DNA from: a virus
IMG/VR virus record: IMGVR_UViG_3300001847_000392
Span: 1-35,836 of that record
DNA: 35,836 nt
Strand: one strand, 5' to 3'
Shown here: positions 1-35,836 of the stretch, piece after piece
How positions within the stretch are numbered: position 1 is the first letter of the stretch
How the letters are laid out: every line of letters begins with the position of its first letter
The notes under the pieces: model-generated
What the model saw: the letters and a program-made list of their open reading frames with translations, nothing else
The model's database searches: none
Told to the model about the DNA's origin: nothing
Made by a program: the position numbers and the translations under genes

Positions 1-13
1 TGTGTATGAGAGT

Positions 14-42
14 ATTATAGGGCATCCAGAGGGCTCTGTGAG
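14..42 (-). promoter_or_regulatory. Early-type promoter leading out of the window
   Basis: CTCACA (37-42), spacer of 17, exact TATAAT (14-19) on the minus strand. A small palindrome CAGAGGGCTCTG at 27-38 takes the place of the hairpin. It would serve genes beyond the left edge. Confidence 0.65.
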
Positions 43-236
43 TTCTCCTGTGCCAGTTCGTCAAGTGCCTCCAACTCACCAGCAAGTTCAAGGATGTTCT
101 TTTCAGTAATACCAATATATTTGAGTTCCTCTACAACAGCACGAAGAACAGCAACAACACATTCTTCGTTATACCAAACCGATTTCTCTAAAACTTTTCC
201 ATAAGCATCCATAATCTTTTGTGCTCGTTCAGTCAT
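15..236 (-). CDS. Small hypothetical protein, paralogue of the gene at 4409-4612
   Basis: A 73-residue protein of unknown function, predicted mainly helical and acidic. Its start (M-T-E-R-A-Q-K-I-M) and its spacing of hydrophobic positions match the 67-residue protein at 4409-4612 (M-S-E-R-A-K-E-F-M). Both then have a helix rich in A, V and L, and end near an I/L-L-E/Q-L-A-x-E motif, so I infer a duplicated family. The ATG overlaps the stop of the gene at 233-481 by ATGA, so it is translationally coupled. The last 14 codons run through the AACTGGCACA motif and the next promoter, and the stop TAA lies inside that promoter's TATAAT. It is the last gene of the small-gene ladder. Confidence 0.85.
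   Translation of the reverse strand: MTERAQKIMDAYGKVLEKSVWYNEECVVAVLRAVVEELKYIGITEKNILELAGELEALDELAQENSQSPLDAL
49..58 (-). repeat. AACTGGCACA motif copy, inside a coding end
   Basis: Exact motif in the context CTTGACGAACTGGCACAGGAG. In this copy it is translated (E-L-A-Q-E) as part of the gene at 15-236, whose stop is reached only inside the following -10 box. Confidence 0.7.
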
Positions 237-481
237 AGTGCCTCCACTACCTCACATAATGGAAAAACTCTTACACTTGAAATAAATCCTGGTTTTGCGT
301 ATTTTTCTTTGTAATCTGCTGCGAACTCTTTTGCTTGAAGTTTAGTTTCAAAAGTCCCAAAGTATCGGTAAAATGCTTCTACTCCTTCATATTTGTTATA
401 AAGTCCCACTATCCACTTATGAGAATGTTCTGGGTATGTATCGTTCTCATCAATCCAAGAGTAGTATGCTTCTTTGTTCAT
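233..481 (-). CDS. Small hypothetical protein
   Basis: An 82-residue protein rich in aromatic residues (many Y, F and W), with no domain I recognise. The middle (G-T-F-E-T-K-L-Q-A-K-E-F-A) resembles the sequence-then-helix pattern of many small phage proteins that carry a short beta sheet followed by an 'AxxFA' helix. It is coupled at both ends: its ATG overlaps the upstream stop at 478-481, and its stop overlaps the next ATG at 233-236. The overlaps and the absence of a gap support it as a real member of the ladder operon. Function is unknown. Confidence 0.83.
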   Translation of the reverse strand: MNKEAYYSWIDENDTYPEHSHKWIVGLYNKYEGVEAFYRYFGTFETKLQAKEFAADYKEKYAKPGFISSVRVFPLCEVVEAL

Positions 482-657
482 TTTGCCCTCATAGCAGCAA
501 TCACAGCATCTCTTGCGGTTTTTCCTTTTGCTCTACTCATAGGAAATCCAGTATTGATAAAATACCATTCACTTTCACCATTCATTTTGAGTGAATGAGA
601 TTTAAATTGATTGAGTAGAAACTCAAGGATTTCTGTGTCTGTTGGTTCGTTAGTCAT
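478..657 (-). CDS. Small hypothetical protein
   Basis: A 59-residue protein of unknown function. The open frame extends further upstream, but I chose the ATG at 657 (M-T-N-E-P-T) because a GGAG ribosome site sits 7 bases before it. The nearer in-frame ATG six bases upstream is too close to that site. The start overlaps the end of the gene at 650-838 by eight bases (ATGACTAA). The C-terminal half (S-R-A-K-G-K-T-A-R-D-A-V-I-A-A-M) is a basic amphipathic helix. No catalytic motif is visible. Confidence 0.82.
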   Translation of the reverse strand: MTNEPTDTEILEFLLNQFKSHSLKMNGESEWYFINTGFPMSRAKGKTARDAVIAAMRAK

Positions 658-838
658 TTTCATTCTCCAAACAAGCAATAAGTTTTACGACGTGATAGTA
701 TTCTTTGAAATGTTCCTTATTATTCAATTCCTCATAAGCATCTTCTTCTGTGAGATAAATGAACTGATCGGTCTTGTGTAAATCAGCATAGACCTTACCA
801 TCCTGCCTCTTCAACATAATCGTATAAAAAATAGTCAT
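650..838 (-). CDS. Small hypothetical protein
   Basis: A 62-residue protein beginning M-T-I-F-Y-T-I-M-L-K-R. Alternating hydrophobics suggest two or three N-terminal beta strands followed by a helix (E-E-D-A-Y-E-E-L-N). The open frame could begin one codon earlier at a TTG, but the ATG at 838 forms a TGATG junction with the preceding gene and is preferred. It resembles other short alpha/beta proteins in this ladder, where a strand is followed by a 'xxEEAxxxL' helix. Function is unknown. Confidence 0.82.
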   Translation of the reverse strand: MTIFYTIMLKRQDGKVYADLHKTDQFIYLTEEDAYEELNNKEHFKEYYHVVKLIACLENEND

Positions 839-1017
839 CAAAACTCATCCATAATAATAGTGTCATCAATAGTGGTGCTTCCAGTTTTGTTGAACTCTTC
901 CCAATCTGGGTGTGGCATACCAGCAAGTACCATTTCACCACATTCAGGACAATGGAACATACCAATAGGAGCATCTTTGTAGATGTCTGATGTTGGGTCA
1001 AAGGAACATTTAGTCAT
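838..1017 (-). CDS. Small zinc-ribbon-like protein
   Basis: A 59-residue protein with a C-P-E-C knuckle in its middle, preceded by F-H and followed by G-M-P-H-P-D-W, giving possible Zn ligands from two Cys and nearby His. Such half-knuckles are typical of small phage proteins that bind nucleic acid or a partner protein, but no specific role can be assigned. The ATG at 1017 was chosen over the upstream in-frame start because a GAGG ribosome site lies six bases before it. The start overlaps the previous gene's last codons by eight bases. Confidence 0.82.
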   Translation of the reverse strand: MTKCSFDPTSDIYKDAPIGMFHCPECGEMVLAGMPHPDWEEFNKTGSTTIDDTIIMDEF

Positions 1018-1189
1018 TTTTTGCCTCACGATAACTCCAAGAATTTAGTGTTCTCCACATTACAATCTGTTCAAAGCATTCTCCAAGAGAACCACAAACA
1101 AAATTCTGCTCATCAATACCATCTGGTCCATCCCAGATTTCAGCATAATATTGGTCTAATGATGCTTTATAGGTGATTTCAATTTTCAT
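1010..1189 (-). CDS. Small hypothetical protein
   Basis: A 59-residue protein starting M-K-I-E-I-T-Y-K. It has the strand-turn-strand pattern (Y-Y-A-E-I-W-D-G-P-D-G) seen in small predicted immunity- or inhibitor-like phage proteins, then a helix with W and Y. The in-frame TTG nine bases upstream is rejected in favour of the ATG that forms an ATGA overlap with the preceding gene. No known domain is recognised. Confidence 0.82.
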   Translation of the reverse strand: MKIEITYKASLDQYYAEIWDGPDGIDEQNFVCGSLGECFEQIVMWRTLNSWSYREAKND

Positions 1190-1443
1190 TCTGCCCAATC
1201 CCTCAAATCAACAACATCATACCAATCACACTTCATAGCACCATATTCACCATTTACTTCATAAGTCGTAAAAGTTTCCTTGATTTCTCCTTGTCTTTTT
1301 CCTTTTTGATAATAAGTGTGATACTCTATAAACTTTACTTGTTCCTCTGCTTCCTTTTGAGTTTCATAACATCCAATCCAATCACCAGTTCCAGAAGAAG
1401 GGTAATAACCCTGACCAGCAATCAAAAGATAAGGTTTTTTCAT
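1186..1443 (-). CDS. Small hypothetical protein of a recurrent cyanophage type
   Basis: An 85-residue protein whose N-terminus (Y-L-L-I-A-G-Q-G-Y-Y-P, then G-T-G-D-W-I-G-C-Y-E-T) resembles a family I remember from cyanophage genomes: a beta strand, a Y-Y-P-x-x-G loop, D-W, and an 'E-A-E-E' helix. The C-terminal half adds more beta strands ending in W-Y-D-V-V-D-L-R-D-W. Function is unknown; family membership is from memory. It is coupled on both sides through ATGA overlaps. Confidence 0.84.
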   Translation of the reverse strand: MKKPYLLIAGQGYYPSSGTGDWIGCYETQKEAEEQVKFIEYHTYYQKGKRQGEIKETFTTYEVNGEYGAMKCDWYDVVDLRDWAE

Positions 1444-1622
1444 TCTTCAATCCTTTCATAATCAGCAAAACCATCTGGATTTAGATGTCCTACTGTGAGT
1501 TTAATATTTGTTCCAGTTAGTGCGTGTTGAAGAACAACTCTATGAGAATACTGCTCCATTACAACATAAACATCATTAGAGTTCTTATGTTTCCATTTAG
1601 AACCTATTGGTATTTTAGTCAT
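1440..1622 (-). CDS. Small predicted beta-barrel protein
   Basis: A 60-residue protein starting M-T-K-I-P-I-G-S-K-W-K-H-K, followed by alternating hydrophobic strands (V-Y-V-V-M-E and V-V-L-Q-H). The pattern 'I-P-x-G-S-x-W-x-H-K-x-x-x-x-x-Y-x-V' is typical of small SH3-like barrels of the DUF1653 or KOW kind. I infer only the fold, not a role. The start is coupled to the preceding gene by ATGA, and the end overlaps the next gene the same way. Confidence 0.82.
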   Translation of the reverse strand: MTKIPIGSKWKHKNSNDVYVVMEQYSHRVVLQHALTGTNIKLTVGHLNPDGFADYERIEE

Positions 1623-1804
1623 TCTTGATTCATCCTATACTCTAAAGGATAATTGCAGTTGATATGATTAAAGAAGTCAAAGGCAGGGTCTTCATCCTCG
1701 TCATAGTAGTTAGTCCAGACAACATCATACCATTCCTTGACGCATTCTGCAAACCAGTAGAACCCATAACCAAGTTTATCAAAGAGATTTAGTTTCTCAT
1801 TCAT
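1619..1804 (-). CDS. Small hypothetical acidic protein
   Basis: A 61-residue protein rich in Y, F, W and acidic residues (Y-Y-D-E-D-E-D), with no recognised domain. The open frame extends four codons further up to a TTG. I chose the ATG at 1804 because GAGG lies six bases before it and that site overlaps the end of the previous gene. The aromatic, strongly acidic make-up is shared with several neighbours in this ladder and would suit a protein that binds a basic partner; that is speculation. Confidence 0.81.
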   Translation of the reverse strand: MNEKLNLFDKLGYGFYWFAECVKEWYDVVWTNYYDEDEDPAFDFFNHINCNYPLEYRMNQE

Positions 1805-1805
1805 A

Positions 1806-2069
1806 TCAAACCTCAATAATCAGAACATCCTTTTTAGTCATAGGAATTTGTCCTTCCGTAATCTTACCTTTTACCTCATCCCTATACTCACAGATTTCTT
1901 CAGTAAAGGAGTAATAGTCAATTTCACTTTGCCACTTTGTAGTATAAGTGCAGTGATTGATTGAGGTCTTGAAGATTGCAAAGTCATCTTCAATATTATC
2001 ACCATAAATCAGGACTTCTAAATCATCAGGATACTGGGCAAGTTTTTCTTTTAGGTCTTTGAGTTTCAT
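1806..2069 (-). CDS. Small hypothetical protein
   Basis: An 87-residue protein beginning M-K-L-K-D-L-K-E-K-L-A-Q-Y-P-D-D-L-E-V. The 'K-x-L-x-x-Y-P-D-D-x-E-V' opening recurs widely in small phage and prophage proteins, where a helix leads into a beta strand. The rest alternates strands and loops and ends in a hydrophobic strand (V-L-I-I-E-V). The start overlaps the upstream stop by ATGA. Function is unknown. Confidence 0.84.
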   Translation of the reverse strand: MKLKDLKEKLAQYPDDLEVLIYGDNIEDDFAIFKTSINHCTYTTKWQSEIDYYSFTEEICEYRDEVKGKITEGQIPMTKKDVLIIEV

Positions 2070-2290
2070 TCCATTCCTCTTACAATAGTGTCTCCTTGAA
2101 GTTCATAATAAACTCTTTCTGTTTCTGGTCGTTTTAGTCTTCGTTCCTTTTCTTCTTCCAGAATTTTAATGGCATCTTGTTCTGCTTGTTCTTGACTACT
2201 ATAAAGACCGCAGTGATACCAATACCAGTCATAGAGAACATAGTATTCCTGGCCACTGGGGGATTTATAGGGTTTTACTATGAGTTTCAT
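2066..2290 (-). CDS. Small hypothetical protein
   Basis: A 74-residue protein with an aromatic N-terminal sheet (E-Y-Y-V-L-Y-D-W-Y-W-Y), then a charged helix (Q-E-Q-A-E-Q-D-A-I-K-I-L-E-E-E-K) and a short C-terminal strand. It follows the same strand-then-'EQAE'-helix plan as the gene at 1186-1443, though I cannot show common descent by eye. It is coupled on both sides by ATGA overlaps. No functional motif is visible. Confidence 0.83.
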   Translation of the reverse strand: MKLIVKPYKSPSGQEYYVLYDWYWYHCGLYSSQEQAEQDAIKILEEEKERRLKRPETERVYYELQGDTIVRGME

Positions 2291-2487
2291 TTGAGTTTCT
2301 CTCTTGCTTTGCGGGCAGCATCATAAAGTTCCCGAAGTCGTTGTGACCTTCCTTCTCGTTTCTTGACTTGTTCGGGTGAATTATACCACACACTGTCAGT
2401 CCCGTGCAATGGACAATCTGGGTTAAGGTTTCTGGTGTCGGTGGTTTTAGTTCCTATTTGAAGATAGGAACAAGTACATTCAGTCAT
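2287..2487 (-). CDS. Small zinc-knuckle protein resembling an actinophage family
   Basis: A 66-residue protein with C-T-C near the start, then N-P-D-C-P-L-H-G around residues 23-29. That gives three Cys and one His in an order suited to one zinc ion. It continues W-Y-N-S-P-E-Q-V and ends in a long basic helix (R-L-R-E-L-Y-D-A-A-R-K-A-R-E-K). This order of elements is one I associate with a common small protein of actinobacteriophages, so a shared family is inferred. The ATG is set by an ATGA overlap; the upstream in-frame TTG is rejected. Its role is unknown; the helix and knuckle would fit nucleic-acid binding. Confidence 0.82.
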   Translation of the reverse strand: MTECTCSYLQIGTKTTDTRNLNPDCPLHGTDSVWYNSPEQVKKREGRSQRLRELYDAARKAREKLK

Positions 2488-2729
2488 TCCGTAAATCCCC
2501 AATCATAAAAGTCCCGTGGTTCTTCATATTCTGCAGTGCAACCAGTATAGGCATAGAGTTTATTGTTCATCTTATACCATTCGTGATTGAGTGCATACCA
2601 GAAATTCATACAATACCAATCGTAATACATCAATCCTTCTGGGGAACCCTCAAGGCACCAAAGGTTAGTATTCACTGGAACCGTCATCCAGATTTTCCAA
2701 TAGTCAAAGATAATTCTTGTGATGTTCAT
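2484..2729 (-). CDS. Small hypothetical aromatic-rich protein
   Basis: An 81-residue protein unusually rich in W and Y (W-K-I-W, Y-Y-D-W-Y, N-F-W-Y, F-Y-D-W). It has three Cys, but not in a metal-binding spacing. No transmembrane segment or domain is apparent. The start overlaps the stop of the gene at 2726-3151 by ATGA, and the end overlaps the next start the same way, so it is placed firmly in the operon. Function is unknown. Confidence 0.82.
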   Translation of the reverse strand: MNITRIIFDYWKIWMTVPVNTNLWCLEGSPEGLMYYDWYCMNFWYALNHEWYKMNNKLYAYTGCTAEYEEPRDFYDWGFTE

Positions 2730-3151
2730 TTGATTTTTCCTCGCAGATAATCAATACATTCATTCCATTTTTCATTACAATCACTATAAGAAATAAAACG
2801 ATTGTCGTTCAACCATACACTAATCTTATCTGCAAGTTCTTCGCAGGTTGGTTGGTCATCATCGTCATTCCATTCCTTAATAATCTCATAAAGTGTTTGA
2901 GGTATTGGTGTTTCATTCACCTCAACATCTTTTGGTTGTGCTGCTTCCCAACCTGCTTGAAAACCTGCCCACCTTGCGTCTTCAATAAAAGATGTATCAC
3001 TTATGTTAGTATTAGGATACTCTCCCCACCACTCCTTATATGCTTCTTCTACTGGCATCTTCACTCGGTCAAGTTTTTCAAGAAACTCAACCTTTGCTTG
3101 AAGCACTTTGATTTTAGATTTCAGTTTTTCAATTTCATTATTAAAGGTCAT
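2726..3151 (-). CDS. Hypothetical protein with N-terminal coiled coil
   Basis: A 141-residue protein, the longest in the ladder. Residues 1-30 form a clear heptad-like coiled coil (E-I-E-K-L-K-S-K-I-K-V-L-Q-A-K-V-E-F-L-E), suggesting self-association. The middle contains W-W-G-E-Y-P and a helix G-F-Q-A-G-W-E-A-A, a pattern common in small phage proteins, followed by an acidic linker. The start lies inside the end of the preceding gene (11-base overlap). No enzymatic motif is visible. Confidence 0.85.
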   Translation of the reverse strand: MTFNNEIEKLKSKIKVLQAKVEFLEKLDRVKMPVEEAYKEWWGEYPNTNISDTSFIEDARWAGFQAGWEAAQPKDVEVNETPIPQTLYEIIKEWNDDDDQPTCEELADKISVWLNDNRFISYSDCNEKWNECIDYLRGKIK

Positions 3152-3413
3152 TTGGGTTCTCCATTTTCACATAAACAACATCATTGTAATCATCATTTCC
3201 TTCATCGTCTGGACCCTCAAAAAACCAATCACCAAATCTTGGATTTTTTCTATGCCAAGAAGAAAAAGAACTTTCCACTTCCCAAATCTTATCTTTAATT
3301 TGTTGATAGGTTCCCTCTAAAATATAGAGTTTATTTCTTGCTGTGGTTGTAGCAGTGTCTTGCCCACATACACCAGTAGCACCATCATCTTTGTAAGTAA
3401 TGTAGAGTTTCAT
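3141..3413 (-). CDS. Small hypothetical protein
   Basis: A 90-residue protein starting M-K-L-Y-I-T-Y-K-D-D-G, an alpha/beta type with an acidic C-terminal region (E-G-P-D-D-E-G-N-D-D). No known domain is recognised. A strong GAGG site five bases before the ATG overlaps the stop codon of the gene at 3420-3677, so re-initiation is likely. The end overlaps the start of the next gene by 11 bases. Confidence 0.83.
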   Translation of the reverse strand: MKLYITYKDDGATGVCGQDTATTTARNKLYILEGTYQQIKDKIWEVESSFSSWHRKNPRFGDWFFEGPDDEGNDDYNDVVYVKMENPNDL

Positions 3414-3419
3414 AATACC

Positions 3420-3677
3420 TCAATTCAAATAACTTTCAAGAACAGACAGGACTTTCAATTCTCCTTCGGGAGTTGTCAGTAGATTTGCGGGGACTTTACC
3501 ATCCAGTTGTTTGTTTGGTGTTTGAACCCAGTGTCGCATAAGTTTCATATCACTTCCTGTTTGTCGTGCAAGAACACTATAAATGCGGATAAGTGTTAGG
3601 TCTGTGTTCCATTCTGTGAGACCCAAAAGTTCGCCTGCCTTTCCTGCAGATTTTTGTAGTAGGTGTTGGTCAGTCAT
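3420..3677 (-). CDS. MbcA/ParS/Xre antitoxin toxin-binding domain protein (DUF2384-like), solitary
   Basis: An 85-residue protein whose residues about 26-84 match what I know of the toxin-binding domain of MbcA/ParS/Xre antitoxins. There is a helix (L-I-R-I-Y-S-V-L-A), then H-W-V-Q-T-P-N-K-Q-L-D-G-K-V-P with the family's W-x-x-T-P-N-x-x-L-x-G-x-x-P, and L-L-T-T-P-E-G. The N-terminal DNA-binding part of such antitoxins is largely missing; only a G-K-A-G-E-L-L-G-L-T remnant precedes the domain. In the family this domain blocks RES-type toxins. No RES toxin is visible nearby, so it may neutralise a host toxin or have a new partner. A good ribosome site (GGGAGA) precedes the ATG. Confidence 0.78.
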   Translation of the reverse strand: MTDQHLLQKSAGKAGELLGLTEWNTDLTLIRIYSVLARQTGSDMKLMRHWVQTPNKQLDGKVPANLLTTPEGELKVLSVLESYLN

Positions 3678-3832
3678 TCTCCCTCTCCATATTCAGTGGT
3701 AATACTATCAATCACATAATCCCCATGAGCAATCAGAAGATTTGCAGTGGCGATTGCAAGTTGCATGGTCTTGTGTTTCTGGTAACGCTTTTCCAGATCG
3801 TTTTTGTAGTAATAAGAGATTAGGTAGGTCAT
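3674..3832 (-). CDS. Very small hypothetical protein
   Basis: A 52-residue reading frame below the usual length cut-off, beginning M-T-Y-L-I-S-Y-Y-Y-K and ending Y-G-E-G-E. The ATG overlaps the stop of the gene at 3829-4116 by ATGA, and its own stop overlaps the next ATG, so it exactly fills the space between two genes. The central part (M-Q-L-A-I-A-T-A-N-L-L-I-A-H-G) is a hydrophobic helix; the ends are polar. Exact fit and coupling are the main evidence. Function is unknown. Confidence 0.8.
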   Translation of the reverse strand: MTYLISYYYKNDLEKRYQKHKTMQLAIATANLLIAHGDYVIDSITTEYGEGE

Positions 3833-4116
3833 CGGACTTGTCCTTGATAAGAAAAATTGATTTGTTCTTTATTCACACCACGAATTCTGGCAAGTTCCTC
3901 AATAGATTTCTGTCTCCGTGGTGGCAGTTTCTCAAATTCTACCCACTTGACTTCGGCACCTTCAGGAAGAATGTGATTGGCATTATCGTAGATTTTATCT
4001 ACTGTTTGATAAACAAACTCAGAGACTTTGTAGGCAATCATAAGAGGGATCATCACACCTGCACGAAGAATGATCAGATGCGGAAGGTATTTGTTGTAGG
4101 GGTAGAGTTTAGTCAT
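3829..4116 (-). CDS. Hypothetical protein with hydrophobic segment, first gene of the ladder operon
   Basis: A 95-residue protein. Residues 11-29 (L-P-H-L-I-I-L-R-A-G-V-M-I-P-L-M-I-A-Y) are hydrophobic and could be a weak membrane or buried helix. The rest is charged and ends in a basic stretch (L-P-P-R-R-Q-K-S). It is the first gene after the promoter at 4139-4144. The leader of about 25 bases shows no clear ribosome site, unlike the downstream genes. Function is unknown. Confidence 0.83.
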   Translation of the reverse strand: MTKLYPYNKYLPHLIILRAGVMIPLMIAYKVSEFVYQTVDKIYDNANHILPEGAEVKWVEFEKLPPRRQKSIEELARIRGVNKEQINFSYQGQVR

Positions 4117-4138
4117 GAGGATGGTTGTTTACCAGTAC

Positions 4139-4144
4139 ATTATA
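4139..4144 (-). promoter_or_regulatory. Early-type -10 box directly after a terminator
   Basis: A perfect TATAAT lies four bases beyond the T-run of the terminator at 4149-4171 and about 25 bases before the ATG at 4116. The expected -35 position falls in the hairpin and matches the consensus poorly. It is predicted to drive the ladder operon that runs down to the left edge. Confidence 0.65.
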
Positions 4145-4148
4145 AGAC

Positions 4149-4171
4149 AAAAAAGGCGCCATGCAGCGCCT
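4149..4171 (-). terminator. Rho-independent terminator
   Basis: Minus-strand stem AGGCGC/GCGCCT with a short TGCATG loop, followed by six T residues. It lies just after the gene at 4186-4422 and the AACTGTCACA motif, and ends the operon that starts at 5321. Confidence 0.85.
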
Positions 4172-4173
4172 CC

Positions 4174-4183
4174 TGTGACAGTT
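4174..4183 (-). repeat. AACTGKCACA motif, variant copy (AACTGTCACA)
   Basis: One base differs from the common AACTGGCACA, and in the wider context GACACTTGAAGAACTGTCAC it makes a 22-base inverted repeat (4175-4196) with GTGACA/TGTCAC ends. It sits between the stop at 4186 and the terminator. Confidence 0.7.
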
Positions 4184-4185
4184 CT

Positions 4186-4422
4186 TCAAGTGTCACGATG
4201 CCAATTCAGAGTGATCAAATCAAAACAAAATGAGAACTTATGACCATAAACCCAAAAACTCAGAAGACCATTGCAACCTATTGTAAACTGCATCATAGGC
4301 GAGCAGGCATCATCAGACCATGAAACTGAGGTTTGAATCAGAGACCATCTTTTGAATTGAAGAACAGTTAAACAATATTCATTTCCATAATCTTCTCTGA
4401 CAAAATAATTAAGGAGTTTCAT
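4186..4422 (-). CDS. Hypothetical protein
   Basis: A 78-residue protein starting M-K-L-L-N-Y-F-V-R-E-D-Y-G. The sequence alternates strands rich in F, W and C (W-S-D-D-A-C, F-S-F-C-F-D) and looks like a small all-beta domain. The open frame extends upstream, but the ATG at 4422 is chosen because it lies within the last codons of the gene at 4409-4612 with a GAGG site nine bases before it. Its stop abuts the AACTGTCACA motif and terminator. Function is unknown. Confidence 0.8.
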   Translation of the reverse strand: MKLLNYFVREDYGNEYCLTVLQFKRWSLIQTSVSWSDDACSPMMQFTIGCNGLLSFWVYGHKFSFCFDLITLNWHRDT

Positions 4423-4612
4423 TTTTAATTTCCTCTGCAAGTTGGAGTAGATCGTTCTTATCCAGAACAATCAGATCATTCTGGGCATTGTAGAACCTAA
4501 CTGACTCAGCCGCCAGTGAAAGAATAGCAGACACTAACTGTTCTTCAGTGTCTGCTCCTTCGTTTCTTTTTTGCCAAACGGCACTCATGAATTCTTTTGC
4601 TCTTTCACTCAT
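4409..4612 (-). CDS. Small hypothetical protein, paralogue of the gene at 15-236
   Basis: A 67-residue mainly helical acidic protein. M-S-E-R-A-K-E-F-M at the start and L-L-Q-L-A-E-E-I near the end match the gene at 15-236 (M-T-E-R-A-Q-K-I-M and I-L-E-L-A-G-E-L), so the two look like a duplicated family lying in neighbouring operons. The start overlaps the stop of the zinc-ribbon gene by eight bases (ATGAGTGA). Function is unknown. Confidence 0.84.
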   Translation of the reverse strand: MSERAKEFMSAVWQKRNEGADTEEQLVSAILSLAAESVRFYNAQNDLIVLDKNDLLQLAEEIKNETP

Positions 4613-5321
4613 CTTTCAACAGTTCCGAAATACCTTTACGCAGATAACCATAATCCCTTGTTTCAGTCACGGATTTTTCTTGCCCACATACACCACACTT
4701 TCCTTGCCAAGTAGAAGAACATCCTACGCTATAATCTCCATATTGCTTGCCGCAGTCATGACAAACAGTTGCAGCGTTCTTGAGTTTCTTTAGAAGATTG
4801 AATTTATTTTGCTCTTCTGCCGCATGACTCATCGCATCCATTTCCTCATCAGTGTACTGAGGATTATCAGGATTTTTAAGACGGGAGATCTGTGCCTCCA
4901 AATCACGAATTTTTGCATTTGTATTTTTCTTAAATTCCCAATAACGTTTTTCCCACGCATCAATATCAGGTTGGTTTTGCTCATTCCATTTCCTCTCAAT
5001 TTCCAATCGGTCTTCAAGGATTTCAGGGAGTTCCTCTGACAAAATCAAGTCATATTCAGAAGCAACTTTTTTCATCAGTTCTTCATTGTTATACTCATTG
5101 AAAGCAAGATGAGCTGCCCCATCCATAATTTGAAACTCATTGAAACCAACTGCAGCCAAAAAGTTCTTAAAAAGATGAAAGTATTGATACACGGAAAGAT
5201 CATGCCTTTCACTTTCAACTACGACTTTTTGATCGGGAAGAAGCTCCTTAAAGTCTTTAGAGTATTCAAAGTTCTCGTCTGACATAGTGTAGACGAATTT
5301 TACAGAGCCAGTTTCAGACAT
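4605..5321 (-). CDS. Zinc-ribbon protein with coiled coil, unknown function
   Basis: A 238-residue protein. Residues 1-100 form an alpha/beta region. Residues about 105-180 are charged and helical, with heptads around 138-148 suggesting a coiled coil. The C-terminus carries Cys at 187, 190, 201, 209 and 212 (C-H-D-C, then C-G-V-C), a zinc ribbon that would fit binding to nucleic acid or an RNA polymerase-type partner. It is the first gene after the strong TTGACA-N17-TATAAT promoter, with a short leader lacking an obvious ribosome site. I do not recognise the family; similar proteins occur in cyanophages as far as I recall. Confidence 0.86.
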   Translation of the reverse strand: MSETGSVKFVYTMSDENFEYSKDFKELLPDQKVVVESERHDLSVYQYFHLFKNFLAAVGFNEFQIMDGAAHLAFNEYNNEELMKKVASEYDLILSEELPEILEDRLEIERKWNEQNQPDIDAWEKRYWEFKKNTNAKIRDLEAQISRLKNPDNPQYTDEEMDAMSHAAEEQNKFNLLKKLKNAATVCHDCGKQYGDYSVGCSSTWQGKCGVCGQEKSVTETRDYGYLRKGISELLKDE

Positions 5322-5342
5322 AGAGATGATAAAGTAAAGAAC

Positions 5343-5371
5343 ATTATAGGAAAAAGAGGGCTTGATGTCAA
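5343..5371 (-). promoter_or_regulatory. Consensus sigma70-type promoter overlapping a terminator
   Basis: Exact TTGACA (5366-5371), a 17-base spacer and exact TATAAT (5343-5348). The -35 box covers the loop and part of the stem of the terminator hairpin at 5356-5377, and the spacer contains its T-run. It should drive the genes at 5321, 4612 and 4422. Confidence 0.85.
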
Positions 5372-5377
5372 GCCCTC
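5351..5377 (-). terminator. Rho-independent terminator with -35 box in its loop
   Basis: Minus-strand stem GAGGGCTTGA/TCAAGCCCTC (10 bp) with a two-base centre, followed by five T residues. It begins immediately at the stop of the phosphatase gene (5376). Its 3' half doubles as part of the next promoter. Confidence 0.85.
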
Positions 5378-5843
5378 AGAAGTCGCCTTTGCCTTGGCCT
5401 ACATCAAAGACCCAGATGCCACGGTTGACCCACATATCAACGACACGCTTGCGATCATCGAAGACAAACAGAATGTTGTGTGTCTTTTCGATTTCATCAG
5501 CGATTTCGCCCTTGACAATGGAATCATCACGGTTATCCTTGAACTTCCGCATGTAAAGAGCAGAATACTCAAACCGATGATTTTGCAACCACTGTTCAGT
5601 CTTTTCACGGTAGTCATCGGAACGACCAGACACCAGAATAATGTCAGTCGGTTCTGTAGTCATGTGCTTGACTGCATGAAGTGCTGCATACACAAAGGCA
5701 ACAGCAGTATTCGGTTGATCATTGACCATACCCTCATTCCATGCCTTCCAGTTCTTCGGTTTCGTTGCTACAAAGTGACGACGATGGGTAACATCGCAGA
5801 TGGTGCCATCCAGATCGAAAATGATTGCGTTGCGCTTGTCCAT
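5376..5843 (-). CDS. HAD-family polynucleotide 3'-phosphatase (PseT phosphatase-domain-like)
   Basis: A 155-residue HAD phosphatase. Motif I is F-D-L-D-G-T with D10 as nucleophile and D12 as general acid. Motif II is V-S-G-R (71-74). N-R-D-D-S-I-V-K (104-111) supplies the Lys, and F-D-D-R (128-131) is motif III. This order matches the 3'-phosphatase domain of T4 polynucleotide kinase/phosphatase, which removes 2',3'-cyclic or 3' phosphates from broken RNA before sealing. In T4 it is fused to the kinase; here the kinase is a separate gene at 7255. It is alone between two promoter/terminator elements, so it can be expressed independently. A pyrimidine-nucleotidase role is the main alternative. 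Confidence 0.82.
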   Translation of the reverse strand: MDKRNAIIFDLDGTICDVTHRRHFVATKPKNWKAWNEGMVNDQPNTAVAFVYAALHAVKHMTTEPTDIILVSGRSDDYREKTEQWLQNHRFEYSALYMRKFKDNRDDSIVKGEIADEIEKTHNILFVFDDRKRVVDMWVNRGIWVFDVGQGKGDF

Positions 5844-5864
5844 GATGTGTTTGTGTATGTAATG

Positions 5865-5870
5865 ATTATA
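5865..5870 (-). promoter_or_regulatory. Early-type -10 box upstream of the phosphatase gene
   Basis: Perfect TATAAT 22 bases before the ATG at 5843, about 30 bases past an AACTGGCACA motif. I see no good -35 hexamer and no convincing hairpin in this copy, so it is the most degraded composite element. The leader has no clear ribosome site. Confidence 0.6.
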
Positions 5871-5900
5871 GGGGATGAATGGGCAAAAGTGGGAGACTGC

Positions 5901-5910
5901 TGTGCCAGTT
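5901..5910 (-). repeat. AACTGGCACA motif copy
   Basis: Exact AACTGGCACA in the context TTAAACTGGCACA; the preceding TAA is the stop of the Toprim gene. It lies about 30 bases before the next -10 box. Confidence 0.75.
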
Positions 5911-6443
5911 TAAGAATTGGCGTACTTGGAGAGAAGATACCTTACATAATCATCAGGTGCTTCTCCAAGGTCTTTACCCTCAGGCACAACTTCCACATAA
6001 TGCCCAAACTTTGCAAGTTTTTTACCTGCATCGTCATTGTCACATACAGCAACAACAGGACGATGCAGCATATCTAACCAGTTGCGATAATCCTTGGGTG
6101 GATTATTCGCCATTGTAGACAATGCAGATGCACCAACCTCAGTCATTCTTGCAGCATCAAAAATCCCTTCAGTCAAGTAGATTACTCCGCTTGACTGATA
6201 GAGACTTTCTAATCCCCAAACCACAATGGTTGGTTGATTCTTGTTGCGATAGGTGTAATACTTTCCTTCCAGTTTGGAGTTAAAGATTTTCTTATCTCCA
6301 TTTGGATTGTATTGTTGATACCCTACCAGTTGCCCAGATGGATTCCAACAATAGAAAGTAGCGATATTCAGTTGTTCATCCAAGACAGGACGGTGTAAAT
6401 CTAAGTTAAGGTGTCTTTCTCTTAGATGTTGTTTGAGGTTCAT
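5910..6443 (-). CDS. Toprim-domain protein
   Basis: A 177-residue protein with a Toprim fold. The catalytic Glu is in Y-L-T-E-G-I-F-D-A (E92), and the acidic pair is V-C-D-N-D-D-A-G (D135, D137). Residues 25-75 (N-P-S-G-Q-L-V-G-Y-Q-Q-Y) look like the short domain that precedes Toprim in DnaG-type and phage primases. There is no zinc finger or RNA-polymerase-like region beyond that, so it is a minimal Toprim protein, not a full primase. Toprim enzymes include primases, topoisomerases, OLD nucleases and RNase M5. Its coupling (ATGA) to the tRNA nucleotidyltransferase and its place among RNA-repair genes make an RNA-processing role possible, but a primase-related role is equally open. Confidence 0.8.
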   Translation of the reverse strand: MNLKQHLRERHLNLDLHRPVLDEQLNIATFYCWNPSGQLVGYQQYNPNGDKKIFNSKLEGKYYTYRNKNQPTIVVWGLESLYQSSGVIYLTEGIFDAARMTEVGASALSTMANNPPKDYRNWLDMLHRPVVAVCDNDDAGKKLAKFGHYVEVVPEGKDLGEAPDDYVRYLLSKYANS

Positions 6444-7171
6444 TGCTTCAATGTTGGCATGAGACGCAGACCATCACGAAAGATGGCATTCTTCATGTTG
6501 CGACGAAGATCGCTCAGAGTTTCCATCGTAGCGACAGTGTTTGCAAGGAACATCTTGTCAAGTTCCTCACGGATACGCTCAACCGAAACCTTGCTCAGCA
6601 TTTCAGCAGCAAAGTCACTGTTGACTGCATCCCAAGTGTTCGCTTCAATGTCAAACCCTTTGGTGATATGAAACCTCAGTGCTCGCATCACTCGCAAACC
6701 ATCTTCTGCGATCCGATCAGTTGGATTGCCAACAAAACGGAGAAGATTGCTATTGAGATCGTCTTGACCATTGAAGGGATCCACCAGATCACCATTCAGG
6801 ATCGCCATTGCGTTGACGGTGAAATCCCGTCGCTGCAGGTCGTCCAGCAGAGTGCCAGGCAGCACGAAATCAGGGCGCCTGCCGTCGCTGCTAGGGCCGT
6901 CCTTGCGGGCCAGCACAAAGTCTGCGACATTGGTTCGCCGCTTCAGTGGGTGCCAGTCAGGAACCTGTGCTCGCACCGTGAAGAACTGTGGAGTCTCCAG
7001 AAAGACCTTAAATCCGTCTACCTTCAAACAGTTTACTAGAGTATCAAAGGCATCATTTGCATTTTGAAAACGATTTGGATTGTTGGGGACTGCAACAAAG
7101 TCAACATCCTTGGAGTTCAGTCCGAGCATAGAATCCCGAACTGCACCGCCGACTTCTGCGAATTGAAACAT
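6440..7171 (-). CDS. Short class II CCA-type tRNA nucleotidyltransferase
   Basis: A 243-residue protein with the poly(A) polymerase/CCA-adding head and neck. V-G-G-A-V-R-D occupies 7-13, the metal-binding K-D-V-D-F gives D22 and D24, R-R-D-F-T-V-N-A is at 114-121, E-D-G-L-R-V-M-R-A-L-R-F at 156-167 and E-R-I-R-E-E-L at 198-204. Bacterial enzymes have about 400 residues, so the body and tail are missing and the neck is short. The predicted job is adding or repairing the 3' CCA of tRNA. The open frame extends 28 codons upstream through the hairpin element; I chose the ATG at 7171 (GGTGAGAAGC before it), directly ahead of the first motif. The stretch around 6820-6960 is clearly GC-richer than its surroundings. 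Confidence 0.86.
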   Translation of the reverse strand: MFQFAEVGGAVRDSMLGLNSKDVDFVAVPNNPNRFQNANDAFDTLVNCLKVDGFKVFLETPQFFTVRAQVPDWHPLKRRTNVADFVLARKDGPSSDGRRPDFVLPGTLLDDLQRRDFTVNAMAILNGDLVDPFNGQDDLNSNLLRFVGNPTDRIAEDGLRVMRALRFHITKGFDIEANTWDAVNSDFAAEMLSKVSVERIREELDKMFLANTVATMETLSDLRRNMKNAIFRDGLRLMPTLKQ

Positions 7172-7195
7172 GCTTCTCACCAATTCGATGTATCT

Positions 7196-7201
7196 AATAT
7201 A
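7196..7201 (-). promoter_or_regulatory. Early-type -10 box upstream of the CCA-enzyme gene
   Basis: TATATT with a possible -35 GTCACA 18 bases upstream, which sits in the 3' part of the hairpin loop of 7212-7249. It lies 24 bases before the ATG at 7171. Confidence 0.6.
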
Positions 7202-7208
7202 AGGGATG

Positions 7209-7249
7209 AAAGGTCGGAGTGTGACTGGTGATGTGCCAGTGCTCCGACC
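7209..7249 (-). terminator. Terminator-like hairpin
   Basis: Outer stem GGTCGGAG/CTCCGACC (8 bp) closed around an inner ACTGG/CCAGT pair, followed by only three T residues. It begins a few bases after the stop of the kinase gene and would be a moderate terminator. Confidence 0.65.
7233..7242 (-). repeat. AACTGGCACA motif, variant copy (CACTGGCACA)
   Basis: Here the motif lies inside the hairpin instead of before it, and its ACTGG forms the inner stem with a CCAGT downstream. This is the one copy whose position differs from the others. Confidence 0.6.
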
Positions 7250-7254
7250 GTCCA

Positions 7255-7728
7255 TCAGTTGCCTCGCTCGATCACCTCAAAGTCTTCAGTGTTGTTAGGA
7301 ATTACAAAGGAATGATACATGGTCTTCAACACACCTTCAGGAATGCACTTTCCTTCACGATGCTTGTTGCGTTCCAGTGCTTCCTTCAATGTGATCTCAA
7401 AATACACTGCTTTCTTGCGGTACATATCAGCAGGAACTTTAGAAGTCTTTTGTTTGCGTGTCTTTGGAGTCAGATTTGTTTGATCAATGATGATGTGTCG
7501 TTGTTCAAAGATCGCAAACTTCAGACGTTCCCACATATAGTCGGTTGCTTCTGAAATAGTCTTCTTGAAGACATCATCATAGGTCTTACCTTGCTCATCC
7601 GCAACCCTTTGAATGTAGTTGTCCGTAGACAGAACAACCGCATCAGCATAGCGAGGTTGAGTAATGAGATTGTTGACATAGGTGGACTTCCCACAGGTAG
7701 GGATTCCACAAAGTAAAATTAGTTCCAT
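7255..7728 (-). CDS. 5'-polynucleotide kinase (PseT kinase-domain-like)
   Basis: A 157-residue P-loop kinase. G-I-P-T-C-G-K-S-T at 8-16 is the Walker A loop, S-T-D-N-Y at 34-38 carries the conserved Asp, and I-D-Q-T-N-L-T at 81-87 matches the D-x-T-N motif of the T4 polynucleotide kinase family. K/R residues around 90-106 would contact the acceptor. It transfers a phosphate from ATP to a 5'-OH of RNA or DNA, making ends fit for ligation. In T4 this domain is fused to the 3'-phosphatase; here the two are separate genes about 1.4 kb apart. The ATG at 7728 overlaps the end of the ligase gene by ten bases; a GTG further up is rejected. Confidence 0.85.
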   Translation of the reverse strand: MELILLCGIPTCGKSTYVNNLITQPRYADAVVLSTDNYIQRVADEQGKTYDDVFKKTISEATDYMWERLKFAIFEQRHIIIDQTNLTPKTRKQKTSKVPADMYRKKAVYFEITLKEALERNKHREGKCIPEGVLKTMYHSFVIPNNTEDFEVIERGN

Positions 7729-8903
7729 TTTAAGTTCCCCCACAACCAGCGATTTTCGTTAACTTTAGTTTGACTGGAGATAGACTTGCAAATCTTGTCT
7801 ACAATCAGATCCTTGACCTTATGACCATTCCGAAGTTTGAACATGAATGGTTGATAGTGTTTAGGAACAGTAGGAACTGCAACAGTTGCAAATTTCTTCT
7901 GATCCTCCACATTTTTGATTGAAGAATATGCGTCATAAATGTCTGACCCAACATCTTCAACTGCCATCCAGAACGCAGTTTGGAAAGCATGAAGACGGTG
8001 TGCATCATCTTCAGTCAGAAGAGGTACAATGTCATCCACAGAGTCATTCAGGATTACCTCAATGACATTCTTTTCATGATTGATTGCGTCCTTGGAACGA
8101 TGGCGGAAGACATAATCTGAAGATTTTACTTTACACATATGCCCATTATCAAAACGCAGAACCACACCTTCAGAACCTTCCCATTCACGGATTTGCTCCA
8201 CAAACAATTCAATGTTCTGAATTGCCAGACCATCAATTGCCTTGACTATAGGAATGTCCCAAGCATTTGCATACTCAGTCATCACCTTATAGTTAACATA
8301 GGCACCAGTATCAAGATACCGAATACCAGTCAGAATCAATTGATCTTCAGGATAATCAACCACAATACGATTCTTACGAGAGCACCATTCAAAAAGAGGT
8401 GTGGTGCCTTCCTGAATGCACTTTTCAATAAAGGTCTTGTAGTTTTTCTTGTCTGAAATGAACACCTCTGCGTTCATTGCAACATCAGTGATACCTGCTT
8501 TCGTAGCAAGACGGAAACCCTCTTTGGTAGGAATCGGACGAATCATGCTACCATCCAGTTTCTCCAGAACCACATGAGGTTCATAAAGATTCACTCGTTT
8601 GGTCAGAACTTCTTGCTTCTCACCAATGTTGAAGAACTTGTGATAAGGGCGGGAAATCAGTTCACCATCGCTGTTGAAGATCAGACCACGGCATTCACGA
8701 AGAATTGCGTGCTCCCGTTCCCGTGCTTCACGCATCTTGGCAGACCCACCAGAAACTTTCACAGAAGGGAAAGTATCCTCAAAGGCAACCATGTAGTTGA
8801 CTACAATGTACCAGTCTTTATTGAAGACACGGAATTCTTCCTTACCTTCAATGTGAGGCAGCACATCATCAATGGTTTCAATGATCGGGAATTTGTAGTC
8901 CAT
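7719..8903 (-). CDS. rnlA: T4 RnlA-type RNA ligase 1 (gp63-like)
   Basis: A 394-residue nucleotidyltransferase-type ligase, close in length to T4 Rnl1 (374). The adenylation site is E-K-L-D-G-S with K115. The upstream C-R-G-L-I-F (71-76) and K-F-F-N (89-92) are hallmark Rnl1 sequences, L-F-E-W-C-S-R-K-N-R-I-V (170-181) is motif IIIa, E-G-V-V-L-R (245-250) is motif IV and C-K-V-K (257-260) is motif V. The C-terminal 120 residues would be the Rnl1-specific domain. Rnl1 seals tRNAs cut in the anticodon loop after end healing. The kinase gene overlaps its 3' end, so the two are co-expressed from the promoter at 8925. Confidence 0.9.
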   Translation of the reverse strand: MDYKFPIIETIDDVLPHIEGKEEFRVFNKDWYIVVNYMVAFEDTFPSVKVSGGSAKMREAREREHAILRECRGLIFNSDGELISRPYHKFFNIGEKQEVLTKRVNLYEPHVVLEKLDGSMIRPIPTKEGFRLATKAGITDVAMNAEVFISDKKNYKTFIEKCIQEGTTPLFEWCSRKNRIVVDYPEDQLILTGIRYLDTGAYVNYKVMTEYANAWDIPIVKAIDGLAIQNIELFVEQIREWEGSEGVVLRFDNGHMCKVKSSDYVFRHRSKDAINHEKNVIEVILNDSVDDIVPLLTEDDAHRLHAFQTAFWMAVEDVGSDIYDAYSSIKNVEDQKKFATVAVPTVPKHYQPFMFKLRNGHKVKDLIVDKICKSISSQTKVNENRWLWGNLKWN

Positions 8904-8924
8904 GTCTGTTTCAGTTCTCCGAAT

Positions 8925-8953
8925 AATATAAGACCTCTTGACGATAAAATCAA
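8925..8953 (-). promoter_or_regulatory. Promoter upstream of RNA ligase 1, -35 in hairpin
   Basis: TTGATT (8948-8953), spacer of 17, TATATT (8925-8930). The -35 lies in the arm and loop of the hairpin at 8932-8959. The ATG follows 22 bases after the -10. Confidence 0.7.
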
Positions 8954-8959
8954 GGAGTC
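8932..8959 (-). terminator. Weak terminator-like hairpin
   Basis: Stem GACTCCTTGA/TCAAGAGGTC with one G-T pair and one mismatch, and no T-run beyond TCTTAT. It follows the stop of the second ligase and the AACTGGCACA motif. The shape is conserved, but termination strength is doubtful. Confidence 0.5.
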
Positions 8960-8960
8960 G

Positions 8961-8970
8961 TGTGCCAGTT
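8961..8970 (-). repeat. AACTGGCACA motif copy
   Basis: Exact motif in the context TGATAAACTGGCACA, directly after tandem stop codons (TGA TAA) of the ligase gene at 8973-10022. Confidence 0.75.
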
Positions 8971-8972
8971 TA

Positions 8973-10022
8973 TCAACCGTCGTTCTTGAGCAACCACTTG
9001 TTAGAGATTGCCTTGAATGTAAAGTCACTGTCCATAGACTTGAACACAATTCCTTCACGCTGATTTGCATGAAGAGACGGACCATCAGCACTCAAGAGAA
9101 GATCATTCATAGTGTTAATGTTCAGATCCTTGAGTTTGATGAGGGTATCCAAAATGGGAACATGCATGACAGATTCTCCACTCAAATCTTTGAGTTGAAA
9201 TCGAATATGTTGACGATCATAAGCATTCAGATATCGTCTAGAATCAATGTCGTAGATGTCAAACATATAGAACTTTTGACCTTTGATCTTCTCTTGATTC
9301 TTCTGAATTCCTTCACCAATCACCTCACCTTGAATAGCAAGATTACGACCAAGTTTCTCCAGACCTTCAACAAGTCCCTGAGAACGAGCACACTTCCAAA
9401 GTGTGTTACCTTCAGTCTCTTTCAGTTCCCAGTTACGACCACACACACCGACCTTACCCTCCTTATAGTAAATGGTGCAGGAAGTACCATCCAGTTTGAC
9501 AGTAACTTCATAGGTCTCATCATAATGCTCAGTGAAGATTTCATCATGAAGATTCTGGCAGCGTTCCTGATCTGTCTTCGGAATAAAGGAAGGAAACGGA
9601 CCTTCAACTTCCCCAGCAAGTTGTGCAGGAATTGGTGCTTCCCATTTCTGAATACCTAGTTGAATAGTTAAATCATGACCAACAGGATTACCTGCAAGAG
9701 GCCAGAAACCTTTTTCATCCAAAATAGTTTTAGGAAGAAGAAGTCCCTGAGATACTTGACCACGAAGTTTCATAGTGCGGAGGCGTTCACCTTTCACACC
9801 ATTATACTCACGGGGTTCATGTCCCTTAGAAAGAAAAGGTGCAAGTTCATGAGGAACCCAACTATCAATCTCAAGATAGATGGCAAGATCACCAACAGAG
9901 TATTCACCTTTCTTTACAACGACATTCCACCCATGATCGACTTCTGCACACTCAATGGCGTCAGCATCAGGAATGGGGTGAATGTCAGTGATTTCAGCAA
10001 TGCGTGCAAGTTTGCGTGTCAT
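8973..10022 (-). CDS. RNA ligase of the DRB0094 (Rnl5) type
   Basis: A 349-residue second RNA ligase, unrelated in detail to the Rnl1 gene next door. Residues 1-150 form an OB-like N-terminal module (A-R-I-A-E-I-T-D-I-H-P-I-P-D-A-D) as in the Deinococcus DraRnl/DRB0094 family. The ligase core follows: V-K-L-D-G-T-S with K176, I-Q-G-E-V-I-G-E-G-I-Q (230-240), E-G-I-V-F-K-S (323-329) and F-K-A-I-S-N-K (336-342). Members seal 3'-OH/5'-phosphate breaks, and DraRnl prefers RNA nicks in duplexes. It is alone between two promoter elements, so it can be tuned separately. The ATG has no evident ribosome site. Confidence 0.88.
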   Translation of the reverse strand: MTRKLARIAEITDIHPIPDADAIECAEVDHGWNVVVKKGEYSVGDLAIYLEIDSWVPHELAPFLSKGHEPREYNGVKGERLRTMKLRGQVSQGLLLPKTILDEKGFWPLAGNPVGHDLTIQLGIQKWEAPIPAQLAGEVEGPFPSFIPKTDQERCQNLHDEIFTEHYDETYEVTVKLDGTSCTIYYKEGKVGVCGRNWELKETEGNTLWKCARSQGLVEGLEKLGRNLAIQGEVIGEGIQKNQEKIKGQKFYMFDIYDIDSRRYLNAYDRQHIRFQLKDLSGESVMHVPILDTLIKLKDLNINTMNDLLLSADGPSLHANQREGIVFKSMDSDFTFKAISNKWLLKNDG

Positions 10023-10045
10023 AATGTTGAATGTCGTATGTGATC

Positions 10046-10075
10046 AGTATGACAGGACCTAAAGCCTCCCGTCAA
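10046..10075 (-). promoter_or_regulatory. Promoter upstream of the second RNA ligase, -35 in hairpin loop
   Basis: TTGACG (10070-10075), spacer of 18, CATACT (10046-10051). The -35 is the loop of the hairpin at 10064-10080. The -10 is weaker than in other copies. Confidence 0.6.
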
Positions 10076-10080
10076 GAGGC
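10061..10080 (-). terminator. Terminator-like hairpin
   Basis: Stem GCCTC/GAGGC with a TTGACGG loop, followed by TTTAGG. It ends the small-gene operon that starts at the helicase. The stem is short and the T-run is only three. Confidence 0.6.
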
Positions 10081-10081
10081 T

Positions 10082-10091
10082 TGTGCCAGTT
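10082..10091 (-). repeat. AACTGGCACA motif copy
   Basis: Exact motif in the context TTTTTAAACTGGCACAAG, overlapping the stop codon of the 34-residue membrane protein gene. Confidence 0.75.
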
Positions 10092-10195
10092 TAAAAATTG
10101 TCTTCTCTTCTACCTACAATATAACCTAAAACAAGTCCACACATAAAACTCACAAACAAATAAAGTTCGTGAGATACAAATTGCATCCACTCCAT
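10091..10195 (-). CDS. 34-residue predicted single-pass membrane protein
   Basis: A very short gene reading M-E-W-M-Q-F-V-S-H-E-L-Y-L-F-V-S and on through G-L-V-L-G-Y-I-V-G-R-R-E-D. Residues about 12-28 form one hydrophobic helix with small residues (G, G, G), capped by R-R-E, which would orient the C-terminus to the cytoplasm. The ATG forms a TGATG junction with the preceding gene, an AGGAG site is eight bases upstream, and the stop touches the AACTGGCACA motif. These three facts make it a credible gene. A role at the host membrane is inferred, with no homologue recognised. Confidence 0.78.
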   Translation of the reverse strand: MEWMQFVSHELYLFVSFMCGLVLGYIVGRREDNF

Positions 10196-10503
10196 CAATC
10201 TCTCCTCATGTTGTCTCCATTATGAAAAAAGTCTGCAATATCATCTGGACCTTCAAATCTTGTGCGATGTTCTGATGGATCTGGATGCCCTAAATCCATC
10301 ATGTTCAAAAAGTCATCTAAACTTCCTTCTTTCATATTAGGATTTGCTGCCATTCTTCGTGCCTGACGAAGAAACTTCGCAGCAGTTGAATTGACTGCTG
10401 CTAGCTTCTCTGCCCAAATAATATCATTTAACTCTACTGTCTGTTGCTTTGCAATTTTATTACAAATCTCTTCCAATCTCAGACGATATGCAGTTGAAAG
10501 CAT
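10195..10503 (-). CDS. Hypothetical helical protein
   Basis: A 102-residue protein starting M-L-S-T-A-Y-R-L-R-L-E-E-I. The first two-thirds is helical and basic (A-A-K-F-L-R-Q-A-R-R-M-A-A-N), and the last third is acidic with His residues (D-L-G-H-P-D-P-S-E-H-R). I recall similar proteins in cyanophages but no function. A TTG one codon upstream is rejected for the ATG at 10503, with GGAG eight bases before it. Confidence 0.82.
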   Translation of the reverse strand: MLSTAYRLRLEEICNKIAKQQTVELNDIIWAEKLAAVNSTAAKFLRQARRMAANPNMKEGSLDDFLNMMDLGHPDPSEHRTRFEGPDDIADFFHNGDNMRRD

Positions 10504-10525
10504 CAATAAATCTCCAAGGTTAAGG

Positions 10526-10702
10526 TTATTTAGATCGTTTAAAGTATTCTTTGTAATACTTTTTCTTCATTTCATTCAGAAAACTTAACTCTTCTGATGC
10601 ATCGTCTAAGCATTCAAGAATGTAGGTTGCACCTTCTAACTCACTTATCAAACGAGCAATTGTCACAGGATCTGTTGGATCTATATTCCACTTATACATC
10701 AT
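10526..10702 (-). CDS. Small hypothetical protein
   Basis: A 58-residue helical protein (M-M-Y-K-W-N-I-D-P-T-D-P, then I-A-R-L-I-S-E-L-E-G-A-T-Y-I-L-E-C-L) ending in a very basic tail (K-K-K-Y-Y-K-E-Y-F-K-R-S-K). The open frame extends another 40 codons upstream inside the next gene, but coupling at ATGATG, overlapping the stop of 10692-10925 by about ten bases, marks the likely start. Either of two adjacent ATGs could be used. Confidence 0.78.
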   Translation of the reverse strand: MMYKWNIDPTDPVTIARLISELEGATYILECLDDASEELSFLNEMKKKYYKEYFKRSK

Positions 10703-10925
10703 GAGGTTTATAGTCCATTTGATAATATCCAGAAACAACTTGATCGTCCCATGCAGTAGGGACACTATGAAATCTGGAAGAGATGCGATTTCTTTTTGAC
10801 AGATCATATTCTTCAAAATCATCGTCTAACATTACTGCACTCAGATTTCGAATCTCATTATAAGTTTGAGGAAAACGAAGTGCTCCACGATGCATTCCTT
10901 CTAAGTTGCGATAGGTTCTTGACAT
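10692..10925 (-). CDS. Conserved cyanophage-type hypothetical protein
   Basis: A 77-residue protein starting M-S-R-T-Y-R-N-L-E-G-M-H-R-G-A-L-R. The opening S-R-T-Y-R-N-L-E-G and the later I-P/V-P-T-A-W-D-D motif recur in small cyanophage proteins that I remember. It is basic at the N-terminus and acidic in the middle (D-D-D-F-E-E). The ATG at 10925 has a strong GGAGG site five bases upstream; 17 extra codons of open frame upstream are ignored. Function is unknown. Confidence 0.84.
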   Translation of the reverse strand: MSRTYRNLEGMHRGALRFPQTYNEIRNLSAVMLDDDFEEYDLSKRNRISSRFHSVPTAWDDQVVSGYYQMDYKPHDV

Positions 10926-10950
10926 AATTACCTCCGACACACAAATAAGT

Positions 10951-11196
10951 TTAATTCTCTTTCGACTTTTTGTCAAACTCTTCTTGAAGCTGTTTTGCTA
11001 TCTGATAAGATCTTCTCCAAATCAGATATTTTACAATTGGATTATCTGGACAATATCGTATCCACCATTTAAATCTTTCATATTTAATTCTAACGATCTG
11101 ACAAATCAAATAAAATGCTTTTGCGATACTTTCATCAGTTAAAATCAAATACAGAAGTATGCTGAAAACTATTAGATAAGCATAGGGATAGTTCAT
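10951..11196 (-). CDS. Small membrane protein
   Basis: An 81-residue protein. Residues 5-20 (Y-A-Y-L-I-V-F-S-I-L-L-Y-L-I-L-T) form a clear transmembrane helix at the N-terminus. A second, weaker hydrophobic stretch (F-Y-L-I-C-Q-I-V-R-I) follows, then a strongly basic and aromatic cytoplasmic part (Y-E-R-F-K-W-W-I-R-Y, W-R-R). The positive-inside rule puts the C-terminus in the cytoplasm. It is separated by 25 bases from the next gene. Function is unknown; early phage membrane proteins of this size often alter host membrane processes. Confidence 0.83.
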   Translation of the reverse strand: MNYPYAYLIVFSILLYLILTDESIAKAFYLICQIVRIKYERFKWWIRYCPDNPIVKYLIWRRSYQIAKQLQEEFDKKSKEN

Positions 11197-11251
11197 TTTT
11201 GGTTTCTTCCATCATGCAATTTGTTCGTGAAATGATTTCAAAGGTATTTAA

Positions 11252-11500
11252 TCAAGTTAGATGTTCTTCAAGACTTGAAGTGGACTTTCTCTTTCTTGGA
11301 GTTTGTTTGACTTTCTTTTGAATATATGTTTTAGCATCACTCAGGGTCTTAGAAAGGTGAACCTGTTCTCCATTGCAGAGAATGATAAATTGTTTTCCAT
11401 GAGGAACAGCAGCCCACTTACCATCCTTCGTCACATATCCAAGAGGATCTCCCATGACAGGCTTTAGAACTCCTTCATGAGGAATAAAAGGAAGGCTCAT
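11252..11500 (-). CDS. Small hypothetical protein
   Basis: An 82-residue protein starting M-S-L-P-F-I-P-H-E-G. The middle is beta-rich (W-A-A-V-P-H-G-K-Q-F-I-I-L-C-N-G-E-Q-V), followed by a helix (S-D-A-K-T-Y-I-Q-K-K-V-K) and a basic tail (R-K-R-K-S). The strand-turn-strand-helix plan with 'G-K-Q-F-x-I-x-x-N-G-E' resembles small modification-reader or nucleic-acid-binding phage proteins, but that is only a fold guess. The ATG at 11500 is preferred to the TTG two codons upstream. Confidence 0.8.
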   Translation of the reverse strand: MSLPFIPHEGVLKPVMGDPLGYVTKDGKWAAVPHGKQFIILCNGEQVHLSKTLSDAKTYIQKKVKQTPRKRKSTSSLEEHLT

Positions 11501-11502
11501 GA

Positions 11503-11637
11503 TCAACCAGTCACATTGACGATGCGAGCATTCGGATTTCGTGCTTTGACGACTTCCTGAGCCTGGCGGGGACTATTGGCATAAACTTGTTCAACCAGAC
11601 GAGTGTTGCCAGCAACAAAAATGACGTTGTACTTCAT
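11503..11637 (-). CDS. 44-residue hypothetical protein
   Basis: A very small gene, M-K-Y-N-V-I-F-V-A-G-N-T-R-L-V-E and onward to I-V-N-V-T-G. It folds as strand-helix-strand: V-I-F-V-A-G, then A-N-S-P-R-Q-A-Q-E-V-V-K-A-R-N-P-N-A, a pattern frequent in short phage proteins where 'S-x-x-E-A' begins the helix. The open frame extends upstream through the end of the helicase gene, but this ATG lies in the intergenic gap and gives a compact domain. Function is unknown. Confidence 0.78.
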   Translation of the reverse strand: MKYNVIFVAGNTRLVEQVYANSPRQAQEVVKARNPNARIVNVTG

Positions 11638-11668
11638 GATAGTTAAGAGTGAATAGTGTTTGTAAAGA

Positions 11669-12898
11669 TCAGCGACGAATGGTGGCAACTGCAACGTCAC
11701 CATGAGTGAAGACAGTTTCCACCACGTTGCTGACAGCCTGTGCTGTGCCCCCAGAAGCCCTGTCAAAGACGGGGCAGACCACCAGGCCATAGGACTTAGT
11801 ATAGTCGCTCAGAGAGCCTGCTGTGAGCCTTCCAGAGCGAATTCCTTCAGCGTCTTCAGGGTGCAGACGCAGAGTACGACCAATGGTCTGCCCAATGCCC
11901 ACAACGTCCATAGAACGCATGAACACCACAGCCTCCAGTGCAGAGATATTGATGCCTTCCGATAGAATGCTGTGATGAATGATCACGAACTTCTTATCAG
12001 AATCCTTACCCCAAGCATTCAGAGTATCGAAGAACTCTTCACGGTCAACTTTCTCGCCGTCGATGAAAGCACCGTGCTTGGAAGTAATGTGCATCAGAGA
12101 GTAACCCTCTTCCGCAAGCTGTTCTGCAAAGTCAGTCTCAGCGATCAGACCAATAATGTGCTTCGTTGCCTTAGCACAAATCATAATTTTATTGACAGGA
12201 TTGTCTTGAATGACTTGAAGCAGATAGTCACGGTCCCTTGAAGAAATGTCCTCACCTTTGACGGAAAGACGCATTTCAGCAGAGATCATCTTAGGAGGAA
12301 CGATATAGCCACCACTGACCAGTTTCGGTGCAGGAACCTTAGCGATGATCGAACCATACACATCCGTATCGTTCATACCAGGCTTGGAAATTACAGTCGA
12401 ATGCTTTGGCGTTGCAGTAAAGAAGTAGCAACGCTTGGCTTCTGCAGAGAAATGCTCCACAGAAGGGAAGAAATCACTACGAATGCTATTGTGAGCCTCA
12501 TCAAAGTAGATCGTATCTACATCAATCTCAGAGTTCACCAGACAGTGTAGAGAATTGTACGTCGTGAAGATCAGCTTATGACTGGTATCATGACACTCAT
12601 ACCAACCACGAATGGTCTTCGGACGAGTGCTGCTGAAGTGATGCGTCTTACCAGAGTGAACATGAAGAACTTCTGCATTCGTGATGAACTCCAGATACTC
12701 AGAAGAGAGTTGATCTGCAAGAAGAATGCGAGGAGAGACAACCACCACAGTCTGAGGAATTTCAGACTGAAACTGGCGAATAGTATCAAAGATGCCAATG
12801 TTAGTCTTGCCAGCACCAGTAGGCATCACACAGACGCCTTTGTAATGCTGAGCCAGAGCATCCAGAGCAATTTGTTGATGAGGGCGAAGCTCAAACAC
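11669..12898 (-). CDS. Superfamily 2 DEAH-box helicase
   Basis: About 409 residues from a GTG start. L-R-P-H-Q near the N-terminus is a Q-motif-like start, T-G-A-G-K-T (27-32) is Walker A, D-E-A-H (133-136) Walker B, T-A-T-P-K (161-165) motif III, and Q-T-I-G-R-T-L-R (337-344) the arginine-finger motif VI. This is the layout of SF2 translocases such as UvsW or restriction-type res subunits. The T4 UvsW N-terminal extension is absent, so I do not call it uvsW. The open frame extends to a TTG at 12976, but that stretch contains the AACTGGCACA motif, the hairpin and the promoter. GTG just before F-E-L-R-P-H-Q is the only sensible start beyond the -10 box. Likely roles are fork or R-loop unwinding. 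Confidence 0.85.
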   Translation of the reverse strand: MFELRPHQQIALDALAQHYKGVCVMPTGAGKTNIGIFDTIRQFQSEIPQTVVVVSPRILLADQLSSEYLEFITNAEVLHVHSGKTHHFSSTRPKTIRGWYECHDTSHKLIFTTYNSLHCLVNSEIDVDTIYFDEAHNSIRSDFFPSVEHFSAEAKRCYFFTATPKHSTVISKPGMNDTDVYGSIIAKVPAPKLVSGGYIVPPKMISAEMRLSVKGEDISSRDRDYLLQVIQDNPVNKIMICAKATKHIIGLIAETDFAEQLAEEGYSLMHITSKHGAFIDGEKVDREEFFDTLNAWGKDSDKKFVIIHHSILSEGINISALEAVVFMRSMDVVGIGQTIGRTLRLHPEDAEGIRSGRLTAGSLSDYTKSYGLVVCPVFDRASGGTAQAVSNVVETVFTHGDVAVATIRR

Positions 12899-12923
12899 GG
12901 AGTTGTTTGTCGAACATGCAGAT

Positions 12924-12953
12924 AATGTAGCAGCAAAAAAGGGGGCCTGTAAA
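12924..12953 (-). promoter_or_regulatory. Promoter upstream of the helicase, -35 in hairpin loop
   Basis: TTTACA (12948-12953), spacer of 18, TACATT (12924-12929). The -35 is the loop of the terminator at 12935-12961. It would start a message just before the GTG at 12898 with a short leader. Confidence 0.65.
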
Positions 12954-12961
12954 TCCCCCTT
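12935..12961 (-). terminator. Rho-independent terminator
   Basis: Stem AAGGGGG/CCCCCTT around ATTTACAGG, followed by six T residues. It is one of the strongest terminators in the window. It would end transcripts from the late fibre gene or from the promoter at 13034-13062. Confidence 0.82.
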
Positions 12962-12970
12962 GTGCCAGTT
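12961..12970 (-). repeat. AACTGGCACA motif copy
   Basis: Exact motif in the context TTGGAAAACTGGCACAAG just before the terminator. Unlike the other copies it does not follow a recognisable gene stop; about 95 bases separate it from the fibre gene. Confidence 0.7.
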
Positions 12971-13033
12971 TTCCAATTGGATCTTTAAGTTCTTAGAGAT
13001 ACTCAGATTCTCATCTTCATCATTAACAAACGC

Positions 13034-13062
13034 AGTCTAGCAGTATTATGATAGTGTGTCAA
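13034..13062 (-). promoter_or_regulatory. Predicted early-type promoter with short run to a terminator
   Basis: TTGACA (13057-13062), spacer of 17, TAGACT (13034-13039). A message would start near 13027 and meet the terminator at 12935-12961 after about 90 bases. No ORF longer than a few codons with an ATG lies between, so it might give a short RNA. The -10 matches four of six bases, so this is tentative. Confidence 0.45.
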
Positions 13063-13067
13063 GCCCA

Positions 13068-14783
13068 TTAGGAAATTTCAATCAAGTAAATTTGTGATGT
13101 TGCTGATTGTTGAACAGATGCTAACAAGCCACAATTTGATCTAAAATAAGTATTCGCACTGGATATTCCTTCAGTATAATAAGTTATTGGATTAACTACT
13201 CCTGGAGTATCAATATACTGAATAGATGCAATCGCTGCACCATATCCAGTTCCACTACTTACATTTGATGCAAAATTGTAGTTACCTGGAGTATAAAGAG
13301 GTTCAGTACCAATTCCAACATCTCTCGAAACTCTTATTGAACCAGAACCATCTGTAAAATATGCAACTGGTTGATTAACTAGAATTATAACTCTACTACT
13401 TGTAGAAGAAGGTGTAATTGTAGTTGCTAATCCCGTTTTATTCCAACTGGTAGTATGAGAAACTATCGTTGAATATGTAAATTTTATAATTTGAGTAATT
13501 TTTCCAGTAATAGGTAAACTATCTAATGATTGCCAATCAATTTGACTTCCAGTCGTTGTTAATACTTGATTAGATGTCCCAAGTTGTCCATCTTTATCTT
13601 TGATTGCATTAATATATGCAGTTCCAGGAACATTTAAACTTCCAGAAACTGTCGCATTTGTTGCAGTTAATACTCCAACAGTCGCAACTCCACTTATGGC
13701 AGCATTTCCTACAACAGAAAGCCTACTAGATGGAGAAGCTGAATTAATCCCAAGATTTCCTGAACTGTTTAATGTCATGATCTTAGAAAGACCCGACTTA
13801 TACCAATTGTAGGAACCTGTTCCAGAACCACCAGGATTTAAATAGAAATTTAAATTTCCTACATCATAATTAATAATATCTACAGATTGCTCAGTGCTAT
13901 CTTGATAGGAAATATTAGTATTTCCAAAACGAATTTGACCATTTGTAGAGCTAGATGTTATATTAACACTTCTCCCAAAAGTAATGATTGATGCATTTGA
14001 ACCATCACTCGTAAGTTGTATTGAAGAAATACCAGAATTACGAACATGAATTTGAGCATTTGGGGATGCAGTTCCTACTCCAATATTTCCTGGAACATTA
14101 AGTGTGGTATAAACTGTAGAAATTCCTGTAGTTGAAAATCCACTGCTAATGGAATTTACAGTAATATTTGAATTTGATGAAATGGAATTTGCAGTAGATG
14201 CAGTTCCAACTAAATTTCCTGTAAATGTAGTTGCAACAACATTAGATGGCATTCTTGCCGTATCAATTGTTCCTGTAATATTAGCAGCATCTAAATTGCC
14301 AGTAAGTGTAGTTGCAGTGACAGTTCCACTAGAAAAAATATTTCCAGTGGAAGAATCTACATAAGCACCTTTACCTGTTGGAGGATTGCCAATTTGCAGT
14401 GCATATTGAGGATTTGTAGTTCCTATACCAACTTTGTAAGAAGTTGAAATTGAGGAATTTGCTGTATTAATATACCACCCATCCCTAGCTACAGCATAAA
14501 ATCCAGTAAGTCCTGCAGCACTTCCATAGAAAGTCGTTGCCGTAACTGCTCCAGATACAACTGCACCATTAAATACACTTAAGATACCAACTGTTGCAAT
14601 TCCTGAATAAAAAGCATTTGCAGTTACTATACCAGTAATTCTTGTATCGCCATATACATTTAACAAATACCCACTAGGAGATGAAGTTCCTACTCCCACC
14701 AATCCATTAGAATTTACAACAAAATTACTATTATCAACTTGAATACCATTCCTAAGATTAAATGACTTTCTATAATTTGCCAT
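13068..14783 (-). CDS. Tail fibre-like structural protein
   Basis: A 571-residue protein rich in T, S, G, N and V. It carries at least four copies of a 'V/I-G-x-G/N-T/S-x-x-P' motif (G-V-G-T-S-S-P, G-I-G-T-T-N-P, G-V-G-T-A-S-P, G-I-N-S-A-S-P), each followed by a beta strand, and repeated T-T-F-T-G-N-L or T-T-F-Y-G-S units. Such motifs mark trimeric beta fibre shafts in marine myoviruses. The C-terminal 150 residues form a separate domain, probably the tip; there is no S74 chaperone. It is preceded by a late promoter at 14803 and is the last gene of the late block. Receptor binding is inferred from composition. Confidence 0.82.
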   Translation of the reverse strand: MANYRKSFNLRNGIQVDNSNFVVNSNGLVGVGTSSPSGYLLNVYGDTRITGIVTANAFYSGIATVGILSVFNGAVVSGAVTATTFYGSAAGLTGFYAVARDGWYINTANSSISTSYKVGIGTTNPQYALQIGNPPTGKGAYVDSSTGNIFSSGTVTATTLTGNLDAANITGTIDTARMPSNVVATTFTGNLVGTASTANSISSNSNITVNSISSGFSTTGISTVYTTLNVPGNIGVGTASPNAQIHVRNSGISSIQLTSDGSNASIITFGRSVNITSSSTNGQIRFGNTNISYQDSTEQSVDIINYDVGNLNFYLNPGGSGTGSYNWYKSGLSKIMTLNSSGNLGINSASPSSRLSVVGNAAISGVATVGVLTATNATVSGSLNVPGTAYINAIKDKDGQLGTSNQVLTTTGSQIDWQSLDSLPITGKITQIIKFTYSTIVSHTTSWNKTGLATTITPSSTSSRVIILVNQPVAYFTDGSGSIRVSRDVGIGTEPLYTPGNYNFASNVSSGTGYGAAIASIQYIDTPGVVNPITYYTEGISSANTYFRSNCGLLASVQQSATSQIYLIEIS

Positions 14784-14802
14784 TTTATACTAGATTTTTA
14801 GT

Positions 14803-14810
14803 TATTTATT
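14803..14810 (-). promoter_or_regulatory. T4-type late promoter
   Basis: AATAAATA, seven of eight matches to TATAAATA, about 20 bases before the fibre gene and overlapping the stop of the collar-domain gene. Confidence 0.7.
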
Positions 14811-17800
14811 TAAGTCTTATAATGTAGTGCAAAGCAATATATGGAGGTCTGTTTTCATGAGCTAATCCTCCACCATTAGGTTGAATTGTAATTCCTGTTG
14901 TAGAAACGCCTGTTTGTCTTGACGTTGGGTTAGTGGTTGGAGCTTCTGGAGATCTATCACCACTGCCACTATTGCAAGGATTTGTTCCAATATAATGGAA
15001 GTGTCCAGGGTCATTTATATCATGGCTATGAGAGGGAATTTGAGTAATATCAAGTGTGACAGTATCCGACCCTCCAGTATCACCTCTGTTATACTGATTA
15101 CCTGCTCCAACTACAAATTTATCAACCATAGCTGGAAGATTGAAAGTAGTAGTTGCTCCTGGTTGATCAGTTACTCCAGCTGTATAAGATGTTCCGCCAT
15201 AAGTATTACTAATAATTTTATGTAATTCAACATAAGAGTATGTGTTAAGAGCTTGTCCATTGCAACGTTGCCAATTGTCTGGAACATCAGGAAGAGTGCC
15301 AGCCCACATCATAATTGATCCAATTGGGCTAATATTTGGAGCATTAAGATAAGTTGTAGTCAGAGTTCCGTTTATTACTGTATTTGTTTGAATTCCAACA
15401 TTGCTACCCGTTGGAGTACTTAATTTCAGATTTCCAGTAGTAGTATCAATTGTATTATCATCAGTTTGAGCAATTTTGATATTGCCAACATATGCTTCAC
15501 TAAATGCATTGGAATATGTTCCTAAGTAAGCATCAAGATTTTTATCAGGTACTAATCCAGTGTTAACGACAAGAGATCCATTTACAACCAATCCACCAGT
15601 AATAGTGACCGAATCTGAATAAGAACTTCCAAATTTTACTTTATCATTATACAATACTGTTGATTTAAATCTTACATCCTTACTGAAGGTAACTGGACCA
15701 TCAAATTGAGAAAGAATGTTTCCAGAAGTTCCACCTTCAACAATAATTCTATCATTAATTGTAAGTTCATCATATACAGAACTTGATTTCTTACCAGTAT
15801 CGCCAGTAATTGTAGGATTTGGAATATCATAAGAAACAACTTCTCCACTAGAAGAAATAGTTTTAGTGTTTCCATTGAAGAAATCACCATTATTATTCAT
15901 TCCAGTGTATACAACAACTCCAGCAGATCTTTCTTGAGCCTGAGAATAAAATTGTTCTGCCTCTGAAAGAGTTTTTATTTGAACTTGTGGTAAACTTGTT
16001 GAATAGTTTCCTGGACCATAGCCAAGATATTCAAAAGTATGACCAGAAGCACGAATAATTGATGGTCTACGGAATTCTACGGCAAGAGGATTAATTTTAT
16101 AAATTACCGAATTAGCATCATGTGCTTCTGAATTTGTACCAAAAATGCTACGTTCTACAGTTGCTTGAGTATCATTATTACTACTTACAACTCTCATAAT
16201 TTCATTATCAATCTGGATATAAGATCCCATAGGAAGTCTTTGACCAGTTCCAATACCAGAATTACTAATTAAAATTGTGGTTGTTGAATTTGTTATAGCA
16301 GAGGTAAGTTTAAATGATTGATTATCATAGAAAAATACTCCACGACTACCAAGATTTTCTGCAGTTGCATCGGATACTCCATCATTTGCTGATAAGCCAT
16401 GTTTTAAAATATATCCACCTGTAGCAGAAATTAATTTATTTGTGAGTGCTGTAAATGTTGTTACTCCCACTCTTTCTTTTACAATATAATCACCTAGATT
16501 ATTATTAGAAGAATCAAGTACTCTAAATCTATTTCCCGCAAGAAGACCATGCGATGAAGAAGTTACAAATGTTGTAATTCCTGTAGAAGAATTGTAATTA
16601 GAAGAAGTAATATTAATGGATGGAGCAACAACAAAAGCATATTGACCTGGAATAGGTACAACATCACCACTTGTTGAAGCAAATGAAACTGAAGTAGAAG
16701 ATGGTACGGAAGAAATTCTAGCATATGTACTAGAAGTTGTTCCAATTCCAGTTATTTGAAGTACATCACCAACATTTGTGGCTATTCCAGCAGTAGTGAT
16801 ATTATATCTTGCTGCCGCATTTCCTGCTCCAATTGTAGCTTGATCAAAGTATAATGAACCAGCAGAATACCCTGAACCAGGGCTTATAATATCCACTGAA
16901 GTAACCTGAGTTCCCGATACTACAACTTTTGCAATTGCTCCATTCCAAGTTCCAGTTTGAGAAGTATTTAAAAGTTTAACTCCATAATAAGTACCATTAT
17001 TATATCCAGAACCAGCAGTGATTGATCCAGTTACAATTCCAGATAATCCATGGAATCTCGAAAAGTTTATTGTTGCAGTTCCAGAATTTAATGTAATTGA
17101 TGAAATTGTAAGTCCTATTCCAAGTTCAGTTACGAGTAAATCTGCACTTTCTCTAGTGATACTCTTTTTAAGATCATTCGTTACAACTGCACCAATTGGA
17201 GAACGCTTTGCATAACTTTTTGCCGCTCTTGGATTTTCATCTACATTATCACGATCTAATTGGGGATAAAGATCAGAAGGAAGTTGTGAGAATTTAAGAT
17301 TAGTAAATTGATTTGCAATTTGATTATTTGCATTTAAAATATAAAGATGATAAATTCCATCCTGTTTATTTTTAATGTAAGGAGTAATAACTTCATTTCT
17401 GTAAATGAATAGATTTCCTCCCCAATCATTTCTTGAAAATCTTGGTAGATTTTCATCCCTAGTACTAGTAACACTTGTAAATGTTGATGGAGTATGAACT
17501 ACTCCAAAAACATCAGTAGTTGAGTATTGGAATGTATTTGCATCAACAATATTAGTTACTACAAATTTTCCATTGTATCCAGTGTTATCAGATCCTGTAG
17601 TATTATCTGAACTCTTTACCTTTTGAACAATTACAACTTCTCCAATATTCATATTATGAGGAAGTTCTGCAAGAACTGTAACAGTAGAAGAACTTACTGA
17701 ACAAGTTGTAATAAATCTTGGGTTTTTATTATAATCATAATCACTTCTTCCAATACTTGTTCTGGTAAAGTAGGTACTATTTCCAGCTCCAGTATTGCTA

Positions 17801-20262
17801 CTTTCTTGAATAACAAAAGCTGTTTCTGGATCTTTTCCATTAGTAACTTCTTTTGGAATTACAGCTCTGAATTTATAAAGTTTTTCATCTAAACTTCTAT
17901 TATCAATAATTCTAGTTATAAAAGTAGAATCAGTTGTTTGACCATATGTTGCAGTTCCACCTATTGATAAAGCATTGTAAATACCACTTGCAGCATTAGT
18001 ATGAATAAACCAATTTTTTGACTGTGGATCATATTGTATTGGTGATCCAAGTTCACCTGCCTGTTTTTCAGAAACACGACTTAGAATTTTTAGATTGCTT
18101 CCGCCATAAACTGTTATTTCTTGCCCACGAATAGCATTTGGATATGAAGATGCTAATTTAATTCCTGTACTACCACTTGTAATTGCATAATATGTTTGAT
18201 GTGCAGTGATGTTTTCAGGTAAATCTCCATCATCACTAATAATTTTAATACTTTCTCCAGTTGAAATTCCAACATTTGAACTGACAGTGAAAATATTCGA
18301 TGATGGTCCAGATGTTACTTGATAAGTTTTAACTGAGCTTTTAGTTCCTAATGCAGTTGTAAATCCAGATGATGCGATTTGATTATCGCACATATAAATG
18401 GAAGCAGAATAAGTTACTCCAGAACCAACAAAATACAATTTATCATCTACTTTTGCACCAATTCGATAACCTTGAGTAATAGATGTAGGTGGACTATCTA
18501 ATGAAGTATATCCATAAAGATAAAGATGACTTGTGATTCCAACTGATGTAGTTAAACCGACATCTATAGATATCCAATCAATTTTATCTTCAGTATTGGT
18601 AACTGCTTTAGGTGGAATAATAGATGTAATAAATGCTTTATTATCTTTACTAAATGCTTCTTTTTTAAATCCAGAAGAAGCTAATGAAATTTGTCCAAAG
18701 TTTGAGTTGGAGTTTGTAATTGAAGCATCTCCACCAGTCTGAGCATCAAAATGCTTATTAAAACCAATTGCAAAGACGGAAACAATCTGAATGAATGCAT
18801 CATTAGAAATTTTGATGTGTGAACTTTCCCATCCTTGACGATATACGGCATCTGGATCCAAATGATAAATCTTATCAAAGTCAGTCTGAGAAGATTCACT
18901 TGCTAAACGAGAACCGTAAACTGTACTATAACTTACATACTGATAAGTTCTAGATGTTTGATCATATTTTGTAAATGCACGATCATCCTTTTGAAGAGAA
19001 ACTGCAGTAAACTGAGCAACAACAGTACTTCTAAACCCTGATGATTTATTTCCATCAGCATGAAGTCCATTCATACCCCATACTGAACGAAGAGAACAGT
19101 TGAAAATATATGGAGAAGCACCAGAAACCGTATCAGTTTCTACAGTAACCGTAGCTCCAGCAAAGGATGGACTAGGATTAATAGCTACATATGAATCAAG
19201 AGCAGGTAGCAAATATGTAAATTTAGTTGAACTTAAAACTGTTTGAACTGTGGTTGAAATATTATAATTATCTGTTAATCCTGTACCGTCACCAACACCT
19301 TTAATTTTGATGGGAGTTCCAACATTTAATTTATGATCTACAGCAGTAGTAACAGTAACCTGTGAACTTGCAACCAATCCATTTCCAGAAATAATGCTAG
19401 CAATATCAAGTGGATCTGATGCAAAAGCTCCAACAATTTCCCACTCTGGATTTCTTTTTGCAAATCCATCTGGAGTACCTGGGAATTTTTCAGTAATTTG
19501 CCTATATGCATTATAAGCATTAGAAACTTTGCTATAATACATATCAAGATCAGTTAAATTATAAGAACCGATCTTGTTTACACCATCACAGAATTCAAAA
19601 CAAGTTAATTTATGGTGAGAGAATGTAGGAGTGGAAAGATTAGTATCGCTAAAATTATCAGGATTTGTATAAACTAGACTACTTGTATCACCATCAAAAA
19701 TAGAAAACTGCCAGAAGTAACATGCTCCTGTAATTCTAAAAATTGCAGAATTGTTTACATTAGGATCAGTTGGATTAGGAACATACTTAGGTCTAATTTT
19801 TGTTTTTCTAAGATCTAGTCCAACAATTGATGTTCCTCTAGGAACTACAACACCACCATACCAACTATTGAACTTATAAAGAATATTATCTTGCTGCGTT
19901 AAATCAAAAACTGAATCTAGACCAAGTGAAAGAATAGAAGATGCGGTATATTCTGCGCCCGATGATCTATTTACTACCTTTGCTCCACTATTGTCATAAA
20001 TTGCCCATCCTGGACGGTTATCAACTACGTGTTCTCCAGGAAAAAGAAGAATTGTAGTTTTTTCAACAACATCATTATTATTTCCTAATATATAAGAAAA
20101 TCTTGCTGCCTCTAAAAGTGCTCTCTGAATAGTTTTAAAAGGGCGAGCAAGAGAATTTCCTTGATTTTCTATACTATCTGTGGAATCAAGATCGTTAGGA
20201 TTTACATATAAAATTCTTCCCTCAGTATTCTTGAGAAAATTGTCTAATTTATTTAAAGCCAT
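14806..20262 (-). CDS. Giant tail fibre/adhesin with pectin-lyase-like N-terminus and tail-collar C-terminus
   Basis: An 1818-residue virion protein, the largest in the window. Residues 1-100 (G-R-I-L-Y-V-N-P, then R-P-F-K-T-I-Q-R-A-L-L-E-A-A) have the opening of right-handed beta-helix proteins. The centre is repetitive beta sequence, including a G-S-G-Y module near residue 1090 similar to one in the hub gene. The last 190 residues form a phage tail collar domain: P-I-G-S-I-M-M-W-A-G-T, W-Q-R-C-N-G-Q, then the H-S-H-D and G-H-F-H metal-binding-type loops and I-A-L-H-Y-I-I-R. T4 gp12 short tail fibres share this domain. It likely recognises the host surface. A late promoter lies at 20294. Confidence 0.87.
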   Translation of the reverse strand: MALNKLDNFLKNTEGRILYVNPNDLDSTDSIENQGNSLARPFKTIQRALLEAARFSYILGNNNDVVEKTTILLFPGEHVVDNRPGWAIYDNSGAKVVNRSSGAEYTASSILSLGLDSVFDLTQQDNILYKFNSWYGGVVVPRGTSIVGLDLRKTKIRPKYVPNPTDPNVNNSAIFRITGACYFWQFSIFDGDTSSLVYTNPDNFSDTNLSTPTFSHHKLTCFEFCDGVNKIGSYNLTDLDMYYSKVSNAYNAYRQITEKFPGTPDGFAKRNPEWEIVGAFASDPLDIASIISGNGLVASSQVTVTTAVDHKLNVGTPIKIKGVGDGTGLTDNYNISTTVQTVLSSTKFTYLLPALDSYVAINPSPSFAGATVTVETDTVSGASPYIFNCSLRSVWGMNGLHADGNKSSGFRSTVVAQFTAVSLQKDDRAFTKYDQTSRTYQYVSYSTVYGSRLASESSQTDFDKIYHLDPDAVYRQGWESSHIKISNDAFIQIVSVFAIGFNKHFDAQTGGDASITNSNSNFGQISLASSGFKKEAFSKDNKAFITSIIPPKAVTNTEDKIDWISIDVGLTTSVGITSHLYLYGYTSLDSPPTSITQGYRIGAKVDDKLYFVGSGVTYSASIYMCDNQIASSGFTTALGTKSSVKTYQVTSGPSSNIFTVSSNVGISTGESIKIISDDGDLPENITAHQTYYAITSGSTGIKLASSYPNAIRGQEITVYGGSNLKILSRVSEKQAGELGSPIQYDPQSKNWFIHTNAASGIYNALSIGGTATYGQTTDSTFITRIIDNRSLDEKLYKFRAVIPKEVTNGKDPETAFVIQESSNTGAGNSTYFTRTSIGRSDYDYNKNPRFITTCSVSSSTVTVLAELPHNMNIGEVVIVQKVKSSDNTTGSDNTGYNGKFVVTNIVDANTFQYSTTDVFGVVHTPSTFTSVTSTRDENLPRFSRNDWGGNLFIYRNEVITPYIKNKQDGIYHLYILNANNQIANQFTNLKFSQLPSDLYPQLDRDNVDENPRAAKSYAKRSPIGAVVTNDLKKSITRESADLLVTELGIGLTISSITLNSGTATINFSRFHGLSGIVTGSITAGSGYNNGTYYGVKLLNTSQTGTWNGAIAKVVVSGTQVTSVDIISPGSGYSAGSLYFDQATIGAGNAAARYNITTAGIATNVGDVLQITGIGTTSSTYARISSVPSSTSVSFASTSGDVVPIPGQYAFVVAPSINITSSNYNSSTGITTFVTSSSHGLLAGNRFRVLDSSNNNLGDYIVKERVGVTTFTALTNKLISATGGYILKHGLSANDGVSDATAENLGSRGVFFYDNQSFKLTSAITNSTTTILISNSGIGTGQRLPMGSYIQIDNEIMRVVSSNNDTQATVERSIFGTNSEAHDANSVIYKINPLAVEFRRPSIIRASGHTFEYLGYGPGNYSTSLPQVQIKTLSEAEQFYSQAQERSAGVVVYTGMNNNGDFFNGNTKTISSSGEVVSYDIPNPTITGDTGKKSSSVYDELTINDRIIVEGGTSGNILSQFDGPVTFSKDVRFKSTVLYNDKVKFGSSYSDSVTITGGLVVNGSLVVNTGLVPDKNLDAYLGTYSNAFSEAYVGNIKIAQTDDNTIDTTTGNLKLSTPTGSNVGIQTNTVINGTLTTTYLNAPNISPIGSIMMWAGTLPDVPDNWQRCNGQALNTYSYVELHKIISNTYGGTSYTAGVTDQPGATTTFNLPAMVDKFVVGAGNQYNRGDTGGSDTVTLDITQIPSHSHDINDPGHFHYIGTNPCNSGSGDRSPEAPTTNPTSRQTGVSTTGITIQPNGGGLAHENRPPYIALHYIIRLK

Positions 20263-20293
20263 CAGATTATAGCTATTGTGTTACTGCTATTGT

Positions 20294-20302
20294 ATATTTA
20301 GC
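20294..20302 (-). promoter_or_regulatory. Probable late promoter
   Basis: GCTAAATAT upstream of the giant fibre gene, six of eight matches to TATAAATA. It overlaps the stop of the small acidic gene. Confidence 0.5.
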
Positions 20303-20606
20303 TGGCTAAATCTTCTTCATCAAATTCAAACAAATCATCAGGCATATCTTCTGGATTTTCTAATTCGACAGTAAAAAAGCAAGGATGCACTTCTTCTTGT
20401 AACAAATAATTAGAACTTTTATATAAATCTTCAGGCTCAAATCTATTTTGCATGTCTGCTAATTCATTTAGCTCTGGATCATGAATTGCAAATTCTGGAA
20501 GTTCGTCAAAAGTAAACGGAACCTCATTTATAAAGTACATTTTAACAATCATGGTTTTTTTATTGTAATAACAATAAGCACTTGTAATTTTGTACTTAAG
20601 AGACAT
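20298..20606 (-). CDS. Small acidic hypothetical protein
   Basis: A 102-residue protein with a beta N-terminus (K-Y-K-I-T-S-A-Y-C-Y-Y) and a very acidic C-terminus (N-P-E-D-M-P-D-D-L-F-E-F-D-E-E-D-L). No domain is recognised. It has its own late promoter at 20630 and sits between the early-type island and the giant fibre gene. A role as a fibre chaperone or assembly factor would fit the position, but nothing in the sequence shows it. Confidence 0.8.
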   Translation of the reverse strand: MSLKYKITSAYCYYNKKTMIVKMYFINEVPFTFDELPEFAIHDPELNELADMQNRFEPEDLYKSSNYLLQEEVHPCFFTVELENPEDMPDDLFEFDEEDLAS

Positions 20607-20629
20607 TTACTGTTCCGTTAAATATCTTT

Positions 20630-20637
20630 TATTTATT
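20630..20637 (-). promoter_or_regulatory. T4-type late promoter
   Basis: AATAAATA, seven of eight matches, directly after the terminator at 20645-20671 and 24 bases before the ATG at 20606. Late transcription thus restarts here after the early island. Confidence 0.7.
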
Positions 20638-20644
20638 TTACTAC

Positions 20645-20671
20645 AAAAAATGGGTGGATATTCCACCCATT
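20645..20671 (-). terminator. Rho-independent terminator
   Basis: Near-perfect stem ATGGGTGGA/TCCACCCAT with a three-base loop, followed by TTTTTTG on the minus strand. It ends the two-gene unit at 20675-21050. Confidence 0.88.
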
Positions 20672-20674
20672 TCA

Positions 20675-20860
20675 TCATGATGCTTCTTCGTGATCAGTGT
20701 GTATACGAACTAATTCATCAATTTCAGTTTTATATATTGCATAAGGAAGAAGCATTACATTTCCACAATTACTTTGAATTATGAATGTTTCTCCTTTTTC
20801 AACTTTTTCAAAATATTCATCAAAGTTATTTTGAAGTTCTTCAACTGTGAGAATTTTCAT
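20675..20860 (-). CDS. Phd/YefM-like antitoxin-type protein
   Basis: A 61-residue protein starting M-K-I-L-T-V-E-E-L-Q-N-N-F-D-E-Y-F-E. It matches the DNA-binding half of Phd/YefM proteins: a first strand, a helix with 'N-N-F', then V-E-K-G-E-T-F-I-I-Q-S and V-M-L-L-P-Y. The C-terminal tail, which in true antitoxins covers the toxin, is short (about 20 residues). No Doc or RelE toxin is adjacent. In a phage such a protein might repress its own operon or neutralise a host toxin. The start lies within the end of the preceding gene by 20 bases. Confidence 0.7.
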   Translation of the reverse strand: MKILTVEELQNNFDEYFEKVEKGETFIIQSNCGNVMLLPYAIYKTEIDELVRIHTDHEEAS

Positions 20861-21050
20861 ATACTGCGAGTTCGGAATACTTAATTTGTTCAGGATTCAG
20901 ATTAGCCGTAACAACTTCTAAAACATTCATAAACTGCTTTGAAGTTTCACAATCTACTCTTTTAGAGTTACCTTCATCACTAAAAAGTAGAAAAGATTTC
21001 CTACAGACATCAATTATAATACTTTCCACACATTCTTGAGAATCGCCCAT
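20841..21050 (-). CDS. Hypothetical partner of the Phd-like gene
   Basis: A 69-residue protein starting M-G-D-S-Q-E-C-V-E-S-I-I-I-D-V-C-R-K-S-F. A beta strand pair (F-L-L-F-S-D-E-G-N-S-K-R-V-D-C) is followed by a helix (S-K-Q-F-M-N-V-L-E-V-V). I recall related sequences in cyanophages but no function. It does not resemble known toxins. The first 22 codons of the longer frame run through the hairpin and promoter, so the ATG at 21050 is chosen. It is the first gene of an early-type operon inside the late block. Confidence 0.78.
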   Translation of the reverse strand: MGDSQECVESIIIDVCRKSFLLFSDEGNSKRVDCETSKQFMNVLEVVTANLNPEQIKYSELAVYENSHS

Positions 21051-21076
21051 AAAATCTTTTTTCTGATTACTATCCA

Positions 21077-21106
21077 AGCATAGCACACACCTGAGGCCCC
21101 TGTCAA
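21077..21106 (-). promoter_or_regulatory. Early-type promoter with -35 in a hairpin loop, inside the late region
   Basis: Exact TTGACA (21101-21106) as loop of a 9-bp stem TGAGGCCCC/GGGGCCTCA (21092-21115), spacer of 18, TATGCT (21077-21082). There is no T-run, so the hairpin is a poor terminator. The AACTGGCACA motif is absent here. Confidence 0.7.
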
Positions 21107-21122
21107 GGGGCCTCAAAGCATT

Positions 21123-23051
21123 TTAATTAACAATTCCAAATCTACCTTTCAAAGCATCGAACTTGTTCTTTATCTCCGCATCAGTATAAGACCTTTGGTA
21201 GATTTTGACAAGAGCTACGGAGATATTAGAGTACACAACTTCATCTGTCCACGCAGAGACTTTAACTGTAGTGGTACTAGCAGCTCCAGATGCTATGTTA
21301 CCGATATAAGTTGCAACTCCTACTCCATTCAGATAAAGTGTCGTACTGTTTATATCATTTCTCACAACAGCACCTTGATACCAACTTCCTGTTTTAATTT
21401 GTGGACCAACAAGAGTTGTGTTTCCAATACCAGAAGATACAGTATAAATTAAACAATTTTTAGAAACGCCAGAAAAAATTCCACTTTGCCCATATGAAAC
21501 GCCCAACATATTTGAAGATGTTGAAGATGCATTTATATCTACAATTGTATTTGCATAGTTAAGATATTGACCAAATTGTAGCGATGTATTTGTTGAAGTT
21601 CCAACATTAATTGATTTTGGATTAATATAAACACTTCCGATACCAATTGCAGTAACTGTTGTTCCAGAACCAATAATATTTGACAATATTTTTACATCTT
21701 GTCCAACTGTTATGTTAGTTGTAGTAATTCCAGTAATAACACCAGAAACTGGTGGAACAGTTCCAGCTACAGAAACAACAGTATTAAAACTTCCGCTAGA
21801 AGGAGAACTATTAATTCTAAACCATGTTTCTATCATATAAGTGCTTCCAGCTCCAACAATATTTTGTTGTGCAGTAGTTCTAATTCCAGTTTGAGCATAT
21901 TGATCTGTTCCATTAAATGTCAGATAATTGCCATCGGAATATTGATAAGATGCTGGAGAAGAAGTAGGAAATAGAGTTGCATTGTTTCCATATCCACTTA
22001 GATCATACCATGTAGTTCCTATACCGCTATAAGAATCTGGACTTCCAACATCAAGATATAAAACAAGAGCATCAGCATTTATTGTTACATCAGTATTGAA
22101 ATTCTTAACTGCAGCAATTGCTGCAATATTTTTTGTTTCTCTTGCAGCAATCTGTGCATTAATTTTTTGAATACCCCAAGCAGAAAGTTCTTTTTGAGTT
22201 TTATTATTTTTAATGGTATTCAAATCATTTCTTAAAGAATCTCTTTGAGTTCTTAATGCAATAATTTCATTATATAATAAGCGAATGCTAGTTCCAATTC
22301 CTACACAAGTTGCTGGGGCGTTGGTTCCAGTTGCTCCGCTATAAGTATAAGGTGCAAAAACTCTAGCTGTATGATCACTAGAAATTTCAGATATGTCAAA
22401 TCTACCTACACCTATAGAATCTCCACTCCCATCAGTAGCAATTCCAGTTTTAGATCCATCTTTATTTTTATAAACAACTGGATCTACTAAATTTTTATAT
22501 CCATAACCAGAATAATTACTTGTAAGTCCTATGACTTTATTTGGGTTGAATGGATTTTTGACATTATATCTTACATCGGGACCAGCAAGATATGAATAAA
22601 TACGAAGATTTTCTATATCATTATTAACTGTAATATTTTCTCCAAAAAATGTTTGCACAGTTACACTATTAAAAACGCTAGATGCTATTCCTGGCCAACA
22701 ATTTCTACTTATAGCATCAGAAGACAATGAAATAATTTGCTGTTTTTTTGCGTTAATCTGAGAATTTATGGAAAGAATTTGATCATCTACAGCCTTACAA
22801 AATTGCTGAAGAGTTTGTGCATCATCACCAAATTTATATCTTAAATTAGAATCTATACTTCCAGACACATAATTACTTTGTTGTTCTGTTACATTTTCAA
22901 ATAAAGTTCCATCAGGATTTGTTTTAGCCTCCACAATTGAAAGTGTTTCAGGAGGTTTTACTGTTGTTTGAGGTTCTAACGAACCTTTTAATTGATTTTG
23001 TTCATTCTCAAGAATTTGAATTACATTACTTCTTAAATTTTCATCAATCAT
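21123..23051 (-). CDS. Virion structural protein with C-terminal LamG/concanavalin-like domain
   Basis: A 642-residue protein. Residues 1-330 are a helical and coiled structural part (E-N-E-Q-N-Q-L near 15-21, and R-T-Q-R-D-S-L-R-N-D-L-N-T-I around 267-280). From about 329 a LamG-like lectin sandwich begins: L-V-L-Y-L-D-V-G, W-Y-D-L-S-G-Y-G-N-N-A-T-L, Y-L-T-F-N-G-T-D-Q-Y-A, E-T-W-F-R-I, then T-T-L-Y-L-N-G-V-G and V-A-L-V-K-I-Y-Q-R. A non-canonical stretch of roughly 70-90 residues (around G-I-T-T-T-N-I-T-V-G) splits the sandwich. Such domains bind glycans, so a role in adsorption is inferred. A late promoter lies at 23072. Confidence 0.82.
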   Translation of the reverse strand: MIDENLRSNVIQILENEQNQLKGSLEPQTTVKPPETLSIVEAKTNPDGTLFENVTEQQSNYVSGSIDSNLRYKFGDDAQTLQQFCKAVDDQILSINSQINAKKQQIISLSSDAISRNCWPGIASSVFNSVTVQTFFGENITVNNDIENLRIYSYLAGPDVRYNVKNPFNPNKVIGLTSNYSGYGYKNLVDPVVYKNKDGSKTGIATDGSGDSIGVGRFDISEISSDHTARVFAPYTYSGATGTNAPATCVGIGTSIRLLYNEIIALRTQRDSLRNDLNTIKNNKTQKELSAWGIQKINAQIAARETKNIAAIAAVKNFNTDVTINADALVLYLDVGSPDSYSGIGTTWYDLSGYGNNATLFPTSSPASYQYSDGNYLTFNGTDQYAQTGIRTTAQQNIVGAGSTYMIETWFRINSSPSSGSFNTVVSVAGTVPPVSGVITGITTTNITVGQDVKILSNIIGSGTTVTAIGIGSVYINPKSINVGTSTNTSLQFGQYLNYANTIVDINASSTSSNMLGVSYGQSGIFSGVSKNCLIYTVSSGIGNTTLVGPQIKTGSWYQGAVVRNDINSTTLYLNGVGVATYIGNIASGAASTTTVKVSAWTDEVVYSNISVALVKIYQRSYTDAEIKNKFDALKGRFGIVN

Positions 23052-23070
23052 TTTTCACAACTCATTTTTG

Positions 23071-23943
23071 TTATTTATTTTCAGATGTCAGAGCATCAAT
23101 TTTATTTTGAAGTTCTTCGATTTTTTGATTTAACTCTTGAACGGCAGAAATCAAAATAGGTACAATTTTTTCATATCGAACCATTTTATATGTTTCATCA
23201 TACATTTTTCTTTCACCGACAAGATCTGGAGCAATTTCTTCAACTTCTTGAGCGATTAAACCATATTGCCTCTTTACTTTTCCAGGATAACCGTAAATGT
23301 CTTCTGGCTCTCTAAATCCATCTATAAAAGAAGATGGGCATTTATCTTCCCTCCAATCAAAGCGAACTGGTTTTAATTCTAATACAATATTTAAACCACT
23401 TTCAAATCTTTCAATATTTTTCTTTAAACGAATATCTGATGTTACATCTGGCTCTGTTGAAATTTCAACTCCATGATAAGTCCAATATCCATTCAAATTT
23501 CCACTTATTGATGTAAGATCAATAGAAGGAGAAACAGAACAAGATTCAGGAACTACATCATAAATCATTCCCGTTAAATTATTCTGAAGTGCTGAGTATG
23601 AAATATCAGCGGCTCCCAAATTTATATCAGATCCATTTGTAATATTTGATCCAAGAGTTTCTGTAAGTCCTGTTACAAAAACACCAGACCATCCAGAGAT
23701 TGTTCCAAAAGATCCAATTATATTTGGAATAATTGGATTTCGATTAAATGGATTTTTGAGAAGCCATAGATTGCCACAAATTAACTTTTCCTTTAAAGTA
23801 ACAGAATTACCTTGTTCAATAGTTTCTCCAGTAACTATTACATTACTTCCAAATGTAGTTTCAGTAGCATTGAAAGTTTTTTGACCCTTTACAGGAAAAT
23901 CTGGAAATCCTAGAAATTTTAATATAAGAGAAATAAGACCCAT
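23071..23943 (-). CDS. Tail protein with C-terminal S74 intramolecular chaperone
   Basis: A 290-residue protein ending in a peptidase S74 domain. T-S-D-I-R-L-K-K-N-I gives S169 and K174, five apart as in the Ser/Lys dyad of endosialidase chaperones. F-D-W-R (195-198), G-L-I-A-Q-E-V-E-E-I-A-P (228-239) and the closing coiled coil (E-L-N-Q-K-I-E-E-L-Q-N-K-I) follow. The domain helps a fibre trimerise and then cuts itself off just before S169. The delivered part is only about 168 residues, with a hydrophobic N-terminus (M-G-L-I-S-L-I-L-K-F-L). Coupled to the preceding gene (TAATG). Confidence 0.86.
   Translation of the reverse strand: MGLISLILKFLGFPDFPVKGQKTFNATETTFGSNVIVTGETIEQGNSVTLKEKLICGNLWLLKNPFNRNPIIPNIIGSFGTISGWSGVFVTGLTETLGSNITNGSDINLGAADISYSALQNNLTGMIYDVVPESCSVSPSIDLTSISGNLNGYWTYHGVEISTEPDVTSDIRLKKNIERFESGLNIVLELKPVRFDWREDKCPSSFIDGFREPEDIYGYPGKVKRQYGLIAQEVEEIAPDLVGERKMYDETYKMVRYEKIVPILISAVQELNQKIEELQNKIDALTSENK
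23072..23079 (-). promoter_or_regulatory. T4-type late promoter
   Basis: AATAAATA, seven of eight matches, inside the last codons of the S74 gene and 20 bases before the LamG gene's start. Confidence 0.65.
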
Positions 23944-24509
23944 TAAATTACTCCTCCAGCCGCTGCAAATAAAACTGAAATTAAATCTTGGCCAGTAGTT
24001 ATTTGAGATACTGTATCATAATTATGGGCTAAAGAAAAAGCTCTTTGAAGGAAACTATTATTAACTCCTGTTCCTTTCATAGAAAGATCATCAATTTTAT
24101 CTGAATCTAAAACAATTCTTCCAGATCCAGTATTCAAAGTAATATTTCTTCCCGCTTTTAGTTCTAAATCTTCTCCAGCCTCTATCATTACAGTATGCGC
24201 TCTGATTTTAACTGCACCAGTGCTCATAGCAGTAATTGTTATGTCACCACCACTCATTCCAGTAATACAAATATCAACACCTTCAGAACCTTTATTTCCT
24301 GCAACAATTTCAATACCTTTGTCATTTAAAATGTGATAAGAACCACTTTCAGTAAAAACCTGATTGTGTTGATTATGCTCTTTAGTAAAAGAATATGTAT
24401 GAAAAACTGATGGGGCATCTGCAGCAGGTCTAGGATCATTCGTAGTAATTACGAAATTTGAACCAACACTGATATAATCTCTGGCTTCGTAGTTTAATTT
24501 CTCTGACAT
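23943..24509 (-). CDS. Baseplate spike-like beta-helix protein (gp5 C-terminal-like)
   Basis: A 188-residue protein. Residues about 75-140 carry short strands with D, G and T at regular spacing (I-T-I-T-A-M-S-T-G-A-V-K-I, V-M-I-E-A-G-E-D-L-E-L-K-A-G, N-I-T-L-N-T-G-S-G-R-I-V-L). This is the pattern of the triple-stranded beta helix at the C-terminus of T4 gp5 and VgrG-type spikes. It lies next to the OB-fold hub gene, so together they probably build the central spike that gp5 makes as one protein in T4. The C-terminal 40 residues are hydrophobic. The assignment is by repeat pattern and position. Confidence 0.75.
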   Translation of the reverse strand: MSEKLNYEARDYISVGSNFVITTNDPRPAADAPSVFHTYSFTKEHNQHNQVFTESGSYHILNDKGIEIVAGNKGSEGVDICITGMSGGDITITAMSTGAVKIRAHTVMIEAGEDLELKAGRNITLNTGSGRIVLDSDKIDDLSMKGTGVNNSFLQRAFSLAHNYDTVSQITTGQDLISVLFAAAGGVI

Positions 24510-24514
24510 TTAAA

Positions 24515-26536
24515 TTATATCGGACAATCTATTTGCGTTTGAACTTTAGTTTGTTGTGGAACTGATCCAAATATCGGACTTATGACTCCACCATATCCTG
24601 TATCAGAATTAATAGTAATTCTTGGAAGCCCTGTAACTTCTATAATATTTATCGGTGTAGCAGATATAATTTTTCCATTATCAATTGTTAATTCATATTC
24701 ATTTCCAAAATTATCTGTTGCAGTGTCTCCATTGGAGTAATTAATTCCAGAAGATTGAATTACAGTATCCGTAACTCCACTTGACTGATTGTCTCCTACT
24801 GGATAACCAGTTCCAGGGGTCACAATATAAATGGCTTCAAGTTGACCTTTGTCATTAATTACAGATCTCGCTTTAGCTCCATATCCCAATCCACAATTAT
24901 CACTTATTTCAACAAATGGAGGGAACTTATATCCAGATCCTGCATCAGTAATTGTTGCACCAATAATACTTGCAGTTTGAGATACATTTTGATATAATGT
25001 TGTGTTTTGAATAACAGCTCCGAAGATTGGAGCAGCGGCACCACCTATTCCACCACCACCAAAAATCTTCAATGTAGGTGGTCCGCAGCTTGTGGGAACA
25101 CCAGTGTAGCAAGAATTTATAGAACCTGTAGGTAATGAAGATTTCCCATTGAATAAATCTACAGTAGAATTAATTGCTCCAACAGTATTTTCGATACTTC
25201 CTTTTACTCCAGATATTCCCTGGACAACAGAATCGGCAAGAGATCCCAGATTGTTTAGCTCATTAAATATGTTTTGAATATTAGTATTTCCTGGACTAAC
25301 TGGACCGACACCAACTTTCCATTCTTTTACACCATTACATTTATTATCACTTTGTCCACAATCTAATAAATCTGTAAAAGCAGTCGTAACTTCGCGTAAA
25401 AAACTAGCAACATTAAAAGCTACGCCTAAAATTCCAAGAACTCCATCTAAAGCTGAGGTTAAAGCAGTTGAAACTTGATCTACAACTACATTTAAGACAA
25501 CGCCAATAAATTGTTCGGCAGCGCAAGTGACAAAAGATTCTACATTTTGTATCAAAGAATTTAAAAGTTGCACTATAAGAGTTGCAAGTTCATCCAAAAC
25601 TGCATTTTTTACGCAGACAAGAGCTTTTTCAAGCAATTGAACTGGGGCAATGCAGGCATTCTCTGCTGCACATCCAGCTTTGTGAGCTTCATCTGGTTGC
25701 CCAGTAGCAGCTAAAACAGATCCATAGACTGTAGTATATAAAGCTTGTATTCCTCTTGATATAATTCCAGGATTTTCTTGTGTTCCTACTAGAAAACTTT
25801 CAAGCCTTTTAAACATTTGGGATAATAGCCAACTTAAGGCACCTTTTATAACCTCAGCAGTTTTTCTAATTTGTTGTTCTATTGTTCCTATTTTATTTTC
25901 GGCCTGTTGAATCCACTTAAGCAATTTATCAATTTCAGATTTAATTACTGATTGAGATGTATTTTCACAAGTATTCGCAAGAGGAACTACTGTACCAGTA
26001 CCAGAAAATGCTGTTGGATTACTTGCCGTTGCATTTCTTGGATCAAGTACTGCAGGAGGTTGTTGTGATTGTGGAGTAGCTTCATTTGTATCTGCTCCAG
26101 CTCTCATAGATGGATCTGGTTGAGGTTTATTATCAGTAAATCCAGTAAAAGATACAAAAGGATCTTGATACGAAGAATTCCCCCACTCAGATGTTTTCCC
26201 CAATGTTCCCATAATAATTGGAATTTGGGCATTATCACCATCTAAGAAAAATCCAATTACCAAATCACCTTGATTTACCTTTGGATTTACCCCATAAAAA
26301 GCTGACCCAGATCCTGCAGTTGTGGGCAGCATTATCTGAGCCCAAGGAAGATCATCATTACTTAACTCATTTGGATCTAAAGAATGGTATCCAAGAATTC
26401 TAACCTTAGCTCTGAGACCCCAACCATTTTGATCTGCTTGTTCTTGCCAATATTCAACAGGAGGAATTTGACCAATCCACCAACGAAAACCATCCCTACC
26501 AATAAAATGACTTTGAAATAATGATTGATCTAGCAT
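24515..26536 (-). CDS. gp5-like baseplate hub protein with OB fold
   Basis: A 673-residue protein. Residues 10-115 form the gp5 OB domain: F-I-G-R-D-G-F-R-W-W-I-G-Q-I-P, V-R-I-L-G-Y-H, P-W-A-Q-I-M-L-P-T-T, G-D-L-V-I-G-F-F-L-D-G and P-I-I-M-G-T-L-G. The lysozyme domain of T4 gp5 is missing. A helical middle (about 195-400) with many Cys (C-A-A-E-N-A-C, C-G-Q-S-D-N-K-C) and Gly-rich C-terminal beta modules replace it. Two G-S/T-G-Y units (near 534 and 575) resemble those in the giant fibre. The wall-degrading function seems to be moved to the gene at 27859. Confidence 0.84.
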   Translation of the reverse strand: MLDQSLFQSHFIGRDGFRWWIGQIPPVEYWQEQADQNGWGLRAKVRILGYHSLDPNELSNDDLPWAQIMLPTTAGSGSAFYGVNPKVNQGDLVIGFFLDGDNAQIPIIMGTLGKTSEWGNSSYQDPFVSFTGFTDNKPQPDPSMRAGADTNEATPQSQQPPAVLDPRNATASNPTAFSGTGTVVPLANTCENTSQSVIKSEIDKLLKWIQQAENKIGTIEQQIRKTAEVIKGALSWLLSQMFKRLESFLVGTQENPGIISRGIQALYTTVYGSVLAATGQPDEAHKAGCAAENACIAPVQLLEKALVCVKNAVLDELATLIVQLLNSLIQNVESFVTCAAEQFIGVVLNVVVDQVSTALTSALDGVLGILGVAFNVASFLREVTTAFTDLLDCGQSDNKCNGVKEWKVGVGPVSPGNTNIQNIFNELNNLGSLADSVVQGISGVKGSIENTVGAINSTVDLFNGKSSLPTGSINSCYTGVPTSCGPPTLKIFGGGGIGGAAAPIFGAVIQNTTLYQNVSQTASIIGATITDAGSGYKFPPFVEISDNCGLGYGAKARSVINDKGQLEAIYIVTPGTGYPVGDNQSSGVTDTVIQSSGINYSNGDTATDNFGNEYELTIDNGKIISATPINIIEVTGLPRITINSDTGYGGVISPIFGSVPQQTKVQTQIDCPI

Positions 26537-26542
26537 GGCTAT

Positions 26543-27859
26543 TTACTTTCTTCCGAATGTATCTCTGACTAATTTTAATGCAGTGAAAGAATTAGTCGCA
26601 TTAAAATGATGACGTAACTCTTTAATCATATATAGACCACTTTGGTCTTCATCAAATTCTTTAGCTGTTTCTCTTGAAACTCTTGGGAATAAACATTCGA
26701 TTATATCTCCAGCTCTTAAGTTGGTATTTAATGGAAGAGTAACTTTTAAAATTTGCATGGTCAAATTATTATATCTCATTAATACCTGAGATTGATATTC
26801 AGTCAGATCAGCATTTACATCTTTAGAGATTCCTTTATTTAAAGTTCCAACATCTAAAATTCCAGTAACAATTCTAGTTGATAAAGTTTGTCCAGAACTG
26901 TTTAAAATATCTGGAAAATCAATTATTTCTTTACCAAGATTACTGATATTATTAGCATAATCACTATATCTAAAAATTCTTTTAGATGGTTCAGTAATAG
27001 TAGCATTTAAAGGGTTAAAAAAGTATCTAGTATTTGAATATGTCCCTAGTCTCATTTTTTCTAACAAATTTTGATTTCTTTCTATAGAATAGTTCAAAAT
27101 TTTTAAATCATTATCTACTTTTTTATTTTCGGAATCGTATGATTCTGCAGTTTCTGAAAATATAAAAGTTTCTTTTTTTGTTTGCTCATTCAATAAATCA
27201 ATTGATCTAAATTGAAATCCATCGATTGTTTGATAAAAGAAAAATCCTGCTGTACCACTTTTAGATTTTTCTGGAACACTTTTTGAAGCTAACCATGTTA
27301 AAACTGAAAATGGCTTTTTGAGAGTTCCAATAAAAGAATACTTATTTGATGTTTTATCTATTGTTCCAATTTTACTTGCTTTCAAAATATCTGTTGATAT
27401 TTTATTAACAGTTTCATGAATAGGTAATTCATATTTTTTTCCAACTCTGGTAGTTTCATTTGTAATTGCTTCTCTAGGTGCTAAATTAAGAGTAAATGAT
27501 TCTTTATTAGTGCTAATAATTGCATCACTTATGCTAGAGACATATAAATGACTTTTAGGATCTGAAGAAAGATCTAATCCCAGATTTCTTAAACTATTTC
27601 CTGCAATTTTTATTTCAACTTTTTCACCACCTCTTAATGGAAGACCAGTATAAAGTCCTTGAGGATTATTATTTTTACTGTCTTTGCCTATAATTACATT
27701 TCCAGTATTAACAACTCTAATTTTTGCTGTAATAATTGGAGAAAAAACGTCTTCATAATAATCAATTTGCACACAACCACTAGTAATATCTACAGTTCTA
27801 GCAGATTGATCGTTAGAAGTAATTACAACTTTCTCGAATGGAGATCTTTTAATTGACAT
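26543..27859 (-). CDS. gp27-like baseplate hub protein
   Basis: A 438-residue protein placed between the gp5-like hub and the wall-hydrolase gene. It opens S-P-F-E-K-V-V-I-T-S-N-D with a beta-rich first third (V-D-I-T-S-G-C-V-Q-I-D-Y-Y-E-D), has an alpha/beta middle, and ends with a barrel-like part (L-R-A-G-D-I-I-E-C-L-F-P) and S-G-L-Y-M-I-K-E-L-R-H-H-F. 'G-D-x-I-x-x-x-F-P' followed by 'G-x-Y-x-I-x-x-x-x-H' is typical of gp27/VgrG hub domains, which form the trimer ring under the tail tube. I infer gp27 from this and from gene order; sequence identity to T4 is not evident. Confidence 0.72.
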   Translation of the reverse strand: MSIKRSPFEKVVITSNDQSARTVDITSGCVQIDYYEDVFSPIITAKIRVVNTGNVIIGKDSKNNNPQGLYTGLPLRGGEKVEIKIAGNSLRNLGLDLSSDPKSHLYVSSISDAIISTNKESFTLNLAPREAITNETTRVGKKYELPIHETVNKISTDILKASKIGTIDKTSNKYSFIGTLKKPFSVLTWLASKSVPEKSKSGTAGFFFYQTIDGFQFRSIDLLNEQTKKETFIFSETAESYDSENKKVDNDLKILNYSIERNQNLLEKMRLGTYSNTRYFFNPLNATITEPSKRIFRYSDYANNISNLGKEIIDFPDILNSSGQTLSTRIVTGILDVGTLNKGISKDVNADLTEYQSQVLMRYNNLTMQILKVTLPLNTNLRAGDIIECLFPRVSRETAKEFDEDQSGLYMIKELRHHFNATNSFTALKLVRDTFGRK

Positions 27860-29913
27860 TAGCCTAAAATTGTTAAGAGTTCTTCTTTTCTTTTTCGATT
27901 TATTATAGCATCTTCATTTATCAACCCCAATCCAAGATTCATTCCTGAATTGCTCTGAGATATGATTTGCTGTTTTGATGAAGATCCTGGATCTTGAATT
28001 ACGACTACAGTTTTGCCTGTTCTTTCTTGAGTTAAATTTGGAGAATTTCCGATACGTGACATACTTACTTGTTGTTGATTGTCATCTGAATTAAATACTG
28101 CAGGATTAAGAAGTGGTAAACTTAAAGAAGATGCCGATGATATTTGTACAGGTGTTTTTTTAATTGGATGAGAATTTAACCACTGTGGAATATTTACACA
28201 AACAAGATTTCCGATAGAATCTGGAGGAGAAGTTGATATTTCCCAGTGTAAATGAGGACCTGTTGAACTACCAGTGCTTCCAACATAACCTAAAACATCT
28301 CCTTGATTAAATTGCTGTCCAACTCTAAGTGTCACACGTTTTTGCATATGACCAAAGAAATGATATGCACCATAAACATCATCTTTCCAAATTATCCAGT
28401 TTCCATATCCATGACTAGTTGTTGTGCCATCTACACCTACCATAATTACTCTTCCAGAAAAATATGCGTGAAGAGGTGTTCCTGGATTGGCTCCAACATC
28501 ATATCCACCATGTCGTCTACCCCATCTTTCTCCAAGGGAAGAAGTAAAAGTGGCACCAGATCTAGGACTAAATGGTCCATATGCAGCACTTATAGGAATT
28601 GATCCCATAGATGATCCAGTAGTCCCTGAAATAGGAGCAAAAGATGATAAAGGAACTGTACTGGGAGTAGGTGATGGACTAGTACCTGAAACAAAAGGTG
28701 GAACTGGAGACGCCCCTCGACTATCTCTTCCATATTGACGAGATCCAGATCCAACAAAGTTACCAAAAATATTATCATCTGAATTTCTTCTTCTCAATTC
28801 TGTAGTACTATCACTTTGATTTGGAGAAAGACCCTTTCCCAAAAAATCAGTTCTATTTTCAATGTATCTTGCAGATTCTCTTTGTAATGCTGGATTAGTT
28901 ATTGCAGAAATTGTAGCATCAACCATTTTTTCGGCAGTTGCTCTGGAATATCTTCCAGAAGCCATTACTGCCGTTATAGCACTTTCTCTATCTTGAATTT
29001 GATTAAATTCTCTAACAGCCCCACGAACAGGAGAATATTGATTTCCACCCTCTGCAATGATAACATTTTTCATATTTTTTCCACCAGGAAATCTTCCAGA
29101 AGCAACTCTGTTATAAATTGATTGTGCAACATCAGCTCTTCCTTGCGGATCGGAATCTTCAAGAGCAGATATTGCCACCAAAGTCCAAAAATCAGGATTT
29201 TTTGTAGGATATTGACCACCTCCACCTTGTCCAGTTCCACCTTGTCCAGTTCCCTGATCTTCCTGGCGTTTTTTATTCCATTCATCTATATCTGATCCAA
29301 TTGGAGGAATATCTTGAAATGGTTTTATAAGTGTATTAAATGATTTAGTAATTCCTTCCCCTAAAAGTTTTATATCTTTACTTAATGTACTGAAAGCATT
29401 TTTAACTTTTGAAGAACTATCAAGAAAATCAAAATTTGAAATATCATCTAAACCAGCTTTAAAAAGATCATAAATGTCCGTAAATATACTTTGAGTTACA
29501 TTTCCATATTGCTTCATAATATTTCCAACTCGATTAATTCTTATAACAAATTCTTTGCCTGCTGCAATCCAAGTAGGTAAATTTCTCAAAAGCCATCCAG
29601 CAGTAACATATTTTAAAAATAACATTAAACGATCGCCAATACTCAATCCTTGTTGAGTATCTAAAGTTAAATATTTTGGCCCATGCAAATAGTTTACAAG
29701 AGCAGGTGCCATTAAACGTGTTTTAAATACTTTTAATTTTTCTCTGTCTGCTCTTTTTTTCTTAAAACTTTTAATATTTGAGTATAATTGCTTTTTTTGC
29801 TTTATATCAGATGCTAAATATCCTCTTATTTTCTTTGTTGTACCTACAGTAGAAGATACAATATCTGTTAAACCTTTAGATGATTTGAATAGAGTGTTAA
29901 TTTTTATAGCCAT
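27859..29913 (-). CDS. Virion wall hydrolase with SleB-like and M23 peptidase domains
   Basis: A 684-residue structural protein with two lytic domains. Residues 1-215 are basic and helical and contain a hydrophobic patch near 95-118. Residues about 240-345 look like a SleB-type hydrolase: W-T-L-V-A-I-S-A-L-E-D with E252 as candidate catalyst, A-Q-S-I-Y-N-R-V, Q-Y-S-P-V-R. Residues about 440-565 are an M23 metallopeptidase with intact zinc ligands H468 and D472 (H-G-G-Y-D), G-H-M (H522) and H-L-H (H554, H556). Together they would cut peptidoglycan glycan and peptide during entry, replacing gp5 lysozyme. It overlaps the next gene by TAATG. Confidence 0.86.
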   Translation of the reverse strand: MAIKINTLFKSSKGLTDIVSSTVGTTKKIRGYLASDIKQKKQLYSNIKSFKKKRADREKLKVFKTRLMAPALVNYLHGPKYLTLDTQQGLSIGDRLMLFLKYVTAGWLLRNLPTWIAAGKEFVIRINRVGNIMKQYGNVTQSIFTDIYDLFKAGLDDISNFDFLDSSSKVKNAFSTLSKDIKLLGEGITKSFNTLIKPFQDIPPIGSDIDEWNKKRQEDQGTGQGGTGQGGGGQYPTKNPDFWTLVAISALEDSDPQGRADVAQSIYNRVASGRFPGGKNMKNVIIAEGGNQYSPVRGAVREFNQIQDRESAITAVMASGRYSRATAEKMVDATISAITNPALQRESARYIENRTDFLGKGLSPNQSDSTTELRRRNSDDNIFGNFVGSGSRQYGRDSRGASPVPPFVSGTSPSPTPSTVPLSSFAPISGTTGSSMGSIPISAAYGPFSPRSGATFTSSLGERWGRRHGGYDVGANPGTPLHAYFSGRVIMVGVDGTTTSHGYGNWIIWKDDVYGAYHFFGHMQKRVTLRVGQQFNQGDVLGYVGSTGSSTGPHLHWEISTSPPDSIGNLVCVNIPQWLNSHPIKKTPVQISSASSLSLPLLNPAVFNSDDNQQQVSMSRIGNSPNLTQERTGKTVVVIQDPGSSSKQQIISQSNSGMNLGLGLINEDAIINRKRKEELLTILG

Positions 29914-29914
29914 T

Positions 29915-31219
29915 TTATATTGCTACTACTCCATAATAGGTTTGAGATTGTAAGCAATAATAATTTTCTGAATTTGTAGTAGAAAAAATAGGTACATCCG
30001 TTAAAACACCATCAGAAGAAGCAGCTACATTAGATGTTTCTTTTGATGGTGGTGCAGAAACCATAACTACTTGAGTTTTAGTTTCTGGAAGAGGTTTTAA
30101 GCTAGTAAGCCCTAGAGAATTTTTATATTGGTTTATTTCTGCTGGAGACGGTACATTTCTTTTATCTGGAGCATCTACAATAGCTCCATCACGAAGCTGG
30201 TATCTTCTCTCATATTTTCCTCTAAAAGTATCAATAACATAATGTCCCCCCATGTAATAATCTTTTATGCTTTTTTGATTTCCTGGGATGGGAGGTGGTA
30301 TTGGGGGAACATTCCCCATATTTAAAGGTACTAAAGAACTACCTGGAGTATTTAAATTGGGAGTATTGTTTAAATTATATGATCTGGGATTTGTAATTTG
30401 AGACCCTAGATGTGTGAAAAAATCTAAAACTTTTTTAACGTCTTTACCAAACTCACTATTACCGATAGAACCTGCTACTCCTTGCATCTGTCCAGAAATT
30501 CTATTGACAGTATCTTGAATAGCTTGTGGAACAGGAATATTAGTTCCGAATACAGATATATGATCTGGCATCCTAAACGATCCTCCTCCATCTTTATCTT
30601 TAGAAGAGCCATCATTATTTTTTGGACCTAATCCTAAAAATTTTTTTAGTTTTTCAAAGGCATCCTTAATTACTTTAATTGGAGATTTAGTGAGAGAATT
30701 TATTCCTTTTATAATATCATTTAAAGTATTAGTAATTGCAGTTAATGCAGTTGTAAATCCTTTTTGAATAGTAGAAAAAACACTACTTACTGTATTAAAG
30801 ACATTATTTAAAGTATCTTTAATACTTGTAGTTACTAATCTAAGTTTATCTACAATTGTACTATAATTGGTTGCTATTAATGCTGCACCAATACCAAAAA
30901 ATGCACCTAAAGCATTTTGTATACTAAAAAATTGCTTATTTATAGATTTTTCTAATCTATTTACAGGATTTACAAAAGATGATGAAACTTTTTTTTCAAG
31001 CTCAGTTTCTTGAGCACTTGAAATTTGCCTTTCATACAATAGTTGTTGTTCCTGCCTCTCCTCTAAAAGTCTTCTTTGATCTTGTAAACTTTCTTGCTGT
31101 ATTAAATATGCAATTTGTTGAAGACCGCTATTAATTGATACAAGTTCAGAACGAACTCCTGACAATTGAGACTGAAGCCCAATTAATTCAACATTACTAG
31201 TAGGAGTTTCGTTATCCAT
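29915..31219 (-). CDS. Baseplate/tail structural protein, tape-measure-like features
   Basis: A 434-residue protein. Residues 10-85 form a long coiled coil (S-G-V-R-S-E-L-V-S-I-N-S-G-L-Q-Q), followed by a hydrophobic segment (A-L-G-A-F-F-G-I-G-A-A-L-I-A-T) and amphipathic helices rich in T, N, S and I. The C-terminal third is Pro- and Asn-rich. Coiled coil plus hydrophobic helix resembles tape-measure or hub proteins, but the length is short for a tape measure (T4 gp29 is 590). It lies between gp51 and the wall hydrolase. I do not recognise it exactly; a gp29-like or hub-associated role is possible. Confidence 0.72.
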   Translation of the reverse strand: MDNETPTSNVELIGLQSQLSGVRSELVSINSGLQQIAYLIQQESLQDQRRLLEERQEQQLLYERQISSAQETELEKKVSSSFVNPVNRLEKSINKQFFSIQNALGAFFGIGAALIATNYSTIVDKLRLVTTSIKDTLNNVFNTVSSVFSTIQKGFTTALTAITNTLNDIIKGINSLTKSPIKVIKDAFEKLKKFLGLGPKNNDGSSKDKDGGGSFRMPDHISVFGTNIPVPQAIQDTVNRISGQMQGVAGSIGNSEFGKDVKKVLDFFTHLGSQITNPRSYNLNNTPNLNTPGSSLVPLNMGNVPPIPPPIPGNQKSIKDYYMGGHYVIDTFRGKYERRYQLRDGAIVDAPDKRNVPSPAEINQYKNSLGLTSLKPLPETKTQVVMVSAPPSKETSNVAASSDGVLTDVPIFSTTNSENYYCLQSQTYYGVVAI

Positions 31220-31385
31220 GTTGTGATTGTTTTAGATTTTCTTCTTCGATATATTGTTGAAGCATTCCCACATATATTTCCCTTTCCCAAGGAATCATAT
31301 TTTCCAACTCTGTCAATGAATATTTATGATGCTGAATGAGAGCAAAGTTAGTTTTATAGTATGACGCAAGATCTTCATGCGCCAT
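31212..31385 (-). CDS. 51: gp51-like baseplate hub assembly catalyst
   Basis: A 57-residue protein below the usual length cut-off. It contains Y-K-T-N-F-A-L-I-Q-H-H-K-Y-S-L followed by L-E-N-M-I-P-W-E-R-E-I-Y, the signature of gp51-type proteins in T4-like phages; the 'M-I-P-W-E-R' run is characteristic. It is highly charged at the end (E-E-E-N). gp51 is needed catalytically for hub assembly and is not kept in the virion in T4. It starts two bases after the gp26 stop and overlaps the next start by eight bases. The gene order gp26-gp51 supports the call. Confidence 0.82.
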   Translation of the reverse strand: MAHEDLASYYKTNFALIQHHKYSLTELENMIPWEREIYVGMLQQYIEEENLKQSQHG

Positions 31386-31387
31386 AC

Positions 31388-32107
31388 CTAGGCGAAAAAA
31401 GCTGTCAGTCCTTCTAATATAACTTCACTTTCTACATTAGTGTTTGGATTTTTAATTTTAATTGTATGAGAAAGTTTTGGCATCGTTTCAAAAAACTTTT
31501 CAATCTCTTTGAATTGATGAGATGTAAGTTGTTCTATAAATTCATTCAATTCTTTTTTTGATACATCTGATGTTGACCATGATTCTTCTTCGCTATAAAT
31601 TTGTTCAACACATGCTGCAATCATATTAAAAGTATCTTGAACTCCAAGATCTTCCTCATTTGAAAAATTATTCTTAACAAATTCTTTCATTGAAGGATAT
31701 TTCATTCTTAAAGTTAAAGTATCATCTAATTTAATATCTCTTGAATGCTCTGGACTTACAACTACTTTAATATCATCTAAATTAATTGTGGTAGGAACTT
31801 TTGTCGTTCCATCATCAGGACAAGTCAGAAGAACTTGAACATCTTCACCTACAGATTTTCCACGAATATTCAAAAACAAATATTCAATATCAAAAATAGA
31901 CAATTCATCAACTTTAATTCCACGGGTCAAGATACAATTCCCTATTACAGTTTTTAGTGCTTCAGAAATTTGATTTGGATCTTCACTTTCCATTGCAATA
32001 ATCAGAATTTTTTCTTCCTTCACTAGAAAAGGTCTATACTTAATTTTTTTCTTTATTGAAGGAATTTCCAACTCATATGTTGGGGTTGTAATTGTTGGTA
32101 AAGGCAT
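31388..32107 (-). CDS. 26: gp26-type baseplate hub subunit
   Basis: A 239-residue protein of the T4 baseplate gp26 family. The opening P-T-Y-E-L-E-I-P-S-I-K-K-K-I-K-Y-R-P-F-L-V-K leads to E-E-K-I-L-I-I-A-M-E-S, and then D-I-E-Y-L-F-L-N-I-R-G-K-S-V-G-E, which is the most conserved part. T4 gp26 has 208 residues, so the length is close. It acts in assembly of the central hub. A late promoter lies at 32133, and gp51 follows immediately. Confidence 0.85.
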   Translation of the reverse strand: MPLPTITTPTYELEIPSIKKKIKYRPFLVKEEKILIIAMESEDPNQISEALKTVIGNCILTRGIKVDELSIFDIEYLFLNIRGKSVGEDVQVLLTCPDDGTTKVPTTINLDDIKVVVSPEHSRDIKLDDTLTLRMKYPSMKEFVKNNFSNEEDLGVQDTFNMIAACVEQIYSEEESWSTSDVSKKELNEFIEQLTSHQFKEIEKFFETMPKLSHTIKIKNPNTNVESEVILEGLTAFFA

Positions 32108-32132
32108 AATATCCTAAAGACTTTGATGAATT

Positions 32133-32140
32133 TATTTAGT
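32133..32140 (-). promoter_or_regulatory. T4-type late promoter
   Basis: ACTAAATA (six of eight) followed by AATTC, in the gap between the gp54-like and gp26 genes, 26 bases before the ATG. Confidence 0.6.
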
Positions 32141-32150
32141 TCGATATATT

Positions 32151-32957
32151 CTATTGTCTGATTATTCTTCCCTGCACTATTGCTTCTGTTCGATCTCCTG
32201 AATAAAGACCAACTCCATTACCACCACTAGCACCAGGGCTAATCGGAGTTAATCCAGATTGAGCAGATCCAGGTTGAGGTAGAGGCTGATTTGATTGCTG
32301 ATTATTACTTGTTCCAAGATAATTATCAATACTCAAAGGACTACCAGCAATATAGCGATCAAATTTAAATGTCGCAGAAACTTTCATAATATCACTATTA
32401 GAATAAGATACTGCAGGCTGGCTCATCATAGATGGCCAAAGACCTATGAAAGTATATTGAATTTCTTTATTATAATCTCTATCAAATTTTATAATTTTTG
32501 TGTAGTTACACTTATAATCCTGTGGATATTGCATTCTTATAAAGTAATTTGCATTTGATTGATTTACTGCAGGCAAATTACTTCCAAGTGGATTATGTGA
32601 TCCGCTTGCAATAAATTCCATCCATGATTCTAAAAATTTAATCTGTTGATAATTAATATCTACATAAAAATCTAATGATATTTCCGTGTACATTCTAGCT
32701 GTAGCAAAATTCTCAAAAATTCCAGTAAAATTTCCATCAATTGTTTTAGATGCAAATGAAGTTGTTGGAAGAACTGCATTAAAACAAAGTAATCCAGCAT
32801 TCTCAGTAATAAAAGGTAATGTTACCCCTCTTCGTGTCAAATAATTTGTCAAGGGAGTTGGCAATCCTCCAAAAATTAATTGATAATGTGATGTTTGAGC
32901 TAAATTTGTAAATAAAGGTTTAAATTCAGATATTCTTTTAGGTCTTATTGTTCCCAC
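32151..32957 (-). CDS. 54: gp54-like baseplate tail tube initiator (tail-tube fold)
   Basis: A 268-residue protein. E-F-K-P-L-F-T-N-L-A-Q-T-S-H-Y-Q-L near the start, L-C-F-N-A-V-L-P-T-T-S-F, and the later Y-T-E-I-S-L-D-F-Y-V-D and F-L-E-S-W-M-E-F-I form the pattern of tail-tube-fold proteins in cyanophages. I assign the gp54 initiator, not the gp19 tube, because it is next to gp26 and across a divergent promoter from gp4 and gp48. The C-terminal 50 residues are a flexible Q-, S- and G-rich tail. The start is GTG, right after the divergent late promoter. Confidence 0.75.
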   Translation of the reverse strand: MGTIRPKRISEFKPLFTNLAQTSHYQLIFGGLPTPLTNYLTRRGVTLPFITENAGLLCFNAVLPTTSFASKTIDGNFTGIFENFATARMYTEISLDFYVDINYQQIKFLESWMEFIASGSHNPLGSNLPAVNQSNANYFIRMQYPQDYKCNYTKIIKFDRDYNKEIQYTFIGLWPSMMSQPAVSYSNSDIMKVSATFKFDRYIAGSPLSIDNYLGTSNNQQSNQPLPQPGSAQSGLTPISPGASGGNGVGLYSGDRTEAIVQGRIIRQ

Positions 32958-32986
32958 TCTAAATACCTTATATGAGTATTATTCTA

Positions 32987-33010
32987 CATTTATTTAGATA
33001 TAAATAAATG
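32987..33010. promoter_or_regulatory. Palindromic divergent late promoter pair
   Basis: Arms CATTTATTTA and TAAATAAATG form a perfect 10-bp inverted repeat around GATA. Reading right gives exact TATAAATA (32999-33006); reading left gives TCTAAATA (32991-32998). The gp54-like gene leaves to the left and the gp4 operon to the right. Confidence 0.8.
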
Positions 33011-33034
33011 GGAAAGTAAGTTTATAAATCCATT

Positions 33035-33460
33035 ATGTTTTTTGACACAAGAAAAATAAGTCATTTATTAAATATTGCTGACATAGGTATTATTGAAATT
33101 AATTTAGATAATGATGATAAGTGGAACTGTTATGATGATAAAATAATTAACCATAAAAGAAATACAACTGCAATTTATTGGAAAAATTTAAGTAATGAAG
33201 AAAGAATTGATAGATTAAAAAATCATGGCATGTCTGGTAAAAAACACTCTAAAAAAACCAGAGATAAAATGAGTAAATCTTCTGTCGGAAAAAACCGACC
33301 ATCTTTGCATAAAAGTGGGAAACTAATTAAAGATGATAAAATTGTAGAATTTTCTTGCTTAAGTCATTTTTGTAAGGAATATAAATTAAGTGTTGGGCAT
33401 GTTTCCGAACTATTACAAGGTAAAAGAAAATCTGTAAAGGGGTGGAAAAATGTCATATAA
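33035..33460 (+). CDS. Homing-endonuclease-like protein with NUMOD3, catalytic domain missing
   Basis: A 141-residue basic protein. Residues about 65-92 carry the NUMOD3 DNA-binding motif (H-G-M-S-G-K-K-H-S, K-T-R-D-K-M-S-K-S), and the C-terminus (F-C-K-E-Y-K-L-S-V-G-H-V-S-E-L-L, G-K-R-K-S-V-K-G-W) matches the NUMOD1/IENR1 helix-turn-helix of phage homing endonucleases. No HNH or GIY-YIG residues are visible in the N-terminal 60 residues, so the nuclease is either lost or very divergent. It lies between the late promoter and gp4 and overlaps the gp4 start by 11 bases, which is typical of an inserted free-standing element. The ATG has only a weak ribosome site. Confidence 0.75.
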   Translation: MFFDTRKISHLLNIADIGIIEINLDNDDKWNCYDDKIINHKRNTTAIYWKNLSNEERIDRLKNHGMSGKKHSKKTRDKMSKSSVGKNRPSLHKSGKLIKDDKIVEFSCLSHFCKEYKLSVGHVSELLQGKRKSVKGWKNVI

Positions 33461-33881
33461 AGGAAAATATAAACCATCATTTCCAGAAAAATATAAAGGT
33501 GACCCAACAAATATTATCTATAGATCTTTATGGGAAAGAAAATTTTGCAAATATTGTGACACTAATCAAAACATTTTGGAGTGGTCAAATGAGGAAATGT
33601 TCGTTTGGTATAAATCTCCTTTGGATGGAAAGCCACATAGATATTTTCCAGACTTTCTAATTAAAGTCAAAGAAGACGCTGGACAAATTAAAAAATATAT
33701 GATTGAAATTAAACCAAAGAAACAAACTGTACCTCCACCAAAACCCAAAAGACAAACTAAAAGCTACATTAGTGAAGTTTATGAGTATGCAAAAAATCAA
33801 TCCAAATGGGAAGCTGCAAGAGAATGGTGTGCAGATAGAGGATATGAATTTAAAGTAATTACAGAAGATAACTTATTCTAA
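33450..33881 (+). CDS. 4: gp4 head completion protein
   Basis: A 143-residue protein of the T4 gp4 (gp50) head-completion family. Y-R-S-L-W-E-R-K-F-C-K-Y-C-D, W-S-N-E-E, P-L-D-G-K-P-H-R-Y-F-P-D-F and M-I-E-I-K-P-K are its conserved runs. The E, D and E-x-K set resembles the TnsA-like nuclease fold. It acts at the portal after packaging so that tails can attach. A strong GGGG ribosome site precedes the ATG, and the gene is coupled to the next by TAATG. Confidence 0.9.
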   Translation: MSYKGKYKPSFPEKYKGDPTNIIYRSLWERKFCKYCDTNQNILEWSNEEMFVWYKSPLDGKPHRYFPDFLIKVKEDAGQIKKYMIEIKPKKQTVPPPKPKRQTKSYISEVYEYAKNQSKWEAAREWCADRGYEFKVITEDNLF

Positions 33882-34264
33882 TGGCAAGAAAAACTCTAGC
33901 AGAAAGAAGATCTAAGAAAAACAGAATTTCTAAGATCACAAAAAATTTAATCGGAATTGAAGACGCTGATGATATTATGTTGGAGTTGTTAAATGTATTA
34001 AAGGAAACTAGAGATCCCCCTAGACCAGGAGCATTTTATATTTTTGTTTATAATGCAAAAACTCCTTATATAAGATATGATCAAAATCCTTTAGTTGCAG
34101 TCACTGGTGTTTATGAATGGGGGTTTAAAGCATTTAATTATCATTGGGGTGAAGAAAGAAACTATACTTGGGATGAAGTAGCTGGAGGAATGTATGAAGT
34201 TTATAAAGAAGAACTAAGCGACTTAAGAAGGTTGCCTTTCGGGAATATTAGGATAAATAGTTAG
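33881..34264 (+). CDS. Conserved protein between gp4 and gp48
   Basis: A 127-residue protein. The N-terminus is very basic (R-K-T-L-A-E-R-R-S-K-K-N-R), followed by P-P-R-P-G-A-F-Y-I-F-V-Y-N-A-K-T-P and W-G-F-K-A-F-N-Y-H-W-G-E-E. I recall this protein as regularly present between gp4 and gp48 in cyanophages, without a known function. The late operon and conserved position suggest a virion or assembly role. Start is coupled to the gp4 stop. Confidence 0.8.
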   Translation: MARKTLAERRSKKNRISKITKNLIGIEDADDIMLELLNVLKETRDPPRPGAFYIFVYNAKTPYIRYDQNPLVAVTGVYEWGFKAFNYHWGEERNYTWDEVAGGMYEVYKEELSDLRRLPFGNIRINS

Positions 34265-34273
34265 AAAAATAAA

Positions 34274-35185
34274 ATGGCAAATTTAAGATATCCTCTTAGT
34301 AAACTTGATGCTTCTGATGATTATTTAAAAATTACTTCGATTGATTATGTTGCTCCTGGATTTAATAATACTGATCCCAATAATTCTTATAGTTTACCTT
34401 CAGCAAATGATTTAATTAATAATAAATTAGCAGCAGGTGATAAAAGTATCATTCATGATACAATCATACTTCCTGTCCCTGATAGCATAGGAGACATGAA
34501 TGCTGTTGATTGGACATCAAGCGGATTTAATCCTGTAGAGGCAACTGCTGCAAAATTTCTCCAAAATGGATTAGATCTTTCAAACATACCTGGAGCACTT
34601 AAAGGTATGCAAGATACTTTAGCAGATGTTTTTAAAGCTGCAAATTCTGGAACTACTCAAAGAGTTGTAGAATCTATGGTTATAGCAGCAGCATCGAATG
34701 CAATATTAGGAGGGGATAGAAGTTATAATGAATTACTTTCAAGATATAATGGAGCAATTACTAACTCTAACGTCGAATTAATTTTTAGCGGTATTAAATT
34801 AAGATCCGCATTCACATTCAGTTTTGATATGGCACCTAGATCAAAAGATGAAGCCGATCAAATAAAAACAATTATTAGATCTTTTAAGAAAAATAGTGCG
34901 GCAAAAAGAGCAGGAACAGGAACTGGAAAAGGACTATTTTTAAAAGCTCCAAATGTATTTAAACTTGAGTATTACAGTGGGGCAAATCCTCATCTTTATT
35001 TGAATAGATTTAAAATTTGTGCTCTTAATGGAATGGCAGTTGATTATACACCTAATGGTACATATACAACTTATCCAGATGGCGCACCAGTTTCTGCAAA
35101 ATTATCATTAGTGTTTCAAGAACTCAGCCCAATATTCAGTGAAGATTATGATACAACAGAAGGTTCATACGGAACAGGATACTAA
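34274..35185 (+). CDS. 48: gp48 baseplate tail tube cap
   Basis: A 303-residue protein. The second half has the signature of gp48-type caps: F-S-F-D-M-A-P-R-S-K-D-E-A-D-Q-I, then I-R-S-F-K-K-N-S-A, P-H-L-Y-L-N-R-F-K-I-C, and V-S-A-K-L-S-L-V-F-Q-E. The cap sits on the baseplate and starts tail tube assembly with gp54. T4 gp48 has 364 residues; this one is shorter in the N-terminal part. It is coupled to gp53 (TAATG). Confidence 0.87.
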   Translation: MANLRYPLSKLDASDDYLKITSIDYVAPGFNNTDPNNSYSLPSANDLINNKLAAGDKSIIHDTIILPVPDSIGDMNAVDWTSSGFNPVEATAAKFLQNGLDLSNIPGALKGMQDTLADVFKAANSGTTQRVVESMVIAAASNAILGGDRSYNELLSRYNGAITNSNVELIFSGIKLRSAFTFSFDMAPRSKDEADQIKTIIRSFKKNSAAKRAGTGTGKGLFLKAPNVFKLEYYSGANPHLYLNRFKICALNGMAVDYTPNGTYTTYPDGAPVSAKLSLVFQELSPIFSEDYDTTEGSYGTGY

Positions 35186-35832
35186 TGAGCTACTTCAGAG
35201 AACTTCCAAATTTACAATACCAATCATTTTTATCAGATAGATTAAGTTCAAGTGATTATTTGTTGGTAAAAAATCTATTTCGCAGAGTTAAACTTCGTGA
35301 AGATTTGCAGAATGTATTTACTATTTTTGATAAGTATCAGATACCTGACGGTTCAAGACCTGAACTTGTTGCAGAAGAACTTTATGGAAGTGTTCAATAT
35401 GATTGGGTAGTATTAATTACTGCAGGAATTATAAATGTAAGAGATCAATGGCCTCTTTCAGATCGACAAATTTATGATTATGCAGAAGATATCTATGGCA
35501 ACAATCTTAATGCGATACATCATTATGAAACTAAAGAAGTTAGAGATTCTCATGACAGATTAATTCTTCCTAAAGGTAAAGTTGTCGATTCAAACTTTAC
35601 CATTCCTGATCCTAATATTCCTACGGTCACTTTAAATCCCGTAATTGGTATTTCAAATTATGATTATGAAATTCGTAAAAATAATGAAAAAAGAAGTATC
35701 TATGTATTAAAACCAAGATATCTACAACAAGTTATTCTTGATACTAGAAAAGAGATGACTTATGATAAGTCATCTCAATATGTGGATAATCGAACTATTA
35801 AAACTGAGAATACCAGAATTACTTCACCGTAG
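35185..35832 (+). CDS. 53: gp53 baseplate wedge protein
   Basis: A 215-residue protein starting M-S-Y-F-R-E-L-P-N-L-Q-Y. V-K-N-L-F-R-R-V-K-L-R-E-D and P-E-L-V-A-E-E-L-Y-G-S, followed by Y-D-W-V-V-L-I-T-A-G-I-I-N, are typical of the gp53 wedge family (LysM-like, 196 residues in T4). It joins the inner baseplate to the wedge arms. The stop TAG lies four bases before the window edge. Confidence 0.87.
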   Translation: MSYFRELPNLQYQSFLSDRLSSSDYLLVKNLFRRVKLREDLQNVFTIFDKYQIPDGSRPELVAEELYGSVQYDWVVLITAGIINVRDQWPLSDRQIYDYAEDIYGNNLNAIHHYETKEVRDSHDRLILPKGKVVDSNFTIPDPNIPTVTLNPVIGISNYDYEIRKNNEKRSIYVLKPRYLQQVILDTRKEMTYDKSSQYVDNRTIKTENTRITSP

Positions 35833-35836
35833 AATT

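What the first reader, a model, noticed from the sequence alone, without database searches (positions are those of the whole stretch)
3420..3677. Solitary MbcA/ParS/Xre toxin-binding domain in a phage early operon
The W-x-x-T-P-N-x-x-L-x-G-x-x-P signature is clear, while the DNA-binding half is reduced and no RES toxin is nearby. A stand-alone toxin-binding domain could neutralise a host RES-type (NAD-degrading) toxin, giving an anti-defence role.
Basis: partly seen in the sequence, partly recalled or inferred. Interest (0 to 1): 0.58.

Follow-up and report, generated by a model that had tools for sequence, protein, structure and literature searches.

The report
Cyanophage antitoxin stripped of DNA-binding part
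A virus of photosynthetic bacteria carries a shortened copy of the bacteria's own antitoxin, which probably lets it switch off a toxin that would otherwise destroy an essential molecule (NAD) during infection; this is a prediction from sequence and modelled structure, not yet tested.

Summary
Window 3420-3677 (minus strand) encodes an 85-residue protein whose residues 40-81 match PF09722 at 31.5 bits (cut-off 24.5). It belongs to a phage family in 29 other IMG/VR contigs. Its AlphaFold model matches the antitoxin NatR (PDB 8qnl) over 84 of 85 residues (rmsd 1.4, Z 13.0). A profile alignment to host antitoxins is colinear except for one 25-residue gap, where the DNA-binding helices lie; helix 1 and the toxin-binding domain remain. 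No RES toxin gene was found in any of the 30 viral records. The family profile, run over 201 genomes of a picocyanobacterial family, found 26 genes; 25 lie 148-217 bp from a RES gene. Elsewhere in the phylum it found none except in the search's centre genome. The closest phage relatives carry psbA. Best explanation: a phage antitoxin mimic that blocks NatT-type NAD-degrading RES toxins. Against it: two interface arginines, conserved in NatR and almost all host antitoxins, are lost in the window protein and most of the family. No RES system is yet known to defend against phage, and nothing was tested in cells. Phage antitoxin mimics are known; one for RES toxins I found in no paper searched.

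The parts
3420..3677 (-). 85-aa solitary NatR-type toxin-binding protein (HTH-less antitoxin mimic, predicted)
   Evidence: PF09722 31.5 bits over cut-off 24.5; AlphaFold model pLDDT 95.6; 8qnl_A Z 13.0, rmsd 1.4, 84 residues
3624..3671 (-). helix 1 (residues 3-18), equivalent to alpha1 of NatR and of host antitoxins
   Evidence: model helix 3-18; aligned to host alpha1
3606..3620 (-). junction (about residues 20-24) where host antitoxins have 25 more residues, the HTH region
   Evidence: single 25-residue gap in an otherwise colinear profile-profile alignment; the naming of the helices is inference
3423..3602 (-). toxin-binding domain (residues 26-85); PF09722 proper spans 3435-3560
   Evidence: C-terminal helix 70-82 corresponds to NatR alpha7, which enters the toxin's active site in the NatR-NatT crystal (PMC11535050, section read)
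3674..3832 (-). upstream neighbour in the same run, 52 aa, overlaps the start by ATGA; no family match
3829..4116 (-). first gene of the short run that contains the antitoxin-like gene, 95 aa, no confident family
3141..3413 (-). downstream neighbour, 90 aa, no confident family; not a RES toxin
4151..4174 (-). terminator-like hairpin between the upstream genes and this run; a TATAAT follows it at about 4139-4144
   Evidence: scan; TATAAT read by eye; function is inference
5343..5371 (-). perfect sigma-70 consensus (12 of 12), nested in a terminator-like site 5377-5356; candidate early promoter of the gene run
   Evidence: the number of promoter-like sites in the region is not above shuffles (23 against 18.9)
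20675..20860 (-). second lone antitoxin-like gene, Phd/YefM type, 61 aa; supports an anti-toxin theme in this phage
   Evidence: PF02604 26.4 bits, below cut-off 29.8; phrog_375 Phd-like antitoxin E 8.4e-9

Best explanation
It is a phage-encoded antitoxin mimic of the NatR kind. SHOWN by computation: the protein is a NatR-type toxin-binding domain with helix 1 kept and the 25-residue HTH region missing; it belongs to a conserved phage family; plausible hosts carry antitoxins of the same kind beside RES toxins of the NatT type; the phage records carry no detectable RES toxin. INFERRED: during infection the phage protein binds the host RES toxin as NatR does (helices 1, 4 and 7 against the toxin, the C-terminal helix plugging the NAD pocket), so NAD is not degraded when host antitoxin synthesis stops or host antitoxin decays. 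Without the HTH it cannot bind operator DNA, so it would act only as an inhibitor and not as a repressor of the host toxin operon.
For: PF09722 match over cut-off. AlphaFold models of two divergent members (window, L024; pLDDT 95.6 and 95.0) match NatR best, Z 13.0-13.3, rmsd 1.3-1.5 over 84-85 residues. For the window model the first seven entries are all RES antitoxins and the next entry has Z 3.8; for L024 the first five are RES antitoxins and the next has Z 3.1. Phage-family and host-antitoxin profiles align with E 4.7e-23 and one 25-residue gap. The family profile finds 26 genes in 23 of 201 genomes of the SynAce01 family, 25 of them 148-217 bp from a RES gene, and in 292 genomes across the phylum only the centre genome. 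It scores these antitoxins at 52-66 bits (L218, the one without RES, 39), the classical Xre of Okeania at 17 and those near the 153-aa RES type at 10-11. A host toxin (SynAce01, L166) is a NatT homologue, E 2.7e-40, aligned through the NatT Flap. RES is absent from 30 of 30 viral records, and no NatT-type RES or full-length antitoxin was confirmed in IMG/VR. The nearest relatives carry psbA (4 of 30 records), and the window's helicase is cyanophage-like. The gene is under purifying selection. Precedent: AdfB of ICP1 is a functional antitoxin mimic (PMC11481870, passages read).
Against: NatR Arg70 and Arg119, which coordinate a phosphate at the NatT interface (PMC11535050), are kept in 22 of 22 and 21 of 22 host antitoxins. 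In the 21 phage proteins Arg70 is kept in 0 (one has Lys) and Arg119 in 3; the window has Ser and Leu (numbering offset of 7 worked out by hand). Plasmid proteins of this domain without an annotated RES within 3 kb exist, so the domain alone does not prove a RES partner; one of them (Marinobacter) is closer to the window over the C-domain, 46%, than any host antitoxin, 35%. No RES system has a shown anti-phage role (PMC11535050). The GndRX RES system is reported not to behave canonically (PMC12457610, passages read). The host of this phage is not known, and the window has no psbA.
Confidence: 0.6

Rival explanations
1. Anti-addiction rather than anti-defence: the protein neutralises RES toxins of plasmids, genomic islands or competing mobile elements in the host, so that loss of those elements during infection does not starve the cell of NAD. 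Same molecular activity, different ecological target.
For: RES/antitoxin pairs are patchy in the host family (29 of 201 genomes), as expected of mobile loci; orphan antitoxins of other families are discussed as anti-addiction modules (PMC7354431, passages read).
Against: In a lytic T4-like phage any toxin released after host shut-off counts as defence, so the two readings nearly merge; RES genes here were not mapped to plasmids or islands.
Confidence: 0.12
2. It binds RES complexes but as a regulator or dominant-negative partner: it docks on host antitoxin or toxin without plugging the active site, changing oligomer state or derepressing the host operon.
For: Loss of Arg70 in all and Arg119 in most members, including the window, alters the interface through which NatT is switched (PMC11535050); without the HTH it cannot join a DNA-bound complex.
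Against: The C-terminal helix is kept in full in the models of both subgroups, and one subgroup ends in the host-like YLDAM.
Confidence: 0.13
3. A toxin-binding domain reused for something else: an orphan small protein with the same fold that binds another phage or host protein, like the plasmid copies next to umuDC.
For: RES-less plasmid copies beside umuDC or relaxase genes; in four contigs the domain is fused to a 95-aa unknown domain; interface arginines lost.
Against: The profile relation is to the antitoxins of one RES subtype in the matching host family; every solved structure matched with Z of 6 or more is a RES-complex antitoxin.
Confidence: 0.13
4. Decaying remnant of a toxin-antitoxin pair picked up from a host, without present function.
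For: No toxin left in the record; the HTH is gone.
Against: Found in 29 other contigs, 26-60% identical to the window protein or identical to it, in open frames; dN/dS below 1 in every pair computed; 11 invariant positions.
Confidence: 0.02

Closest known systems
NatR antitoxin of the NatR-NatT RES system (PDB 8qnl, 8qnq)
   Same: Fold over the whole phage protein (84 of 85 residues, rmsd 1.4); M-R-H-[FW]-x-x-T-P-N core; C-terminal helix that in NatR enters the toxin pocket
   Different: Phage protein lacks the 25-residue HTH region, has no cognate toxin beside it, and lost Arg70 and Arg119
NatR-type antitoxins beside RES genes in Synechococcus/Cyanobium genomes (this work, L196-L217, L219-L221)
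   Same: Found by the phage family's own profile at E 1e-12 to 1e-16; same helix 1 and C-domain; mostly an [LM]RHW core
   Different: Mostly 120-140 aa with HTH; 148-217 bp from a RES gene; the best host for each phage protein is 34-43% identical over the C-domain
Phage antitoxin mimics: T4 Dmd (against RnlA/LsoA), AdfB of ICP1 (against DarT)
   Same: Phage protein that acts as antitoxin to a host toxin not encoded by the phage
   Different: Other toxins and other folds (Dmd from PMC7354431 passages and recall; AdfB from PMC11481870 passages; the difference of folds is recalled); AdfB was tested in cells, this one was not
Lone antitoxins YefM, TacA and MazE of cyanophage S-CREM1 (PMC9964418)
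   Same: Lytic T4-like cyanophage with toxin-less antitoxin genes, proposed to counter host toxins; the window also has a Phd/YefM-like gene
   Different: None is of the RES antitoxin kind; the family profile finds nothing in S-CREM1
Nip of phage phi3T, inhibitor of the NADase SpbK (PMC11984713)
   Same: Phage protein that binds and blocks a NAD-degrading toxin
   Different: Target is a TIR-domain defence protein, not a RES toxin; abstract and outline only were read

Membership tests
PF09722 Xre/MbcA/ParS C-terminal toxin-binding domain | profile score over the curated cut-off (24.5 bits) | tested here: met
   window 31.5 bits; of five other phage members scored, two reach 24.8 and three fall below (21.4, 20.7, 13.6)
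PF09722 Xre/MbcA/ParS C-terminal toxin-binding domain | fold of solved members | tested here: met
   model matches 8qnl, 6fkg, 8gug, 6gw6, 6d0h, 9r35 with Z 13.0 to 6.6; next unrelated entry Z 3.8
Type II RES/Xre antitoxin (NatR, MbcA, Xre) | N-terminal helix-turn-helix DNA-binding domain | tested here: not met
   25-residue gap against host antitoxins; VIA-align aligns 84 model residues to chain residues 9-120
Type II RES/Xre antitoxin (NatR, MbcA, Xre) | RES toxin gene next door | tested here: not met
   0 of 30 viral records match PF08808 at E <= 10; records may be fragments
Type II RES/Xre antitoxin (NatR, MbcA, Xre) | NCBIfam NF049845 cut-off (90 bits) | tested here: not met
   29.4 bits, residues 27-81 only
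Type II RES/Xre antitoxin (NatR, MbcA, Xre) | NatR Arg70 and Arg119 of the toxin interface | tested here: not met
   window Ser and Leu; hosts Arg in 22 of 22 and 21 of 22
Type II RES/Xre antitoxin (NatR, MbcA, Xre) | binds and inhibits a RES toxin | not testable with these tools
   needs co-expression or NADase assay
Phage antitoxin mimic (functional class) | encoded by a phage that lacks the toxin | tested here: met
   baseplate and tail genes in the window; no RES in the records at hand, which may be fragments
Phage antitoxin mimic (functional class) | matching toxin-antitoxin pair in plausible hosts | tested here: met
   25 of 26 profile matches beside RES in 201 genomes of the SynAce01 family; the host of this very phage is unknown
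Phage antitoxin mimic (functional class) | neutralises the toxin and aids infection | not testable with these tools

The most novel reading that the evidence does not exclude
NatT-type RES toxins of picocyanobacteria are an anti-phage NAD-depletion defence, and T4-like cyanophages carry a dedicated inhibitor made by deleting the DNA-binding helices of a host-type antitoxin. Because it has lost the two arginines of the phosphate pocket through which NatT may be switched on, it would be an inhibitor that the host's activating signal cannot dislodge.
Probability: 0.22. Interest if true: 0.8.

Novelty: new variant of a known kind. Interest (0 to 1): 0.62.

Why it matters
RES toxins are widespread NAD-degrading toxins whose purpose is unresolved; the NatT paper says none has been implicated in immunity (PMC11535050, passages read). 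A phage family that keeps only the toxin-binding part of the matching antitoxin is indirect but specific evidence that phages meet these toxins. It names the toxin subtype (NatT-like), the host family and a ready test pair, so the question becomes directly testable.

Tried and rejected
Chance match: rejected, since the profile score, the fold, 20 further distinct phage sequences (A3) and purifying selection agree.

RES toxin elsewhere on the phage: searched in 30 records, including three of about 258 kb, none found. Records may be fragments, so a toxin elsewhere in the window's own genome is not excluded.

Isolated phages: tblastn of the window protein, of two relatives and of one full-length host antitoxin against 50,697 phage records gave no match. 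The A3 profile over eight whole cyanophage genomes gave 0 of 8 (that search had no positive control of its own, though the same model matches elsewhere). BFVD holds short uncultured-phage proteins annotated with this domain at Foldseek E about 1, so such annotations exist; I could not read them.

Tree: 86 columns and 48 rows did not resolve whether the phage proteins are one clade, nor reject it (p-AU 0.387), so the number of HTH losses and the donor are open. The window protein is not clearly nearest to cyanobacterial antitoxins; a Marinobacter plasmid protein is as near or nearer.

Other libraries: PADLOC gave nothing for this protein; PHROGs gave only a weak unnamed family for the window protein (phrog_38101, E 0.017) and nothing for five other members. 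Literature: searches listed no paper on a phage-encoded RES antitoxin that I recognised from titles, abstracts or the passages read; the library lacks most subscription papers and all bioRxiv preprints.

A complex model of the phage protein with a host toxin was not possible with the single-chain predictor. Of the 30 stretches, one (L017) was unrelated and was dropped; left out of A3 besides were four copies of the fused form, two cut by locus ends, two identical to L021 and one identical to the window. In the R70/R119 count the host rows are 22 of the 26 places (L203, L210, L213 and L221 were not put in the alignment); Arg70 and Arg119 were counted on that automatic alignment.

Full report
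WHAT IS THERE. The window is a 35,836-base virus record with T4-like tail and baseplate genes. Its UvsW-like helicase is most like those of Synechococcus and Prochlorococcus myoviruses (best 53.5% identity to S-SCSM1; 459 records matched, mostly cyanophages). The gene in question, 3420-3677 minus, encodes 85 residues, starts inside the stop of its upstream neighbour and lies in a run of small minus-strand genes. PF09722, the toxin-binding domain of Xre/MbcA/ParS antitoxins, matches residues 40-81 at 31.5 bits against a cut-off of 24.5. The NCBIfam RES/Xre antitoxin model matches only residues 27-81, far under its cut-off (29.4 of 90). The closest solved sequence is 8qnl_A (E 5e-4), which is NatR of Pseudomonas aeruginosa (named in PMC12204516).

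A PHAGE FAMILY. A first scan of IMG/VR gave only a near-twin contig (99.97% over 11,677 bases). Alignment and pattern scans then gave more: 29 of the 30 stretches encode members, typically 85-97 residues, with the core G-x-D-x-x-L-M-x-H-W-x-x-x-x-N-x-x-L-x-x-x-P. In four contigs the domain is fused behind a 95-residue unknown domain. Twenty distinct unfused, uncut members plus the window give alignment A3, with 11 invariant positions. All pairs with dS under 2.5 among the 17 sequences compared have dN/dS below 1 (window against L021: 0.32). Of 30 viral records, four (L021, L026, L036, L040; up to 258 kb), which hold the nearest distinct relative of the window protein, carry psbA, the mark of a cyanophage. 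None of the 30 has a RES gene, and neither NatT-type RES nor full-length NatR-type antitoxins were confirmed in IMG/VR.

WHAT IT LOOKS LIKE. The AlphaFold model made with A3 has pLDDT 95.6, with helices 3-18, 26-40, 44-52, 63-66 and 70-82. VIA-align places 84 of 85 residues on NatR residues 9-120 with rmsd 1.4 and Z 13.0. The first seven entries (8qnq, 8qnl, 6fkg, 8gug, 6gw6, 6d0h, 9r35) are all antitoxins solved with RES-fold toxins; the next has Z 3.8. A second model, of the largest other subgroup (L024), behaves the same way (pLDDT 95.0, Z 13.3 and 13.1 to NatR, next unrelated entry 3.1). Foldseek alone gives 8qnq_A and 8qnl_A at E 3-4e-4.

WHAT IS MISSING. Phage and host-antitoxin profiles align with probability 99.5 and E 4.7e-23 along almost the whole phage protein, with one gap of 25 residues after helix 1 (rows). 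In NatR this stretch corresponds to the two helices between alpha1 and alpha4, the HTH (inference). Helices alpha1, alpha4 and alpha7 carry the contacts to the NatT Flap, and alpha7 extends into the NAD pocket (PMC11535050, section 9 read). The phage protein therefore keeps the helices that touch the toxin and drops those that touch DNA.

THE HOST SIDE. PF08808 (RES) is present in 6 of 35 named cyanobacteria: 5 of 11 Synechococcus, Cyanobium and related picocyanobacteria, 0 of 9 Prochlorococcus, 1 of 15 others (grouping by record titles). In 201 genomes of the family of Synechococcus sp. SynAce01 (Cyanobiaceae; name recalled) it is in 29. The phage profile A3, run with the same centre, rank and number, finds 26 places in 23 of 201 genomes; 25 of 26 lie 148-217 bp from a RES match. 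The exception, L218, scores lowest and has no RES match. In 292 genomes drawn across the phylum only the centre genome matches. The profile distinguishes RES subtypes: NatR-type host antitoxins score 52-66 bits, L218 39, the classical Xre of Okeania 17, those near the 153-aa RES type 10-11. A host toxin, SynAce01 L166, is a NatT homologue (E 2.7e-40) aligned through the Flap. Several host antitoxins share with one phage subgroup the C-terminal YLDAM.

RESULTS AGAINST. NatR Arg70 and Arg119 coordinate a phosphate at the NatT interface. With an offset of 7 between printed chain and paper numbering (worked out by hand, consistent with the residue range), Arg70 is kept in 22 of 22 host antitoxins aligned and 0 of 21 phage proteins (one Lys), and Arg119 in 21 of 22 and 3 of 21. 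This can mean a loosened or different interface, a different partner, or escape from the switch that activates the toxin. Plasmid proteins of this domain with no RES annotated within 3 kb are found beside umuDC, relaxase or other genes; the four aligned also lack one or both of these arginines. The Marinobacter plasmid protein is closer to the window over the C-domain than any host antitoxin (46% against 35%). The tree is unresolved. GndRX, a RES-Xre pair with a predicted flap, is reported as non-canonical. The window's host is unknown.

HOW IT MOST LIKELY WORKS. Shown: domain, modelled fold, absence of the HTH region, absence of a phage toxin in the records, matching toxin-antitoxin pairs in a plausible host family. 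Inferred: in infection the phage protein occupies the antitoxin site of NatT-type toxins and keeps the NAD pocket closed when the host can no longer supply antitoxin. The setting fits: the same strand carries an RNA-repair set (phosphatase 5376-5843, kinase-like 7255-7743, CCA-adding-like enzyme 6440-7255, two RNA ligases 7719-10022), a known type of answer to RNA-cutting defences (recalled; jumbo-phage passages), and a second lone antitoxin-like gene of the Phd/YefM type lies at 20675-20860. A perfect sigma-70 promoter-like site at 5371-5343 would suit early expression, though a terminator-like site intervenes.

WHAT IS KNOWN. Phage antitoxin mimics exist (AdfB; Dmd), cyanophage S-CREM1 carries lone YefM, TacA and MazE genes with the same proposed role, and phage inhibitors of NADase defences exist (Nip, abstract). 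None of the papers of which I read passages describes a phage RES antitoxin, and the NatT paper states that no RES system has been implicated in immunity. It works like an antitoxin mimic (inferred); it is a member of PF09722; it is not a complete NatR-type antitoxin, because the HTH, the cognate toxin and the two arginines were tested and not met.

Noticed in passing
window 20675-20860 (-): Lone Phd/YefM-type antitoxin-like gene (PF02604 26.4 bits, under cut-off; phrog_375 E 8e-9); its two neighbours are a DUF7294 protein and an unknown, no toxin seen.
   Followed up: partly
window 5376-10022 (-): RNA-repair cluster: PNKP-type phosphatase, kinase-like ATPase, CCA-adding-like enzyme, T4 Rnl1-like ligase and a second RNA ligase.
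   Followed up: no
window 5377-5343 (-): Terminator-like hairpin overlapping a perfect sigma-70 promoter consensus, so the end of one unit and the start of the next share the same bases.
   Followed up: no
L018, L029, L034, L037 (180-aa ORF): The toxin-binding domain fused behind a 95-aa unknown domain; a homologue of that domain stands alone about 3.2 kb downstream of the antitoxin-like gene in L021 and L036 (32.9% over 82 aa).
   Followed up: partly
L005, L007 (Acinetobacter plasmids): About 120-aa Xre/MbcA/ParS-domain proteins upstream of umuD and a Y-family polymerase, without an annotated RES toxin within 3 kb.
   Followed up: no
L024 12228-12932 and relatives: Metallophosphoesterase-like gene in the same direction upstream of the antitoxin-like gene in seven loci (six contigs; L010 and L024 are one), abutting it in five of the loci.
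   Followed up: no
window 33035-33460 (+): ORF with a weak NUMOD3 motif next to the TnsA-like endonuclease-domain gene, possibly a homing endonuclease.
   Followed up: no
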